From assembly GCA_017556045.1 (NCBI GenBank), contig JAFZFF010000036.1:1-53793 (forward strand): DNA of 53,793 nt. The letters are read 5' to 3'. Source of the DNA: Bacteroidaceae bacterium. Its GTDB lineage: Bacteria; Bacteroidota; Bacteroidia; Bacteroidales; Bacteroidaceae. The notes below the pieces were generated by a model. That model was not told the DNA's origin, did no database searches, and saw only the letters and a list, made by a program, of their open reading frames with translations. How positions within the stretch are numbered: the stretch's first letter is position 1; each line of letters opens with the position of its first letter. This document shows positions 1 to 53,793 of the stretch, in pieces. The position numbers and the translations under genes are program-made.

Positions 1-119
1 GATCATTTAATAATTTCATAGCAAATGCATTGGGAGCAATCGCTGCCTATTGTTTCTTCGAAAAGAAACCCGCCATTGAACTTGAATTTGTCAATGACGG
101 GCAACTACAAATGTTCTAA
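1..119 (+). CDS. C-terminal end of an unidentified protein, possibly an IS transposase
   Basis: The third reading frame is open from the window edge to TAA at 117-119 and gives about 38 residues, ending in ELEFVNDGQLQMF. The tail resembles the C-terminus of some Bacteroidales insertion-sequence transposases, but this is recollection of a style of ending and not a motif match. The neighbourhood has IS-like terminal repeats and a broken gene, which fits a transposase. Only the last residues are present, so no catalytic motif can be checked. Confidence 0.4.
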   Translation, partial: SFNNFIANALGAIAAYCFFEKKPAIELEFVNDGQLQMF

Positions 120-375
120 TAATTATATCGAACTCACGTTACTTTAGTGTATTTTAGTGTATTTTATTTTGCGGTATTCTGAGTGTAATGCGCTTGACTA
201 CAGTGTGTTGAAGAAAATTATTATTACTCACGTGGTGCGCGGGCGGCGGTGATTTATCTGCTATTTGGCGCGGTGGCCAGGGTGGTGAGTGCAGCGCTTA
301 TCAGTGGTTTGGCGCGGTGGTGACCATGGTAGTCAGTAATCAGTAGTCAGTTAATATGCTCTCTGTGGGGATATA

Positions 376-514
376 GAAGTTACTCAATACTCAGTACTCA
401 GTAATTTGAAAGTAGGGTGCGCACTTGAAAAGAAAAGTTTATATATTATATATATAACCCTTTTTTATGTCCTTTTTTACTTCGATTTTATTTTACTGAG
501 TACTGAGTAACTTC
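376..514. repeat. Inverted repeat built from ACTCAGTA units
   Basis: GAAGTTACTCA followed by copies of ATACTCAGTA lies at about 377-404. Its reverse complement, TTACTGAGTACTGAGTAACTTC without the extra unit, lies at 493-514. The two arms enclose about 90 bases with a TATA-rich run. The arms could pair in RNA or be ends of a small non-autonomous element. Confidence 0.5.
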
Positions 515-602
515 TCCCTCTTCGTGGTGTGTCTTTTAGGTGACAAGGTAAGGTGTTTACTATCCATATAATCAAAGAGATAAAGCGCTGGCATGATGAG
601 TG

Positions 603-630
603 CAGGCGGCATCGTGTGCCGCCTGTTTTT
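603..630 (+). terminator. Intrinsic terminator-like hairpin
   Basis: A perfect 9-bp stem, CAGGCGGCA (603-611) and TGCCGCCTG (617-625), has a 5-base loop and is followed by five T. No intact gene lies directly upstream, so it may belong to a lost gene. Confidence 0.55.
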
Positions 631-769
631 GCGCACTTATTGATGTATATATGATGCGCGCCCCTGCCGCGCCGCGGCCATTTTCGTTGTTTCGTGCCAA
701 AATTAGCGCCTATGTGATAAAAATTTCTCACATCGGAGGCAATTATTTTTCGCACGTTCGCGGGGCAAA

Positions 770-820
770 GTTGACCATTTTCCCGTAAAACTGGACGATT
801 TTACTAAAAAGTGGACATTT
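770..820. repeat. Three ~20-bp direct repeats resembling an IS21-type terminus
   Basis: The words GTTGACCATTTT (770), CTGGACGATTTT (791) and GTGGACATTT (811) recur at 20-21 bp spacing, each followed by an A-rich or C-rich stretch. Multiple short direct repeats at the ends are characteristic of IS21-family elements. No istA or istB gene is seen here, so this would be an isolated end or a remnant. Confidence 0.4.
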
Positions 821-867
821 CCCCATATCTTCCGCACAGATGAGCGAAAAATAAAAGTGGAGAAAAA

Positions 868-899
868 TTTGTGGTGACAGCGAATGTTTTGTACCTTCG
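868..899 (+). promoter_or_regulatory. Bacteroidetes-type promoter upstream of the dam remnant
   Basis: TTTG at 868-871, a 20-base spacer and TACCTTCG at 892-899 match the -33/-7 arrangement with one substitution in the -7 box. It lies 22 bases before the ATG of the Dam pseudogene and could now drive the DpnI-like gene. Confidence 0.55.
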
Positions 900-921
900 C
901 AAAAGATTTATAAACACAACT

Positions 922-1056
922 ATGGCTAAGGCAAAACCTTTCATCAAGTGGGTTGGTGGTAAAGGCTAGCTCATCGAACAACTCGAAGCATTGCTTCCTG
1001 CTGACCTTGATAAAAGGGAGAACGTTACCTACATAGAGCTTAATAGGAATGAATAA
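922..1056 (+). pseudogene. Dam-type DNA adenine methylase remnant (nonsense mutation plus internal deletion)
   Basis: Translation from ATG 922 gives MAKAKPFIKWVGGKG, then TAG, then LIEQLEALLPADLDKRE and NVTYIE. This is the start of a D12-class N6-adenine methylase, with the FxKWxGGK AdoMet-binding motif. The TAG at 967-969 is one C-to-T change from the CAG (Gln) expected after GGKG. After TYIE the expected PFVGGG is missing, and the frame runs straight into LNRNE and TAA, which looks like the original C-terminus. About 200 or more codons, including the DPPY catalytic motif, are therefore deleted in frame. The gene cannot make an active methylase. It ends 5 bases before the DpnI-like gene. Confidence 0.8.
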
Positions 1057-1061
1057 CACAA

Positions 1062-1835
1062 ATGGACTTACGATTCAATACATCACTTGCTGAAGGATAT
1101 AAGAGCGCGGCTCAGATAGCAAGGGTGCTGACTGAAGACTGGTTCGCACGCAATATGTATTGTCCTATTTGTGGTGAGCTTTCAATCAAAAGAGCAGAGC
1201 CAAATGCTCCCGTAAAGGATTATATCTGTGGCAATTGCAAATCGCAATATGAGCTGAAAAGCAAGAAGGAGAATTCGGACAGATATACCACAAAGGTTAA
1301 TGATGGGGTTTATCGCACGATGATAGAGCGTATAACATCGCTTGACAATCCCAGTTTCTTTTTTATGCACTACGATTGTTATGAGGTGAATAATCTTATC
1401 ATCGTACCCAAATGCTTCTTTACTCCTAATGTTATTGAGAAGCGTAAGCCTTTAGATGCGGGTGCTAAAAGAGCTGGCTGGGAAGGGTGTAATATTTTGT
1501 TGAATAATGTTCCTGAGTTTGCTAAAATCCCCATCATAAAGAATGGTATAGCCTTGAACCCTAAAGATGTTTGCAAGCAATACAATCATGTTTTTTCGCT
1601 TCAAACCAATAGCATAGAAAGCAGAGGATGGCTGATGGATGTGCTGAGTTGTGTTGAACGACTTGATGAGACATTTACACTAAAGCAAATGTATGATTTT
1701 GTGAATGAATTGGGCGTAAAGCATCCCAATAACAATAACATAGAAGCTAAAATTCGTCAACAACTTCAGTTCCTGCGCGATAAGGGATTTATAGATTTCA
1801 CAACGCGTGGTAATTATAAAAAAATAGGATTATGA
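1062..1835 (+). CDS. DpnI-like methylation-dependent restriction endonuclease
   Basis: The 257-residue protein aligns along its whole length with DpnI of Streptococcus (about 254 residues), which cuts GATC only when the adenine is methylated. The N-terminal PD-(D/E)xK domain has the catalytic residues at the same numbers as I recall for DpnI: Asp53 (VKDYIC), Glu64 and Lys66 (ELKSKK). A zinc site is formed by Cys34, Cys37, Cys56 and Cys59. The C-terminal winged helix that reads methyl-adenine is recognisable from KIRQQLQFLRDKGFIDF. ATG 1062 gives the DpnI-like start MDLRFN. It follows the dam remnant by 5 bases and overlaps the next small gene by 4 bases. Such an enzyme is lethal to a Dam-methylating host, which fits the broken dam. 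Cleavage specificity is inferred from homology. Confidence 0.92.
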   Translation: MDLRFNTSLAEGYKSAAQIARVLTEDWFARNMYCPICGELSIKRAEPNAPVKDYICGNCKSQYELKSKKENSDRYTTKVNDGVYRTMIERITSLDNPSFFFMHYDCYEVNNLIIVPKCFFTPNVIEKRKPLDAGAKRAGWEGCNILLNNVPEFAKIPIIKNGIALNPKDVCKQYNHVFSLQTNSIESRGWLMDVLSCVERLDETFTLKQMYDFVNELGVKHPNNNNIEAKIRQQLQFLRDKGFIDFTTRGNYKKIGL

Positions 1836-2041
1836 ACGAATATATCTTTTATACAACCGAGGGGAAGACTCTTGCTCCTAATGTCGATTATGACATAGAA
1901 AATTGCCAGGTCTTGGGTTTTGCAAAGGGCCAGGATGCTCGACAAGCAGAAGATAACTTGTTGAATGCGAATCCTTGGATAACAGAGGCTGGGTTCAGTC
2001 GCGAGTGCATTATTTCGCGACAAGTCATAACAAAAGTGTAA
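1832..2041 (+). CDS. Small conserved-looking protein coupled to the DpnI-like gene
   Basis: The 69-residue protein starts with ATG overlapping the TGA stop of the DpnI-like gene (ATGA), a classic translational coupling. It begins NEYIFYTTEGKTLAPN and contains NCQVLGFAKG and NPWITEAGF, with no signal peptide or membrane segment. Its composition is that of a normal soluble protein, and similar short proteins occur in many bacteria, but I cannot name a function. It could be an accessory of the restriction enzyme or simply co-transcribed. Confidence 0.65.
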   Translation: MNEYIFYTTEGKTLAPNVDYDIENCQVLGFAKGQDARQAEDNLLNANPWITEAGFSRECIISRQVITKV

Positions 2042-2055
2042 TATCTCGTAACAAT

Positions 2056-3390
2056 ATGATTGAGAAACAAAATATTGAGTGGAAAGAAAATTGGCGAGAC
2101 GAGTATCTTAAGTGGATATGTGGTTTTGCTAATGCTGTGGGTGGAAAACTATATATCGGTAAGGATGACAATGGAAATGTTGTCAAGGTTGATAATATAA
2201 AGAAGCTATCAGAAGATATTCCCAATAAGGTACGTGATGTCCTTGGTATTATAGTTGATGTCAATATCCTTGAAGAGAATGGTGTGGAATATCTTGAAAT
2301 AGATGTCCCTCCATATTCCAACCCTATCAATTATAAAGGGCAATACCATTATCGTTCGGGAAGCACCAAGCAAGAGTTGAAGGGAGCTGCCTTGAATCGC
2401 TTTATCTTACAACGTACTGGTAAGAACTGGGATGACTTCCCTGTGGCTGGCGTTACTGTAGACAGCCTTTCTGACTCTGCTCTAAATCGTTTTCGGAAGG
2501 AGGCCGCTAAGAGTAATCGTGTAGATGAAGAAGTGTTGCACGACTCTATCGCACACCTACTTGAGGATTTGCGGCTTATAGATGAAGAAACTGGGCAATT
2601 AAGCAGAGCTGCTACATTGCTTTTCCATCCTACTCCCGAGAAGTACATCAGAGGGGCATATATTAAAATTGGTTTTTTCAAGTCTGACAACGAAGACCTT
2701 GCCTTTCAAGATGAAGTCCACGGTTCATTGATGGAGCAAATAGAAAAATCTATTGATTTGATCAAGACTAAGTATCTTATTTATAGCATCTCATACGAGG
2801 GGGTCTCAAGACGCGAAACTCCACAATTCCCATTAGAAGCTATACGAGAGTCTTTGATGAATGCCATTGCTCACAAAGATTATTCCGATGCTACACCTAT
2901 TCAAATCAGTGTATATCCAAATCATATAGTCTTTTGGAATGCTGGTAAATTACCTGAGGATTGGACAACAGAACGATTGTTTGAGAAACATCCTTCAAAA
3001 CCATATAATCCTTCTATTGCCAATACGCTTTTTCGATGTGGAGATATTGAAAGCTGGGGTCGCGGATATAAACGCATTATCGATGCTGTAGCCTCATATA
3101 ATTTGTTGCCTCCCATTATTGAGATTGTAAGCGGACTTATGATTACATATTACACCGACGTACATTCTCAACTGAAAGCACAAAAGATAGATGATAAATA
3201 TTGTCCAATAATAGAGTTTGTTGTCAAAAATGGAGGTATCACCAACACTGATGTTCAAAATATCATGAAAGTAAGTAAGCCTACCGCTACTCGAATTCTC
3301 CAATCTCTTGATTCCTTGTTGGAGAAACAAGGAACATCGGGAAAAGGCGTTTACTATAGACTAATAGGCTCACTAAAGGCTCAAAAATAA
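2056..3390 (+). CDS. AlbA_2 (Schlafen-type)/HATPase domain putative regulator or DNA-binding protein
   Basis: The 444-residue protein starts at ATG 2056 (MIEKQNIEWKENWRDEYLKW); an open frame exists upstream, but this start gives the usual AlbA_2 beginning. Residues about 1-115 form the Schlafen AlbA_2 domain, with FANAVGGKLYIGKDDNG and YRSGSTKQEL. Residues about 255-370 resemble the HATPase_c_4 domain (EAIRESLMNAIAHKDY, then GRGYKRI). The C-terminus, about 385-435, is a winged helix (NTDVQNIMKVSKPTATRILQ). Such proteins are usually annotated as ATP-binding proteins, transcriptional regulators or RecG-like. It follows the DpnI cassette by 14 bases and is probably co-transcribed, so it may control or assist the restriction island. 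Confidence 0.8.
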   Translation: MIEKQNIEWKENWRDEYLKWICGFANAVGGKLYIGKDDNGNVVKVDNIKKLSEDIPNKVRDVLGIIVDVNILEENGVEYLEIDVPPYSNPINYKGQYHYRSGSTKQELKGAALNRFILQRTGKNWDDFPVAGVTVDSLSDSALNRFRKEAAKSNRVDEEVLHDSIAHLLEDLRLIDEETGQLSRAATLLFHPTPEKYIRGAYIKIGFFKSDNEDLAFQDEVHGSLMEQIEKSIDLIKTKYLIYSISYEGVSRRETPQFPLEAIRESLMNAIAHKDYSDATPIQISVYPNHIVFWNAGKLPEDWTTERLFEKHPSKPYNPSIANTLFRCGDIESWGRGYKRIIDAVASYNLLPPIIEIVSGLMITYYTDVHSQLKAQKIDDKYCPIIEFVVKNGGITNTDVQNIMKVSKPTATRILQSLDSLLEKQGTSGKGVYYRLIGSLKAQK

Positions 3391-3589
3391 AACTAAACGA
3401 CACGCCTATATTATGTAACTCATTATATAATAGATGTTTATAAACTAAGCAATTGGCTCATAAAAGGCTCATTATATCTTAAAAGATACGTAAAACACTT
3501 GTGGTTACAGATGTAAACCTTCATCAACGCGCTTACACCAATGTCGCCAAGATTAGGCCGTTGAGTGATTTTGTTAGTATAAGATAAAC
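3391..3589 (+). other. Short intergenic stretch with a possible gene remnant
   Basis: Near 3500-3585 a frame reads VTDVNLHQRAYTNVAKIRP and ends in TAA without a convincing start. It could be the tail of a lost protein. I cannot identify it and see no promoter match. Confidence 0.3.
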
Positions 3590-4054
3590 ATGTCTATTAT
3601 GAATAAAAACCTATCCCAAATGATATCAGCTCATGCTTACGACGAGATAGTGAGCAAGGTGAAAGAGTATGTAGGCGAAGAGGCTTTGGAGTATATCCTT
3701 CCTGGTGTTATTAAGGCGCTTGAGGAGGGTGACGGAGTCGTTCGTGAGGAGGTCCTCAGTGGGTGGCTCGATGTGGAGTCTATGCGTGTGTGCACCCATT
3801 GTGGGGCTATCATGGAGGAGGGCTGGTATATGGAGTGTGGCGGCTATGCTTGTAGCGATGAGTGTGCCGCGCAGAGTGTAGGACTCACCATGGAGGAGTT
3901 TGCCAAATGGCGCATATATAAGGCGGATATCGTGGAGTATCTCAAACAATCGGATGACCCGCGCGACATCAATGAACTATCTGCTGAGGAGTGTGAGAAG
4001 ATTATCGAGCAGATTGCTCTTCGATGCGATTCTTGCTGGACGGAGTGGTACTGA
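3590..4054 (+). CDS. Hypothetical protein with a cysteine-rich, zinc-finger-like motif
   Basis: The 154-residue acidic protein has an N-terminal helical region (SAHAYDEIVSKVKEYVGEEA), then a cluster CTHCG, CGGYACSDEC at about residues 66-92 that looks like a treble-clef or zinc-ribbon site. The C-terminal part is helical, with another Cys pair (CDSCW). No signal peptide or membrane segment is visible. ATG 3599 (MNK) is an alternative start. It stands alone between the restriction island and the hairpin array. I do not recognise the family; a nucleic-acid-binding accessory protein is possible. Confidence 0.65.
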   Translation: MSIMNKNLSQMISAHAYDEIVSKVKEYVGEEALEYILPGVIKALEEGDGVVREEVLSGWLDVESMRVCTHCGAIMEEGWYMECGGYACSDECAAQSVGLTMEEFAKWRIYKADIVEYLKQSDDPRDINELSAEECEKIIEQIALRCDSCWTEWY

Positions 4055-4135
4055 TTAGCGTAGCATCTACAATTAATACAGGAAAGCCTATGAGACCTAA
4101 CGAAACACCTTCACTGGCCCTCAAGGAGCTCAAAA

Positions 4136-4307
4136 GGATGTCACGAAACGTGACACCCCTATCACAAGCGAAAAAGATGGTACCCTAAAACAGGGTATCA
4201 CAGAGGGATGAACAAAACGTTCACCCCCTGCCACAAGCGGAAAGATGACGCGGTAAAACACCGCCTCGTAGAGGATGACGTCACGAAACGTGACACCATC
4301 GATGGTG
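4136..4307. repeat. Tandem array of five short hairpins with covarying stems
   Basis: Five hairpins share a five-base loop (GAAAC or AAAAC) but have different, self-complementary stems: GTCAC/GTGAC (4140-4154), TACCCT/AGGGTA (4181-4197), TGAAC/GTTCA (4209-4223), GCGGT/ACCGC (4250-4264) and GTCAC/GTGAC again (4280-4294). They form a higher-order repeat of about 66-70 bp, starting at the GGATG words at 4136, 4206 and 4272, with shared linkers such as ATCACAAGCG and CCACAAGCGG. A perfect palindrome CACCATCGATGGTG at 4294-4307 closes the array. Stem changes on both sides argue for selection on pairing rather than on sequence. The array lies 3' of the 154-residue gene and 3' of the minus-strand glycosyltransferase operon. 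Confidence 0.75.
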
Positions 4308-4393
4308 ATAAACGATGTTGCCAATGAAGGGGGAATATATGGGCATTCCTTGATGTATGGGCTGAGGATGGGGGGCGCACTCTTGCTCTCGCG

Positions 4394-5494
4394 TTATCTG
4401 CTCCAGGCGGCGATGTACTGCTCTGCCACCTTGATGCTATCGTGATGACGGCGTATGTACTCTATGCTATCTCGCTTGAGCTTGGTGATGCGCTCGGGGT
4501 GTAGTATGAGTTGCTCGAGCTGGCGGTATATGTCTTCCTCGTCGGGTTGTACATTGATGATGGGGCGTAGCTCGTGCTCCTCGAGCAGGGCGTAGCTCTC
4601 TTCTTCTCCGCCGCCCACTACGATGAGGCCTTGGCTCATGGCTTGTAGGGCATTCATCGCCGGTGTATATGAGTATATCTGGTCGAGCAGTATGTCGCTA
4701 CTTTTCATCATCTCCTTATATTGGACGAAGGGTACTGACTCGGCTTTTACCATCTCTGCACGCTCGGGGTAGGCGGCTACCACTCTCTCGAGGGCGCGTA
4801 GCATGATGTCGGTGCCCTTCAGTGCGGTACGATGGCGCTGTATGCCGATGAAGAGGCGTAGCTTACGGCCTTCGTGCATGGTGAGGGTGTCTTCGTCAAT
4901 GGTCCCGGTCTCGATGGGGAAGGGGATGAAGGTGGTCTTCTCGGCGAAGTAGGGGCGATAGGCTACGTCGTACTCGTAGAGGCCGCTGATGATGCCGTTA
5001 CAGGTACGGGCGATGTGTATGTTGGCCTCTTTCTTAAATGTATGTAGCCAGTCGCGCTCGTTGGCGGTGTTCCAGTCGTGGTGTACCTCTCTCGTCGGGG
5101 TGTAGTAGTCGCAGTAGCGCAATGTGCGGCGTACGATGCTATCGTATACGTAGTAGTGGTCGTACCCATAGGCGCCGAGAAATACTCGCTTGTTGTGTCG
5201 GCGCAGATAGTCGTAGATGCGGATGCCTCGCTCTGCTTTGAGGTCGATGAAGTGTACGGGGTTGATGAGTTGTACCACGTCGTAGCCCTTGAGCTGGGGT
5301 AGCAGGCGCAATACTCGGAATAGGTAGGCGATGCTTCCCATCCGTCCGGGGGTGCGTATGAGTGATATGTCTGAGGGGTATCCTTTCCATTCGTCTCCGT
5401 TAGATACTACGCACACCTCGTGGCCCAGCTTGCGCAGAGCACATGCGAGGGTCCAGTGTACGTTGCTATATTCTCCCAAGAGTAATATCTTCAT
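4394..5494 (-). CDS. Glycosyltransferase, GT-B fold (family 4-like)
   Basis: The 366-residue cytoplasmic protein starts MKILLLGEYSNVHWTLACAL, a GT-B N-terminal Rossmann strand with a glycine-rich loop. The C-terminal half (about residues 210-330) has the donor-binding features of GT4 enzymes: RLFIGIQRHRTALKGTD, then the ILLDQIYSYTPAMNALQAMS region and an Ala-Met-rich acceptor helix, with GGGEEESYALLEE where the E-x7-E motif lies. No signal peptide is present. It is the last gene of a three-gene operon, 3 bases after the preceding glycosyltransferase. It probably adds a sugar to a surface glycan or lipid carrier; donor and acceptor cannot be told. Confidence 0.85.
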   Translation of the reverse strand: MKILLLGEYSNVHWTLACALRKLGHEVCVVSNGDEWKGYPSDISLIRTPGRMGSIAYLFRVLRLLPQLKGYDVVQLINPVHFIDLKAERGIRIYDYLRRHNKRVFLGAYGYDHYYVYDSIVRRTLRYCDYYTPTREVHHDWNTANERDWLHTFKKEANIHIARTCNGIISGLYEYDVAYRPYFAEKTTFIPFPIETGTIDEDTLTMHEGRKLRLFIGIQRHRTALKGTDIMLRALERVVAAYPERAEMVKAESVPFVQYKEMMKSSDILLDQIYSYTPAMNALQAMSQGLIVVGGGEEESYALLEEHELRPIINVQPDEEDIYRQLEQLILHPERITKLKRDSIEYIRRHHDSIKVAEQYIAAWSR

Positions 5495-5497
5495 ACG

Positions 5498-6475
5498 CTA
5501 CATCTTTTCGATCATTCGTAATAGTTGGTGCCCTATGGCGTATCTGGTGAGCAGGGCGAATAGGCGGTATTTCCACGAGTAGGGGGCGCTGGGGATAGGG
5601 TATAGACCCAGTGGGCGAAGCTGTAGTGTCGCTTGCTCGCATCTCTGGGCCCAGTCCTCTTCGCGTAGTGCGCGGCGCAGTATGTCTACGGCAAAGAGGC
5701 GTATCTTGCGGGTCACTCCCTCGTGAGGTAGTGTGGCTATCGAGGCTTCGAAGTCGAGCATGCGGTGTAGCACTACGAAGTAGTTTCTAAAGAGTTCGTC
5801 GGTATGCTCGCGGCTACGGTTGTGTACCGTAGAGCCTGGGCGCTGGTAGTAGGCGTATACGATGCTATCCGTCGTGGCCATGCGCTGGGCACGCCATACG
5901 AGACGGGTGACAAACTCCTCATCTTCGATGTATATGCCTTCGGCAAATCGTAGGGGGACGCCATAGGTGTCGTCATCGAGCAATGTGCGTCGGAAGAGTA
6001 GGGGCCAGCAGCATCCAAAGAGGTTGTGGGTCATCATATATTCGTTGCCTGTAGTGATGGTAGGCTCTTCGTGGGTGGCTCCGTAGGGTGAGCTCTCGAC
6101 ATTGAGCCCATATACCTCGCGGAAGCCAAACATCAGGAGGTCGAGCTCGTGGCTCTCTGCCATCGCGAGACAGGGCGCTACCATACTTGCGAACAGGTAG
6201 TCGTCGCCATCTACAAACTGTATCCACTCGCCTCGGGCATACCGTAGTGCCAGGTTGCGTGCGGCACCTTGGCGGCTATGTGGCTGTATGTGGAGGTGTA
6301 TGTCGGCCTTGGCGGTAAACTCCTCGATGATAGGCTGTGGGCTGAGGTCGCTCTCATCGTCTACCACGATGATTTCGTAGTCTTTGCGCTCTAATCCCTG
6401 TGACACGATGCTCTCGAGACACCGACGTAGCAACTGGTCTGCCAGATTATATGTGGTGACGATAAATGTGATCAT
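5498..6475 (-). CDS. Glycosyltransferase family 2
   Basis: The protein of about 325 residues starts at the ATG that overlaps the upstream stop by 4 bases (MITFIVTTYNLADQLLRR). It has a GT-A N-terminal domain with IIVVDDESD, ARNLALRYARGEWIQFVDG and the metal-binding DGDD at about residue 90. The C-terminal part has IEDEEFVTRLVWRAQRM, typical of GT2 enzymes where ED lies near the acceptor site. The enzyme transfers a sugar from an NDP-sugar in the cytoplasm and probably belongs to polysaccharide or glycolipid synthesis. It lies between two other glycosyltransferases. Confidence 0.88.
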   Translation of the reverse strand: MITFIVTTYNLADQLLRRCLESIVSQGLERKDYEIIVVDDESDLSPQPIIEEFTAKADIHLHIQPHSRQGAARNLALRYARGEWIQFVDGDDYLFASMVAPCLAMAESHELDLLMFGFREVYGLNVESSPYGATHEEPTITTGNEYMMTHNLFGCCWPLLFRRTLLDDDTYGVPLRFAEGIYIEDEEFVTRLVWRAQRMATTDSIVYAYYQRPGSTVHNRSREHTDELFRNYFVVLHRMLDFEASIATLPHEGVTRKIRLFAVDILRRALREEDWAQRCEQATLQLRPLGLYPIPSAPYSWKYRLFALLTRYAIGHQLLRMIEKM

Positions 6476-7443
6476 GCCTTTAGTGGTTGAGTGAGTGCTA
6501 CGTATGTACGGCAATATGCCTTCAGGCCTATCAGTGATAGGGGCATCAGCTTGAGGCGTGTGATTACGCTGGGGGCTGCCTTGAGTAGGGCATTATATGT
6601 GGGGCGGTGTATGTCTGCCTCCTCTACGATGTGGACATAATCTGCCTTGTCTACATCAGAGCATCTGCCCATGTCTATCAGCAGGTTGAGGCTATAGATC
6701 CACATCCGTAGCGACTCGGTACGCATGGCTGCATCGTCCTTGACCTTTAGGTACAGGCGACGGGTGTTGGTGTAGAGTTGTCGTTGTCTGACGTATCGGT
6801 AGCTGGTGGTGATGGTGCCCTCATGCATGATATATCGATAACAGCCATGGCTCGAGTAGTGTATGGCTCGGCATTGCTCGATGATCTCGGGCATCACCGC
6901 CGTATCTTCATAGTATTCGCCGATGGGGAATCGCGTATGGCTCCATAGCTGAGCGCGGTATACCTTGTTCCACGCATAGCAGTGCTGGTATCCCTCGCGA
7001 CGTATCCAGTCGGCCAAGATGTCGCTCCCCTGTGTCTCGTCGGCAAAGCTTAGGTGATAGGCCTTCGCGCTATCGGCATGTACCTCTACGGGATATTCCA
7101 GCATGTCTACCTCGGGATGCTCGGTGAGGTAATCCACGTTGCGCTTCAGCGTATCAGGGCATAGCTCATCGTCAGAGTCTACAAATGTGAGGTACTCGCC
7201 CCGTGCCACCTCGATGCCACTATTGCGTGCTGCGCTCAGCCCTCCATTGCTCTGGTGTATCACTCGGATGATGCTGGGGTGCTGGTGGCTTAGCTCATCG
7301 CATATCTCCGCGCAGTTATCTGTGGAGCCATCATCTACGAGTATGACCTCATAGTCAGCAAGCCCTTGCGCAATGATCGATTGCACACAGCGCGTGAGAT
7401 ACCTCTCTACATTATATACGGGCACGATGATACTCAGCTTCAT
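6472..7443 (-). CDS. Glycosyltransferase family 2
   Basis: The start at 7443 (MKLSIIVPVYNVERYLTRC) is preceded by AAGGAGT four bases upstream, an unusually good ribosome-binding site here, and gives the standard GT2 beginning; a longer frame to 7467 is less likely. The domain shows VILVDDGSTDN, AARNSGIEVARGEYLTFVDS and the DSDD metal site. EYYEDTAVMPEII near residue 180 fits the usual catalytic region. The protein is about 323 residues, without a signal peptide. First gene of the minus-strand operon; its stop overlaps the next start (ATGA). Confidence 0.88.
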   Translation of the reverse strand: MKLSIIVPVYNVERYLTRCVQSIIAQGLADYEVILVDDGSTDNCAEICDELSHQHPSIIRVIHQSNGGLSAARNSGIEVARGEYLTFVDSDDELCPDTLKRNVDYLTEHPEVDMLEYPVEVHADSAKAYHLSFADETQGSDILADWIRREGYQHCYAWNKVYRAQLWSHTRFPIGEYYEDTAVMPEIIEQCRAIHYSSHGCYRYIMHEGTITTSYRYVRQRQLYTNTRRLYLKVKDDAAMRTESLRMWIYSLNLLIDMGRCSDVDKADYVHIVEEADIHRPTYNALLKAAPSVITRLKLMPLSLIGLKAYCRTYVALTQPLKA

Positions 7444-7477
7444 ACTCCTTGGTTGCGTCTTTGCCACAAACTATGTG

Positions 7478-7485
7478 TAAAGGTA
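7478..7485 (-). promoter_or_regulatory. Possible -7 box for the glycosyltransferase operon
   Basis: On the minus strand the sequence reads TACCTTTA, one base from the TAnnTTTG consensus, 35 bases before the first ATG. No clear -33 TTTG is found at the right distance. Confidence 0.35.
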
Positions 7486-7600
7486 CTCTCTTTGCATGAT
7501 ATATGCAAGTTTTATGTGATTTATCCGTGAATATTGCGGCGCAATGCCTCTTTGCTCCTATTATATCCTTCGGCGATGATGAACTTTACAAATAATGTTG

Positions 7601-7608
7601 TACTTTTG
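7601..7608 (+). promoter_or_regulatory. -7 box of the FKBP gene promoter
   Basis: TACTTTTG matches TAnnTTTG exactly and lies 30 bases before the ATG at 7638. The -33 region is weak. Confidence 0.55.
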
Positions 7609-7637
7609 CAGAGTTATCAGACAAACTCATATACACC

Positions 7638-8036
7638 ATGCCACCACTCGATAATCAGTATAAGATAAGGAATCAGGAGTTTTTGCAAGAGTATGCTCAA
7701 CGTCCTGGCGTGAAGACAATGTTTAACGGCGTCATGTATCGCGTGATCAACAAGGGAAATGGCCCCAAGCCTTCTCCCAAGAGCTACGTCACCGTATATT
7801 ATGCCGGCAAGCTTATCAATGGCAAGGTCTTTGACCAGACACAGAAGGGACGCCCTGCCACATTCCGCCTGGGTGACCTTATCACGGGATGGAATACGGC
7901 GTTGCGTGAGATGCCCGTAGGCTCGCGTTGGGAGATCGTCATCCCCTACCACCTCGGCTATGGCTCGCGCTCGGCGGGCGTTATCAAGCCCTTCTCGACG
8001 CTTATCTTTGACATCACCCTCTTGGATGTAAGGTAA
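7638..8036 (+). CDS. FKBP-type peptidyl-prolyl cis-trans isomerase
   Basis: The 132-residue protein is a single FKBP domain preceded by a short helix. Key features are VTVYYAGKLINGKVFDQT, RLGDLITGWNTALREMPVGS and IPYHLGYGSRSAGVIKPFSTLIFDI, which supply the hydrophobic prolyl pocket. It has no signal peptide, so it probably acts in the cytoplasm. The tail substitutes SRSAGVIKP for the more usual G-x-IPPN. It is followed by the GDPD gene with a 42-base gap and may share its transcript. Confidence 0.9.
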   Translation: MPPLDNQYKIRNQEFLQEYAQRPGVKTMFNGVMYRVINKGNGPKPSPKSYVTVYYAGKLINGKVFDQTQKGRPATFRLGDLITGWNTALREMPVGSRWEIVIPYHLGYGSRSAGVIKPFSTLIFDITLLDVR

Positions 8037-8078
8037 GCTCTCATGTAAAAACCAACTAAAAGAAAAATAGATACGATT

Positions 8079-8975
8079 ATGAAAAAGGCTTTAGTGATGC
8101 TCTATCTATGCTTGCTGGCGGTGAGCGTAGGGGCAAAGACACGTGTTGACGAGATTAGAGAACAACTCATATCAGGTAAGGGCAAGCGTGTGCTCGTAGT
8201 AGCCCATCGTGGCGACTGGCGCAACTTCCCCGAAAACTCCCTCGAGGGCATCGAGAGTGCCATACAGATGGGTGTAGACGTCGTAGAACTCGATGTGCAA
8301 CGCACCAGCGATGGTACGTTTATCCTCATGCACGACGCCAAGCTCGACCGCACCACTACAAGGCGTGGCAAGATCTCTGAGGTGGACTGGGAGTATGTGT
8401 CAGGCCTTAACCTGCGCAATGGATGTGGTGTCACCACCGATCAGAAGGTACCCACCCTGGAGCAAGCCCTGCTCCTATGTAAGGATCGCGTGATGATCAA
8501 TCTCGACAAGGCCGACCGCTACTTTGACGATATCTATCCCCTGCTCGTGAAGACCGGCACCACCAATCTCGTCATCATGAAGGGTGGTATGCCTCCCGCT
8601 CAGGTCAAAGAGCGTTTTGGTAAATATCTCGACGAGGTCATCTATATGCCTATCGTCAATATCAAGAGCAAAGATTGCCAAGAGGTGATAGATGCTCACC
8701 TCGAGCTCCTACAGCCTCTCGCCTTCGAGGTATGCTTCTCATCTGAGGGTAGCCCCGTGCTTGCTAACCTCAAGGATTCGCTCAAGGGCCGCTCACTCAT
8801 CTGGATCAATACCCTCTGGGCATCGCTCTGCGCAGGGCGTCATGACGATGTCGCCGTCAAAGATGTGGAGAAGAGCTATGGCTACATCATCGACACCCTG
8901 GGTGCTCGCATCATACAGACTGACCGCCCACAGTACCTGCTCGACTATCTCCGTTCGCGCAAGCTACATAAGTAG
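8079..8975 (+). CDS. Secreted glycerophosphodiester phosphodiesterase family protein
   Basis: The 298-residue protein has a signal peptide (KKALVMLYLCLLAVSVGAK) and a TIM-barrel GDPD domain. The catalytic and metal residues are visible: HRGD at 43-46, PENS at 51-54, VVELDVQ with Glu70 and Asp72, and His85 in ILMHDAKLDRTT. It would hydrolyse glycerophosphodiesters to glycerol 3-phosphate and an alcohol in the periplasm. The C-terminal IIQTDRPQYLLDYL fits the family ending. It lies downstream of the FKBP gene. Confidence 0.9.
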   Translation: MKKALVMLYLCLLAVSVGAKTRVDEIREQLISGKGKRVLVVAHRGDWRNFPENSLEGIESAIQMGVDVVELDVQRTSDGTFILMHDAKLDRTTTRRGKISEVDWEYVSGLNLRNGCGVTTDQKVPTLEQALLLCKDRVMINLDKADRYFDDIYPLLVKTGTTNLVIMKGGMPPAQVKERFGKYLDEVIYMPIVNIKSKDCQEVIDAHLELLQPLAFEVCFSSEGSPVLANLKDSLKGRSLIWINTLWASLCAGRHDDVAVKDVEKSYGYIIDTLGARIIQTDRPQYLLDYLRSRKLHK

Positions 8976-9005
8976 GCACTTGTATGTATTGATGCAGATG
9001 CTAAT

Positions 9006-9036
9006 TTTGTGGAGCGAACTTTTTTTCTTATTTTTG
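9006..9036 (+). promoter_or_regulatory. Promoter of tsaD
   Basis: TTTG at 9006-9009, a 19-base spacer and TATTTTTG at 9029-9036 match the Bacteroidetes consensus. It lies 27 bases before the tsaD start. Confidence 0.7.
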
Positions 9037-9062
9037 CGCGTTAATTAACGAATATAACAGTG

Positions 9063-10088
9063 ATGAAGGATATTACTATATTAGGTATAGAGTCGTCATG
9101 TGACGATACTTCGGCAGCAGTAATCCGAAATGGTGAGCTATTGTCAAATGTTACAGCTAGTCAGGCGGTGCATGAGAGTTATGGTGGTGTGGTGCCAGAG
9201 TTGGCATCGCGTGCTCACGAACTGAATATCGTGCCCGTAGTAGATCAAGCTATCAAGAAGGCAGGTATAACTAAGGAGGATATCTCTGCGGTGGCTTTTA
9301 CACGTGGCCCTGGCTTAATGGGCTCTCTGCTTGTGGGTGTATCGTTTGCTAAGGGCTTTGCTCGCTCACTGGGTGTGCCTATGGTGGATGTCAATCACTT
9401 GCAGGGACATGTGTTGGCTCACTTTATTCAAGAGCCTGAGGTGAAGAAGGAGACTCCCAAGTATCCGTTCCTCTGCTTGTTGGTGTCGGGTGGTAATTCG
9501 CAGATCGTGCTTGTGAAGGCATATAATGATATGGAGGTGATAGGGCAGACTATTGACGATGCTGCCGGTGAGGCCATTGATAAATGCTCCAAAGTGATGG
9601 GCTTGGGTTATCCTGGTGGTCCTATTATCGACCGTTTGGCTCGTCAAGGCAATCCGAAGGCTTTCGCATTTAGTAAGCCTAATATTGCTGGATATGACTA
9701 TAGCTTTAGTGGACTGAAGACCTCTTTCCTTTACTTTTTACGTGATAGATTGAAGGAAAACCCCGATTTCATCGAACAAAACAAAGAGGATTTGGCTGCT
9801 TCGCTCGAGGCTACTATCGTAGATATACTGATGAAGAAGCTTCGCCTCGCGTCCAAGGAACTTGGCATCAAGGAGGTGGCGGTAGCTGGTGGTGTATCGG
9901 CTAATACGGGCTTGCGCAACGCATTTCTCGACCATGCCAAGCGTTATAAGTGGAATGTATACATCCCTAAGTTTGGATACACGACCGATAATGCGGCGAT
10001 GATTGCTATCACGGGCTATTATAAATATATGGATAAGGAGTTTTGCTCAATAGATAAACCTGCTTATTCGCGCGTTTCCATCGGCTAA
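9063..10088 (+). CDS. tsaD: tRNA N6-adenosine threonylcarbamoyltransferase TsaD
   Basis: The 341-residue protein is a canonical TsaD (Gcp/YgjD) of the ASKHA fold, which transfers threonylcarbamoyl to A37 of ANN-decoding tRNAs. It shows GIESSCDDTSAAV near the N-terminus, the metal-binding HLQGH (His112, His116), VSGGNSQIVL and the VAGGVSANTGLR loop, then a DNAAMIA C-terminal motif. The ATG at 9063 is chosen; an in-frame GTG lies directly before it. The CinA-like gene begins 1 base after its stop. Confidence 0.97.
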   Translation: MKDITILGIESSCDDTSAAVIRNGELLSNVTASQAVHESYGGVVPELASRAHELNIVPVVDQAIKKAGITKEDISAVAFTRGPGLMGSLLVGVSFAKGFARSLGVPMVDVNHLQGHVLAHFIQEPEVKKETPKYPFLCLLVSGGNSQIVLVKAYNDMEVIGQTIDDAAGEAIDKCSKVMGLGYPGGPIIDRLARQGNPKAFAFSKPNIAGYDYSFSGLKTSFLYFLRDRLKENPDFIEQNKEDLAASLEATIVDILMKKLRLASKELGIKEVAVAGGVSANTGLRNAFLDHAKRYKWNVYIPKFGYTTDNAAMIAITGYYKYMDKEFCSIDKPAYSRVSIG

Positions 10089-10089
10089 A

Positions 10090-10611
10090 TTGCTCGACGA
10101 AGTGAGAGAAGAACTTCACAAAATCGCCCAATCCATCGAGAAAATGCTCCTATCTAATGGGTGGAGCATCGCTACCGCTGAGAGTTGTACGGGAGGTGGT
10201 ATCGCCGCTGCCTTGACCGCCATCCCTGGTAGCTCGGCCTGTGTGAAAGGGGGCATTGTGGCTTATAGCGAGGAGATCAAGATGAGACTGCTCGGTGTGT
10301 CGGCTGAGACACTACAGACCTTCGGCGTTGTGAGTCGTCAGACGGTGGAGGAAATGGCAAGAGGTGCGATGAAATCGATGATTTCGGACTTTTCTGTGGC
10401 TACATCGGGTGTTGCTGGCCCATCGGGCGGTACCGAAGAGACTCCAGTGGGTACAATTTGGGTGGCGGTGTCTTCTCCCTCGCAAATGGTCACACATTGC
10501 ATACGTTCTTATAATGAAGGAAGAGAAGAAAATGTGCAAAATGCAGTGCTTATGGCGCTCGAAATGGTGCGAAAAGTGGTCGAAAACGAAGAAAATCAAG
10601 CCAAAAAATAA
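10090..10611 (+). CDS. CinA-family nicotinamide-nucleotide amidohydrolase (PncC-like)
   Basis: The protein of about 173 residues is a stand-alone CinA C-terminal domain. This domain deamidates nicotinamide mononucleotide to nicotinic acid mononucleotide in pyridine nucleotide recycling. It shows ATAESCTGGGIAAALT with the catalytic Ser, GGIVAYSEEIKMRLLGV and ATSGVAGPSGGTEETPVGT. The frame begins with TTG at 10090, immediately after tsaD; the first ATG (10144) would remove the first helix, so TTG is more likely. It is probably translationally coupled to tsaD. Confidence 0.9.
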   Translation: MLDEVREELHKIAQSIEKMLLSNGWSIATAESCTGGGIAAALTAIPGSSACVKGGIVAYSEEIKMRLLGVSAETLQTFGVVSRQTVEEMARGAMKSMISDFSVATSGVAGPSGGTEETPVGTIWVAVSSPSQMVTHCIRSYNEGREENVQNAVLMALEMVRKVVENEENQAKK

Positions 10612-10627
10612 ATTAATAGCTGATTTA

Positions 10628-10659
10628 TTTGGCTATTCCATAAAAATGTAGTTATTTTG
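10628..10659 (+). promoter_or_regulatory. Promoter of the rpmB-rpmG-DUF4295 operon
   Basis: TTTG at 10628-10631, a 20-base spacer and TTATTTTG at 10652-10659 fit the Bacteroidetes promoter with one mismatch in the -7 box. It lies about 50 bases before rpmB. Confidence 0.6.
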
Positions 10660-10710
10660 CACGCTGAAATTTGAATGCAGAGCAAATTAAACATCAAAAA
10701 TTAGATAGAA

Positions 10711-10971
10711 ATGTCGAAGATTTGTCAAATTACCGGTAAGAAAGCCATGATTGGCAACAACGTTTCACACTCTAAGCGTCGTACAAAGCGTACTTTCGAG
10801 GTGAACTTGTTTAGAAAGAAATTCTTCTATGTAGAAGAGAATTGTTGGATTCAGTTGCGCTTGAGCGCCGCTGGTCTTCGTTTGATTAACAAGAAAGGTT
10901 TGGACGCTGCTTTGAAGCAAGCTTTCGCTGAGGGTCACTGCACTCCGAACGACATTAAAGTAATTGCGTAA
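10711..10971 (+). CDS. rpmB: Large ribosomal subunit protein bL28
   Basis: The 86-residue basic protein starts [21 protein letters not shown] and contains [17 protein letters not shown] and [17 protein letters not shown], the hallmarks of L28. Length and composition match the family. It is the first gene of a ribosomal cluster with L33 (14-base gap). Confidence 0.97.
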
Positions 10972-10985
10972 AGGAGAGACTAATT

Positions 10986-11174
10986 ATGGCTAAGAAAGTT
11001 AAAGGTAACAGAGTTCAAGTTATCCTCGAGTGCACTGAGCACAAGGAGAGCGGTATGCCGGGTACATCTCGTTATATCACAACTAAGAATAGAAAGAACA
11101 CAACTGAGAGATTGGAGCTTAAGAAGTACAACCCCATCTTGAAGCGTGTTACAGTTCATAAGGAAATTAAGTAA
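10986..11174 (+). CDS. rpmG: Large ribosomal subunit protein bL33
   Basis: The 62-residue protein starts [19 protein letters not shown] and has the L33 signature [20 protein letters not shown] and YNPILKR. The zinc-binding Cys pairs of the C+ form are absent; only one Cys is present. It is followed by the DUF4295 gene 26 bases later. Confidence 0.96.
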
Positions 11175-11200
11175 TCACACCCTTAAAATAGTATAAGACT

Positions 11201-11353
11201 ATGGCAAAGAAAGCGGTTGCATCTCTTCAAACAGGTAAGTCAGCTTCTTACTCAAAGGTTATCAAGATGGTTAAGTCTCCTAAGACTGGTGCTTACATCT
11301 TCGATGAGCAGATGGTTCCTTCTGAGAAGGTACAGGAGTTCCTCAAGAAGTAA
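11201..11353 (+). CDS. DUF4295 family small basic protein, probable ribosome-associated protein
   Basis: This 50-residue protein (MAKKAVASLQTGKSASYSKV through EKVQEFLKK) is the DUF4295 protein that follows rpmB-rpmG across Bacteroidetes. It is very basic. From memory, a protein of this position and size was identified as an extra large-subunit protein (bL38) in a Flavobacterium ribosome; I am not certain it is the same family. In many Bacteroidetes ftsY follows, but here a terminator follows directly. Confidence 0.9.
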   Translation: MAKKAVASLQTGKSASYSKVIKMVKSPKTGAYIFDEQMVPSEKVQEFLKK

Positions 11354-11376
11354 TTTTATTACAATAGCAATAAAGT

Positions 11377-11415
11377 AAAGCCCTGCAACCCGCGTTGCGG
11401 GGCTTTCTTTTTTTA
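11377..11415 (+). terminator. Terminator of the rpmB operon
   Basis: AAAGCCCTGCAAC pairs with GTTGCGGGGCTTT across a 4-base loop, with one G-T wobble, and is followed by a T run. It is a strong intrinsic terminator. Confidence 0.92.
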
Positions 11416-11500
11416 ATCGTGAGCAGGCGGGCGAAGGCAATATGTTATGCCTTTTCGCTCTTAAGATATCACTCTTAACTGTTAACTTTTCACTCAATAT

Positions 11501-12079
11501 ATGGATATAGGTTTCTTGAATCGTTTTGAGGAGAAGATCCAGGGCGAACTCCTCCGTGTTTGTACCTCTCAGCGTATGCTAAGCGGTACTCTATTGGCTA
11601 CCGACGATATCTCGGGTTTTTGGGATACGTTGGCTCCCGAGTATGTGGCCGATGCTGTAGGGCAGATTGCTGACTATCCTACCGTATCTATAGCTTGGGC
11701 AGGCTACTTGGGCTTGGCCGTAGCACACGGGTGGGATAAAAACTGGCAAGAGTGCCTCAAGACTCCTTATAAGGCCTACTATGGCGAGCAAGGCTTTGAT
11801 GATATGGATGAGCATATTGTGCAACACGTGCTTGGTCTCTCGCTCGAAAGCAAGGAGGCTAAAGCGCTGGAAGGCGTGATACGTAGCTGTGCACAGACTG
11901 CCGTTACCCTCATCCGTCGCGAACAGATAGAGCCCCAGAGTGCCATGGCATTCCATGTCTTTGCGCGTGCCATCAAGGTGATGTATAGGATAGGGGCTGC
12001 TCTCGAGCTCAAGCGTCTCGGCTATAAGTTTGAGGAGGTACAGCTTCCTCCCCATTTTGGCTCGGTGGCCGAGTGCTGA
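11501..12079 (+). CDS. Conserved hypothetical soluble protein
   Basis: The 192-residue protein is largely helical (ELLRVCTSQRMLSG near the start) and has no signal peptide or transmembrane segment. Motifs include YPTVSIAWAGYLGLAVAHGW and DDMDEHIVQHVLGLSLES. I take it as a conserved Bacteroidales protein because of its composition and position between housekeeping genes, but I cannot name its family. It has its own region between the rpmB terminator and the purF promoter. Confidence 0.7.
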   Translation: MDIGFLNRFEEKIQGELLRVCTSQRMLSGTLLATDDISGFWDTLAPEYVADAVGQIADYPTVSIAWAGYLGLAVAHGWDKNWQECLKTPYKAYYGEQGFDDMDEHIVQHVLGLSLESKEAKALEGVIRSCAQTAVTLIRREQIEPQSAMAFHVFARAIKVMYRIGAALELKRLGYKFEEVQLPPHFGSVAEC

Positions 12080-12194
12080 TTCTGACTTTACTCATTTGTA
12101 AAGTGTGGTTTTGTTTTTGATAGGAAATAGCTTTTTTTACTCGTAAATCTCTACGAACTTCGAGAAGAATAGCTGCTGTTTCCTATTTTTTTTA

Positions 12195-12202
12195 TACCTT
12201 TG
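12195..12202 (+). promoter_or_regulatory. -7 box of the purF-like gene promoter
   Basis: TACCTTTG matches TAnnTTTG exactly and lies 29 bases before the ATG. The -33 element is not clear. Confidence 0.55.
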
Positions 12203-12231
12203 CAATCCTAAAATAATAGACAGACAATCGT

Positions 12232-13638
12232 ATGGGTGGATTTTTTGGAACAGTCTGTAAGGCTGCATGTGTGACCGACTTATTCTACGGTACCGACTAT
12301 AATTCGCATATGGGAACCAAGCGTGGCGGTATGGCCACATATGCCAAGGGTAAAGGATTTATGCGCTCTATCCACAATCTGGAGAGTTCTTACTTCCGTA
12401 CCAAATTTGAGCACGAGCTCTCGAAGTTTGAAGGCAATTCAGGCATTGGTATTATCAGCGACACAGACCCCCAGCCGATTCTCATCAATTCTCATCTCGG
12501 TAAGTTTGCCATCGTCACCGTAGCTCGTGTCAACAATCTACCCGAGCTCGAGCAGGACCTCCTGGCATCCAATATGCACTTCTCAGAGATGAGTCTTTCT
12601 AAGACCAATCAGACAGAGCTTATCGCTCTCCTTATTATACAAGGTAAGGACTTTGTTGATGGTATCGAGAATGTGTTCCGCAAGATTAAGGGGTCATGCT
12701 CAATGCTCATCCTCACTGAAGATGGCATCATTGCCGCTCGCGACCAATGGGGACGCACCCCGATTGTTATCGGTAAAAAGGATGGTGCTTATGCTGCCAC
12801 AAGTGAGACAAATAGCTTCCCTAACCTTGGTTATCAGATCGAGCACTATGTAGGTCCTGGTGAGATTGTACGCCTCCGCGCTGATGGTGTCGAGCAGATG
12901 CGCAAGCCCAATGATAAGCTTCAGATATGTTCGTTCTTGTGGGTATACTATGGCTTCCCTAACTCATGCTACGAAGGTAAGAACGTGGAGGATGCCCGTT
13001 ATGCTACCGGATATAAGATGGCTCAGCAAGACTCTTCGGAGGTCGATTGTGCTTGTGGTATTCCTGATTCGGGCGTAGGTATGGCTCTTGGCTATGCTCA
13101 CGGTATGAATGTGCCTTATCGTCGTGCCATCTCAAAGTATACTCCCACATGGGCGCGTAGCTTTACACCTGTTAATCAGGAGATGCGTTCGCTTGTTGCT
13201 AAGATGAAGCTCATCCCTAATGGCGCTATGATGGATGGCAAACGAGTGCTTTTCTGCGATGACTCTATCGTGCGTGGTACTCAGCTCACCGATAATGTGC
13301 AGGAACTCTACGATTACGGAGCTAAGGAGATACATATGCGTATCGCTTGTCCGCCTATCATTCATAGCTGTCCCTTCTTGGGCTTTACCTCATCGAAGAG
13401 TGATCTCGAGCTAATGACTCGTCGCCTTATTCAGGAGTTTGAGGGAGACCATAGTAAGGATCTTGATAAGTATTCTACCCCTGGTACACCTCAGTATGAG
13501 CGCTTAGTGGAGGAGATACGCCGCCGCTTCAACCTTACTTCACTGAAGTTTAATACCGTGGATACCCTCGTTGATGCTATCGGTCTTCCCAAGTGCAAGC
13601 TCTGTACCCACTGCTTCGATGGCTCCAGCCACTTCTAA
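12232..13638 (+). CDS. PurF-like amidophosphoribosyltransferase without the N-terminal catalytic cysteine
   Basis: The 468-residue protein has the full PurF layout. The N-terminal class II glutaminase domain includes GTKRGGMATY and the NSHLGKFAIVTVARVNN region. The phosphoribosyltransferase domain has the PRPP loop VLFCDDSIVRGTQL and PDSGVGMALGYA. Cysteines matching the Fe-S ligands of Bacillus-type PurF are present (QICSFLW, HSCPFLG, CKLCTHC). However, it starts MGGFFG instead of MCGI. PurF uses Cys2, freed by Met removal, as its glutaminase nucleophile, so glutamine hydrolysis should be impossible by the usual route. From memory, Bacteroidetes carry such a paralogue annotated as PurF. It may use ammonia or have another role. 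Confidence 0.85.
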   Translation: MGGFFGTVCKAACVTDLFYGTDYNSHMGTKRGGMATYAKGKGFMRSIHNLESSYFRTKFEHELSKFEGNSGIGIISDTDPQPILINSHLGKFAIVTVARVNNLPELEQDLLASNMHFSEMSLSKTNQTELIALLIIQGKDFVDGIENVFRKIKGSCSMLILTEDGIIAARDQWGRTPIVIGKKDGAYAATSETNSFPNLGYQIEHYVGPGEIVRLRADGVEQMRKPNDKLQICSFLWVYYGFPNSCYEGKNVEDARYATGYKMAQQDSSEVDCACGIPDSGVGMALGYAHGMNVPYRRAISKYTPTWARSFTPVNQEMRSLVAKMKLIPNGAMMDGKRVLFCDDSIVRGTQLTDNVQELYDYGAKEIHMRIACPPIIHSCPFLGFTSSKSDLELMTRRLIQEFEGDHSKDLDKYSTPGTPQYERLVEEIRRRFNLTSLKFNTVDTLVDAIGLPKCKLCTHCFDGSSHF

Positions 13639-13667
13639 TTGGCGAGATGACAATCATTCGACATACT

Positions 13668-13699
13668 ATAGCTCCTTTCTTGTGAGAGGAGCTATTTTT
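13668..13699 (+). terminator. Terminator of the purF-like gene
   Basis: ATAGCTCCTTTC pairs with GAGAGGAGCTAT across a TTGT loop, with one wobble, followed by TTTTT. It lies 30 bases after the stop codon. Confidence 0.9.
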
Positions 13700-14066
13700 G
13701 TGTACTAACTAATAAGTAGAATATGGAAATTATCTTCCATTTTCAGCTAATAGTGGTAATGCTTTGACTTGTAGTTAAGTGTAGAGATTGTTATGCACAA
13801 TTATCCACGCACGTTCAATGTTTGTAAACAAGTACTGATTCAGTTTTGAATATGCTATATTCGAGATTATACTTAACAATATATTTATTACTCTTCATTC
13901 CGATAATTTACAGTATATAGTATAGACTCTCTTTGTGAATAGAGTGAGAGTTTATATGTTACGATAGAGAAAATGAATGGTGACATATTGTAAAATGGTA
14001 GGTTTGAAATGTTGAAATAATAAGATTAGCCGGACGAATATGATTTATGATATATTAGTGTAAAAA
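13700..14066. other. AT-rich intergenic stretch with two DnaA-box-like words
   Basis: No gene is seen. Base composition is strongly AT, unlike the neighbours. TTATGCACA (13791-13799) matches the DnaA box TTATNCACA, and TTATCCACG (13801-13809) differs by one base. An AT-rich segment follows at 13850-13930. This combination is suggestive of DnaA binding but too sparse to call an origin. Confidence 0.4.
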
Positions 14067-14098
14067 TTTGTGTAGGTCGGTCAATGTGTGTACCTTCG
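14067..14098 (+). promoter_or_regulatory. Promoter of the phosphodiester glycosidase gene
   Basis: TTTG at 14067-14070, a 20-base spacer and TACCTTCG at 14091-14098. The -7 variant and spacing are the same as in front of the dam remnant. Confidence 0.6.
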
Positions 14099-14115
14099 CG
14101 CAGTTAATCTAAATA

Positions 14116-14976
14116 ATGTTTATGAAGAAAAGATTTTTTACCTTGTTGGTAGTGGTGGCTTTTGCCTTGCAGGCTTGGGCGCAGACGGTTGAGGACTCTC
14201 TGGCTATCGTCAATGCGCAGTGGGAGACTACGTTTGGAGAAGGTGGTATCGTACATAAACGCGCCCTGATCCCGATGCTGTATAATGGAAGTCAGCATAT
14301 CAACTATGTGGAGATACCGCGCTCACGTAAATTGGTCTTTGGCTTGGGTTCTCCAGGTGGTATGGAGCGTACGAGTGACATCGCGCAGGATCATCAAGCC
14401 TTGGCAGCTATCAATGGATCATACTATAATATGAAGGTGGGCAACTCGGTATGCTTCTACAAAGTGGGTAAGGAGGTGGTAGATACCACTGCGACCAGCG
14501 AGTTTGAGCTAAGAGTGACGGGTGCCGTATATGTAAACAAACGCAAAGTGCGCCTTATGCCTTGGAATGTGGAGACGGAGCGTGCCTACAAGGGGCGTAG
14601 GGGTACGGTACTGGCTTCAGGACCGCTCCTCTTGAAGGATGGCAACACCTGCTCGTGGGATAACTGTGGAAAGAAGTTTATCACCACTAAGCATCCGCGC
14701 AGTGCGCTCTATGTGACTCCGAAGAGTGTGGTGTTTATCACCGTAGATGGTCGCTCGCCCGGCAATGCGGTGGGGGTGAATATTCCCGAACTGACGCATC
14801 TGATAAGGGTATTGGGCGGTACGGATGCTATCAACCTCGATGGAGGCGGCTCTACCACGTTATGGATGGCCGACGCAGAGGAGGGTAGGGTGCTCAATTG
14901 TCCTTCAGATAATAAGCAGTTTGACCATGAGGGAGAGCGCAGCGTGTCAAATGCTTTTTTCGTGAGGAAGAGATAA
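14116..14976 (+). CDS. Exported phosphodiester glycosidase family protein (DUF2233/NAGPA domain)
   Basis: The 286-residue protein has a signal peptide (KKRFFTLLVVVAFALQAWAQ, cleavage after AQ). The rest is a NAGPA-type domain: AAINGSYYNMK, VLASGPLLLKDG, HPRSALYVTPKSVVFITVDG and NLDGGGSTTLWM. In the human uncovering enzyme this domain removes GlcNAc from a phosphodiester. In Bacteroidales it probably acts on periplasmic sugar phosphodiesters, but the substrate is unknown. ATG 14122 (MKKR) is an equally possible start. Monocistronic by its own promoter. Confidence 0.88.
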   Translation: MFMKKRFFTLLVVVAFALQAWAQTVEDSLAIVNAQWETTFGEGGIVHKRALIPMLYNGSQHINYVEIPRSRKLVFGLGSPGGMERTSDIAQDHQALAAINGSYYNMKVGNSVCFYKVGKEVVDTTATSEFELRVTGAVYVNKRKVRLMPWNVETERAYKGRRGTVLASGPLLLKDGNTCSWDNCGKKFITTKHPRSALYVTPKSVVFITVDGRSPGNAVGVNIPELTHLIRVLGGTDAINLDGGGSTTLWMADAEEGRVLNCPSDNKQFDHEGERSVSNAFFVRKR

Positions 14977-15102
14977 TAAGTGACCGTTTTCATACCTTTG
15001 ATTCGATATATTATGTAATTTTGCAGTAAAAACAGCTTAGATACTAACACTCGTTGTGAAAAATATTCAAGCAACCCTTGATATTTCTCGCTCGTTTATT
15101 CG

Positions 15103-15110
15103 TATCTTTG
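15103..15110 (+). promoter_or_regulatory. -7 box of the rlmD promoter
   Basis: TATCTTTG lies 23 bases before the ATG at 15133 and matches the consensus. A TTG at 15078-15080 is a possible -33 element at slightly long spacing (22). Confidence 0.6.
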
Positions 15111-15132
15111 CACTCTCAGAAATAAAGAGTTT

Positions 15133-16569
15133 ATGGCAAGAAAGAAAAAAGAGCTCCCTTTGTTGGAGCAGATTACAATAACCGACGTGGCAGCTGAGGG
15201 CAAGGCCCTGGCAAGAGTGAATGATATGGTAGTGTTTGTACCCTACGTGGTGCCTGGTGATGTGGTAGACCTGCAGGTAAAGCGCAAGAAGCATAGCTAT
15301 GCCGAGGCTGTAGCCGTGAAGTTTCACGAATATTCACCCTTGCGTAGCGAGCCCTTCTGCAAGCATTTCGGCGTATGTGGTGGCTGTAAGTGGCAGTGTC
15401 TCAAGTATGAGGAACAGATACGTTACAAACAAAAACAGGTAACAGACAATCTCGTACGCATAGGCAAGATTGAGCTCCCTGAGATATCGCCCATCCTTGG
15501 CTCTGAGCTTACCGAGCGTTACCGCAACAAGCTCGAGTTTACCTTTAGCAATAAGCGCTGGCTCACTCAAGAGGAGGTGGACAAGGACTTCAAGTATGAC
15601 CAGATGAATGCCGTAGGCTTCCATATCCCTGGAGCCTTTGATAAGGTGCTTGCCATAGACGAGTGTCACTTGATGGATGACATCTGTAACCGCATCCGCA
15701 ACGGCGTGCGCGACTATGCCTACGAGCATAACTATACATTCTTTGACCTGCGTTCACAGGAGGGTATGCTACGCAATATGATGATACGTATTGCTGAGGA
15801 TGAAAATGACAGGAGCATCAAGGGACTCATGGTGGTGATGCAATTTAAGATTGTTTCCCCTGAGGAGGAGCAGCTGATGTTGCAACTTTTGCAGTACATG
15901 GCAGATACATGGCCCGAGATTACTTCGCTCATCTATGTCATCAATAATAAGTGTAACGACACCATCGGCGACCTGCCTATACATGTATTCAAGGGTGAAG
16001 ACCATATCATCGAGGAGATGGAGGGGCTGAAGTTCAAGGTTGGTCCCAAGTCATTCTATCAGACCAATAGTCGTCAGGCATATAATCTGTATAAGGTGAC
16101 ACGTGACTTCGCTGGGCTCACAGGCGATGAACTCGTCTATGACCTCTACACGGGTACTGGTACTATCGCAAACTTCGTGTCGCGCAAGGCTCGTCAAGTG
16201 ATAGGCATTGAGTATGTGCCTGAGGCTATCGAAGATGCTAAGGTCAATTCGGCTCTCAATGGTATCGACAATACACTGTTCTTTGCTGGTGATATGAAGG
16301 ATATTCTCAATCAGGAGTTTATCAATGAGTATGGCCGTCCTGACGTCATTATCACCGATCCCCCAAGAGCGGGTATGCACGGCGATGTTATCGACACCAT
16401 CCTCTTTGCCGAGCCCAAACGCATTGTTTATGTGAGCTGTAACCCTGCCACACAGGCTCGCGACCTCAGCCTGCTCGATGTGAAGTACAAGGTGCTTCGC
16501 GTGCAGCCTGTCGATATGTTTCCCCACACACATCATGTCGAGAATGTGGTGTTGCTGGAATTAAAGTAA
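15133..16569 (+). CDS. rlmD: 23S rRNA (uracil-5-)-methyltransferase, RlmD/RumA family
   Basis: The 478-residue protein begins with a TRAM RNA-binding domain (residues about 10-70, ITDVAAEGKALARVNDMVVF). The Fe-S cysteines follow in CKHFGVCGGCKWQC. The C-terminal Rossmann methyltransferase domain has VYDLYTGTGTIANFV (AdoMet loop), ITDPPRAGMH and the catalytic Cys in YVSCNPATQARDL. It makes m5U in 23S rRNA; whether at U1939 or U747 (or, less likely, in tRNA) cannot be told from sequence alone. Confidence 0.93.
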   Translation: MARKKKELPLLEQITITDVAAEGKALARVNDMVVFVPYVVPGDVVDLQVKRKKHSYAEAVAVKFHEYSPLRSEPFCKHFGVCGGCKWQCLKYEEQIRYKQKQVTDNLVRIGKIELPEISPILGSELTERYRNKLEFTFSNKRWLTQEEVDKDFKYDQMNAVGFHIPGAFDKVLAIDECHLMDDICNRIRNGVRDYAYEHNYTFFDLRSQEGMLRNMMIRIAEDENDRSIKGLMVVMQFKIVSPEEEQLMLQLLQYMADTWPEITSLIYVINNKCNDTIGDLPIHVFKGEDHIIEEMEGLKFKVGPKSFYQTNSRQAYNLYKVTRDFAGLTGDELVYDLYTGTGTIANFVSRKARQVIGIEYVPEAIEDAKVNSALNGIDNTLFFAGDMKDILNQEFINEYGRPDVIITDPPRAGMHGDVIDTILFAEPKRIVYVSCNPATQARDLSLLDVKYKVLRVQPVDMFPHTHHVENVVLLELK

Positions 16570-16598
16570 TATATTTTATATAGTATATTGAAGAGAGT

Positions 16599-17918
16599 AT
16601 GGTATCTGTTGTTCTCCTCGTGTTTCTGTTGGTGCTTTGTGTGGTGCTGTTGGCTTTTGTTGTTAAGCTTAGTCAGCAGCGTAAGCCGCTAAGCGATGAG
16701 CAGTTGCGCCCTTTGATGGCTGAACAAACTACGGAGATATTGCGCCAATTGCAGACGGTAAGAGAGGAACTCACTCGTAGCCTTCGCGAGCAGATGGCAG
16801 AGAACCGTATGGAGTTGGGACGTAGGGTAGAGGAGTTGCGCAAAGAGGTGGTAGGAAACCAAGCCCTGCAACTTCAGCAGATACAAGAGACGCTCAATCG
16901 CAATCTGCTCACCACTAATGAACTACAGCGTGAGAAACTGGAAGCGATGACCCGTCAGCAGGAGCAATTGGTGCAGTCTACTGAGAAGCGCCTCGATGAT
17001 ATGCGCCTCATGGTGGAGGAAAAATTACAGAAAACACTCAACGAGCGCATCGGGCAGTCGTTTGAATTGGTACGTACGCAGCTCGAGAATGTGCAGCAAG
17101 GTCTTGGCGAGATGAAGAGCCTGGCACAAGATGTGGGTGGGCTCAAACGGGTACTCACAAATGTAAAGGTGCGCGGTACTTTTGGTGAGGTACAGTTAGG
17201 AGCACTACTTGAGCAAATGCTCACTCCCGACCAATATGAGGCTAATGTCAAGACCAAGCGTAAGGGGACGGAGTTTGTGGAGTTTGCAGTCAAACTTCCT
17301 GGCAAAGATGATAATCTGGAGTATGTATATCTGCCCATCGACGCTAAGTTCCCCAAGGATGCCTATGAACAGTATCTCGATGCCTATGAGGCAGGCGATG
17401 TGGAGCATACCGAGCAGGTTTCGCGCCAACTGGAGGCTGTAATCAAGCGTATGGCGCGTGACATCCGTGACAAGTACCTCGAGCCACCCTATACGACCGA
17501 TTTTGGTATCATGTTCCTTCCCTTTGAGAATATCTATGCCGAGGTTATCCGTCGTACGGCTCTTGTGGAGCAGTTGCAGCGTGAGTTCCGCGTAGTAGTT
17601 ACAGGTCCCACCACGTTGGGGGCCATCCTCAATAGTTTGCAGATGGGTTTCAGGACTCTTGCTATCGAGAAACGATCAAGCGAAGTTTGGACCGTACTTG
17701 CTGCTGTAAAAACCGAATTTGGAAAGTTTGGAGGCATGCTCGCCAAGGTGCAGAAGAATCTTGAGAACGCAGGTTCACAACTCGAAGAGGTGATGGGTAA
17801 ACGCACCCGAGCCATTGAACGCAAACTGCGTCAAGTACAAGAGCTCCCTGTTGAGCAGTCTGATAATATATTGGCTATCGAAAGTTCTTTGCCTGATGAG
17901 GATGACGAAGCTAATTGA
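16599..17918 (+). CDS. rmuC: RmuC family DNA recombination protein
   Basis: The 439-residue protein has one N-terminal membrane helix (VVLLVFLLVLCVVLLAFVV), a long coiled coil (residues about 25-175, rich in Q and E) and the RmuC nuclease-like domain (about 185-400) with RGTFGEVQLGALLEQML, YLPIDAKFPKDAYEQY and MFLPFENIYAEV. RmuC limits inversions at short inverted repeats and is proposed to act as a nuclease. It follows rlmD by 29 bases and may be co-transcribed. Confidence 0.93.
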   Translation: MVSVVLLVFLLVLCVVLLAFVVKLSQQRKPLSDEQLRPLMAEQTTEILRQLQTVREELTRSLREQMAENRMELGRRVEELRKEVVGNQALQLQQIQETLNRNLLTTNELQREKLEAMTRQQEQLVQSTEKRLDDMRLMVEEKLQKTLNERIGQSFELVRTQLENVQQGLGEMKSLAQDVGGLKRVLTNVKVRGTFGEVQLGALLEQMLTPDQYEANVKTKRKGTEFVEFAVKLPGKDDNLEYVYLPIDAKFPKDAYEQYLDAYEAGDVEHTEQVSRQLEAVIKRMARDIRDKYLEPPYTTDFGIMFLPFENIYAEVIRRTALVEQLQREFRVVVTGPTTLGAILNSLQMGFRTLAIEKRSSEVWTVLAAVKTEFGKFGGMLAKVQKNLENAGSQLEEVMGKRTRAIERKLRQVQELPVEQSDNILAIESSLPDEDDEAN

Positions 17919-17958
17919 TATGTGATAATTTACAAATTACTCTCAATACACAATTCGT

Positions 17959-19122
17959 ATGCAATACAATTTTGATGAGATAATAGATCGTAGAGGTACT
18001 GATGCGCTTAAGATTGATGCTGTGCCCAATATCTGGGGACGTGATAACTTGCTCCCTCTCTGGGTGGCAGATATGGACTTTGCTACACCTCCTTTTATAA
18101 TCGATGAACTGCGTCGCCGTCTCGACCACGAAATTTTAGGATATACTATGCGCACTCCTCGTTGGTTCTCTTCCATCGTGGCATGGCAGCAGAGCAGATA
18201 TGGTTGGGAGATTAAACCCGAGTGGCTCAACTTCGTACCTGGCATAGTGCCTGGCATAGCTTTTGTTATCAGTTGCTTCACAGAACCTGGTGATACAATC
18301 CTCATACAGCCTCCTGTATATCATCCCTACATTCATGTGCCGCAAAACTTAGGACGTACGCTGAAGGAGAATACCCTTGACCTCGTCGACGGACAATATC
18401 ATATAGACTTTGAGCGTTTCGAACGTGATGTGCGTGGTTGCAAACTCTTCCTACTCTGCCATCCTCATAATCCTGGTGGTCGTGTGTGGACAGAGAGTGA
18501 ACTACTCCGCATAGCAGAGATCTGTCACCGCCAGGGCGTTATTGTCGTGTCTGATGAGATACATGCTGACCTTACTCTACCTCCATATCATCATGTTCCC
18601 TTTGCTAAGGTATCTGCAGAGGCAGCAGAGTGTAGCATCACCCTGATGTCGCCCAGCAAGGCATTCAATATGGCAGGTCTTACTTCTTCTTATTCTATTA
18701 TTAGCAATGAGGAGTTGCGTGCGCGATTCCATCGACATCTTGATAATAGCGAGCTCAACTTGGGTCATGCCTTTGCCTTTAATAGTGTGGCAGCAGCCTA
18801 CTCACATGGTACCGAATGGCTCGATCAGATGTTGTCATACGTACAGGGTAATATTGATTACATCGGGCAGTTCCTCTCTGAAGAACTTCCACAAGTAGGC
18901 ATGATTCGTCCTCAAGCTTCGTACCTTGTCTTCCTTGACTTCCGTAAGTTGGGTCTCACTCATGATGCACTCAACGAACTTATTGTTGATCGTGCACACC
19001 TCGCTCTCAACGATGGTGCCATGTTTGGCAAAGAAGGAGATGGATTCATGCGTCTTAATGCTGCAAGTCCACGTAGTATCATTGCAGAGGCCATGCGCAG
19101 ACTCAAGGAGGCGATAGGTTAG
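17959..19122 (+). CDS. PatB/MalY-type PLP-dependent aminotransferase or C-S lyase
   Basis: The 387-residue protein is a class I/II fold-type I PLP enzyme. It shows WVADMDFATPPFIIDELRRR typical of PatB/MalY, LLCHPHNPGGRVW, VVSDEIHADL and the PLP-binding lysine in SPSKAFNMAGL. Members act as cystathionine beta-lyases, cysteine desulfhydrases or aminotransferases; sequence does not decide which. It is separated from rmuC by 40 bases. Confidence 0.92.
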   Translation: MQYNFDEIIDRRGTDALKIDAVPNIWGRDNLLPLWVADMDFATPPFIIDELRRRLDHEILGYTMRTPRWFSSIVAWQQSRYGWEIKPEWLNFVPGIVPGIAFVISCFTEPGDTILIQPPVYHPYIHVPQNLGRTLKENTLDLVDGQYHIDFERFERDVRGCKLFLLCHPHNPGGRVWTESELLRIAEICHRQGVIVVSDEIHADLTLPPYHHVPFAKVSAEAAECSITLMSPSKAFNMAGLTSSYSIISNEELRARFHRHLDNSELNLGHAFAFNSVAAAYSHGTEWLDQMLSYVQGNIDYIGQFLSEELPQVGMIRPQASYLVFLDFRKLGLTHDALNELIVDRAHLALNDGAMFGKEGDGFMRLNAASPRSIIAEAMRRLKEAIG

Positions 19123-19129
19123 GATTAAA

Positions 19130-19161
19130 TTTGGCTGTTTATCCTTTTTTGATTAGTTTTG
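19130..19161 (+). promoter_or_regulatory. Promoter of the DUF4494 gene
   Basis: TTTG at 19130-19133, a 20-base spacer and TAGTTTTG at 19154-19161 match the consensus well. Confidence 0.7.
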
Positions 19162-19225
19162 CAGCCGTTTTTTTGAGTGATATAGAATATTAAAGAAAGA
19201 ATAACGAATAAATAAAGATACGACT

Positions 19226-19678
19226 ATGATGAATAAATGGTTTGAGTGCAAGGTGAAATATGTGAAGATGATGGAGAATGGACTCGAGAAACCTGTTACA
19301 GAGACTTACCTCGTAGATGCTCTCTCCTTTACAGAGGCAGAGAAGCGTTTTCTCGAAGAGATTCGCCCCTTCATGAGTGGAGAGTTTGAGGTTACAGGCA
19401 TTAAGCCAGTGAAGTTTAGTGATGTGTATTATTGTGACCTTGAGAGTGCTGACAAATGGTTTAAGTGTAAGCTCTCATTTATCACACTTGACGAGAAGAG
19501 TGGTGCTGAGAAGAAGACAAGCTCATATACTCTCGTACAGGCAGGCGACTTGCGCGAAGCTATCAAGTACCTTGATGAGAATATGAAGGGTACTCTCGGT
19601 GATTATGTAATAGCTGCTGTTACTGAGACTACCATCATGGATGTATATCCCTATGATGCGAGCGTAGAGGTAAAGTAA
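19226..19678 (+). CDS. DUF4494 domain protein
   Basis: The 150-residue protein has two related halves, each beginning with WFECKVKYV or WFKCKLSFI and carrying an acidic loop and a VDALSFTEAEKRF-like helix. It is soluble, with no signal sequence. It belongs to the DUF4494 family found in Bacteroidetes, with no known function. It precedes the YggS-type gene by 18 bases, a pairing that suggests an operon. ATG 19229 is an alternative start. Confidence 0.85.
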   Translation: MMNKWFECKVKYVKMMENGLEKPVTETYLVDALSFTEAEKRFLEEIRPFMSGEFEVTGIKPVKFSDVYYCDLESADKWFKCKLSFITLDEKSGAEKKTSSYTLVQAGDLREAIKYLDENMKGTLGDYVIAAVTETTIMDVYPYDASVEVK

Positions 19679-19696
19679 GGCTTAACAGGTGGACTT

Positions 19697-20368
19697 ATGT
19701 ACATTGCTGAACAGATAAAAAGACTTCGTGGCGAACTGCCTGAAGGCGTAAGCCTATTGGCAATATCGAAGTATCAGCCTATCGAGGCGTTGCAAGAGGC
19801 ATATGATGCAGGGCAACGTATGTTTGGCGAGAATCATATACAAGAAATGGCGGCCAAGGCTGCCGTTCTACCAAAAGATATAGCTTGGCATTTTACGGGA
19901 CATGTACAGACCAATAAGATCAAGTACATGGCATCGTTTGTGAGCCTCATACATGCAGTAGACTCGTTTCGTCTACTGTGCGAAATTAATAAACATGCCG
20001 CAAAGCATGATCGTATCATCGATTGTCTGCTACAGATTCACATAGCTCAAGAGGATACTAAGTATGGACTTACCGTGGAAGAGTGTCGTGAACTACTGGC
20101 CACTGAGCCATGGCGCGAGCTGACTAATGTGCATATTGTAGGTCTCATGGCAATGGGAAGTAATACTGATGATATGGAGCAGGTGAGAGGGGAGTTTCGT
20201 CAGATGAAGCAACTTTTTGATGAGGTGAAGACGACTTATTTTGCTGATGATTCTTCGTTCTGCCAACTCTCAGAGGGAATGACGGACGATTACCCTATAG
20301 CCATAGAGGAGGGTAGTACCATTGTTCGCATTGGTTCGATGATATTTGGCGATAGAGTATATCATTAG
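19697..20368 (+). CDS. YggS/PROSC family PLP homeostasis protein
   Basis: The 223-residue protein is a single-domain fold-type III PLP protein. It shows LLAISKYQP with the PLP lysine, GENHIQEMAAKA, WHFTGHVQTNKIKY, LSEGMTDDYPIAIEEG and IVRIGSMIFG. Such proteins have no known enzyme activity and buffer free pyridoxal phosphate in the cytoplasm. It ends before a bidirectional terminator facing the dipeptidase gene. Confidence 0.95.
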   Translation: MYIAEQIKRLRGELPEGVSLLAISKYQPIEALQEAYDAGQRMFGENHIQEMAAKAAVLPKDIAWHFTGHVQTNKIKYMASFVSLIHAVDSFRLLCEINKHAAKHDRIIDCLLQIHIAQEDTKYGLTVEECRELLATEPWRELTNVHIVGLMAMGSNTDDMEQVRGEFRQMKQLFDEVKTTYFADDSSFCQLSEGMTDDYPIAIEEGSTIVRIGSMIFGDRVYH

Positions 20369-20402
20369 CAGATATTATCTAAAATGAATACTTAAAAAAA
20401 TA

Positions 20403-20432
20403 AATACCCCGATACGAATGTGTCGGGGTATT
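20403..20432. terminator. Terminator between convergent genes
   Basis: AATACCCCGA (20403-20412) and TCGGGGTATT (20423-20432) form a perfect 10-bp stem. On the minus strand a T-rich tract follows, so it is a good intrinsic terminator for the dipeptidase gene. It is weaker on the plus strand. Confidence 0.85.
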
Positions 20433-20453
20433 ATATTAGGTATCTGCTGGAGA

Positions 20454-22091
20454 TTACTTCATCAAGTAGCGCTCTTCAGTTTCCTTTGCGATACGGCGGT
20501 TGAAGTGCTCAGGGTAGCCCTTTCGTACGGGTGATACACCTTCGCCAGTCTCTGTACGTTTGAATACGCCATTCTCCTCAGGCTTGATAACCATGTCGTT
20601 GTGCTTCACGATGAGGAACTTTGCGAGGTTACCCCATGCAGTCATGGTAGACATCGCTGTCTCTGCGGTATACTTGGTAAGCATAGCTACAGCCTTGGGG
20701 GGATTGTCTTGATAGAGTGTCATAGCTTTTGCCTCGATAGCAGGCTGGTTAGCAGCAAATGTCTCTTCGCAATTTTCCTGTACCTTCTTAAGATCACCGA
20801 TAAGTGCTGAGTAGCGAGGATATACCATGTTAGATACCATATTGAAGAGCCAGAAGGCAGACTTCTCAGAGAATGTTACAGCATCAGCCATTTCTCGCTT
20901 GTAGCACTCGGGCACTGCATTGGTGCAGCAATATACGGGAGTGAATACAGCCATGTTTGCATCATCTGTTCCGAACCACAGTACACCACCGATAGAGTTG
21001 GGCAACCAATCACGCATCTGCGATACGAAGGTGAAGGCGGTCTGCTGAGTAGAGATAGGACGCTCGTTGAAGTAGCTCTTGTCGTCCACCTTGAAGCTCA
21101 GAGGCGAGGGACGATAGGGCATTGACCAAGGACCTGCACCAACATCTCCTGTGATATCCATAGGAGTTCCCTCGTAGTGATCGCGCATTGCATTCTGCAC
21201 GTCACGTACAGAAACCTTCTGCTTAGGCTTTACGTAGAGGGGCATCGGTGTAGCTGAGGTATCACCCATAGCCCAAGGGAGATACTGGCTCATGTCAAGA
21301 TCTGCAAACATGTTGAAGTAGCTCCATACACGAGCATCGCAGTAGCGGAGGCCACCGAAGTCTGCAGGGCAGTAGGCATCGGCAAAGTCAAAATCCTTGT
21401 CTTTACCATCGTAGTAGCCCATCTCGCGAGCAAACTGAATTACATCTTTTGCATAGACACAGTTCTCTTTGTCCTTCAAGGGGAACTGACGGATACGTGC
21501 CTGGTTGGCATGAGCAGCAATGCAGTCATCGGGAATGCGTACAGCTACCCATACAGCGCCCTTACGACCAGGACCCTTACCTACCATTTCCATGATCCAT
21601 ACCTCATTGGGGTCAGCGATAGAGAAGCTCTCACCACTACTGTTGTAGCCATACTCCTCCACGAGTGTTGTCATTACATCGATAGCCTCACGAGCAGTCT
21701 TAGAACGCTGCAAAGCAAGGTAGATAAGGCTTCCGTAGTCAATGATGCCTTCAGGATTTACCAACTCTTCGCGACCGCCAAAGGTAGTCTCCGCGATTGT
21801 TACCTGGAACTCGTTGATGTTACCAATCACATTGTAAGTCTGAGGAGCTTCAGGTATACGACCCCAATAACGCCCAGACTCCCAGTCGAGAACTTCACGC
21901 CAAGTACCCTCAGCATGTACTGCTGCAGGATAGTGGCAGAGATAACCATACATGCCGTACGAGTCGGCAGAATAACTCACGATAACAGAACCATCGGCAG
22001 AAGCTTTCTTACCTACAATGAGGTTTGTACAAGCCATACCGCTTGTGATGGCGGAAATCAGTGTTACTACAGTTAAGAATAACTTTTTCAT
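20454..22091 (-). CDS. Family C69 dipeptidase (N-terminal nucleophile hydrolase), exported
   Basis: The 545-residue protein has a signal peptide of 20 residues ending SGMA, after which the mature chain starts with Cys21 (CTNLIVGKKASADGS). In C69/PepD enzymes this N-terminal Cys is the nucleophile, here exposed by signal peptidase. Other features are FGGREELVNPEGI, LALQRSKTAREAIDVMT and SIADPNEVWIMEMVGKGPGRK. It would cleave dipeptides in the periplasm. Length fits the family. Confidence 0.93.
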   Translation of the reverse strand: MKKLFLTVVTLISAITSGMACTNLIVGKKASADGSVIVSYSADSYGMYGYLCHYPAAVHAEGTWREVLDWESGRYWGRIPEAPQTYNVIGNINEFQVTIAETTFGGREELVNPEGIIDYGSLIYLALQRSKTAREAIDVMTTLVEEYGYNSSGESFSIADPNEVWIMEMVGKGPGRKGAVWVAVRIPDDCIAAHANQARIRQFPLKDKENCVYAKDVIQFAREMGYYDGKDKDFDFADAYCPADFGGLRYCDARVWSYFNMFADLDMSQYLPWAMGDTSATPMPLYVKPKQKVSVRDVQNAMRDHYEGTPMDITGDVGAGPWSMPYRPSPLSFKVDDKSYFNERPISTQQTAFTFVSQMRDWLPNSIGGVLWFGTDDANMAVFTPVYCCTNAVPECYKREMADAVTFSEKSAFWLFNMVSNMVYPRYSALIGDLKKVQENCEETFAANQPAIEAKAMTLYQDNPPKAVAMLTKYTAETAMSTMTAWGNLAKFLIVKHNDMVIKPEENGVFKRTETGEGVSPVRKGYPEHFNRRIAKETEERYLMK

Positions 22092-22170
22092 TGTTTGTTG
22101 TTTAATATTATTTTTAGATATTTATTACATCTATAGCCTACACATACTGTGTGATTGCTGTTTGTCGATG

Positions 22171-22178
22171 TAAAGGTA
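22171..22178 (-). promoter_or_regulatory. Possible -7 box of the C69 dipeptidase gene
   Basis: The minus strand reads TACCTTTA about 80 bases before the start codon. This is one base from consensus, the same variant as before the glycosyltransferase operon. No -33 box is clear. Confidence 0.3.
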
Positions 22179-22223
22179 GTAAATTCTTTGTATAGATGAC
22201 TTTATTTTTCAAACTTTTTTTGT

Positions 22224-24122
22224 TTAATCAGTTCTTTTGATCTTGCCATCGTGTAGTGTGATCTTCTCTTCTTCGATAAGACGTTGGAGAAGTTGCTTCA
22301 GTTGGGTTGAACCTATCCTTAAGTTATAAAGCTCTTCGAGGGAGTGAGGTTGCTTATCTGATAGGAGTTTGTATATTGTCTCCTTATAGGCGTTGTAGTT
22401 GGTCTCTGTCAAGGTGGAGGTACGCTGCTTGCGGCAATTGTCACATACGAGACAGGGGAGTGCCTCGTGCTCACCGAAATAGCGTAGCAGTATGCGGCTG
22501 CGACATTCGTTCTCGGCAAGTACATACTCTTTCATTGCTTCGATGCGTTGGGCATAACTATCTCTACGTGATTCGTACACAGCGGGAGTGATAATGATGC
22601 GTGAGGTGTCGAGACGATGGCGTACGAAGGTGACTGAGGGGCATGTGCGACGAGGAATGTATTGAATTATACGCGCACGACTGAGGCCGAGCAATGATTC
22701 GAAGAGGGGCTCAAGAGCGATGCCGCTGACTTCGCTGATGTACTTCTCGTCTATGTATACAAAGTCGCTAAATACACCGCTGTAGATACGGAGTAGGGTG
22801 CGGATGACCTGGTCGGAGGTAGCGCTGATGTCGTAGCGACGATATAGCTCGTCGCGTGTAACGATGAAGCGGAGTCGCGAGGTATGCTCGTCTTCCTCTT
22901 CGTAGTGGATATAGCCGGCTTGAGAGAGCAGGCGAAGGGCGCTCTCTGTCTGTATGAGTGGGGTCCTATAGGCGCGACAGAATTCGTTGAGGTCAAAGTC
23001 ATAGCGGCAGCCTTCGCCATCGCCCACGGCCATCTGATAGTAGTATCCAAGACGCTCGTAGATGCTGGTGATGAAGGCTTTTTCGGGATAGTTGTCGCTG
23101 ACACGACGTGAGAGTCGGCGCTTGTCGTCGGGGGTGTATAGCAAAACTGCATAAGCTGTAAGCCCATCACGTCCGGCACGTCCCGCTTCCTGATAATAAG
23201 CCTCGGGTGAGTCGGGCATCTCGTAGTGGATGACCATGCGTACGTCGGGCTTGTCGATACCCATACCAAAGGCGTTGGTGGCTACCATGACACGGGTCTC
23301 TCCGTCGGTCCACTGATGTTGGCGCTTGTCTTTGTCGCGGCTATCGATGCCTGCGTGGTAGTAAGCGGCACTGATGCCATGCTGAATAAGGAACTTGGCA
23401 ATGTCTCGTGTCTTGTCGCGATTGCGTACATAGACGATGGCCGATCCAGCTACGCTATTGAGGATGTGGAGCATCTCTGCATCTTTATTCTCGGTGGAGC
23501 GCACGATGTAATTGAGGTTCTTGCGCTCGAAACTCATGCGGAAGACATTTTCTTTGCGGAAGAGTAGTCGAGCCTGTATGTCGCGTACTACCTCGGGTGT
23601 AGCCGTGGCTGTGAGGGCGAGGATGGGTGTCTCAGGCAGTAGCTTGCGTATCTCGGCAATAGCCAGATATGAGGGGCGAAAGTCGTAGCCCCACTGTGAT
23701 ATGCAGTGGCTCTCGTCGACGGTGATGAAGCTTATCTGCATGCGGCGCAACTTGGTGACGAAGATCTCTGAGGCGAGACGTTCGGGGGAGATATAGAGGA
23801 ACTTGTATCCTCCCAAGATGCAGTTGTCCAGAGCTGCTACTATGCTATCTCGGCTCATGCCTGAATATATAGCTGTGGCCTTGATACCTCGCTCGCGCAG
23901 CTTACTCACCTGGTCCTTCATGAGGGCGATGAGGGGAGTGACGACGATGCATGTACCTGGCTGTGCCAGTGCGGGCACCTGGAAGGTGATGCTCTTGCCA
24001 CCACCCGTGGGCATTAGTCCGAGAGTGTCTTGTCCGCTGCCTATGCTGCGGATGATATCTTCTTGTATGCTACGAAATGTGTCATAGCCGAAGTGCTCCC
24101 GAAGAACCTTTGCGTAGTCCAC
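22224..24122 (-). CDS. recQ: RecQ family ATP-dependent DNA helicase
   Basis: The 632-residue protein starts with the RecQ motif 0 (FGYDTFRSIQ), Walker A MPTGGGKSITFQVPAL (Lys43), the DExH box DESHCISQWGYDFRPSY and motif VI ATNAFGMGIDKPDVR through YYQEAGRAGRDG. The zinc-binding segment is visible as CRSRILLRYFGE, CLVCDNC. No HRDC domain is evident; the tail is a short winged helix. It unwinds DNA in recombination and repair. RecJ lies directly upstream (6-base gap), and the two proteins are functional partners in other bacteria. Confidence 0.95.
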   Translation of the reverse strand: MDYAKVLREHFGYDTFRSIQEDIIRSIGSGQDTLGLMPTGGGKSITFQVPALAQPGTCIVVTPLIALMKDQVSKLRERGIKATAIYSGMSRDSIVAALDNCILGGYKFLYISPERLASEIFVTKLRRMQISFITVDESHCISQWGYDFRPSYLAIAEIRKLLPETPILALTATATPEVVRDIQARLLFRKENVFRMSFERKNLNYIVRSTENKDAEMLHILNSVAGSAIVYVRNRDKTRDIAKFLIQHGISAAYYHAGIDSRDKDKRQHQWTDGETRVMVATNAFGMGIDKPDVRMVIHYEMPDSPEAYYQEAGRAGRDGLTAYAVLLYTPDDKRRLSRRVSDNYPEKAFITSIYERLGYYYQMAVGDGEGCRYDFDLNEFCRAYRTPLIQTESALRLLSQAGYIHYEEEDEHTSRLRFIVTRDELYRRYDISATSDQVIRTLLRIYSGVFSDFVYIDEKYISEVSGIALEPLFESLLGLSRARIIQYIPRRTCPSVTFVRHRLDTSRIIITPAVYESRRDSYAQRIEAMKEYVLAENECRSRILLRYFGEHEALPCLVCDNCRKQRTSTLTETNYNAYKETIYKLLSDKQPHSLEELYNLRIGSTQLKQLLQRLIEEEKITLHDGKIKRTD

Positions 24123-24128
24123 CGCGCC

Positions 24129-25847
24129 TTATGCGTTAGGTCTGATGCTCTCGATCTGTAGCTGTATCTCGCCTCGCTTGTGTGAGTTCTCCTCTATCGT
24201 GAAGCAAATGTCAAAAGCTTGCTTGCTCTTGATGTATCGGGCCTGCTTACTCTGACCGAAGGCTATTCCATTCATCACACGGCTCGACTGATTGTCGACC
24301 AACTCGAGCTTGATGTGCTCTTGATTGTGTCCTACGACCTTGCTGGTGCCATAGTCGTGTACCTGTCTGGTGCAGAAGATGGGCTTGAGGTTATCAGGGC
24401 CGAAGGGCTCAAAGCGCTTGAGATCGTTGTAGAGCTTCATGTTAATCTCCTTGAAGGGTATCTCGGCGTCAATATCGATGATGGCATTGGTCTGTGTCGG
24501 ATGTATGTTTTCAGACACATAGTCTTCGAATCTTCGAGTGAACTCCTCGATGTTCTCTACCTTGAGTGTGAGGCCTGCGGCATAGGGGTGTCCGCCGAAG
24601 TTTTCGAGCAGGTCGCGGCAGCTCTCGATGGCTTTATATACGTCGAAGTCGGCTACCGAACGTGCAGATCCTGTAGCAATATCATTGGTGCGGGTGAGCA
24701 CTACTGATGGTCGGTAGAAGAGCTCGGTAAGGCGTGACGCGACGATACCGATGACGCCTCGGTGCCAATCCTCGTTGTAGAGTACGATAGAGCGCTTGTC
24801 GGCGAGGTCTTCGAGTCCATCGACGATGCGGTTGGCCTCTTCGGTCATGCTCTTGTCGAGGTCTTTGCGTGCTTCGTTGTACTCGTTGATTTGATTGCTC
24901 AGTTCGATAGCTCTTTTATAATCCTTCTCGGTGAGTAGGTCTACAGCCTCTTTACCGGTCTGTATGCGTCCTGAGGCATTGATGCGAGGACCAATCTTGA
25001 ATATGATGTCGTTGATCTTAATCTCTTTGTCGCGTAGTCCGCATACCTCGATGATGGCTTTCAGTCCTGTGCTTGGATTGTGGTTGATCTGGCGCAGTCC
25101 ATGGTAAGCCAAGATGCGGTTTTCGCCCATGATGGGTACTATGTCTGAAGCTATGCTCACGGCTACCAGGTCGAGGTAGGGGATGAGCTGGCTAAACTCG
25201 ATGCCATTGTCCTTGATGAAGGCTTGCATCAGCTTAAATCCTACACCACATCCGGAGAGGTGAGGGTAGGGGTAGTTAGAACCATTGAGCTTGGGGTTGA
25301 GTACCGCCACGGCGGGTGGCAACACCTCATCCTGCATGTGGTGGTCACATACGATAAAGTCAATGCCCAGCTCCTTGGCATAGGCAATCTCTTCCACGGC
25401 TTTCACACCGCAGTCAAGCACGATGACGAGTTTTACTCCCGTCTCCTTGGCATAGTCTATTCCCTTGAATGATACTCCGTAGCCATCGTTGTATCTGTTG
25501 GGGATATAGTAGTCGATGTTGGTGGTAAACTGCTGCAAGAATCGGTATACCAATGCCACAGCGGTGGTGCCGTCTACATCGTAGTCTCCATAGACGAGGA
25601 TGCGCTCTTTACGACCCAGTGCCTTGTTGATACGCTCCACGGCCTTGTCCATACCATCCATGAGGAAGGGGTCATGTAGGTCCGTGAGGCTAGGGCGGAA
25701 GAATCGCTTGCTCTCTTCGACTGTCGTTATTCCTCTGTCTATGAGTAACCGACAAAGTATAGGGTTGATGCCTGTCTCCCTGGACAGCTCATCAGCCTTC
25801 TGGCTTTTTTGTTCGGTTGGAGGTTGATAATTCCATTTGTTACTCAT
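24129..25847 (-). CDS. recJ: Single-stranded-DNA-specific 5'-3' exonuclease RecJ
   Basis: The 572-residue protein has the DHH-family motifs ILVYGDYDVDGTTAVAL (Mn-binding Asp), VIVLDCGVKAVEE and VCDHHMQDEVLPPAVAVLNP. The DHHA1 region contains WHRGVIGIVASRLTE and FGGHPYAAGLTL, and an OB-like C-terminal domain follows (HIKLELVDNQSS). Length is typical. It degrades single-stranded DNA 5' to 3' in repair and pairs with RecQ, which is the next gene. Confidence 0.96.
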   Translation of the reverse strand: MSNKWNYQPPTEQKSQKADELSRETGINPILCRLLIDRGITTVEESKRFFRPSLTDLHDPFLMDGMDKAVERINKALGRKERILVYGDYDVDGTTAVALVYRFLQQFTTNIDYYIPNRYNDGYGVSFKGIDYAKETGVKLVIVLDCGVKAVEEIAYAKELGIDFIVCDHHMQDEVLPPAVAVLNPKLNGSNYPYPHLSGCGVGFKLMQAFIKDNGIEFSQLIPYLDLVAVSIASDIVPIMGENRILAYHGLRQINHNPSTGLKAIIEVCGLRDKEIKINDIIFKIGPRINASGRIQTGKEAVDLLTEKDYKRAIELSNQINEYNEARKDLDKSMTEEANRIVDGLEDLADKRSIVLYNEDWHRGVIGIVASRLTELFYRPSVVLTRTNDIATGSARSVADFDVYKAIESCRDLLENFGGHPYAAGLTLKVENIEEFTRRFEDYVSENIHPTQTNAIIDIDAEIPFKEINMKLYNDLKRFEPFGPDNLKPIFCTRQVHDYGTSKVVGHNQEHIKLELVDNQSSRVMNGIAFGQSKQARYIKSKQAFDICFTIEENSHKRGEIQLQIESIRPNA

Positions 25848-26001
25848 TATATGTTGTTTTTTTGTTGTCTGTCTCAGAGGCGCTAAATAGTGCCTTTTCA
25901 GTGGTTTACGGCATGACTGAGCCGTTTATCCCACTTTAATCATGTAAAGTTACGAATAAACATGCAAAAAAACAAACTTGCTCCGTTAAAAAATAAAAAA
26001 T

Positions 26002-26026
26002 GAGATTCCACACATGGCAGAATCTC
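26002..26026 (-). terminator. Terminator of dnaX
   Basis: GAGATTC and GAATCTC form a 7-bp stem. On the minus strand it is followed by a T-rich run (A-run at 25988-26000 on the plus strand). It overlaps no gene and lies just after the dnaX stop. Confidence 0.75.
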
Positions 26027-26034
26027 AATGTTGA

Positions 26035-27855
26035 TTACTCTAAATCCAGGTCGAGCAGCTCTTTTAACTTCTTGAGCGAGGGGTTTCGCTTCTCCAGCAT
26101 CTGGTATTGCTCCACACGACTATATATGCGGTGAGACGTTTGTGTCTCATCCAGGATGATGCGCATGGTGATGCGGCTATTTTGCATCTGTTGACGCAGA
26201 TAGTTCTCGATGCGGGGTTTTATGGTGTGTAGCTCCTGCGCTACGAGCTTATTGTCGATGGTGATGGTAAACTCCGTGTCGCTTGCCAAGTAGGGGCGTA
26301 GGTTCATCATACGGCCTGACATCGCTGACTCCTCCTTGGGTAGCTCCGTGGCAAACTGTTTCCAGCAGATGCGGAGTCCGTCCTCTGCTACGGGCAGGTC
26401 CTCGGTGATGACGGGCTGCGATGTCGATACATTGACACTTGCAGCTTGGCTCTTAGGCTTCTCTTCCTGAACACCTCTGAGCATTCCTGTGCGTAGCGAT
26501 ATACCTATGGGGCGAGTCGTTACCTTGTGCGATGTACCACTTAGGTTGAGGCGGTCCATCGGGCTGCCCGTACCACTGGTGCTTGTCGGTGTCGTCTGTT
26601 GTGCAGTGCCCTGAGGCTGGCTTGCGGGTGTCGCTGCTGCTGTAGGGGCTGTCTGAGCGGGCTTACTATTGTTCGGCTGGCTCGTAGAGGCGGCTGCTAC
26701 CGCCTTTTGGAATAGGGGTTTCAGTCGCTTGGGGCCACGCCCCGAGCCTATCTCGTCACCCTCTCCGGTGAGCTGCGAGAGCTGTATGAGTGTCAGCTCC
26801 ACGAGCAAGCGCTTGTTCTTGCTTGCGCGGTAGTTGAGGTCACAGTCGTTGCATAGCTTGATGGCATGTATGAGGAATCGCTCGCTACACTTCTGTGCTT
26901 GCTCACGATAGCGCTCTCGTACATCGGTGCTCACCTCCAAGAGGGGTAGTGTAGCCGGCTCTCGGCTCACGAGAAGGTCGCGAAGGTGGGCGGTGAGGTT
27001 GGTGATGAAGTTGCCCCCATCAAAGCCACGGCGCAATACCTCATCGAAGAGCAGCATCGTCTCGCTGATCTTATGTTCGACGAAGAGGTCTGTGAAGCGG
27101 AAGTAGTAGTCATAGTCCAGTATGTTGAGACTGCCGATGACGCCTTGGTAGGTGACATTGCCGGCGGTGTAGCTCACCATCTGGTCAAAGAGTGACAGCG
27201 CATCGCGCATACCACCATCAGCCTTCTGTGCGATGATGTGCAGCGCTGCTTCCTCAGTGGTGACACCCTCCTTGGAGGCTACCTTAGCCAGATGCTCTAC
27301 GATATCATTAAGCTCGATGCGTGTGAAGTCATAAATCTGACAACGTGAGAGTATCGTGGGCAATACCTTGTGGCGCTCTGTTGTGGCGAGGATGAAGATG
27401 GCGTGGCGTGGTGGCTCCTCCAAAGTCTTGAGGAAGGCGTTGAACGCTGCCGTCGAGAGCATGTGTACCTCGTCGATGATAAACACCTTGTAGCGGCCTA
27501 TCTGGGGCGGTATGCGCACCTGGTCGATAAGTTCGCGGATGTCGTCCACCGAGTTGTTTGATGCCGCATCCAGCTCATGTATGTTGTATGAGCGCTGCTC
27601 GTTAAATGCGCGACATGACTCACACTCGTTACAAGCCTCTCCCTCGGGAGTCAGGTGCTCACAGTTGATAGACTTGGCAAAGATACGTGCACAGGTCGTC
27701 TTACCTACGCCACGCGGACCGCAGAAGAGGTACGCATGAGCCAGCTTACCCGTGAGGATCGCATTTTTTAGTGTCACGATGAGAGCCTTCTGTCCCACCA
27801 CGGTGTCGAATGTCGCAGGGCGGTACTTACGGGCCGATACTATGAAGTTGTCCAT
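26035..27855 (-). CDS. dnaX: DNA polymerase III subunit gamma/tau
   Basis: The 606-residue clamp-loader ATPase starts at 27855 (MDNFIVSARKYRPATFDTVVGQ). The AAA+ core has Walker A CGPRGVGKTT (about 45-54), a zinc module with Cys65, Cys75, Cys78 and Cys81, the FIIDEVHMLS Walker B and sensor 1 ATTERHKVLPTILSRCQ. A Pro/Thr/Ala/Gln-rich linker (about 385-435) leads to a tau C-terminal domain. I see no obvious slippery A or T run that would create a separate gamma form. It loads the sliding clamp at the replication fork. Confidence 0.96.
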   Translation of the reverse strand: MDNFIVSARKYRPATFDTVVGQKALIVTLKNAILTGKLAHAYLFCGPRGVGKTTCARIFAKSINCEHLTPEGEACNECESCRAFNEQRSYNIHELDAASNNSVDDIRELIDQVRIPPQIGRYKVFIIDEVHMLSTAAFNAFLKTLEEPPRHAIFILATTERHKVLPTILSRCQIYDFTRIELNDIVEHLAKVASKEGVTTEEAALHIIAQKADGGMRDALSLFDQMVSYTAGNVTYQGVIGSLNILDYDYYFRFTDLFVEHKISETMLLFDEVLRRGFDGGNFITNLTAHLRDLLVSREPATLPLLEVSTDVRERYREQAQKCSERFLIHAIKLCNDCDLNYRASKNKRLLVELTLIQLSQLTGEGDEIGSGRGPKRLKPLFQKAVAAASTSQPNNSKPAQTAPTAAATPASQPQGTAQQTTPTSTSGTGSPMDRLNLSGTSHKVTTRPIGISLRTGMLRGVQEEKPKSQAASVNVSTSQPVITEDLPVAEDGLRICWKQFATELPKEESAMSGRMMNLRPYLASDTEFTITIDNKLVAQELHTIKPRIENYLRQQMQNSRITMRIILDETQTSHRIYSRVEQYQMLEKRNPSLKKLKELLDLDLE

Positions 27856-27880
27856 ATATACTCTATTTTCTTTTGGTACG

Positions 27881-27888
27881 CAAAGATA
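27881..27888 (-). promoter_or_regulatory. -7 box of the dnaX promoter
   Basis: The minus strand reads TATCTTTG, an exact TAnnTTTG match, 25 bases before the dnaX start at 27855. The position supports that start over the longer frame. Confidence 0.55.
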
Positions 27889-28027
27889 ATACAAAGCAGC
27901 GAGAAATATCGTGTTTGTAGTGATATTTTTTCATCACGAATAAATATACTACTCAATCTATGTGGCTTTTGTTAATTCAACCTCTAAGGCACATAGTGAA
28001 CAGAAACAAACAGATGCTCCTTTGTTT

Positions 28028-28501
28028 TTACTGATGATGATAGGGTAGGTTGTTGAGGATGGAGAGGGCGCGGTAGAACTGTTCGGCGAAGATGACGCGT
28101 ACCATCTGGTGGGAGAAGGTCATGCGTGAAAGGGAGACCTTGCCTTGTGCCAGGTCGTATACCTCGCGTGAGAAGCCGTAGGGGCCTCCGATGACGAAGA
28201 CGAGGCGGCGGCTCACGGTATTCATGCGCTGCTGTATCCAGTTGGCGAACTCTACGGAGGTGAACTCTTTGCCGCCTTCGTCGAGGAGTATGACGTGGTC
28301 GCCGGGCTGGATGAGCTTCACGATCTGCTGTCCCTCACGCTCTTTCTGCTGCTCTTGAGAGAGGTTTTTGACATCTTTGATGTCGGGGATGATCTTCATC
28401 TCGATGGGGGCGTAGTGGTTGGCACGGGCGAGGTAGTCTTCGACGGCCTGTGTGAGGTATTTGTTGTCGGTCTTGCCGATGGCGATGAGCAGGGTCTTCA
28501 T
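28028..28501 (-). CDS. rlmH: 23S rRNA (pseudouridine1915-N3)-methyltransferase RlmH
   Basis: The 157-residue SPOUT methyltransferase shows KTLLIAIGKTDNKYL, HVILLDEGGKEFTSVEFA, FVIGGPYGFSREV and SRMTFSHQMVRVIFAEQFYRA, the trefoil-knot AdoMet site. Length is standard. It methylates helix 69 of 23S rRNA. It lies 60 bases downstream of pheA in the same orientation. Confidence 0.97.
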   Translation of the reverse strand: MKTLLIAIGKTDNKYLTQAVEDYLARANHYAPIEMKIIPDIKDVKNLSQEQQKEREGQQIVKLIQPGDHVILLDEGGKEFTSVEFANWIQQRMNTVSRRLVFVIGGPYGFSREVYDLAQGKVSLSRMTFSHQMVRVIFAEQFYRALSILNNLPYHHQ

Positions 28502-28561
28502 GTGTGATGGAGCGGGGGGTGTCGGTTTTTAACTGTAGACTGTAGTCTGTGGAATCTGTAG

Positions 28562-29413
28562 TTATCTATTGTTTTCGAAGGCTTTGTATTCGCCCAGTAT
28601 GGTGAGCTCCTTGGTGAGCGGACGCACGGCATCGATGCTCTGATGGAAGCGGGTGTAGTCGTCGAAGGTGACGTCGACGTAGAACATATACTCCCACTCG
28701 CGACCGATGATGGGTAGCGACTGTATCTTGGTGAGGTTGATACGGTAGAAGGTGAAGATGGAGAGTATCTGTGAGAGGCTTCCCTCCTGGTGGGGTAGTG
28801 AGAAGACGATGTTGGCCTTGTTGGCTTGGCGGCCTATGCCTTCGGCCTTGAGCTCATCGGCACGCCAGCGGTCTGCCACGACGAGGAATCGGGTGAAGTT
28901 GTGCTTGTTGGTCTCGATATTCTCTTGCAGGATGCGCATACCGTACATCTTGGCGGCATGGGTAGAGCAGATGGCTGCATGGCCACGGAGTTGCTTGTCC
29001 ATGATCTCTTTGGCGCTGAGGGCGGTGTCATCGGCCTGTACGGCTTTGAGCTCGGGATGGCGCTGCAGGAAGGCTTCGCACTGGGCCAATGCTACGGGAT
29101 GTGAGTGTACCTCGCTGAGGTCTTGCCAGTCTTCGTCGGGGAGGCAGCAGATGCAGTGTGCGATGCGGAGCTTCTGCTCGCCTACGATGATGGTGCCGCT
29201 ATCGCGCAGCAGTTCGTAGTTGTGTAGGAGGCTGCCTGCTATGGTGTTTTCGATAGCTACGAGTGCTACTACATTGCTGTCGGCGGCGATGGCGCTAAAG
29301 ACTTCGTTGAATGTCTCGCAACAGATGAGTTCTATCTCTTCATCCTGGAAAAACTCTCTCGTGGCAATGTCGTGGTACGAGCCATTGAATCCCTGTATAG
29401 CTACTTTTTTCAT
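28562..29413 (-). CDS. pheA: Prephenate dehydratase
   Basis: The 283-residue monofunctional enzyme converts prephenate to phenylpyruvate in phenylalanine synthesis. The catalytic domain starts KKVAIQGFNGSYHDIATREF, contains ALVAIENTIAGSLLHNYELL and ends with the TRF motif (KHNFTRFLVV). The ACT regulatory domain (about 195-280) has HQEGSLSQILSIF and NLTKIQSLP. The usual ESRP motif that binds Phe reads QSLP, so feedback control may differ. No chorismate mutase domain is fused. It precedes rlmH. Confidence 0.93.
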   Translation of the reverse strand: MKKVAIQGFNGSYHDIATREFFQDEEIELICCETFNEVFSAIAADSNVVALVAIENTIAGSLLHNYELLRDSGTIIVGEQKLRIAHCICCLPDEDWQDLSEVHSHPVALAQCEAFLQRHPELKAVQADDTALSAKEIMDKQLRGHAAICSTHAAKMYGMRILQENIETNKHNFTRFLVVADRWRADELKAEGIGRQANKANIVFSLPHQEGSLSQILSIFTFYRINLTKIQSLPIIGREWEYMFYVDVTFDDYTRFHQSIDAVRPLTKELTILGEYKAFENNR

Positions 29414-29446
29414 CTTTGTGTTATCCTTTCTACTTGTATGTATGTG

Positions 29447-31672
29447 TTAGTTTCTGTTTACTTGTTTCACTCCTTTCACGGTGCGCAGCTTCTTGACCAG
29501 TGCTTGCAGGCGGGCGTTCTCCTCGATGAGTACGGTGAGTGTACCTGAGAAGAGTCCGTCGTGTGAGTTGATGCTGATATTGCGCAGCTGTATGTTTTCC
29601 TCCTTAGAGATGATGGAGGTGATATTGTTGACGATGCCGATGTCGTCGTGGCCGATGACGGTGAGCGTGATGGGGTATAGTGATCCCTTGCTCTTGCCTG
29701 CCCAGCGTGCCTTGACGATGCGGTAGCCGAAGCGTGTGTGTAGGTCGGGTGCATTGGGGCAGTCGCAACGGTGTATCTTGATGCCGCCGCCTGTGGTGAC
29801 AAATCCGAATACTTCGTCGCCATAGATGGGGTTACAGCAGTGGGCGAGCTTGAAGTCGATGCCCTTGAGGTTTTGGTCGATGACCAGTACGTCGCCCGAG
29901 AAGTTTTGCTTGATCTGCTCGTCTTGTTGCATGTTGTACCCCTCGGCACTGCGTGTCACGACGTCGTGTGGCTCGGTGGCGTGCTCGATGGTCTGCACGT
30001 AGCGGTCGATGAAGAGGTTTACGTCGAGGCTGCCGTCGGCTATCTTTTGGTAAAACTCGGTCACCTGCTTATAGCCCATACGCTTGATAAGGCGCATCAT
30101 CGTGGGCTCGTCGTAGTCGATCTTGCGATTCTTGAACTTGCGCTCTATGGTCTCGCGGGCAAAGGCTGCCTGGCGTGACTCTATCTCCTTGAGGCTCTGG
30201 CGTATCTTGGTGCGTGCCTTCGAGGTGGTGACGATGTCGAGCCATCCCTGCTTGGGGGTCTGTGTGCTCGATGTGAGTATCTCTACCTGGTCGCCATTGT
30301 TCAGTACGTGGCGCAGCTGTGCATGCTTGCCATTGACCTTGGCTCCTGTGCAGCGGCTACCTACGTTGGTGTGTATGTGGAATGCAAAGTCGAGCACCGT
30401 GGCTCCGTGGGGCAGCTTGAAGAGGTCGCCCTTGGGGGTGAACACGAAGACGTCGTCTTTGTAGAGGTCCATCTTGAACTGGTCCATCAGCTCTATGCCC
30501 TCGTCGTCGGTATGTTCCAGTGCTTCGCGTATGCTGGTGAGCCATTCGTCCAGTCCTGTCTCGCTCTTCACACCCTTGTAGCGCCAGTGTGCTGCGAGTC
30601 CGCGCTCGGCGATGTCGTCCATGCGTTCGGTACGTATCTGCACCTCTACCCACTTGCCCTCGGGGCCCATCACGGTGGTGTGTAGTGACTCATAGCCGTT
30701 GCTCTTGGGGATCGATAGCCAGTCGCGCAGGCGCTTGGGGTTGGGCTGATACATGTCGGTCACGATGGAGTAGGCCTGCCAGCACTCTTGCTTCTCCTTC
30801 TCATACTCTGAGTCGAGGATGATGCGTATGGCAAAGAGGTCGTAGATGCCCTCGAAGTTGGTGCGCTGCTTCTTCATCTTCTGACTGATAGAGTGTATGC
30901 TCTTCGTGCGTCCCTTGATGTGGTACTTGAGTCCGGCAGCGGCGAGCTTCTCGTCGATAGGCTGTATGAATGCTGCTATATACTTGTCGCGTGCTGCCTT
31001 GGTGGCATTGAGCTTCTCCTTGATATGGTAGTACATATCATGTTGGGTATACTTGAGCGACAGGTCTTCGAGCTCAGACTTCAGCTTATACAATCCCAGC
31101 TTATGAGCGAGCGGAGCATATAGGTAGGCAGCCTCGCCAGCTACCTTGAGGCGTGCTTCGTCGTTGGGGCAGTTCTTGATCTGGCGCATGACGTTCACGC
31201 GGTCGGCAATCATGATGAGTATGACGCGCATGTCCTCGGCAAATGAGAGCAATAGGTTGCGGAAGTTCTCCGACTCTATCGAGGGATTCTTCTCATAGAG
31301 CTTGCCCGTACGCACCAGTCCGCTCAGTATGCCCTGTACGTCGGCACCGTACTGCTTGCCTGCCTCCTCTACGGTGATATATCCATTCTTCACCACATCA
31401 TGTAGCAGTATGCTCACGATAGCCGCACGGCGCATACCCATCTCGTCCACTACGATGATAGCCGTCTGCAGATTCCTGATGATGGGGTTGAGCCCGAAGG
31501 CATCGCGGTCAAGGCGGCCCGCCTCTACGGCCTGGGTCAGCAGCGACTCGATACGCTGGATGTCGTCACTACGCAGGCTGTCGCCGGCCAGTGTGGTGAG
31601 CTGCTCGAGCAGTCTCTCTCTCAAGGCCCATTCGTCGGGGGTGAAGTATGCTGTATATGTCGTTTCGTTCAT
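29447..31672 (-). CDS. relA: RelA/SpoT homologue, (p)ppGpp synthetase with degenerate hydrolase domain
   Basis: The 741-residue protein has HD, synthetase, TGS, helical and ACT domains. The synthetase is intact: KGRTKSIHSISQKMK, YDLFAIRIIL, RDWLSIPKSNGYESLHTTV, EVQIRT and AERGLAAHWRYK. The hydrolase is not: the HDxxED motif reads HDVVKN (His91, Asp92, Lys95, Asn96), and the first metal His (HP in active enzymes) is Asn in LNPII. TGS begins near VFTPKGDLFKLPHGATVLDF. It probably makes (p)ppGpp but does not degrade it, so another enzyme would be needed for hydrolysis. Confidence 0.9.
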   Translation of the reverse strand: MNETTYTAYFTPDEWALRERLLEQLTTLAGDSLRSDDIQRIESLLTQAVEAGRLDRDAFGLNPIIRNLQTAIIVVDEMGMRRAAIVSILLHDVVKNGYITVEEAGKQYGADVQGILSGLVRTGKLYEKNPSIESENFRNLLLSFAEDMRVILIMIADRVNVMRQIKNCPNDEARLKVAGEAAYLYAPLAHKLGLYKLKSELEDLSLKYTQHDMYYHIKEKLNATKAARDKYIAAFIQPIDEKLAAAGLKYHIKGRTKSIHSISQKMKKQRTNFEGIYDLFAIRIILDSEYEKEKQECWQAYSIVTDMYQPNPKRLRDWLSIPKSNGYESLHTTVMGPEGKWVEVQIRTERMDDIAERGLAAHWRYKGVKSETGLDEWLTSIREALEHTDDEGIELMDQFKMDLYKDDVFVFTPKGDLFKLPHGATVLDFAFHIHTNVGSRCTGAKVNGKHAQLRHVLNNGDQVEILTSSTQTPKQGWLDIVTTSKARTKIRQSLKEIESRQAAFARETIERKFKNRKIDYDEPTMMRLIKRMGYKQVTEFYQKIADGSLDVNLFIDRYVQTIEHATEPHDVVTRSAEGYNMQQDEQIKQNFSGDVLVIDQNLKGIDFKLAHCCNPIYGDEVFGFVTTGGGIKIHRCDCPNAPDLHTRFGYRIVKARWAGKSKGSLYPITLTVIGHDDIGIVNNITSIISKEENIQLRNISINSHDGLFSGTLTVLIEENARLQALVKKLRTVKGVKQVNRN

Positions 31673-31704
31673 ATCGTTTCCTTATATAATGGTCAAAGCA
31701 ATGG

Positions 31705-31712
31705 CAAAAGTA
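31705..31712 (-). promoter_or_regulatory. -7 box of the relA-like gene promoter
   Basis: The minus strand reads TACTTTTG 32 bases before the start codon and matches the consensus exactly. Confidence 0.5.
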
Positions 31713-31939
31713 CGTTTTTTTCAACAAATTTGCGAACAAAGCGCCAAAGATATTCCTTTCCATTCATATTTTTTCACCTTTCGCCCCCGGATGTCCCCTG
31801 CGCGAGTAGTGTACTACTGTGTACTCCTAACGTATCAGTTTGCCCCTTGTACAGAGGGTAATCAGCTATGGTAAAGGACTTTTTTGCACAAAAAGTGTGT
31901 TTTTTCTCCAAAATATTAGCAGAGTTGATAGTTTCTTTC

Positions 31940-31947
31940 TACTTTTG
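31940..31947 (+). promoter_or_regulatory. -7 box of the DUF4301 gene promoter
   Basis: TACTTTTG matches TAnnTTTG exactly, 29 bases before the start. The upstream -33 position has no clear TTTG. Confidence 0.5.
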
Positions 31948-31976
31948 TCCCGTTAAAGTGAAAAATTCGAATAGTT

Positions 31977-33506
31977 ATGTTTACAGTAGAAGATCAACAG
32001 ACATTTGCAAGCAGAGGCATCACCGAAGCTCAGGTGCTCGAGCAGCTCGAATGCTTTAAGAAGGGCTTCCCCTATCTCACCCTCGAGGGTCCTGCTTCTG
32101 TCAAAAATAATGGTATTGTCAAGGCCGACGAGGCTATGCTCGAGCAAGCCGCTACCGATTGGGATGACTATCTCAATGCCAACCATCGCATCGTAAAGTT
32201 CGTACCCGCATCAGGCGCAGCCAGCCGTATGTTTAAGAACCTCTTTGAGTTTCTCAACGGTGGTCACGACGAGCCGGTGACAGACTTTGAGCACGTATTC
32301 TTTGACCACATCGAGTTCTTCGGATTCTATGCAGCGCTCAATGCCAAGTGCGTAGAGCTGTATGAGAAGGACATCAACGCCCTCATGGCCGAGGGTAGCC
32401 ATCGCAAGGTAGTAGCCGCTCTGCTCAACCCCGAGGGTCTCAACTTCGGTCAGCTCCCCAAGGGCTTGCTCCTCTTCCACCTCTATGCTGACGATACCGT
32501 GCGCACACCGCTCGAGGAGCATCTCGTCGAGGGCGCTCTCTATGCCCAGGATGAGGACAAGAACGTACACGTACACTTCACCGTATCGCCCGAGCACCGC
32601 GAGCTCTTCATGGCCAAGGTAGCTTCAGTCGTAGCACGCTACGAGGCCGAGTTTGGTGTGAAGTATGACATCACCTTCTCTGAGCAGAAGGCCAGCACCG
32701 ACACCATCGCTGCTGATAAGGACAACAAACCCTTCCGCGATACCGATGGCAGCCTCGTGTTCCGTCCCGGTGGTCACGGCGCACTCATCGAGAACCTCAA
32801 TGACCTCGATGCCGACGTAGTATTCATCAAGAATATCGACAATGTAGTGCCCGACCGTCTGAAGGAAGACACCGTCACCTATAAGAAGCTCCTGGCTGGC
32901 GTGCTCGTATCGCTGCAGGCACAGGCCTTCGCCTACCTCCGTCGCCTCGATGAGGGCAGCTGCACCGATGAGGAGCTGCAGGAGATGGTCGATTTCCTCC
33001 AGAATAAGCTCTGCTGCCAGCACCCCGCTATCGAGACCCTCAAGGGAGACATCCTCGTCACCTACCTGAAGAAGAAGCTCAATCGCCCCATGCGCGTATG
33101 CGGTATGGTACAGAACGTGGGTGAGCCCGGTGGTGGCCCCTTCCTCGCATACAATGCTGACGGCACCGTATCGCTGCAGATCCTCGAGAGCTCACAGATC
33201 GATATGGACAACCCCGTGAAGAAGGCCATGTTCCTCGAGGGTACACACTTCAACCCCGTAGACCTCGTGTGCGCTATCAAGGACTACAAGGGCGAGAAGT
33301 TTGACCTCCCCACATTCGTCGACAAGTCTACCGGCTTCATCTCATCAAAGTCAAAGGGCGGCCGCTCACTCAAGGCCTTAGAGCTCCCCGGCCTCTGGAA
33401 TGGTGCTATGAGTGACTGGAACACCATCTTCGTAGAGGTGCCCCTCACCACCTTCAACCCCGTGAAGACCGTCAACGACCTCCTCCGCGATCAGCACCAG
33501 AAGTGA
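31977..33506 (+). CDS. DUF4301 family protein
   Basis: The 509-residue soluble protein belongs to DUF4301, a Bacteroidetes family of unknown function. It carries VKFVPASGAASRMFK (residues about 73-87), which resembles the glycine-rich loop of nucleotidyltransferases, and LVFRPGGHGALIENLNDLDA with VFIKNIDNVVP, also reminiscent of sugar nucleotidyltransferases. The function is not known; the nucleotidyltransferase link is my inference. Codon use is strongly biased to C-ending codons compared with its neighbours, suggesting high expression. Confidence 0.88.
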   Translation: MFTVEDQQTFASRGITEAQVLEQLECFKKGFPYLTLEGPASVKNNGIVKADEAMLEQAATDWDDYLNANHRIVKFVPASGAASRMFKNLFEFLNGGHDEPVTDFEHVFFDHIEFFGFYAALNAKCVELYEKDINALMAEGSHRKVVAALLNPEGLNFGQLPKGLLLFHLYADDTVRTPLEEHLVEGALYAQDEDKNVHVHFTVSPEHRELFMAKVASVVARYEAEFGVKYDITFSEQKASTDTIAADKDNKPFRDTDGSLVFRPGGHGALIENLNDLDADVVFIKNIDNVVPDRLKEDTVTYKKLLAGVLVSLQAQAFAYLRRLDEGSCTDEELQEMVDFLQNKLCCQHPAIETLKGDILVTYLKKKLNRPMRVCGMVQNVGEPGGGPFLAYNADGTVSLQILESSQIDMDNPVKKAMFLEGTHFNPVDLVCAIKDYKGEKFDLPTFVDKSTGFISSKSKGGRSLKALELPGLWNGAMSDWNTIFVEVPLTTFNPVKTVNDLLRDQHQK

Positions 33507-33644
33507 TTTTTTTAGTTAGGAGATAGGAGTTAGGAATTGCCTCCGGATGGTGGCTCACTAAATCTCAGCTCCCAGCTCATAGCTCAATAGCTCAATAGCG
33601 ATGTATCTACCTGATATGTCGCTATTTTTTTTGTGCCATTTCTG

Positions 33645-33747
33645 TCAAAAGTGTACAATTTACATATGACATGTGTACGAATTTGTGTACAATATCTTAG
33701 CGTAACTTCCATGATGACCAGCGGATTATGCGGCTAAGTGTGTACAA
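33645..33747 (+). repeat. Left cluster of GTGTACAA boxes
   Basis: GTGTACAA occurs at 33651-33658, 33685-33692 and 33740-33747, all in the same orientation, with a variant GTGTACGA near 33673. Three copies in the reverse orientation lie at 34749-34845. Confidence 0.6.
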
Positions 33748-33784
33748 TTCTTTTTCCACTTCTCCCTTTCTGCTTTTAAAATCT

Positions 33785-33997
33785 TCACGAACGCACGGGT
33801 TCGGCGGTGGTGAGCTGCATCATCGCATCGGGTAGAGCGCAGGGCACTACCACGCCATCATCGTCGGTGTGGGCACTCATCAGACGTAGTGGGTCGTCTA
33901 CGACTCCGCGTGTCACCTCACTGAGCAGGGGGAACTCCTCTTGCTGGGTGTCACGTAGAATGTCGGTGTAGGTGGGTTGAGTTTGTAAATTTTCCAT
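33785..33997 (-). CDS. Possible small hypothetical protein
   Basis: The frame of about 70 residues starts MENLQTQPTYTDILRDTQQE and ends TTAEPVRS; an in-frame ATG lies 8 codons upstream. It is acidic and hydrophilic, with no signal peptide. Its amino-acid composition looks protein-like, but it stands alone amid repeats and I recognise no family. Confidence 0.4.
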   Translation of the reverse strand: MENLQTQPTYTDILRDTQQEEFPLLSEVTRGVVDDPLRLMSAHTDDDGVVVPCALPDAMMQLTTAEPVRS

Positions 33998-34061
33998 AGT
34001 TGTAGAGTTGGTTTGTGTCATATTGTTTATAGTTAAAGGTTAGTAAATACATTCTAAAGGC

Positions 34062-34306
34062 ACTGTCCCTCTTTAAGGGGGACGAGTGTAGCGTAGTGGA
34101 AACGAAGCGGAACGGGTGGGGGTAATGATACTGCGTAGCCTAATCTTGTAGTGGAAATTACCCCCTCCGCTACGTTCAGCCTTGCTTCACTTCGCTCCCT
34201 GTCGGGCCCTCCGTCGCTCAGAGCACTGCGCTCCCCTCATTCGGCACGGCTTGACATTTAGTCAACCCTCTGAAGGCCTCGCTACGCCCCCTTAAAGAGG
34301 GACAGT
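34062..34306. repeat. MITE-like palindromic repeat element, 20-bp perfect terminal inverted repeats
   Basis: ACTGTCCCTCTTTAAGGGGG (34062-34081) is repeated as its exact reverse complement at 34287-34306. Inside, GGGGGTAAT (34118-34126) and ATTACCCCC (34157-34165) form a second inverted pair. No transposase is encoded. A related element with the halves in the opposite order is at 38137-38272. Confidence 0.75.
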
Positions 34307-34423
34307 TCTTTTAAATTAGTTTTCATCTTCGTCTCTTTGTTTCTTCCGCGAAGATAATACATGTAAAAGTGATATGCAATGCCCTTATAATCAGTACTAT
34401 TATAAATAAAAACGAGCCTGCTA

Positions 34424-34454
34424 TTGCACAAATCGGAACTATTCATTACCTTTG
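34424..34454 (+). promoter_or_regulatory. Promoter upstream of the 22-bp palindrome array
   Basis: TTG at 34424-34426, a 20-base spacer and TACCTTTG at 34447-34454 match the Bacteroidetes promoter. Transcription would start just before the array at 34475, and no larger gene starts for 500 bases. Confidence 0.6.
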
Positions 34455-34474
34455 TTGTAAGGTAAGAAAAATGT

Positions 34475-34562
34475 TTCTCCCTGCAAGCAGAAGAGCTTCT
34501 CCCTGCAAATAGAAAACATTCTAACTGCAGGCAGAAAACCTTCTATCTGCAGGTAGAAAAAG
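34475..34562 (+). repeat. Four tandem 22-bp near-palindromic units
   Basis: Units begin at TTCT 34475, 34497, 34519 and 34541 with exact 22-bp spacing. Each is a near-palindrome of the form TTCTxxCTGCAxxxAGAA (for example TTCTATCTGCAGGTAGAA). The fourth and third units are closest to perfect symmetry. The period is not a multiple of 3, so it is not a coding repeat. Confidence 0.75.
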
Positions 34563-34648
34563 TGGAGGACAAGCAGAAAATATAAAAAGAGACTGCAAAC
34601 AAACTGAAAATACAAGCAATAGAATAACCTACTAACTAAGAAGCTGCT

Positions 34649-34723
34649 ATGAAAGTAAAGAAATCAAATCCCCGCATCAAGGGCTGCTTCCGTTCTACAC
34701 CGGGCCACTTCGGACGCGAATGA
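34649..34723 (+). CDS. Possible 24-residue peptide downstream of the palindrome array
   Basis: ATG 34649 opens a short frame, MKVKKSNPRIKGCFRSTPGH then FGRE and stop. It is basic and follows a plausible promoter and the 22-bp array. There is no other evidence that it is translated; it could be a leader peptide or chance. Confidence 0.3.
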   Translation: MKVKKSNPRIKGCFRSTPGHFGRE

Positions 34724-34748
34724 TGTAAAAGTATGTGCCCGAAAATAA

Positions 34749-34845
34749 TTGTACACTTTTGATGGTGTAACACACTGACTAATACGTGGGATGATATGTT
34801 TTTTTGTACACAAATTTGTACATGGATTGTTCGTGGTTTGTACAC
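34749..34845 (-). repeat. Right cluster of TTGTACAC boxes
   Basis: TTGTACAC occurs at 34749-34756, 34804-34811 and 34838-34845, with TTGTACAT at 34816-34823. All are the reverse complement of the left cluster. The first extends to a 16-bp exact inverted match with 33645-33660 (TCAAAAGTGTACAATT). Confidence 0.6.
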
Positions 34846-35015
34846 AAAATCGCATAAAGAGTATCGTGTGTTGTCACTCAGATATTGAATGAGAGGGAAG
34901 GGGAGTACCTCGGTTTATTTGTGTTGTTATGATTTTTTTTGCTATGTGATGTAACTTTTCAGCCTTTCCTTCGTCTTAAGGGTAGAGACTGATTAATAAC
35001 ACAAACGCAAACAAG

Positions 35016-35498
35016 GTGACGCACACGGAATTTAAGGAGCATTTTTTATCGTTACAGCCAATGCTGTATCGTGAGGCATATCGTATGCTGGGCGATGCGT
35101 TCGAGGCTGAGGATGCCGTGCAGAACTTGTATGTACGTCTGTGGGAACAGAAGGAGAGGCTCGATGATCTCGTCTCCCCCAAGGAGTATTGCCTGAAGGC
35201 ATTGAAGAATATCTGTATAGACCGATGGCGAAAAATTAGGGCTTGCGATGAGGAGGTGGAGTTGATAGAAGAAATAGTAGATGTCAATGCGCCACCCGAT
35301 ACAGAGAGCGATGAGACGGAGGAGTTTATTAAGCATTTCCTCGCTAACCTGCCCGAGCAGCCACGACATGTAATGATGATGCAGATGCAGGGACATAGTT
35401 TCGAAGAGATAGCAGCGACGATGGGTTTGTCGGTAGGGAACGTGAAGGTGATACTGTCGCGCTTGCGAAGGAGATTCAAAGAAATATATTATAAATGA
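35016..35498 (+). CDS. ECF sigma-70 family RNA polymerase sigma factor
   Basis: The 160-residue protein contains sigma region 2 (LYREAYRMLGDAFEAEDAVQ, VYVRLWEQ-like NLYVRLWEQ) and region 4 (MMMQMQGHSFEEIAATMGLS, then VGNVKVILSRLRRRFKE). It starts with GTG at 35016; the frame has no ATG upstream before a stop. The next gene is a membrane protein of anti-sigma type, so the pair likely regulates itself and the downstream secreted-protein genes. Confidence 0.93.
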   Translation: MTHTEFKEHFLSLQPMLYREAYRMLGDAFEAEDAVQNLYVRLWEQKERLDDLVSPKEYCLKALKNICIDRWRKIRACDEEVELIEEIVDVNAPPDTESDETEEFIKHFLANLPEQPRHVMMMQMQGHSFEEIAATMGLSVGNVKVILSRLRRRFKEIYYK

Positions 35499-35513
35499 TA
35501 AGGAGTTTTGATT

Positions 35514-36095
35514 ATGGACGAAAAGATTCTGAAAGATAGGATTGAGCGGTTCTTCAGTGCCGAACTGACGGTGGAGGAGGAACAGGTGCTCTGTAGCTAC
35601 CTTCGCGACAATGATGTTCCGACCGAACTCCGTAAGGATAAGGAGGCCATCATCGCACTATGTACCTTGCCCGAAGAAGTGGATTTGCCCGAGGGTGCTG
35701 CCGAGCGCTTGGAGGCGATGCTCGATGGGTTGGAAGAGATGAGGGGAAGTTTGGAGGATATTCAGCCTATGCGCCAACAACGGATACCGAGATCCTTCAC
35801 TACGCTCAGAATGACAAGACTTCTCCTCCGTGCAGCTTGTGTGGTAGGTGTGGTCATGGTTCTGTTTCTGGCATTGCCCGAGAGCAAAGACGATCCCGCA
35901 CTTGCTGAGATGTACGAAGAGGAGGACACCTTTGACACTCCCGAGGAGGCGATGCAATGCCTCATGGCAGCCTATGATGATGTGATGTTTGCTATGAACA
36001 CGGCACGCGACAACACACGGGAGGCGCACCAAGTGCTGACACAATCGGTAAAGACTAGTCTGAATATGCTTAAATTTGAACCAACAAAAAAATAG
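35514..36095 (+). CDS. Probable membrane anti-sigma factor
   Basis: The protein of about 193 residues starts at ATG 35514, preceded by AAGGAG at 35500-35505, 8 bases upstream. The cytoplasmic N-terminus (KDRIERFFSAELTVEEEQVL) resembles other Bacteroidetes anti-sigma factors. One membrane helix (LLLRAACVVGVVMVLFLALP) is at about residues 103-122, and the C-terminus is periplasmic and acidic. Just before the helix is a segment coding QQRIPRSFTTLRMTR, which derives from a dispersed repeat (see that entry). It follows the sigma gene by 15 bases. Function is inferred from position and topology. Confidence 0.75.
   Translation: MDEKILKDRIERFFSAELTVEEEQVLCSYLRDNDVPTELRKDKEAIIALCTLPEEVDLPEGAAERLEAMLDGLEEMRGSLEDIQPMRQQRIPRSFTTLRMTRLLLRAACVVGVVMVLFLALPESKDDPALAEMYEEEDTFDTPEEAMQCLMAAYDDVMFAMNTARDNTREAHQVLTQSVKTSLNMLKFEPTKK
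35783..35821. repeat. Dispersed-repeat fragment inside the anti-sigma gene
   Basis: The segment containing GAGATCCTTCACTACGCTCA and GAATGACAAGAC resembles a widespread intergenic repeat whose translations give the familiar strings SFTTLRMT and, on the opposite strand, CHSERSE. The frame of the anti-sigma gene stays open through it. Its family is recognised from memory only. Confidence 0.6.
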
Positions 36096-36101
36096 TGAAT
36101 C

Positions 36102-36644
36102 ATGAAACGATACATTTTATTCACCTTAATGACCCTTATGCTCCACACGGGCACGTTATTCGCCCAGTCGGTACAGCCGCGCGAGAAGAGCGAGGTGGAA
36201 ATATTCATGCAGCAAGTAACCAAGGCTACTTCTAAATCCCAAGAGATTGACTATGCCTATGTATCTACCAGCATGTTCAAAAAGTTGCTATCGCAGCTGT
36301 TATCCAAAGTTGATGATGAGGCAAAGGCCGAAATGAAAATAGACAATATAATTGGCTCGGCCATGTATATGCGCCGCTATTTCAGTACAGGCGGCATCGA
36401 AGGTTACGAGTTGCTATCAGCAGCCATGCACCCATTCTGGGGATTCTTGGAAGAGAAAGATGTGGTCATGGGTATGGAATTGTGTGCCCTCAACCGCCGA
36501 GACGGGGTAGTTTCTATAATATATGGTAATGCTGAAAGTGTGCTCGTCATCAACGACAACAGCAAAGATTTGAGCTATAGCATCGTATTCGTTGCAGGTA
36601 TGTCGTATGACTCCTTCATGAAAATGAATGTATTAGGTTTTTGA
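36102..36644 (+). CDS. Exported DUF4252-like protein
   Basis: The 180-residue protein has a signal peptide (KRYILFTLMTLMLHTGTLFAQ). The mature part has the layout of DUF4252 proteins: VEIFMQQVTKAT, then YAYVSTSMFKKLL and a final beta-rich part around VVSIIYGNAESVLVIND. DUF4252 genes often follow ECF sigma/anti-sigma pairs in Bacteroidetes, as here. It lies 6 bases after the anti-sigma gene and is probably a member of the sigma regulon. Function unknown. Confidence 0.75.
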   Translation: MKRYILFTLMTLMLHTGTLFAQSVQPREKSEVEIFMQQVTKATSKSQEIDYAYVSTSMFKKLLSQLLSKVDDEAKAEMKIDNIIGSAMYMRRYFSTGGIEGYELLSAAMHPFWGFLEEKDVVMGMELCALNRRDGVVSIIYGNAESVLVINDNSKDLSYSIVFVAGMSYDSFMKMNVLGF

Positions 36645-36657
36645 TTTTACTTATTGA

Positions 36658-38127
36658 ATGATTATGAGAAAGATGATATTATGCTTCATAGCCGTATGCT
36701 CGGCAATGACTATGCAAGCACAAGAGATAGACTGGACGGGATTAACCCAATTCACCGATGAGTTGGAGTCGCTTCAAGGCGAGCATGTGTCGTGTGACAC
36801 GATGACACATAGGGAACTCTTGGATTATTTGGATACGGAGATAGTCAGTGATGACGATGCACTCTTTGCCAAGTTGGACAAGAAGGATTTCCGACTTATT
36901 AAGACCTCATCGTGCGATTCCATGGGCTTTGAAAGCATCAATAAAGTGCTCGACAAATACGAAGTCACAACAGCAGAGGTATTGTTTGGCATTCCCTTGT
37001 TGTTCTGCAATCGCAACAATGGGGATCAAGCGGTGCTCTTCGTAGGCGACCAGGTGTCGCTAATGGTACTTGACCAAGGCGACTCAGTAGAGGTGCTCTA
37101 TCTGAACTCCAACTTGATGGAGATTATCAAAGAAATCTTTACTGCGATGATAATCCATGGCGATGGAGGCAATATCTCCATAGGCAATGGAGGCGACCTG
37201 CTGTTCAGTTACTCGTTCAGCAGAACATCGGAAAAAGAAGAGGGTGCTGAAGAGCCGCAGGTGTACTCCTTCGACCAGCAGTCCAACGGCAATGACCCAT
37301 ATGAGCGCTTCAATGAGGAAGTTTCCCAACTGACAGCCAAAACGGCAACACCCGACTTTTCAGAGTTGATACAAGAGACTGAAAAACTTGAGAAGCCCTC
37401 GTTTCTTCTCATCCCTGGTACTGACCGCTACAATGTGTTCATTCCTTCTGTACCAGAAGAGATACGGAAAGAGATGCAGCCCCATGCGGCCTATGGTGTG
37501 TATGACTGGATTAATGGGTTGGGCTTTGGCAAAGGTGCTATAACAGACGATGCCGACCAAAAGTCCGAAATCATTCTCCCCGAAGATGTGGCGCGGCTCT
37601 ATGCAGTTAAGCACTTCCCGCAAGAAAAGCGCAACGAGGAGGGCTATTCGCCCATGCTTAAAGCAATATACCAGAAGGAGTATCAAGGTGGCACGCCTGC
37701 CGTACTCTACCGCTTCTCAAAGAGCGAAGTGGGTTACAAAGACATGCTGCGCGACTTGGGCTTCCTCTTCAAACTCGAACTCGGCGACATCTACAGGAAT
37801 CTGAAAGTGACACAGCAGAGCGAGCGCAACGGCAAGCGCTTCGTGCAACTCTATGGCGAGGGTGGCATACTGATGTGCGTGCTTGACTCACCTGCCGACC
37901 ATTATTGTCATATGAGCATCCTCGTCGGTGGTAGCGGTGGCTTCGAGCAAGCAGTTAACGAGTATGTCATTGGCGGTGAGAGAGAGATTGCTACACGATG
38001 CAACATCATTATCAACAGCGACTCGTGCGGCATACACTTCACTACCGACGAATACTTCTTTGCGGGTAAGTCGCACAAGAACGGCGTGCACATCGACTTT
38101 CGTTACTGGGATTTATATACGAGATAG
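36658..38127 (+). CDS. Exported hypothetical protein, fourth gene of the sigma operon
   Basis: The 489-residue protein has a signal peptide (RKMILCFIAVCSAMTMQAQ). The N-terminal 150 residues resemble the preceding DUF4252 protein in layout: ALFAKLDKKDFRLIKTSSCD, then DQVSLMVLDQGDSVEVLYLN. The remainder is not recognised; it includes a part around YGVYDWINGLGFGKGAI and another around DMLRDLGFLFKLELGDIYRN. It contains several Cys. It lies 13 bases after the DUF4252 gene. ATG 36664 is an alternative start. Confidence 0.75.
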   Translation: MIMRKMILCFIAVCSAMTMQAQEIDWTGLTQFTDELESLQGEHVSCDTMTHRELLDYLDTEIVSDDDALFAKLDKKDFRLIKTSSCDSMGFESINKVLDKYEVTTAEVLFGIPLLFCNRNNGDQAVLFVGDQVSLMVLDQGDSVEVLYLNSNLMEIIKEIFTAMIIHGDGGNISIGNGGDLLFSYSFSRTSEKEEGAEEPQVYSFDQQSNGNDPYERFNEEVSQLTAKTATPDFSELIQETEKLEKPSFLLIPGTDRYNVFIPSVPEEIRKEMQPHAAYGVYDWINGLGFGKGAITDDADQKSEIILPEDVARLYAVKHFPQEKRNEEGYSPMLKAIYQKEYQGGTPAVLYRFSKSEVGYKDMLRDLGFLFKLELGDIYRNLKVTQQSERNGKRFVQLYGEGGILMCVLDSPADHYCHMSILVGGSGGFEQAVNEYVIGGEREIATRCNIIINSDSCGIHFTTDEYFFAGKSHKNGVHIDFRYWDLYTR

Positions 38128-38136
38128 ACTTTAATC

Positions 38137-38272
38137 ATTACCCCCTCCGCTCCGTCGCTTCACTTCCTCCGCTCGTCCCCCTTAAAGGGCGACAGTTCTT
38201 TAAGATGGTTTCGATGGACTCTGCACTGTCCCTCTTTAAGGGGGACGAGCCCGAAGGGCGGGTGGGGGTAAC
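38137..38272. repeat. MITE-like element, same half-units in inverted order
   Basis: ATTACCCCCTCCGC starts at 38137, CCCCCTTAAAGGGCGACAGT lies at 38177-38196, and the 20-bp ACTGTCCCTCTTTAAGGGGG at 38225-38244 is identical to the terminal repeat of the element at 34062. GGGGGTAA ends the element at 38264-38271. The half-units seen at 34 kb as outside-to-inside occur here inside-to-outside. Confidence 0.7.
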
Positions 38273-38333
38273 AATAAAGCACAAAGATATTTTTTCTATT
38301 TAACTTTTCAAAAAATAAATCATAAATCACATC

Positions 38334-39305
38334 ATGAACAAAAGATTATCATTGACAATGCTGCTTGCTATTGCAAGTTTCGTAACGCTCGTGGCACAGA
38401 CCACAGCACTTGTAACTTATGAAGGTGGTTATTTCATCAAGGACGGCAAGAAGTGGACCGAGTTCCGCCCGGCCGACAAAGTGGAGCCTTGGAATGAGTA
38501 CAAACAGTACAAGGAGGATGACAAGTTCTTTTATATCGAGAGCAAGAGATGTAATGTTGCTGTTCCAAAAATCTACCATGACAAGATTTTTGTTGACCGC
38601 AAGAAAAACGGGAATTGGGAGGTTGTGTACAACACTTTGAGCGTACATCTACTTTGTCCTGAAGGCGATGCTCTCTACTATACATATAGAAACCACAGCC
38701 TCGAACACGGCGAATACGATGGCTATTTTGTGCGCGATAACTTCACTTGGCGCGAGTACCGCCCAAGAATGAAGAGTACCGTTTGGGCAGAGTTCAAGCA
38801 GACATCAGGGGACAGCAGGTATTTCACTCTTGAAAGCAGCAACAATATCGTATATATCCCGAAGAGTACAAATGATGATATTGTCATCAAGGATAAGAGC
38901 AACAGAAACTGGTTGGGAGGTTATAAGATTCAGGCAGTGAATGACCGTTCGGCAGCCTATCCGTACAATTTCTATTACCTGAAGAGTGGACGTCTTAAGA
39001 GTAAGGATAAATCTGAACTGACAGACAATGTTGCACGTATAAGTCTTGACAACAAGTGCAACATACAGGTTGCTTTTGATGGTAAGCACTATGACCTTAC
39101 ATATACCAGTATTGAGACTGCCGATGTTGATGGTGAGGAAGCCATACTCATAACGATTGATACACAGAACAGGATATGGCTTTACGATGGTACAGCACGC
39201 ATTGAGTGCAAGGCAATAGGAAAGAAAATGCTCTTTGTCGGAGCCAGCGGCAAAGATTACCGCGCCATCTTGGAACAGCTACGCATAGGTACGTTCCGCA
39301 TGTAA
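38334..39305 (+). CDS. Exported protein with two tandem ~75-residue repeats
   Basis: The 323-residue protein has a signal peptide (MNKRLSLTMLLAIASFVTLV then AQ). Two homologous repeats follow: about residues 28-100 (YEGGYFIKDGKKWTEFRP, FFYIESKRCNVAVPK, NGNWEVVY) and 121-193 (YDGYFVRDNFTWREYRP, YFTLESSNNIVYIPK, NRNWLGGY). The C-terminal third is beta-rich. Similar repeats occur in other Bacteroidales exported proteins, without known function. It stands alone after the repeat element and is probably secreted or periplasmic. Confidence 0.8.
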   Translation: MNKRLSLTMLLAIASFVTLVAQTTALVTYEGGYFIKDGKKWTEFRPADKVEPWNEYKQYKEDDKFFYIESKRCNVAVPKIYHDKIFVDRKKNGNWEVVYNTLSVHLLCPEGDALYYTYRNHSLEHGEYDGYFVRDNFTWREYRPRMKSTVWAEFKQTSGDSRYFTLESSNNIVYIPKSTNDDIVIKDKSNRNWLGGYKIQAVNDRSAAYPYNFYYLKSGRLKSKDKSELTDNVARISLDNKCNIQVAFDGKHYDLTYTSIETADVDGEEAILITIDTQNRIWLYDGTARIECKAIGKKMLFVGASGKDYRAILEQLRIGTFRM

Positions 39306-39484
39306 CCAAAAACAAATTAATCAAATAGGCAAAGCGAAGCCACAAGGGTGCTTTTTTTGAGACTTTTAGCATTCTTCAGTGGTGAGCTTTGTCGTCTTGG
39401 TGATTCGCTTGTTATGCAGCAATGTTGAATTGTTAATTATTCCTTTCGTGGCATGTTAAAGTTTGTTGTTTTTCACACATAGGG

Positions 39485-39515
39485 TTGGCTGGCTTTAGTT
39501 TTTGTAGTATCTTTG
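39485..39515 (+). promoter_or_regulatory. Promoter of the triple-adaptor export operon
   Basis: TTG at 39485-39487, a 20-base spacer and TATCTTTG at 39508-39515 fit the Bacteroidetes consensus. The leader to the first ATG is about 120 bases long and starts with a small hairpin (GCAACTTAGGTTGC). Confidence 0.65.
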
Positions 39516-39636
39516 CAACTTAGGTTGCGAAGATTGGCTGTGCTCGTTGGAAATAAAACAAGTTTTATTCACTCGCTTGCACATTCTTTGCAAAATTGAA
39601 TGATTAGCTGCATTTTAAATTAGCGAATAGAGAAAA

Positions 39637-40854
39637 ATGTTTACGTGTAGTAAAGTGGTGCCATCGGTGCTGATGATGGCTGTAGGGGCATGTATGATGC
39701 TCTCGTGCTCGGCTGACAAGGGTAGGGCACTGCCGCTATATGCCATCGAGCGTACGGCGTATGAGGATATGCTCGTGGTGGAGGGATACACGGAATCGGT
39801 TAACTCGGTGAACGTCAATTGTCCGCGCGACGTGGATGGCACTATCATTCAGATAGTAGAGAATGGTACCTACGTAGAGGCGGGCGACACGGTGTGTATC
39901 ATCGAGGATACTAACATTGAGAACAATGTGGAGAACTGGCGAGTGGACCTCGAGGGTATGTATGCCGAGATGGAGAAGCTCAAGGCTACGCAGCGACTCG
40001 AGTATGCGCTGCTGGAGGCACAGGTGAGAAACAATGAGGCGGAGACGCTCTTGGCCGACGCAGACTCGCTACGCATGATATACATGAGCCCTACGGACCG
40101 ACGCATCAAGGAGCTGCAGCTCGAGAAGACTCGCATACAACGCACCCAGCTGATGAGAAAGCTCGAGGTGACCAAGGTGGTGCACCGTACAGACCGCATG
40201 AAGCTGGAGAAGCGCATCGAATGGGGCGAACGCCAGCTCGAGAAGGAGCTGCAAAAGCAGGCATCGCTCGTGCTCACGGCACCGAAGGCAGGTATAGCAG
40301 TCGTTGCACGCCGCCATCGCTGGAGTGATACGAAATGGGTCGTTGGCGACAATATATGGAACGGACGTACAGTGGTGACATTGCCCGACTTTGACAATAT
40401 GAAGACGATGATCTATGCCCAGGAGGCGGAGTTTAAGCGTCTGCACGAGGGTGACAAGGTGACCTATACCTTCGACGCTATGCCGGGCAACCAGGCGTGG
40501 GGAACGATAAAGAAGCTCTCTCCCGTGGGGCAGGCACGCTCAAGCTCGTCGGTGAAGACCTTCGAGGTGATGGCGTCGATAGACTCTATACTGACTCCCG
40601 TAGACCCGGGTATGAGTGCGCTCTGCCGCGTATATCTGCGTCATGTGCCCGACACCATCGTGGTGCCCACCATCAGCGTGTTTGACAAGGATTCGCTCAA
40701 GGTGGTATACGTAGAGCACAAGGGACACTTCGAGGAGCGCCAGGTGACACTGGGCGAGAGCTCGCCGCGCAGCACCATCATTGCCGAGGGACTGGCAGTA
40801 GGGGAGCGCATAGCGCTGATAAAGCCGAGTGAGAAGCATAGACATGTGAAATAA
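39637..40854 (+). CDS. Periplasmic adaptor lipoprotein 1 (HlyD/MacA-like)
   Basis: The 405-residue protein has a lipoprotein signal (ACMMLSCSADKG, lipobox Cys about residue 24). A biotinyl-lipoyl half (SVNVNCPRDVDGTIIQIVEN, YVEAGDTVCII) is followed by a coiled-coil hairpin (residues about 105-215, with RTDRMKLEKRIEWGERQLEK) and a beta-barrel (HRWSDTKWVVGDNIWNG, TLPDFDNMK). It bridges an inner-membrane ABC permease and a TolC-type channel. It is the first of three consecutive paralogues in one operon. Confidence 0.88.
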   Translation: MFTCSKVVPSVLMMAVGACMMLSCSADKGRALPLYAIERTAYEDMLVVEGYTESVNSVNVNCPRDVDGTIIQIVENGTYVEAGDTVCIIEDTNIENNVENWRVDLEGMYAEMEKLKATQRLEYALLEAQVRNNEAETLLADADSLRMIYMSPTDRRIKELQLEKTRIQRTQLMRKLEVTKVVHRTDRMKLEKRIEWGERQLEKELQKQASLVLTAPKAGIAVVARRHRWSDTKWVVGDNIWNGRTVVTLPDFDNMKTMIYAQEAEFKRLHEGDKVTYTFDAMPGNQAWGTIKKLSPVGQARSSSSVKTFEVMASIDSILTPVDPGMSALCRVYLRHVPDTIVVPTISVFDKDSLKVVYVEHKGHFEERQVTLGESSPRSTIIAEGLAVGERIALIKPSEKHRHVK

Positions 40855-40863
40855 TAAATTTAT

Positions 40864-42114
40864 ATGAATAAACAACGTACAAAACTCAAGCTGGCGAAGA
40901 TGGCGGCATTGCTCCTGTGCATAGGCGCAGTGGGATGTGCCAAGAAGTCGACACAGCAGGTGCCCGAGGCCAAGGTGGAGAAGGGTGTATTCTACATCGA
41001 CATCTACGAGGAGGGCGAGATAGAGGCTATCAACTCGATCAATGTGAACTCACCCAACATACCATGGCGTTTCGGCAACCTGAAGATTTCGGATATCGTA
41101 GAGGATGGCGCCAGCGTCAAGGAGGGCGACACGCTCATCACCTTTGACCCCTCGGAGGTGCGCAAGGCTATACTCGACTATGAAGACCGCCTGATAGTGA
41201 GCAATGCGGAGCTGGAGAAGATGATAGCTCAGCAAGAGCTCGAGATGGAGCAGCTCATCGCCGACTATGAGGTGACACGCATCTCACACGAGATCACCCG
41301 TATGCAGCTCGAGTCAGCAGCTCACGAGAGCGAGATCAAGCGTCGCGAGATACAGCTCAATCTGGACAAGGCTGACATCTCTCTGGACCGCGCCAAAGAG
41401 CAGATAGAGAACCGTCGCAAGATACAAGCCGAGGAGATGAAGCAGAAGCACCTCTCGATCCGTCAGGACGAGGAGCGACTCGAGGAGGCTCACCTCACGC
41501 TCAACAAGCTCTTTGTGATAGCTCCCGCACCGGGTATAGCCATCATCTCGCGCAACTGGAGCACCAATAGCAAGTTTCAGATGGGCGACCAGTGCTGGTC
41601 ATCGCAAGAGATCATCAAGCTCCCCGACCTCTCGAAGCTCAAGGCAAAGGTCAACATCAACGAGATAGACATCTCTAAGGTGACACGCGGTCTGAAGGTG
41701 CAGGTACGCCCCGATGCCTTCTCTGACAGTATCTTCTCAGGATATGTGTCTACCGTGGCCAACCTGGCGCAGAACAAGGACAACAAGTCAAACATCAAGG
41801 TATTCCCCGTAGAGATCGTCATCGACCAGAGCAACAAGAACCTCCTCCCCGGACTCACCGTGAGCTGCCGCATCATCGTGGACGAGATACCCGACGTACT
41901 GTATATGCCCATCGAGGCACTGCACGTGGAGAGCGACAAGAGCTACGTGTTTAAGAAGACCGTGAGCGGATATGAGAAGGTAGAGGTACAGACCGGACAT
42001 ACCAACTCGGACTACGTCATCATCGAGTCGGGCCTCGACAAGGGCGACAAGGTGGCGCTCATCGACCCCGCGACACTGGACAAGAACGAGGATAAGAAAG
42101 AGGAGAAGAAATGA
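40864..42114 (+). CDS. Periplasmic adaptor lipoprotein 2 (HlyD/MacA-like)
   Basis: The 416-residue protein has a lipoprotein signal (LLLCIGAVGCAKK, Cys25). It has the lipoyl half (NSINVNSPNIPWRFGNLKIS, GASVKEGDTLITFD), a long coiled-coil hairpin (about 100-220) and a beta-barrel with the shared motif NWSTNSKFQMGDQCWSS and KLPDLSKLK. Its C-terminal tail is rich in Lys and Glu. It is clearly homologous to its two neighbours but diverged. It ends in an ATGA overlap with the third adaptor. Confidence 0.9.
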   Translation: MNKQRTKLKLAKMAALLLCIGAVGCAKKSTQQVPEAKVEKGVFYIDIYEEGEIEAINSINVNSPNIPWRFGNLKISDIVEDGASVKEGDTLITFDPSEVRKAILDYEDRLIVSNAELEKMIAQQELEMEQLIADYEVTRISHEITRMQLESAAHESEIKRREIQLNLDKADISLDRAKEQIENRRKIQAEEMKQKHLSIRQDEERLEEAHLTLNKLFVIAPAPGIAIISRNWSTNSKFQMGDQCWSSQEIIKLPDLSKLKAKVNINEIDISKVTRGLKVQVRPDAFSDSIFSGYVSTVANLAQNKDNKSNIKVFPVEIVIDQSNKNLLPGLTVSCRIIVDEIPDVLYMPIEALHVESDKSYVFKKTVSGYEKVEVQTGHTNSDYVIIESGLDKGDKVALIDPATLDKNEDKKEEKK

Positions 42115-43103
42115 AGATGCATAACCTGAAATATCTATTGGCACTGCCACTCTTGGTCGCTTGTCAGGGTGGTATGTCGGGAGGCGAGGATGCTCCCCAA
42201 GGTAAGGAGACACCGCTCGTAGAGACGGGTGAACTCTCGGCCGTGCGCACCAAGGCATTCGTGCTCCCACATTTTGGCCGCTTCGGCTCGTTCCGCATCA
42301 TCGGCATCGAGGAGCATGGCAAGCAGATACAGCCCGGCGACTCGGTGATACAGCTCGACCCCGCCAATGTCACCAAGTACATCGTAGACCGTGAGACCGC
42401 ACTGGAGTCTCAGCTGGCATCGCTCGAGAAGATGCTCGTCAATCAGGAAAATCGCGATAGCGAGGCCGAGTCGACCATCAAGTCAGAGCTCGCCACCTAT
42501 GAGCTGCGTAAGCTGACCCTCGAGGCGGCCCAGTTTGAGTCAGAGCGTACGAGAAAGATCAAGGAGCTGGAGTTTGAGCAGGCAACCATACAGCTCAACC
42601 TCGCCAAACGACGTCTCGAGCTCAATGCTATCATCAATGAGAACGACCTGAAGATACAGCAGATACGTGTAGACCAGATCAAGCAGGACATACAGGACGC
42701 CTACGACGTCATCCCCCAGCTTACCATACGTAGCACCATACCCGGTATCTTCCAGATCACCCGCAACTGGCGCTCAGGACAGCTGCTCAAGGTAGGTGAC
42801 GAGGTGTGGCGTGGCAATGCCATGGCCAGTGTGCCCGACCTCACATGGATGAAGGTGGAGACACAGATCAACGAGAACGACTTCTTGCGCATCCACGAGG
42901 GTGACAAGGTGCTGGTACGTCTCGACGCACTGCCCGAGGTAGCTTTCGAAGGCTGGATCTCTGACATAGGTCTCTTCTGCCATGCTAAGGACCCCAACAA
43001 ACCCCGTCAGAAGACCTTCGACGTAGAGGTGCGCCTCAAGGAATCAGACGAGCGCCTCAAGCCTGGTATGACAGTGAGCTGCGAATTTTTACCCAGTAAG
43101 TAA
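42111..43103 (+). CDS. Periplasmic adaptor lipoprotein 3 (HlyD/MacA-like)
   Basis: The 330-residue protein is shorter than its neighbours. It has a lipoprotein signal (ALPLLVACQGG, Cys about 18), a coiled-coil pair with RKIKELEFEQATIQLNLAKR, and the shared beta-barrel motif NWRSGQLLKVGDEVWRGN and SVPDLTWMK, ending in PGMTVSCEFLPSK. The membrane-proximal C-terminal domain seen in adaptors 1 and 2 is missing. The start codon overlaps the previous stop (ATGA). ATG 42117 is an alternative. Confidence 0.88.
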   Translation: MKMHNLKYLLALPLLVACQGGMSGGEDAPQGKETPLVETGELSAVRTKAFVLPHFGRFGSFRIIGIEEHGKQIQPGDSVIQLDPANVTKYIVDRETALESQLASLEKMLVNQENRDSEAESTIKSELATYELRKLTLEAAQFESERTRKIKELEFEQATIQLNLAKRRLELNAIINENDLKIQQIRVDQIKQDIQDAYDVIPQLTIRSTIPGIFQITRNWRSGQLLKVGDEVWRGNAMASVPDLTWMKVETQINENDFLRIHEGDKVLVRLDALPEVAFEGWISDIGLFCHAKDPNKPRQKTFDVEVRLKESDERLKPGMTVSCEFLPSK

Positions 43104-43165
43104 GGTTAATTGTTGTGGGGTATATAATTCTCAATTTTCAATTCTCAATTCTCAATTAAATAGTC

Positions 43166-44404
43166 GTGGAATATAGCGAAAATATCAAGGTAGCCTTGCA
43201 GGGTTTGACGGACCATAAGTTCCGCTCATTCCTCACGATGCTCGGTATCATCTTCGGTGTAGCATCGGTGATTGCCATGCTCTCGATCGGTGAAGGTGCC
43301 AAGCGCGAGGCCATAGCCAAGTATCAAGACTTGGGTGTAAACAATATCATTGTGCGTGAGAAAGATATGTCTAATGAGGAGCTCGAGGAGGTACGCACCA
43401 AGTTTTCTCCAGGACTCTCACTGCGCGATGCTGAGGTCATCCGTGAGATTGTGCCGGGCGTGAGCCGCATTGCTGCACAGGCCGAGATCAATGCAGAGGT
43501 CAAGTATGGTAGCCATTCGGTGAAGTCATCGGTCATCGGCATCACTCCCGAGTTTTACGAAATCCTCAACTATAAGATCAAGGAGGGTGAGTTCGTAAAT
43601 GACCTGCACTATAATGGCAAGCAGAAGGTGTGTGTGCTCGGTGCCGGTATCGCCTTCTCATTGTTCCAGAAAGATGACCCCATAGGTCAGATGATCAAGA
43701 TTGAGGACCAGTGGCTCGAGGTCATCGGCGTACTGGAGTCAAAGGCACTCTTCACCGAGACCGTAGGTGAGCTGGCAGCACGTGACCTCAATACCGACGT
43801 ATATGTACCCTTGTCAATGTTCCTCGACCGCTTCTCACGAGGCAATGTCTTGGCGAGCGAGATACAGCAGCTCACCATTCAGGTAGAGAACTCTGACCGC
43901 CTCATGGAGACCTCGGCACTGGTCAATGAGATCGTACGTCGCCACCACTTCAATAATGAAGACTACGGCATCGTCATCCCCCTCGAGCTGCTCAAGCAAG
44001 AGGAGAAGGAGCGTCAGATATACAACTTCCTGCTCGGTGCTATTGCTGCCATATCGCTCATCGTGGGTGGTATCGGTATTATGAATATCATGTTGGCTAC
44101 GGTGATGGAGCGTACCCGCGAGATCGGTATACGCCGTGCTATCGGAGCGCGCAAGCGTGATATCATGAGTCAGTTTGTGACCGAAGCCGTGGTGATAAGT
44201 ATCGCTGGCGGTATCATCGGTGTAGTGCTGGGCGTGTCGCTCTCGCTGCTCGTATCGGTGTTTACCGACGTCAGCACCTATGTGAGATTGTATAGCGTCA
44301 TCATCGCCTTCGCCTTCTCTGTACTCGTGGGTGTCGTGTTTGGCTATCTGCCCGCTAAGAATGCCGCTAATCTGAAACCTGTAGATTCTATCCGCTATGA
44401 ATAA
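43166..44404 (+). CDS. MacB-type ABC transporter permease
   Basis: The 412-residue protein starts with GTG ([20 protein letters not shown]) and lacks a fused ATPase. It has an N-terminal membrane helix ([19 protein letters not shown]), a large periplasmic domain (about 50-280) and three C-terminal helices ([59 protein letters not shown]). The [20 protein letters not shown] coupling segment is typical. It works mechanotransmission-style with the adaptors. Its end overlaps the ATPase gene by 8 bases. Confidence 0.93.
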
Positions 44405-45104
44405 TAACCTCATCGAAATAACCAACATCACCAAGCGCTACGAGATGGGCGACAATGTGGTGATGGCTTTGCAGGATGTGAGTCTCACCATCCGTAAGGG
44501 AGAGTACCTGAGCATCATGGGGCCGTCGGGCTCGGGTAAGAGTACCTTTATGAATATCCTGGGTTGTCTTGATACCCCCTCGACAGGTGAGTATAAGTTT
44601 CGCGGTGTGGATGTGAGCCGTCTCGATGACGATGCCCTCTCAGCCATGCGTAATAAGGAGATTGGCTTCGTCTTCCAGAACTTCAACCTCTTGCCTAAGC
44701 TCACCGCCGTACAGAATGTAGAGCTCCCCTTGGCCTATGCCGGAGTGCCTGCATCAGAGCGTCGCGACCGTGCTGTGCGTGCTCTTGAGCGTGTGAAGCT
44801 TGCCGACCGTATGCTCCACAAGCCCAGCGAACTCTCTGGTGGTCAGCGCCAGCGTGTAGCTATTGCACGTGCCTTGGTGACCAATCCGGGTATACTGCTT
44901 GCCGATGAGCCCACGGGTGCGCTCGACTCTAAGACCGGTGTGGAGATCATGCGCCTCTTCGACGAACTGCATCAGGAGGGCAATACCATCATCCTCATCA
45001 CCCACGAGCAGGAGATAGCCAACTATGCCATTCGCAATGTATATATCAAGGATGGTAGCATCCACTATGACCGTCCCAACCCTAATAGAACAATCGTAAA
45101 GTAA
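44397..45104 (+). CDS. MacB-type ABC transporter ATP-binding protein
   Basis: The 235-residue protein has Walker [18 protein letters not shown]-loop [20 protein letters not shown], signature [16 protein letters not shown] and Walker [14 protein letters not shown] with the switch His (ILITHEQE). It is the LolD/MacB-like subtype and overlaps the permease gene by 8 bases, so the two are surely expressed together. It energises export through the adaptor-channel complex. Confidence 0.96.
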
Positions 45105-45105
45105 T

Positions 45106-46587
45106 ATGAAGACAAAGCATATCATCGCCCTCTGCATCGCCCTCGTGGGCCTCACAGCCAAGGCCGAAACCTATCACTTGACCCTCAAGGCCAGCATCGA
45201 TTTGGCCAAGGAGAAGAGCTACACGATGCGCAACTTGCAGGAAAATCTCAAGATTGCCGAGTACAACCTCAAGTCGGCAACAAGTAGCCTAAAGACCCAC
45301 ATCGACTTTAGCCTCACGATGCCAGAGTTTAACCAGACCGTGCGTACATGGCAAGATACCACGGGTGTGTCATTCTACTCAGTGAAGCGTATGGACTATG
45401 GCGGTACAGTTACTGTAAACCAGCCTCTTATCACCAATGGTAACATCTATTGGGAGACCAGCCTCAATAGCTACGACGACCTCTACAATGCCGATCGCTC
45501 GTCTACTGTAAACACACGTCTTCGCCTGCGCCAGCCCATCGATGCGCTCTATGGATACAATGCTATACGCTCATCGCTCAAGTCGGCTCGCCTCAATTAT
45601 GAACGTACCAATAAGTCGCTCCGTCGCGAAGAGCTCAACCTCGAGTACCGCGTGAGCAGTAGCTACTACAACCTGCTCTCACAGCAGCGTAGTACCGAGA
45701 TTGCCAAGCTCGACTATGAACGCCAGACCGAAGCTAACCAAATCGCGCAAAACAAATATGCCTCAGGCCTTATCCGCGAGGTTGACGCACTCCAGATGGA
45801 GGTAGACCTTGCAGAAGCTCAGAACAGCTACGAGATGGCACTTATCAATCAGACATCATCTATCAATAGCTTCAAGGAACTGCTCGGAATAGCGCTCACC
45901 GATAGCGTAGTGCTGACAGACGAACTGGAGTACAACATCGTGACCGTCAATGCCGACAAAGCCGTAGAGTATGCATTGAAAAATCGTATTGAGGTGCGCG
46001 AGCAAGACATTGCTATTGAGCAGCAACAGATGTCTATTCGCCAACAGAAGGCTCAAGGCATGGTGCGTGGATACTTCGACGCCTACGTGCAGAAGACAGG
46101 TACGAGCATGAGCGATATCGACAACAGCTATGCATACACCTTCCAGACCTCTGCGCATGACTTCATGGATCGTCCCGTAAACTATGGAGTGGGAGTGACC
46201 CTCTCGGTGCCTCTGCTCGACTGGGGTGAGAATAAGGCGCGAGTACGTGCAGCCGAAGCTCGCCAGCGCCAAAACTACCTTGCCAAGGAGGAACTGGAGC
46301 GCTCTATCGAGACCGAGACTCGCAATTCAGTAGCGCAGCTCAACAATAACCTCAAGCGCTTGCAACTCCTCGAGAAGAACGTCGTCATCGCCGAGAAGAG
46401 CTTTGCCATCACCCTCCAACGCTTCTCTGATGGCGACATCGATAGCCAGACACTTGCTCTCGAGCGTAATCGTCTCAACAGCGCCTACCGCAACCACCTG
46501 AGTGCCTACATCGCCTATCAGCTCAGCTTAGCCGACATCATGCGTAAGACACTCTATGACTTCGAGAAAGACGAACCGTTGATGTAA
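45106..46587 (+). CDS. TolC-family outer-membrane channel protein
   Basis: The 493-residue protein has a signal peptide (KTKHIIALCIALVGLTAKA) and the helical hairpin pattern of TolC proteins: LKASIDLAKEKSYTMRNLQE in the first half and RQRQNYLAKEELERSIETE in the second. It begins 2 bases after the ATPase gene stop and completes the exporter. Confidence 0.93.
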   Translation: MKTKHIIALCIALVGLTAKAETYHLTLKASIDLAKEKSYTMRNLQENLKIAEYNLKSATSSLKTHIDFSLTMPEFNQTVRTWQDTTGVSFYSVKRMDYGGTVTVNQPLITNGNIYWETSLNSYDDLYNADRSSTVNTRLRLRQPIDALYGYNAIRSSLKSARLNYERTNKSLRREELNLEYRVSSSYYNLLSQQRSTEIAKLDYERQTEANQIAQNKYASGLIREVDALQMEVDLAEAQNSYEMALINQTSSINSFKELLGIALTDSVVLTDELEYNIVTVNADKAVEYALKNRIEVREQDIAIEQQQMSIRQQKAQGMVRGYFDAYVQKTGTSMSDIDNSYAYTFQTSAHDFMDRPVNYGVGVTLSVPLLDWGENKARVRAAEARQRQNYLAKEELERSIETETRNSVAQLNNNLKRLQLLEKNVVIAEKSFAITLQRFSDGDIDSQTLALERNRLNSAYRNHLSAYIAYQLSLADIMRKTLYDFEKDEPLM

Positions 46588-46653
46588 TCCGAATCGTCTC
46601 TATCTGCACCATCTATCTATAGTGGTAAACGAGCAGATATTAAAAACCTTTAG

Positions 46654-46699
46654 TGACAGACATTGCGTACGATTATCCACGTGTGAGCAATGTCTGTCA
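46654..46699 (+). terminator. Hairpin after the export operon
   Basis: TGACAGACATTGC (46654-46666) and GCAATGTCTGTCA (46687-46699) form a perfect 13-bp inverted repeat with a 20-base loop, followed by TTTATTTTG. It probably ends the operon, although the long loop is unusual. Confidence 0.6.
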
Positions 46700-46753
46700 T
46701 TTATTTTGTCTTAATTTGAAAAAAATCATCCCAAATTCCCATTTTCAGGTGAC

Positions 46754-46905
46754 AAAAGTTTATTTTTGGGGTGGCATGGCAGAGCGAGCAGAGCTTGCTA
46801 ATGGACAATTGATAATGGATAATTGATAATTATCCAGATGGAAGTTTTCGTTTTCGTTGCCAGCGAGCAAAACTCGCTGCCATGCCACCCCAAAAATAAA
46901 CTTTT
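46754..46905. mobile_element. 152-bp MITE-like palindrome with 29-bp perfect terminal repeats
   Basis: The left arm 46754-46782 (AAAAGTTTATTTTTGGGGTG, then GCATGGCAG) is repeated as an exact reverse complement at 46877-46905. The interior has weaker inverted GCGAGCA words and repeats of AATTGATAATGG. No open reading frame of note. The arms could fold as a long cruciform or RNA hairpin. Confidence 0.75.
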
Positions 46906-47573
46906 TCCACCCTAAAAACATCAGTTTTGCTATCCTTAAGATTGCAATTTGTGCTATTTTCGTCACCCTCTGTACAATTTTACATATCGCTGGTGATAAA
47001 CTCTACACTTGTATAAGATTGCTTTTACCCGTACTAAGCGAAAAATATTTTTTGCTTTGTGAGAGTTGAAAAGTACTTTGTATTTTTTCTCTCGTATTAT
47101 GTTGGAAAAACATAGGTTCGTTTTTCAGAAAAGGGCTGTTAGATTTTTAGAAAACACAAAGGCCTTTTCTTACGATCGAACCTGCCTTTTTTTAGCTTTG
47201 TCTCTACCGCGTGAAATCAAAGCTGTGTGATAAAATTATCAGAGCTGTCCTCGAGAAAAATCACAGACCTTCGTCACGAAAATTGCAGCTGTCCGTTTCG
47301 GAGCGTCTACACATCAATCTCAAAATTTCTACACATGCAATAGTCTCAATATGCACTTGTAATAATATTTTATCGCAGGTTTGATCTGGAATTTTGTAGG
47401 TGGTGTAGCTGTTATTCTATTGGCTATCAATTCTTCCAACCCATTTGGCAGTGCATAGCAGTTGGGAAGTAAATGATCTCTACTGTAGATTTTTTGTCAT
47501 TCTTTTCTCTAATGTTTTTGTCATTATTGCTGATTTTGTACATGCAAATCATGTTTTATTCAGAATAATTATT
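46906..47573. other. Non-coding AT-rich stretch
   Basis: I find no gene in this interval. It is AT-rich, contains scattered short words such as GCTGTC, and ends with the promoter region of the envelope operon. Confidence 0.5.
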
Positions 47574-47581
47574 TACCTTTG
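47574..47581 (+). promoter_or_regulatory. -7 box of the envelope operon promoter
   Basis: TACCTTTG matches the consensus exactly. If it is used, the transcript has a leader of about 390 bases before the first ATG at 47980. The -33 position shows no clear TTTG. Confidence 0.5.
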
Positions 47582-47816
47582 CGCTATCACTACGCCGATA
47601 CCTTAATTCTTTTATGTGATTAAGGAGGTACGTTAGGGATAGACATTTTGGAAAAGGCGTTTACTTGACGCTTTGGTTTTGACTCATTGGAATCTCGCAA
47701 GTTCTTAATATTCGTCAAAAACAAAGCAACGGTGAATGCCTCAGTGGGTATGTTTTCGTACTCCTTTGTTGTATTAGTCGTGATGATTGGTACAATGTAA
47801 GGTTGTATACATATCG

Positions 47817-47912
47817 GCGTGAGGCTTTCGCGTTGCTCGTTTCGACGAATAGGGCAATGCGAGAGCCTCAATGGGTGGGACGAGCAACAAGTGCAGGTTC
47901 TCACGCTTTTTT
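47817..47912 (+). ncRNA. Candidate structured leader RNA with alternative pairings
   Basis: GCGTGAG (47817-47823) pairs with CTCACGC (47900-47906), directly followed by TTTTTT, which is terminator-like. An internal stem, TGAGGCTTTCGCGTTGC (47820-47836) with GCAATGCGAGAGCCTCA (47854-47870), forms 17 pairs with two G-U wobbles. A competing stem GTTGCTCGT (47832-47840) with ACGAGCAAC (47880-47888) uses part of the same bases. The two conformations exclude each other, as in attenuators or riboswitches. It ends 67 bases before the next start codon. No family is recognised. Confidence 0.45.
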
Positions 47913-47979
47913 ACTTTAAATAGGTAATAGCCCAATCCGGAGAATCTATAGGCGAACAAATTCAGAAAACTATTTTGAT

Positions 47980-48675
47980 ATGAAAAACTTTCGCGTTTTC
48001 AAACAGTTCGTATGCGGCTCTTTGGCCGGTGTTTCAGTGATGTTTATGGTTTCATGCGGTAGCTCTAAGCAAGCACAGAACGATGCCATGATGATGCAGA
48101 TGATGCAAATGATGCAGAATCAACAACAATCTCAGCAGAATCTGAAAGATGATAACAGCTATGGTGTTGAGATTAAGAAGACAGAAACAGAACTTTATGC
48201 TGAGCAAGCGCCAGGCAAACGTTCTGCAGCTAACGGTCAGGCTTTTACGAAAGAGGCAGCAGAACAGTTTGCAAGAAACAACGCACGTGCCAAGTATGCA
48301 GAAGCTATTGAAAGTGCTGTGATTTCTGCAGCAAAAACTGTCTATGGCGAGATGTCTGAGTTCGCAGCGGATGAAAAGAGTGGTGAGTCTGCAACTGAGG
48401 GTGGCCAAAAACAACACACATTAGCGCAGACTGTGGCAGAACAGGTGATAGCTAATACAAATGTTGTAAAGACTCAGACATTCCGTGCTAAAAACAATAG
48501 ATACACAGTGTTTGTATGCCTTGAATATAATGGAGAGGTGGCTGAACTTGCAGCTGAAATCGCCCAGCAAGTGAAACAGCGTGTGTCTGAAAAATCTCGC
48601 AAACGCATCGAAAGTGATTTGAGCAAGTTTGAGGAAGAGGTAAAGTTTGAGCTATTCAAGAACAAACAGCAATAA
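47980..48675 (+). CDS. LPP20-like lipoprotein
   Basis: The 231-residue protein has a lipoprotein signal (FMVSCGSSKQ, Cys about 26), then a Met/Gln-rich low-complexity stretch (MMMQMMQMMQNQQQSQQ). The mature part has an alpha/beta domain with AFTKEAAEQFARNNARAKYA and RAKNNRYTVFVCLEYNG, the pattern of LPP20 lipoproteins. The C-terminus is a long charged helix. Similar domains occur near outer-membrane assembly factors, but no function is established. First gene of the envelope operon, 11 bases from the next. Confidence 0.75.
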   Translation: MKNFRVFKQFVCGSLAGVSVMFMVSCGSSKQAQNDAMMMQMMQMMQNQQQSQQNLKDDNSYGVEIKKTETELYAEQAPGKRSAANGQAFTKEAAEQFARNNARAKYAEAIESAVISAAKTVYGEMSEFAADEKSGESATEGGQKQHTLAQTVAEQVIANTNVVKTQTFRAKNNRYTVFVCLEYNGEVAELAAEIAQQVKQRVSEKSRKRIESDLSKFEEEVKFELFKNKQQ

Positions 48676-48686
48676 GTGATACTTTT

Positions 48687-49553
48687 ATGCAAAAAGTTCA
48701 TTTGACAGCTCTTGCATTTCTGATATTATTACCCACTTTGGCTTTTGCGCAAAAGCCAAAGTGGGTGAACAACACTCCGCGTGAACTGAACCCTACATAT
48801 CGTTTTGTTGAAATTATCTCTACTGGTAGTACGATAGAGTCAGCACGTGTAGCTCGTCTACATCAATTAGTATTGAACGAGAAAATTGCCAGCGCAGCAC
48901 AAGTTGCTATTTCGTCAGGAACGTTGACAACCATAGAAGATGTCTACACTGAACAAGGAGTAACTGGTACGCAAACCGACAAGTCTCATATCAATATCAA
49001 AGTGGATGACGAGCATTATATTCTTCAAGCTAGACTTGTAGACGAGTATTTTACAGGTTCAGCATATGGTGTAAACCAACTCCATTCGTTGTATATGGTC
49101 GCCGTGTGTGATAATCCTATATTTGACAATGCCAATAAGTCTACATCCTACGGAGTAACACCGCTCTTCATGTCTATCATCCCAGGAGCAGGACAGTGGT
49201 ACAAGGGGGCTAAGACCAAAGGAGTAATGTTTCTCGGTGGTACCGCAGCTTTGGCTGGTGGTATGGTATATTGTCAAAGTCGTATCACAAACAGTCGAAA
49301 TCTTGCGGCACAGACTTACAATCCAGAGCATTTGCGCATCTATTCGCGTCGCATCAGTAACTTTAGTACAGTACGCAATGTTTGCATAGGTGCTGCAGCC
49401 GCATTTTATGTATGGAATCTTGTGGATGCCGTAGCTACTCCTGGAGCACGTCGTATAGTGGTTAGACCTACTACAAACTTCAGTGGATATTCCTTGAAAC
49501 AATCAAGCAATAGTGCTGATGCCCTTGGTTGGAGTACAGCATTTACCTTTTAA
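48687..49553 (+). CDS. Exported DUF5683-like membrane protein
   Basis: The 288-residue protein has a signal peptide (LTALAFLILLPTLAFAQ). The N-terminal soluble half (about 25-150) resembles LPP20 domains (VEIISTGSTIESARVARLHQ). The second half has SIIPGAGQWYKGAKTKGVMF and GGTAALAGGMVYCQS, then VCIGAAAAFYVWNLVDAVAT, as in DUF5683 proteins, with two membrane helices. It is separated from the first gene by 11 bases and from the large lipoprotein by 22. Confidence 0.75.
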   Translation: MQKVHLTALAFLILLPTLAFAQKPKWVNNTPRELNPTYRFVEIISTGSTIESARVARLHQLVLNEKIASAAQVAISSGTLTTIEDVYTEQGVTGTQTDKSHINIKVDDEHYILQARLVDEYFTGSAYGVNQLHSLYMVAVCDNPIFDNANKSTSYGVTPLFMSIIPGAGQWYKGAKTKGVMFLGGTAALAGGMVYCQSRITNSRNLAAQTYNPEHLRIYSRRISNFSTVRNVCIGAAAAFYVWNLVDAVATPGARRIVVRPTTNFSGYSLKQSSNSADALGWSTAFTF

Positions 49554-49575
49554 ATATATATAACAGACAAAGGAT

Positions 49576-52071
49576 ATGAAGAAGTTATTTTATGCAATCT
49601 TTCCTCTCGCAGCCTTGTTATTACTGACCACCTGCGAGGAGGAATTACCCAACACCATGGGTAATATTTATGGTATTGTTGGCGATATGGAAACAGGTGA
49701 CCCTATACGTGGCGCTTCGGTAGTACTTTCGCCCGGAAATCGAAGTACTGTGACAGGAAGTGATGGTCATTTCGAGTTCCTCAACCTTGAAGCTAGTCAG
49801 TACAAGATTCAGGTATCGGCCAATGGCTATGTCACTAATAGCCGACAAATTACCGTATTGCCCGGCACCAGCACATCGGGCGACATTATGTTGCGTCAGA
49901 CCACGGCGCAGATGTCTGTGTCAGTTGAAGAGCTTGATTTTGGAACCAATGAGAATTCTCTTTCGTTTGATGTTACCACTAAGGGTGATCGTCAAGTAGA
50001 GTGGTTTGTTAAAGAAAACATTGACTGGCTCAGTTGCTCTCCCGAAACAGGAAAAATTACCAACTCTTCATCTTCTGTAGTGGTAACTATTGACAGAAAA
50101 GGCTTAAAGGATGGCGTGTATAAAGATGTATTGGTAATCTGCTCCAAAGACGAAAAGGTTGCGGACAAAACTATCACTGTTAAGATGGTAGTGGAATCTT
50201 CGACCATGTCAGTATCTACAGAAAAGTTATTCTTCAATGCAGATGAAACCACACTTTCATTCGATGTCACTGGCTCGGGAACTAACTCGGTAGAATGGTA
50301 TGTCAAAGAGGATATTTCTTGGCTTAGTTGTTCTCCAGAAAGTGGCACATTAAGCAATTCTTCTGCATCAGTCGTAGTTTCCGTTTCACGCGATGGATTG
50401 GAGGATGGCATTTATAAGGAAGTTATAGTTGTATCTTCTAAAGACGAGCGGGTTAGCGATAGAACCATCGTTGTGGAGATGATGGTTAACAATAACAAAC
50501 TACAAGTAACCCCATCCGAGCTTGATTTTGGTACAAATGAAACTACGCTAACTATAACATTGCGCAATACAGGAACGGGAGCATTGAAGTATACCGTATC
50601 GTCATCTAATGAGTGGCTTGTTCCGAGCAAGACTTCAGGTGAGGTTAGCACCACAGATAAGCTCAATGCCGTAGTCAGCCGTGTGGGGTTGGCTGTGGCC
50701 TCATATACAGGTACACTTACCTTTTCGTTTGACGGCGGTAGTGTCAATGTGCCTGTGACAATGGAGGTGGAAGACTTGAAAGCACCTATCGTATCGCTCG
50801 AAAGTCAGGTAACAAACATTGGTTATAACCGAGCAACAGTACGTGGCATCATTGCTGATATCGGTAGTGCTAAGGTGACACGTTATGGCTTCTGTTGGGC
50901 ACAGCAGGCCAATCCTACGGTAAACCAAGGTAGTGTAAACCTCGGCGACTGCACCGAGCCCAAATCGTTTGAAGCCATTATCACAGGCTTACAGCCCAAC
51001 ACACTTTATCATCTGCGTGCATACGCTGAGAACAGCGTAGGTTTAGTATATAGTGGTAATGAGATAACCTTCATGACGCACGATACACCAGTGCTTGCCA
51101 CTGTGTCTACAGGTGAGGTGAGCAATGTGAGCGATGTTTCGGCTACGGTAGGTGGTAGCATCAGCAATCTCGGCAATGTAGAGAAACTTACTGCATACGG
51201 TCACGTATGGAGCACATCGGCGAGTCAAGCTATGGTGGGTGTAGGCGAATCTACCAACTATGGAGCGTTGAGCGAGGTACGCACCTTCAATAGTGTACTC
51301 TCTGACCTGAAGGAAAAGACCACCTACTATGTACGAGCTTATGCTACCAACGAGATGGGTACGGCATACGGTGACATCGTAGAGTTTACCACAGCAAAGA
51401 CCCCTGTAAAGGATGTGACCAGTGGACTCTATGCCTACTACACCTTCGAGGATAATACGAAGAATACGGTCGAGGGTGGATATAATGCTACTGCCATCAA
51501 TGGTCCTACCTACGTAGAGAGCATGAATGGCACAAAGGCTATCAAGTTCAGTACAATGGATAATAGCTATATCTCTGTGCCTGAACCGATGATTGATGGT
51601 GGTACGTTTACTGTTTCGTTCTGGGTGAAGGGGCTTTCGGATGGACATATATTCCATGTGCCTTCGAATGAGGGCTATAATGATTCTTCTTTTATTTTGG
51701 GAGTAAAGAATGGAAGTATTAGTTATGATCTGACTGGTTATGGCTTTAGAAATAATGGTAATGGCGGTAGTAATTTTTCACATCCAACATTGAATGTATC
51801 TGAATGGGTCATGGTTACGTTGGTATCCAATAAAGTAAGTAGCTGGCAATGTGATGTGAAGTTGTATATCAATGGTGAGTTTGTTGATGTATATAAGGGG
51901 ATTGGAGATAATTACGGTGTCATAAATTATGGTATGAAGTTTGTTTTTGGAGGAAAACTGAATCAGTATCTCAATGGCCTCAATCTGACCGTCGACAACC
52001 TCCGTATTTACAACACCCGTGCATTGAGTGATGCCGAGGTAGAGCAAATCTATAAATACGAATCACAATGA
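49576..52071 (+). CDS. Large surface lipoprotein: carboxypeptidase-regulatory, BACON, FN3 and LamG domains
   Basis: The 831-residue protein has a lipoprotein signal (LLLLTTCEEE, Cys20); the acidic residues after Cys fit the Bacteroidetes surface-export signal. Domains in order: a CarboxypepD regulatory-like fold (about 30-110, MGNIYGIVGDMETGDPIRGA), three BACON-type domains (about 113-210, 211-305 and 310-400, each with LDFGTNE-like starts and WLSCSPETG or WLVPSKTSG), two FN3-like domains (about 402-500 and 505-605), and a C-terminal LamG domain (about 618-828, GLYAYYTFEDNTKNTVEGGY). It probably binds a glycan or protein outside the cell. The stop overlaps the next start by 4 bases. Confidence 0.85.
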   Translation: MKKLFYAIFPLAALLLLTTCEEELPNTMGNIYGIVGDMETGDPIRGASVVLSPGNRSTVTGSDGHFEFLNLEASQYKIQVSANGYVTNSRQITVLPGTSTSGDIMLRQTTAQMSVSVEELDFGTNENSLSFDVTTKGDRQVEWFVKENIDWLSCSPETGKITNSSSSVVVTIDRKGLKDGVYKDVLVICSKDEKVADKTITVKMVVESSTMSVSTEKLFFNADETTLSFDVTGSGTNSVEWYVKEDISWLSCSPESGTLSNSSASVVVSVSRDGLEDGIYKEVIVVSSKDERVSDRTIVVEMMVNNNKLQVTPSELDFGTNETTLTITLRNTGTGALKYTVSSSNEWLVPSKTSGEVSTTDKLNAVVSRVGLAVASYTGTLTFSFDGGSVNVPVTMEVEDLKAPIVSLESQVTNIGYNRATVRGIIADIGSAKVTRYGFCWAQQANPTVNQGSVNLGDCTEPKSFEAIITGLQPNTLYHLRAYAENSVGLVYSGNEITFMTHDTPVLATVSTGEVSNVSDVSATVGGSISNLGNVEKLTAYGHVWSTSASQAMVGVGESTNYGALSEVRTFNSVLSDLKEKTTYYVRAYATNEMGTAYGDIVEFTTAKTPVKDVTSGLYAYYTFEDNTKNTVEGGYNATAINGPTYVESMNGTKAIKFSTMDNSYISVPEPMIDGGTFTVSFWVKGLSDGHIFHVPSNEGYNDSSFILGVKNGSISYDLTGYGFRNNGNGGSNFSHPTLNVSEWVMVTLVSNKVSSWQCDVKLYINGEFVDVYKGIGDNYGVINYGMKFVFGGKLNQYLNGLNLTVDNLRIYNTRALSDAEVEQIYKYESQ

Positions 52072-53570
52072 AACAAGCACTGATAGCGATAGCTCTGTTA
52101 CTTGTAGCGTCTCAACTGTCGGCACAGACCGACTTTGAGACATACAAGCGGCAGCAACAGCAGAAACTCAATGAGTATAATCAGCAGAAACAAGATTTCA
52201 AGGCATATACTCAACAACAGCGCGAAGAGTTCGAAGCTTATCGCGCCAAACTGAATGCTGAGTATGCTGAGTATATGCGTAAGGCGTGGACGGCCTATAA
52301 GTCAAGCAAAGCTATTCCTGTTCCCAAATGCCCCGAGCCAGTGAAGCCAGTCACCGTAGATCCTACGGAAACGGAGTCTATGGCAATATTCAAGGAGATA
52401 CTGATGGCAAGTATTACACCATCAGCAAAGCCTAAAGAACCTGTAATGCCTGTAGTGCCATTGCCGGAAGTGGAGCCTGTGGTGATGTCATTGTCTGGAC
52501 ATTCGTTCACTTTCTACGGTACACCTTGTTATGTGGAACTGACCGACGAACATCGATTTGAACTCAAGAGTGTCAAGGAATATGATGTGTCCAAAGGATG
52601 GAAGTTGCTCTCAGAGGAACGCTATTTGTCTATAGTGTCACAATGTATGGAGTATCGTGAGAAGCTCGGTTTATGTGATTGGGGATACGTACGCTTTGTG
52701 CAAGAGTTGACGGAAAGTTTCTTTACTGAGAATAAACGTAATGAAGCAGTGCTGATGCAGCAGTACATATTGGTACAATCAGGCTATAAAGTGCGTATGG
52801 CGCGTACCACCGAGAAACTTATGTTGCTGCTCCCGATGAAAGAGGATATCTATAGCTATAGCTACGTTGATATTAGAGGTGAGCACTACTATGTCATGGC
52901 AGACTTGAAAGGTGGCGATGAATTTTATGTACTCGATCGTGAGTTTCCCAAAGAACAAACCTTCTCGCTTTACATTAGTTCGTCTCCTCAGTTGGCAAAT
53001 TCCAGTACGGTAGAGCGTTCCTTGACAAGTCGTAAGTTGATGACTGCTTCAGTAGCGATAAACAAGAATCTGATAGACTTTTATAATGACTATCCGCAAT
53101 GTGCAGAGTGGCCCTATTATGCAGCTGCTTCGCTCAGCCCATCCGTCAAACAGATGCTATATCCTTCGCTCAAACAGCAGATAAAAGATTTAAGTCAAAC
53201 TGAAGCAGCAAACTTATTGCTAAACTTCGTTCAGACAGCTTTTGATTATCAGACCGATGGTGAGCAGTTTGGTGCAGAGCGTACATTATTTGCAGATGAA
53301 AGTTTCTATTACCCCTATTGTGACTGCGAGGACCGCTCTATATTGTATGCTAATTTGGTTCATGATTTATTAGGCCTTGATGCTGTATTACTTCATTATC
53401 CAGGCCATTTAGCAACAGCTGTTCGTTTTACCGACGAAGTATCTGGTAGCTATATCTCGCTAAATGGAGTCCGCTATCTTGTGTGTGATCCCACATATAT
53501 CGGTGCAAGTATCGGAATGTCAATGCCTAAATATCGTGATTCGAAAGTTGAGGTTAAAACAATATGGTAA
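52068..53570 (+). CDS. Exported transglutaminase-like protein
   Basis: The 500-residue protein has a signal peptide (KQALIAIALLLVASQLSAQ). The N-terminus is a Gln-rich coiled coil (residues about 20-85), followed by a Pro-rich linker (about 90-150). The C-terminal domain has a transglutaminase-like triad: Cys420 in CDCEDRSIL, His447 in YPGHLATAV and Asp474 in CDPTYIGASIG. Such domains are often periplasmic cysteine peptidases or cross-linkers. The gene overlaps the lipoprotein gene by 4 bases (ATGA), which links it to that protein. The catalytic assignment is inferred from the motif order. Confidence 0.8.
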   Translation: MKQALIAIALLLVASQLSAQTDFETYKRQQQQKLNEYNQQKQDFKAYTQQQREEFEAYRAKLNAEYAEYMRKAWTAYKSSKAIPVPKCPEPVKPVTVDPTETESMAIFKEILMASITPSAKPKEPVMPVVPLPEVEPVVMSLSGHSFTFYGTPCYVELTDEHRFELKSVKEYDVSKGWKLLSEERYLSIVSQCMEYREKLGLCDWGYVRFVQELTESFFTENKRNEAVLMQQYILVQSGYKVRMARTTEKLMLLLPMKEDIYSYSYVDIRGEHYYVMADLKGGDEFYVLDREFPKEQTFSLYISSSPQLANSSTVERSLTSRKLMTASVAINKNLIDFYNDYPQCAEWPYYAAASLSPSVKQMLYPSLKQQIKDLSQTEAANLLLNFVQTAFDYQTDGEQFGAERTLFADESFYYPYCDCEDRSILYANLVHDLLGLDAVLLHYPGHLATAVRFTDEVSGSYISLNGVRYLVCDPTYIGASIGMSMPKYRDSKVEVKTIW

Positions 53571-53793
53571 AATCTAATACTATGCTTACATCAGGAATGA
53601 CAATAATAGAGTCAGATGAAGATCTGGAGATTGTTTCGACTATTGCTGCAGCATATAATTCCAAGAAGAACTTAGTAGTAGAATACTATTGTATAAACTA
53701 TGAAAAGAGACGCAAGGTAATTGATTATACTGCAACTGTGGATGAAGAGAATACAGAGAAATTGGCAAAACGCCTAAAAGTTAACCCTATCGA
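53564..53793 (+). CDS. N-terminal part of an unidentified gene, cut by the window edge
   Basis: An open frame starts at ATG 53564 (overlapping the previous stop) or at ATG 53582 (MLTSGMTIIESDEDLEI) and runs to the edge without a stop. The 71-76 residues are hydrophilic and start without a signal peptide, unlike the preceding exported proteins. It is probably the next member of the operon. No family recognised. Confidence 0.6.
   Translation, partial: MVKSNTMLTSGMTIIESDEDLEIVSTIAAAYNSKKNLVVEYYCINYEKRRKVIDYTATVDEENTEKLAKRLKVNPI

Follow-up and report, generated by a model that had tools for sequence, protein, structure and literature searches.

The window, by which we mean the whole stretch of 53,793 nucleotides analyzed here (G000:C15:1-53793), begins at a contig edge of a draft genome (2.54 Mb in 104 contigs, approximately 78% complete) and very probably contains a former DpnII locus (dam, R.DpnII, a further nuclease, and dpnA) whose middle was replaced by a dpnI cassette, with the left break falling within dam, behind codon 39, and the right one within dpnA, at a distance of 24 codons from its end. 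That the locus is a fossil of a switch between DpnII and DpnI had been put forward in the original prediction, and this part of it is now supported by scars on both sides of the cassette, by pairs of loci at the same site in relatives, and by damage to dam in 14 of 14 cases upstream of dpnI vs 0 of 21 beside a complete R.DpnII.

Remnants of two methylases on either side of dpnI

On the left, positions 922 to 1039 of the forward strand hold codons 1 to 39 of the gene for a Dam methylase of the GATC type. The N-terminus of Dam, read over 922-1053 as 44 residues with an X at the stop, is matched by TIGR00571 (dam, E = 2.9e-5), and the 118 bp of the scar (922-1039) share 95.8% DNA identity with the intact dam of locus L118 (genome G135) as well as 93.4% over 121 bp with the dam of L120 (G007, same genus), so that the predicted Dam-type remnant is confirmed by alignment with relatives that keep an intact dam. 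The stop codon reported after GGKG is likewise present: TAG at 967-969, codon 16 of dam, where L118 has CAA. Four codons of the scar are changed relative to L118, the TAG being the sole nonsense change; F29 is altered in the window copy. Other details of the original reading had to be revised, as the ATG of dam is at 922 and not at 868, no in-frame deletion of the catalytic part exists (dam homology simply ends at 1039, i.e., at nt 118 in codon 39), and dam is not fused to dpnI, the frame of the remnant closing before a separate dpnI ATG. The residues LNRNE and the stop codon that follow the break bear, by eye in the dam alignment, no likeness to any Dam C-terminus. Truncated after codon 39 and interrupted at codon 16, the window dam is incomplete as a methylase and has neither the DPPY motif nor the recognition loop; the remnant is dead, and its damage, as read from the sequence, is a 3' truncation.

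The junction or leader between the dam scar and dpnI (1040..1061, forward strand) has no match to dam and, in a comparison by eye, is absent upstream of 8 other dpnI loci. Thirty nucleotides before the dam start lies a Bacteroidales promoter-like box (TACCTTCG, 892..899, forward strand), a candidate promoter, by its likeness to the Bacteroidales -7 consensus, that may now drive dpnI. The motif TAnnTTYG was found at most 110 bp upstream of 15 of 27 dam starts (one of which, in L213, had been placed off its ATG), compared to a background of approximately 0.08 per 110 bp of window. The 5' end of dam was probably retained for its promoter and start region, which would now serve dpnI, and it may also have acted as a homology arm for the exchange, which would then have occurred by homologous recombination.

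The dpnI homolog itself (1062..1835, forward strand) encodes a predicted methyl-directed Type IIM endonuclease of 257 aa, which, in agreement with the original description, is full length and has its catalytic residues. It aligns with DpnI from the PDB (4esj, E = 1.1e-71) over 255 of 257 residues; the Pfam families DpnI (PF06044) and DpnI_C (PF17726), corresponding to the catalytic domain and the C-terminal winged helix, both score well over the cut-off; and the PADLOC model for methyl-directed REases matches with E = 2.6e-92. D53, E64, and K66, which align with the catalytic PD-(D/E)xK site, are all present. The G+C content of dpnI is 38.9% vs 48.6% for window positions 4401-53793. Overlapping the dpnI stop, a 69-aa ORF that we term smB (1832..2041, forward strand) represents a small partner recurring after dpnI in several phyla. 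It was found downstream of dpnI in Bacteroidales, Clostridiales, Spirochaetales, and Gastranaerophilales, and also downstream of the HARE-HTH nuclease described below; no Pfam family reaches the cut-off for smB, and its structure model is confident but has no clear fold match. The third ORF inside the replaced segment (2056..3390, forward strand; 444 aa) is Schlafen AlbA_2-like with a RecG-like C-terminus, and is also found after dpnI in L032.

On the right, positions 3513 to 3587 of the forward strand encode VNLHQRAYTNVAKIRPLSDFVSIR followed by a stop codon, which correspond to the last 24 codons and the stop of a second, DpnA-type methylase (87.5% protein identity to the last 24 residues of L118 DpnA; E = 3e-9 in a search across all loci collected by then). 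The same dpnA tail lies downstream of dpnI and smB in L033 (genome G011, same genus). The adjoining right-hand flanking ORF (3590..4054, forward strand) is common to the intact DpnII locus L118, and the right flank of the window is 76.5% identical to the sequence after dpnA in L118 over 558 bp, dpnA tail included. With the dam scar on the left and the dpnA scar on the right, both order and strand are as expected of a former DpnII locus, which places dpnI, smB, and the Schlafen-like gene between what is left of the ends of a dam-R.DpnII-dpnA locus. Window positions 1040 to approximately 3512 occupy the place that in L118 is taken by the remainder of dam, by R.DpnII and one more ORF, and by nearly all of dpnA. 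No match to R.DpnII was found in the first 20 kb of the window, as is expected if the middle of the locus was replaced. While the anatomy of a dam remnant preceding an intact dpnI had thus been recognized in the original prediction, the C-terminal dpnA scar at 3513-3587 had been overlooked.

DpnI enzymes cut Gm6ATC. The window enzyme is accordingly predicted, from its sequence, to cut incoming double-stranded DNA carrying Gm6ATC, i.e., phage DNA or other foreign DNA that comes from Dam-positive bacteria. Survival of the host would be possible because its own GATC sites would be unmethylated once dam and dpnA were gone, and a swap reaching from inside dam to inside dpnA would remove both methylases and install dpnI at once, so that the conflict between them would be avoided. 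The frequency of GATC in the window is low, at 0.39 of expected, but so is that in the DpnII-bearing loci L117 and L118. CTAG is almost missing from positions 1-53793 (0.05 of expected).

DpnII and dpnI loci in relatives

For comparison, 31 dam loci were studied (28 from relatives and 3 added later), which were mostly picked by similarity to long dam, so that the sample favors intact copies. The common gene order in relatives is dam, R.DpnII, often a further nuclease, and dpnA; R.DpnII of L105 belongs to PF04556 (E = 1.3e-100), and the extra ORF in L110 is MutH-like. R.DpnII was aligned over at least 265 residues in 21 of the 31 loci, each of which has a full-length dam that includes DPPY and the C-terminal block; in L125 and L250, dam and R.DpnII are both broken. 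The closest intact relatives of the window dam remnant are found in loci carrying R.DpnII, so that the suggestion, also made originally, that the remnant derives from a decayed regulator methylase finds no support. Fragments of the dam 5' end also occur without dpnI, either before ORF6N-like genes or where no nuclease was recognized (L164, L223, L127), and a dam scar alone is therefore no proof of dpnI.

A set of 44 dpnI loci was enlarged by further ones and, with duplicates taken out, 53 dpnI loci including the window were examined, most of them from metagenome assemblies. A dam match at most 1.7 kb upstream of dpnI was identified in 14 of these (13 Bacteroidales and Stenoxybacter acetivorans DSM 19021), and none in the other 39, some of which end early at contig edges. 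All 14 dam copies are damaged, with approximately 10 different endpoints, while dpnI is an open reading frame in each case. Ten of the copies are cut after 39 to 185 codons (39 in the window, 41 in L044, 52 in L024 and L045, 54 in L047, 58 in L032 and L034, 95 in L040, approximately 132 in L038, and 185 in L043), and L038, L040, and L045 by eye retain a few codons of the dam 3' end. The dams of L026, L039, and L042 are seemingly full length but lack the C-terminal block, and that of S. acetivorans, the record of which is not marked as a MAG, stops at approximately 245 aa just before dpnI. The 13 Bacteroidales remnants share 78-96% DNA identity with their best intact match. Between dam and dpnI, 9 of the 14 loci contain a whole or partial KilA-N gene. 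The KilA-N protein encoded between the damaged dam and dpnI in L039 (3488-4309) matches the PADLOC candidate PDC-S22 (E = 2.5e-132).

Furthermore, two pairs of loci document alternative contents at the same site. The flanks of L034 (dpnI) and L117 (DpnII) are 97-99% identical over approximately 6 kb, and the two loci differ in the segment that starts at codon 58 of dam and stops 30 codons short of the dpnA end; since its breaks are inside dam and dpnA, L034 keeps both methylase ends, as the window does. In the pair of L039 (dpnI) and L105 (DpnII), the arms are 93-96% identical, the right arm starting from dpnA codon 135, and L042 and L024 have dam and dpnA arms in common with L105 as well (84-91%). 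Fragments matching R.DpnII were found downstream of dpnI in L070 (Gastranaerophilales) and L066 (Spirochaetales), which suggests that a similar exchange may have occurred in other phyla.

In 5 dpnI loci (L022, L024, L035, L049, and L058), dpnA is seemingly complete or nearly so, which counts against the proposed replacement. The DpnA-type methylase downstream of dpnI in L035 (4444-5475) carries a DpnD-PcfM domain at its N-terminus (PF14207; the test covered this locus alone), and the dpnA genes downstream of dpnI in L022, L024, L049, and L058 are of the DpnA type, too. In the examined DpnII loci, dpnA matches mostly start past the position of the DpnD-PcfM domain.

Alternative explanations

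The dam fragment might have been retained as a working element, such as a leader peptide, a translational coupling device, or a regulatory segment, and not as a passive scar. In line with this, at least 39 codons of the dam 5' end are kept in each of the 14 copies upstream of dpnI, and the 13 Bacteroidales remnants have diverged from their best intact matches only to the 78-96% DNA identity given above. A retained promoter, however, accounts equally well for the 5' bias, and a function of the fragment is difficult to reconcile with the stop at codon 16 and the changed F29 of the window copy, with kept lengths ranging from 39 to approximately 266 codons and differing frames after the break, and with the 39 of 53 dpnI loci that show no dam match upstream (some being limited by contig ends). 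We therefore regard this explanation as improbable. Slightly less probable still is a chance neighborhood, in which an old broken DpnII locus came to lie beside an unrelated dpnI insertion, or an assembly chimera of two strains. While the position of the window at a contig edge of an incomplete draft, the predominance of metagenome bins among the comparison loci, and the decay of dam without dpnI in L125, L127, and L250 would fit such an origin, a single cassette has a scar at either side, the one on the right is found again in another genome of the genus, and damaged dams precede dpnI in 13 Bacteroidales loci as well as in Stenoxybacter.

Replacement of the DpnII locus by a dpnI cassette thus being preferred, the order of events within it may have differed from a single swap: dam may have been damaged first through ordinary R-M loss, with dpnI entering only afterwards, when the cell no longer methylated GATC. 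Such an order is conceivable, given that broken dams without dpnI exist (again L125, L127, and L250) and that the codon-16 stop could predate the truncation, but we consider it less likely than not, as in the same-site pairs the replaced segment is uninterrupted and has dam and dpnA sequence at its two ends. The window itself shows no order.

Coexistence of dam and dpnI within genomes

While the result for adjacent genes is strong, the exclusion of dam and dpnI at the genome level is only a trend. Out of 52 genomes with a dpnI match, some of them partial, 24 have some Dam-family match and 2 were found with a complete GATC-type dam (G064 and G303). G064 has an intact DpnII system, and its dpnI contains 3 in-frame stops. 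G303 (bin SIG135) combines a complete DpnII system with an intact dpnI on a 5.9-kb contig, within one metagenome bin; it is a counterexample to exclusion unless it is mis-binned, and mis-binning or strain mixture is possible. The other longer Dam-family matches, when translated, have different recognition loops or lack the C-terminus, the weaker matches being classified only in part. Within a family sample of 301 genomes, none of the 12 that carry an intact dpnI (from 14 matches minus 1 pseudogene and 1 fragment) has an intact GATC-like dam (at least 248 bits, complete, and without stops), vs 55 of 289 others (one-sided p = 0.084). Most of the dam recognition loops that were read have NGLYR.N with FNVP, and 3 have GLF or GLH instead of GLY; a GATC-type loop is defined here by the residues with which Dam contacts GATC.

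As for another dam in the strain itself, which would bear on the original prediction, two further Dam-family genes are present in G000, an orphan on contig C80 and a more distant one on C26. Neither has a GATC-type loop, which amounts to a partial test in an assembly that is approximately 78% complete. The orphan methylase (L139, G000:C80:28944-29792) has an altered recognition loop, and similar matches are found in 12 of 19 genomes of the genus.

Relation to known systems

Alternation between DpnI and DpnII as well as truncation of dam by a DpnI gene are already known from Streptococcus and Neisseria, and the window is a well-documented new case; the comparisons in this section draw on excerpts of the cited reports. 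In Streptococcus pneumoniae, either a DpnI or a DpnII cassette occupies one locus (PMC3573125, PMC12707154), as the original prediction correctly stated, and DpnIII was added by PMC12707154. In contrast to these cassettes, the window keeps remnants of both methylases at its junctions, none of which are described for pneumococcus in the excerpts (PMC3573125, PMC12707154). The drg ("dam replacing gene") of Neisseria, a low-G+C gene for a DpnI-type Gm6ATC endonuclease, is inserted at dam in the leuS/dam locus and truncates dam in several strains; dam and drg were mutually exclusive in 84 isolates, and in three gonococcal genomes drg is followed by a DpnIIB-like enzyme (PMC4269198, PMC516771). The window resembles drg in that a low-G+C DpnI-type gene is located at a truncated dam, but differs from it in that the replaced locus is a DpnII-type R-M system with dam and dpnA scars, in the Bacteroidales host, and in the many break points.

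A GATC m6A methylase of the Pin25611FII / M1.Pin17FII locus of Prevotella intermedia was shown by cloning (ATCC 25611); in place of the REase, strain 17F has at that locus a 1.85-kb region that includes a second methylase (PMC5608340). Unlike the window, this locus keeps GATC methylated, and the excerpts mention no DpnI homolog of its own (PMC5608340). Among the PD-(D/E)XK-wH endonucleases of Bacteroidota and Moraxella, a DpnI-like gene was noted whose neighbor, a predicted 4mC or 6mA methylase, carries an inactivating frame shift, and FcyTI, a DpnI-like enzyme from Bacteroidota, lowered transformation more than 1,000-fold in a Dam-positive host (PMC11037411). In the excerpts, the inactivated methylases are the subject of a brief remark, unlike the present case with its allelic series, same-site pairs, and identified Dam/DpnII source. 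Avoidance of GATC in DpnI-bearing, dam-negative strains is already known as well (PMC4687349). In the literature searched, which included few subscription papers and was in part available as excerpts, remnants of dam or dpnA next to dpnI were not described for Bacteroidales, the single line on a Bacteroidota isolate in PMC11037411 being the exception. As far as this search goes, the paired dam and dpnA scars, the graded break points, the Bacteroidales same-site pairs, and the HARE-HTH alternative described below are new.

In sequences of uncultured gut bacteria, the locus shows a possible route by which a cell could pass from methylating GATC and cutting unmethylated DNA to leaving GATC bare and cutting methylated DNA without killing itself, as the exchange removes the methylases. 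Moreover, the scar series and same-site pairs make it possible to study the DpnI/DpnII switch, for which pneumococcus and Neisseria have been the main examples, as a general type of immune-allele exchange, point to smB and the HARE-HTH nuclease as candidate partners, and predict which strains would reject DNA from ordinary Dam-positive E. coli.

A putative HARE-HTH nuclease in the DpnII slot

In addition to dpnI, an ORF of approximately 248 aa, combining HARE-HTH with a PD-(D/E)xK-like nuclease, was found in the DpnII slot of L126 (3810-4553, forward strand), and also in L165 and L197-L222. The flanks of L126 are 97% identical to those of the DpnII locus L124, with L126 having the 248-aa ORF after a dam cut at approximately 165 codons; L209 and L228 (dam, an ORF that is DUF6996/6997-like by resemblance, and dpnA) form a similar pair at 89-90%. 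The family is present in 28 of 301 genomes. A truncated dam was detected upstream in 7 of the 28 loci, one of the 7 matches covering only 29 residues, and the stretches fetched around the 28, some of which are short, contained no full dam. HARE-HTH (PF05066) was matched in 5 of 22 members scanned (best E = 6.5e-4), PADLOC gave a weak REase_II match, and sequence searches returned no convincing PDB match and no relationship to DpnI.

These loci suggest that the DpnII locus of gut Bacteroidales may be a frequently used exchange slot, where R-M systems with Dam give way to Dam-incompatible enzymes, and that the HARE-HTH family may be a second, independently evolved modified-GATC-dependent enzyme besides DpnI, a tentative proposal that we regard as slightly less likely than not. 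A dependence on GATC is called into question by an intact GATC-like dam kept in 2 of the 28 genomes, and, according to literature available in excerpts, what HARE-HTH senses may be marks on cytosine. An smB profile derived from dpnI loci only detects smB after 22 of 52 dpnI genes, 11 of these 22, the window included, having contributed to it; for HARE-HTH genes the count is 11 of 27, and for R.DpnII genes 0 of 20. Similarly, a DpnD-like profile, built from dpnI and HARE-HTH loci together, matches after 11 of 52 dpnI, 8 of 27 HARE-HTH, and 0 of 20 R.DpnII genes.

Finally, the dam 5' fragments of L164 (3706-4336) and L223 (3919-4352) are followed by genes that we take to be ORF6N-like, with no nuclease recognized, and these genes perhaps represent a further kind of cassette in the same slot.
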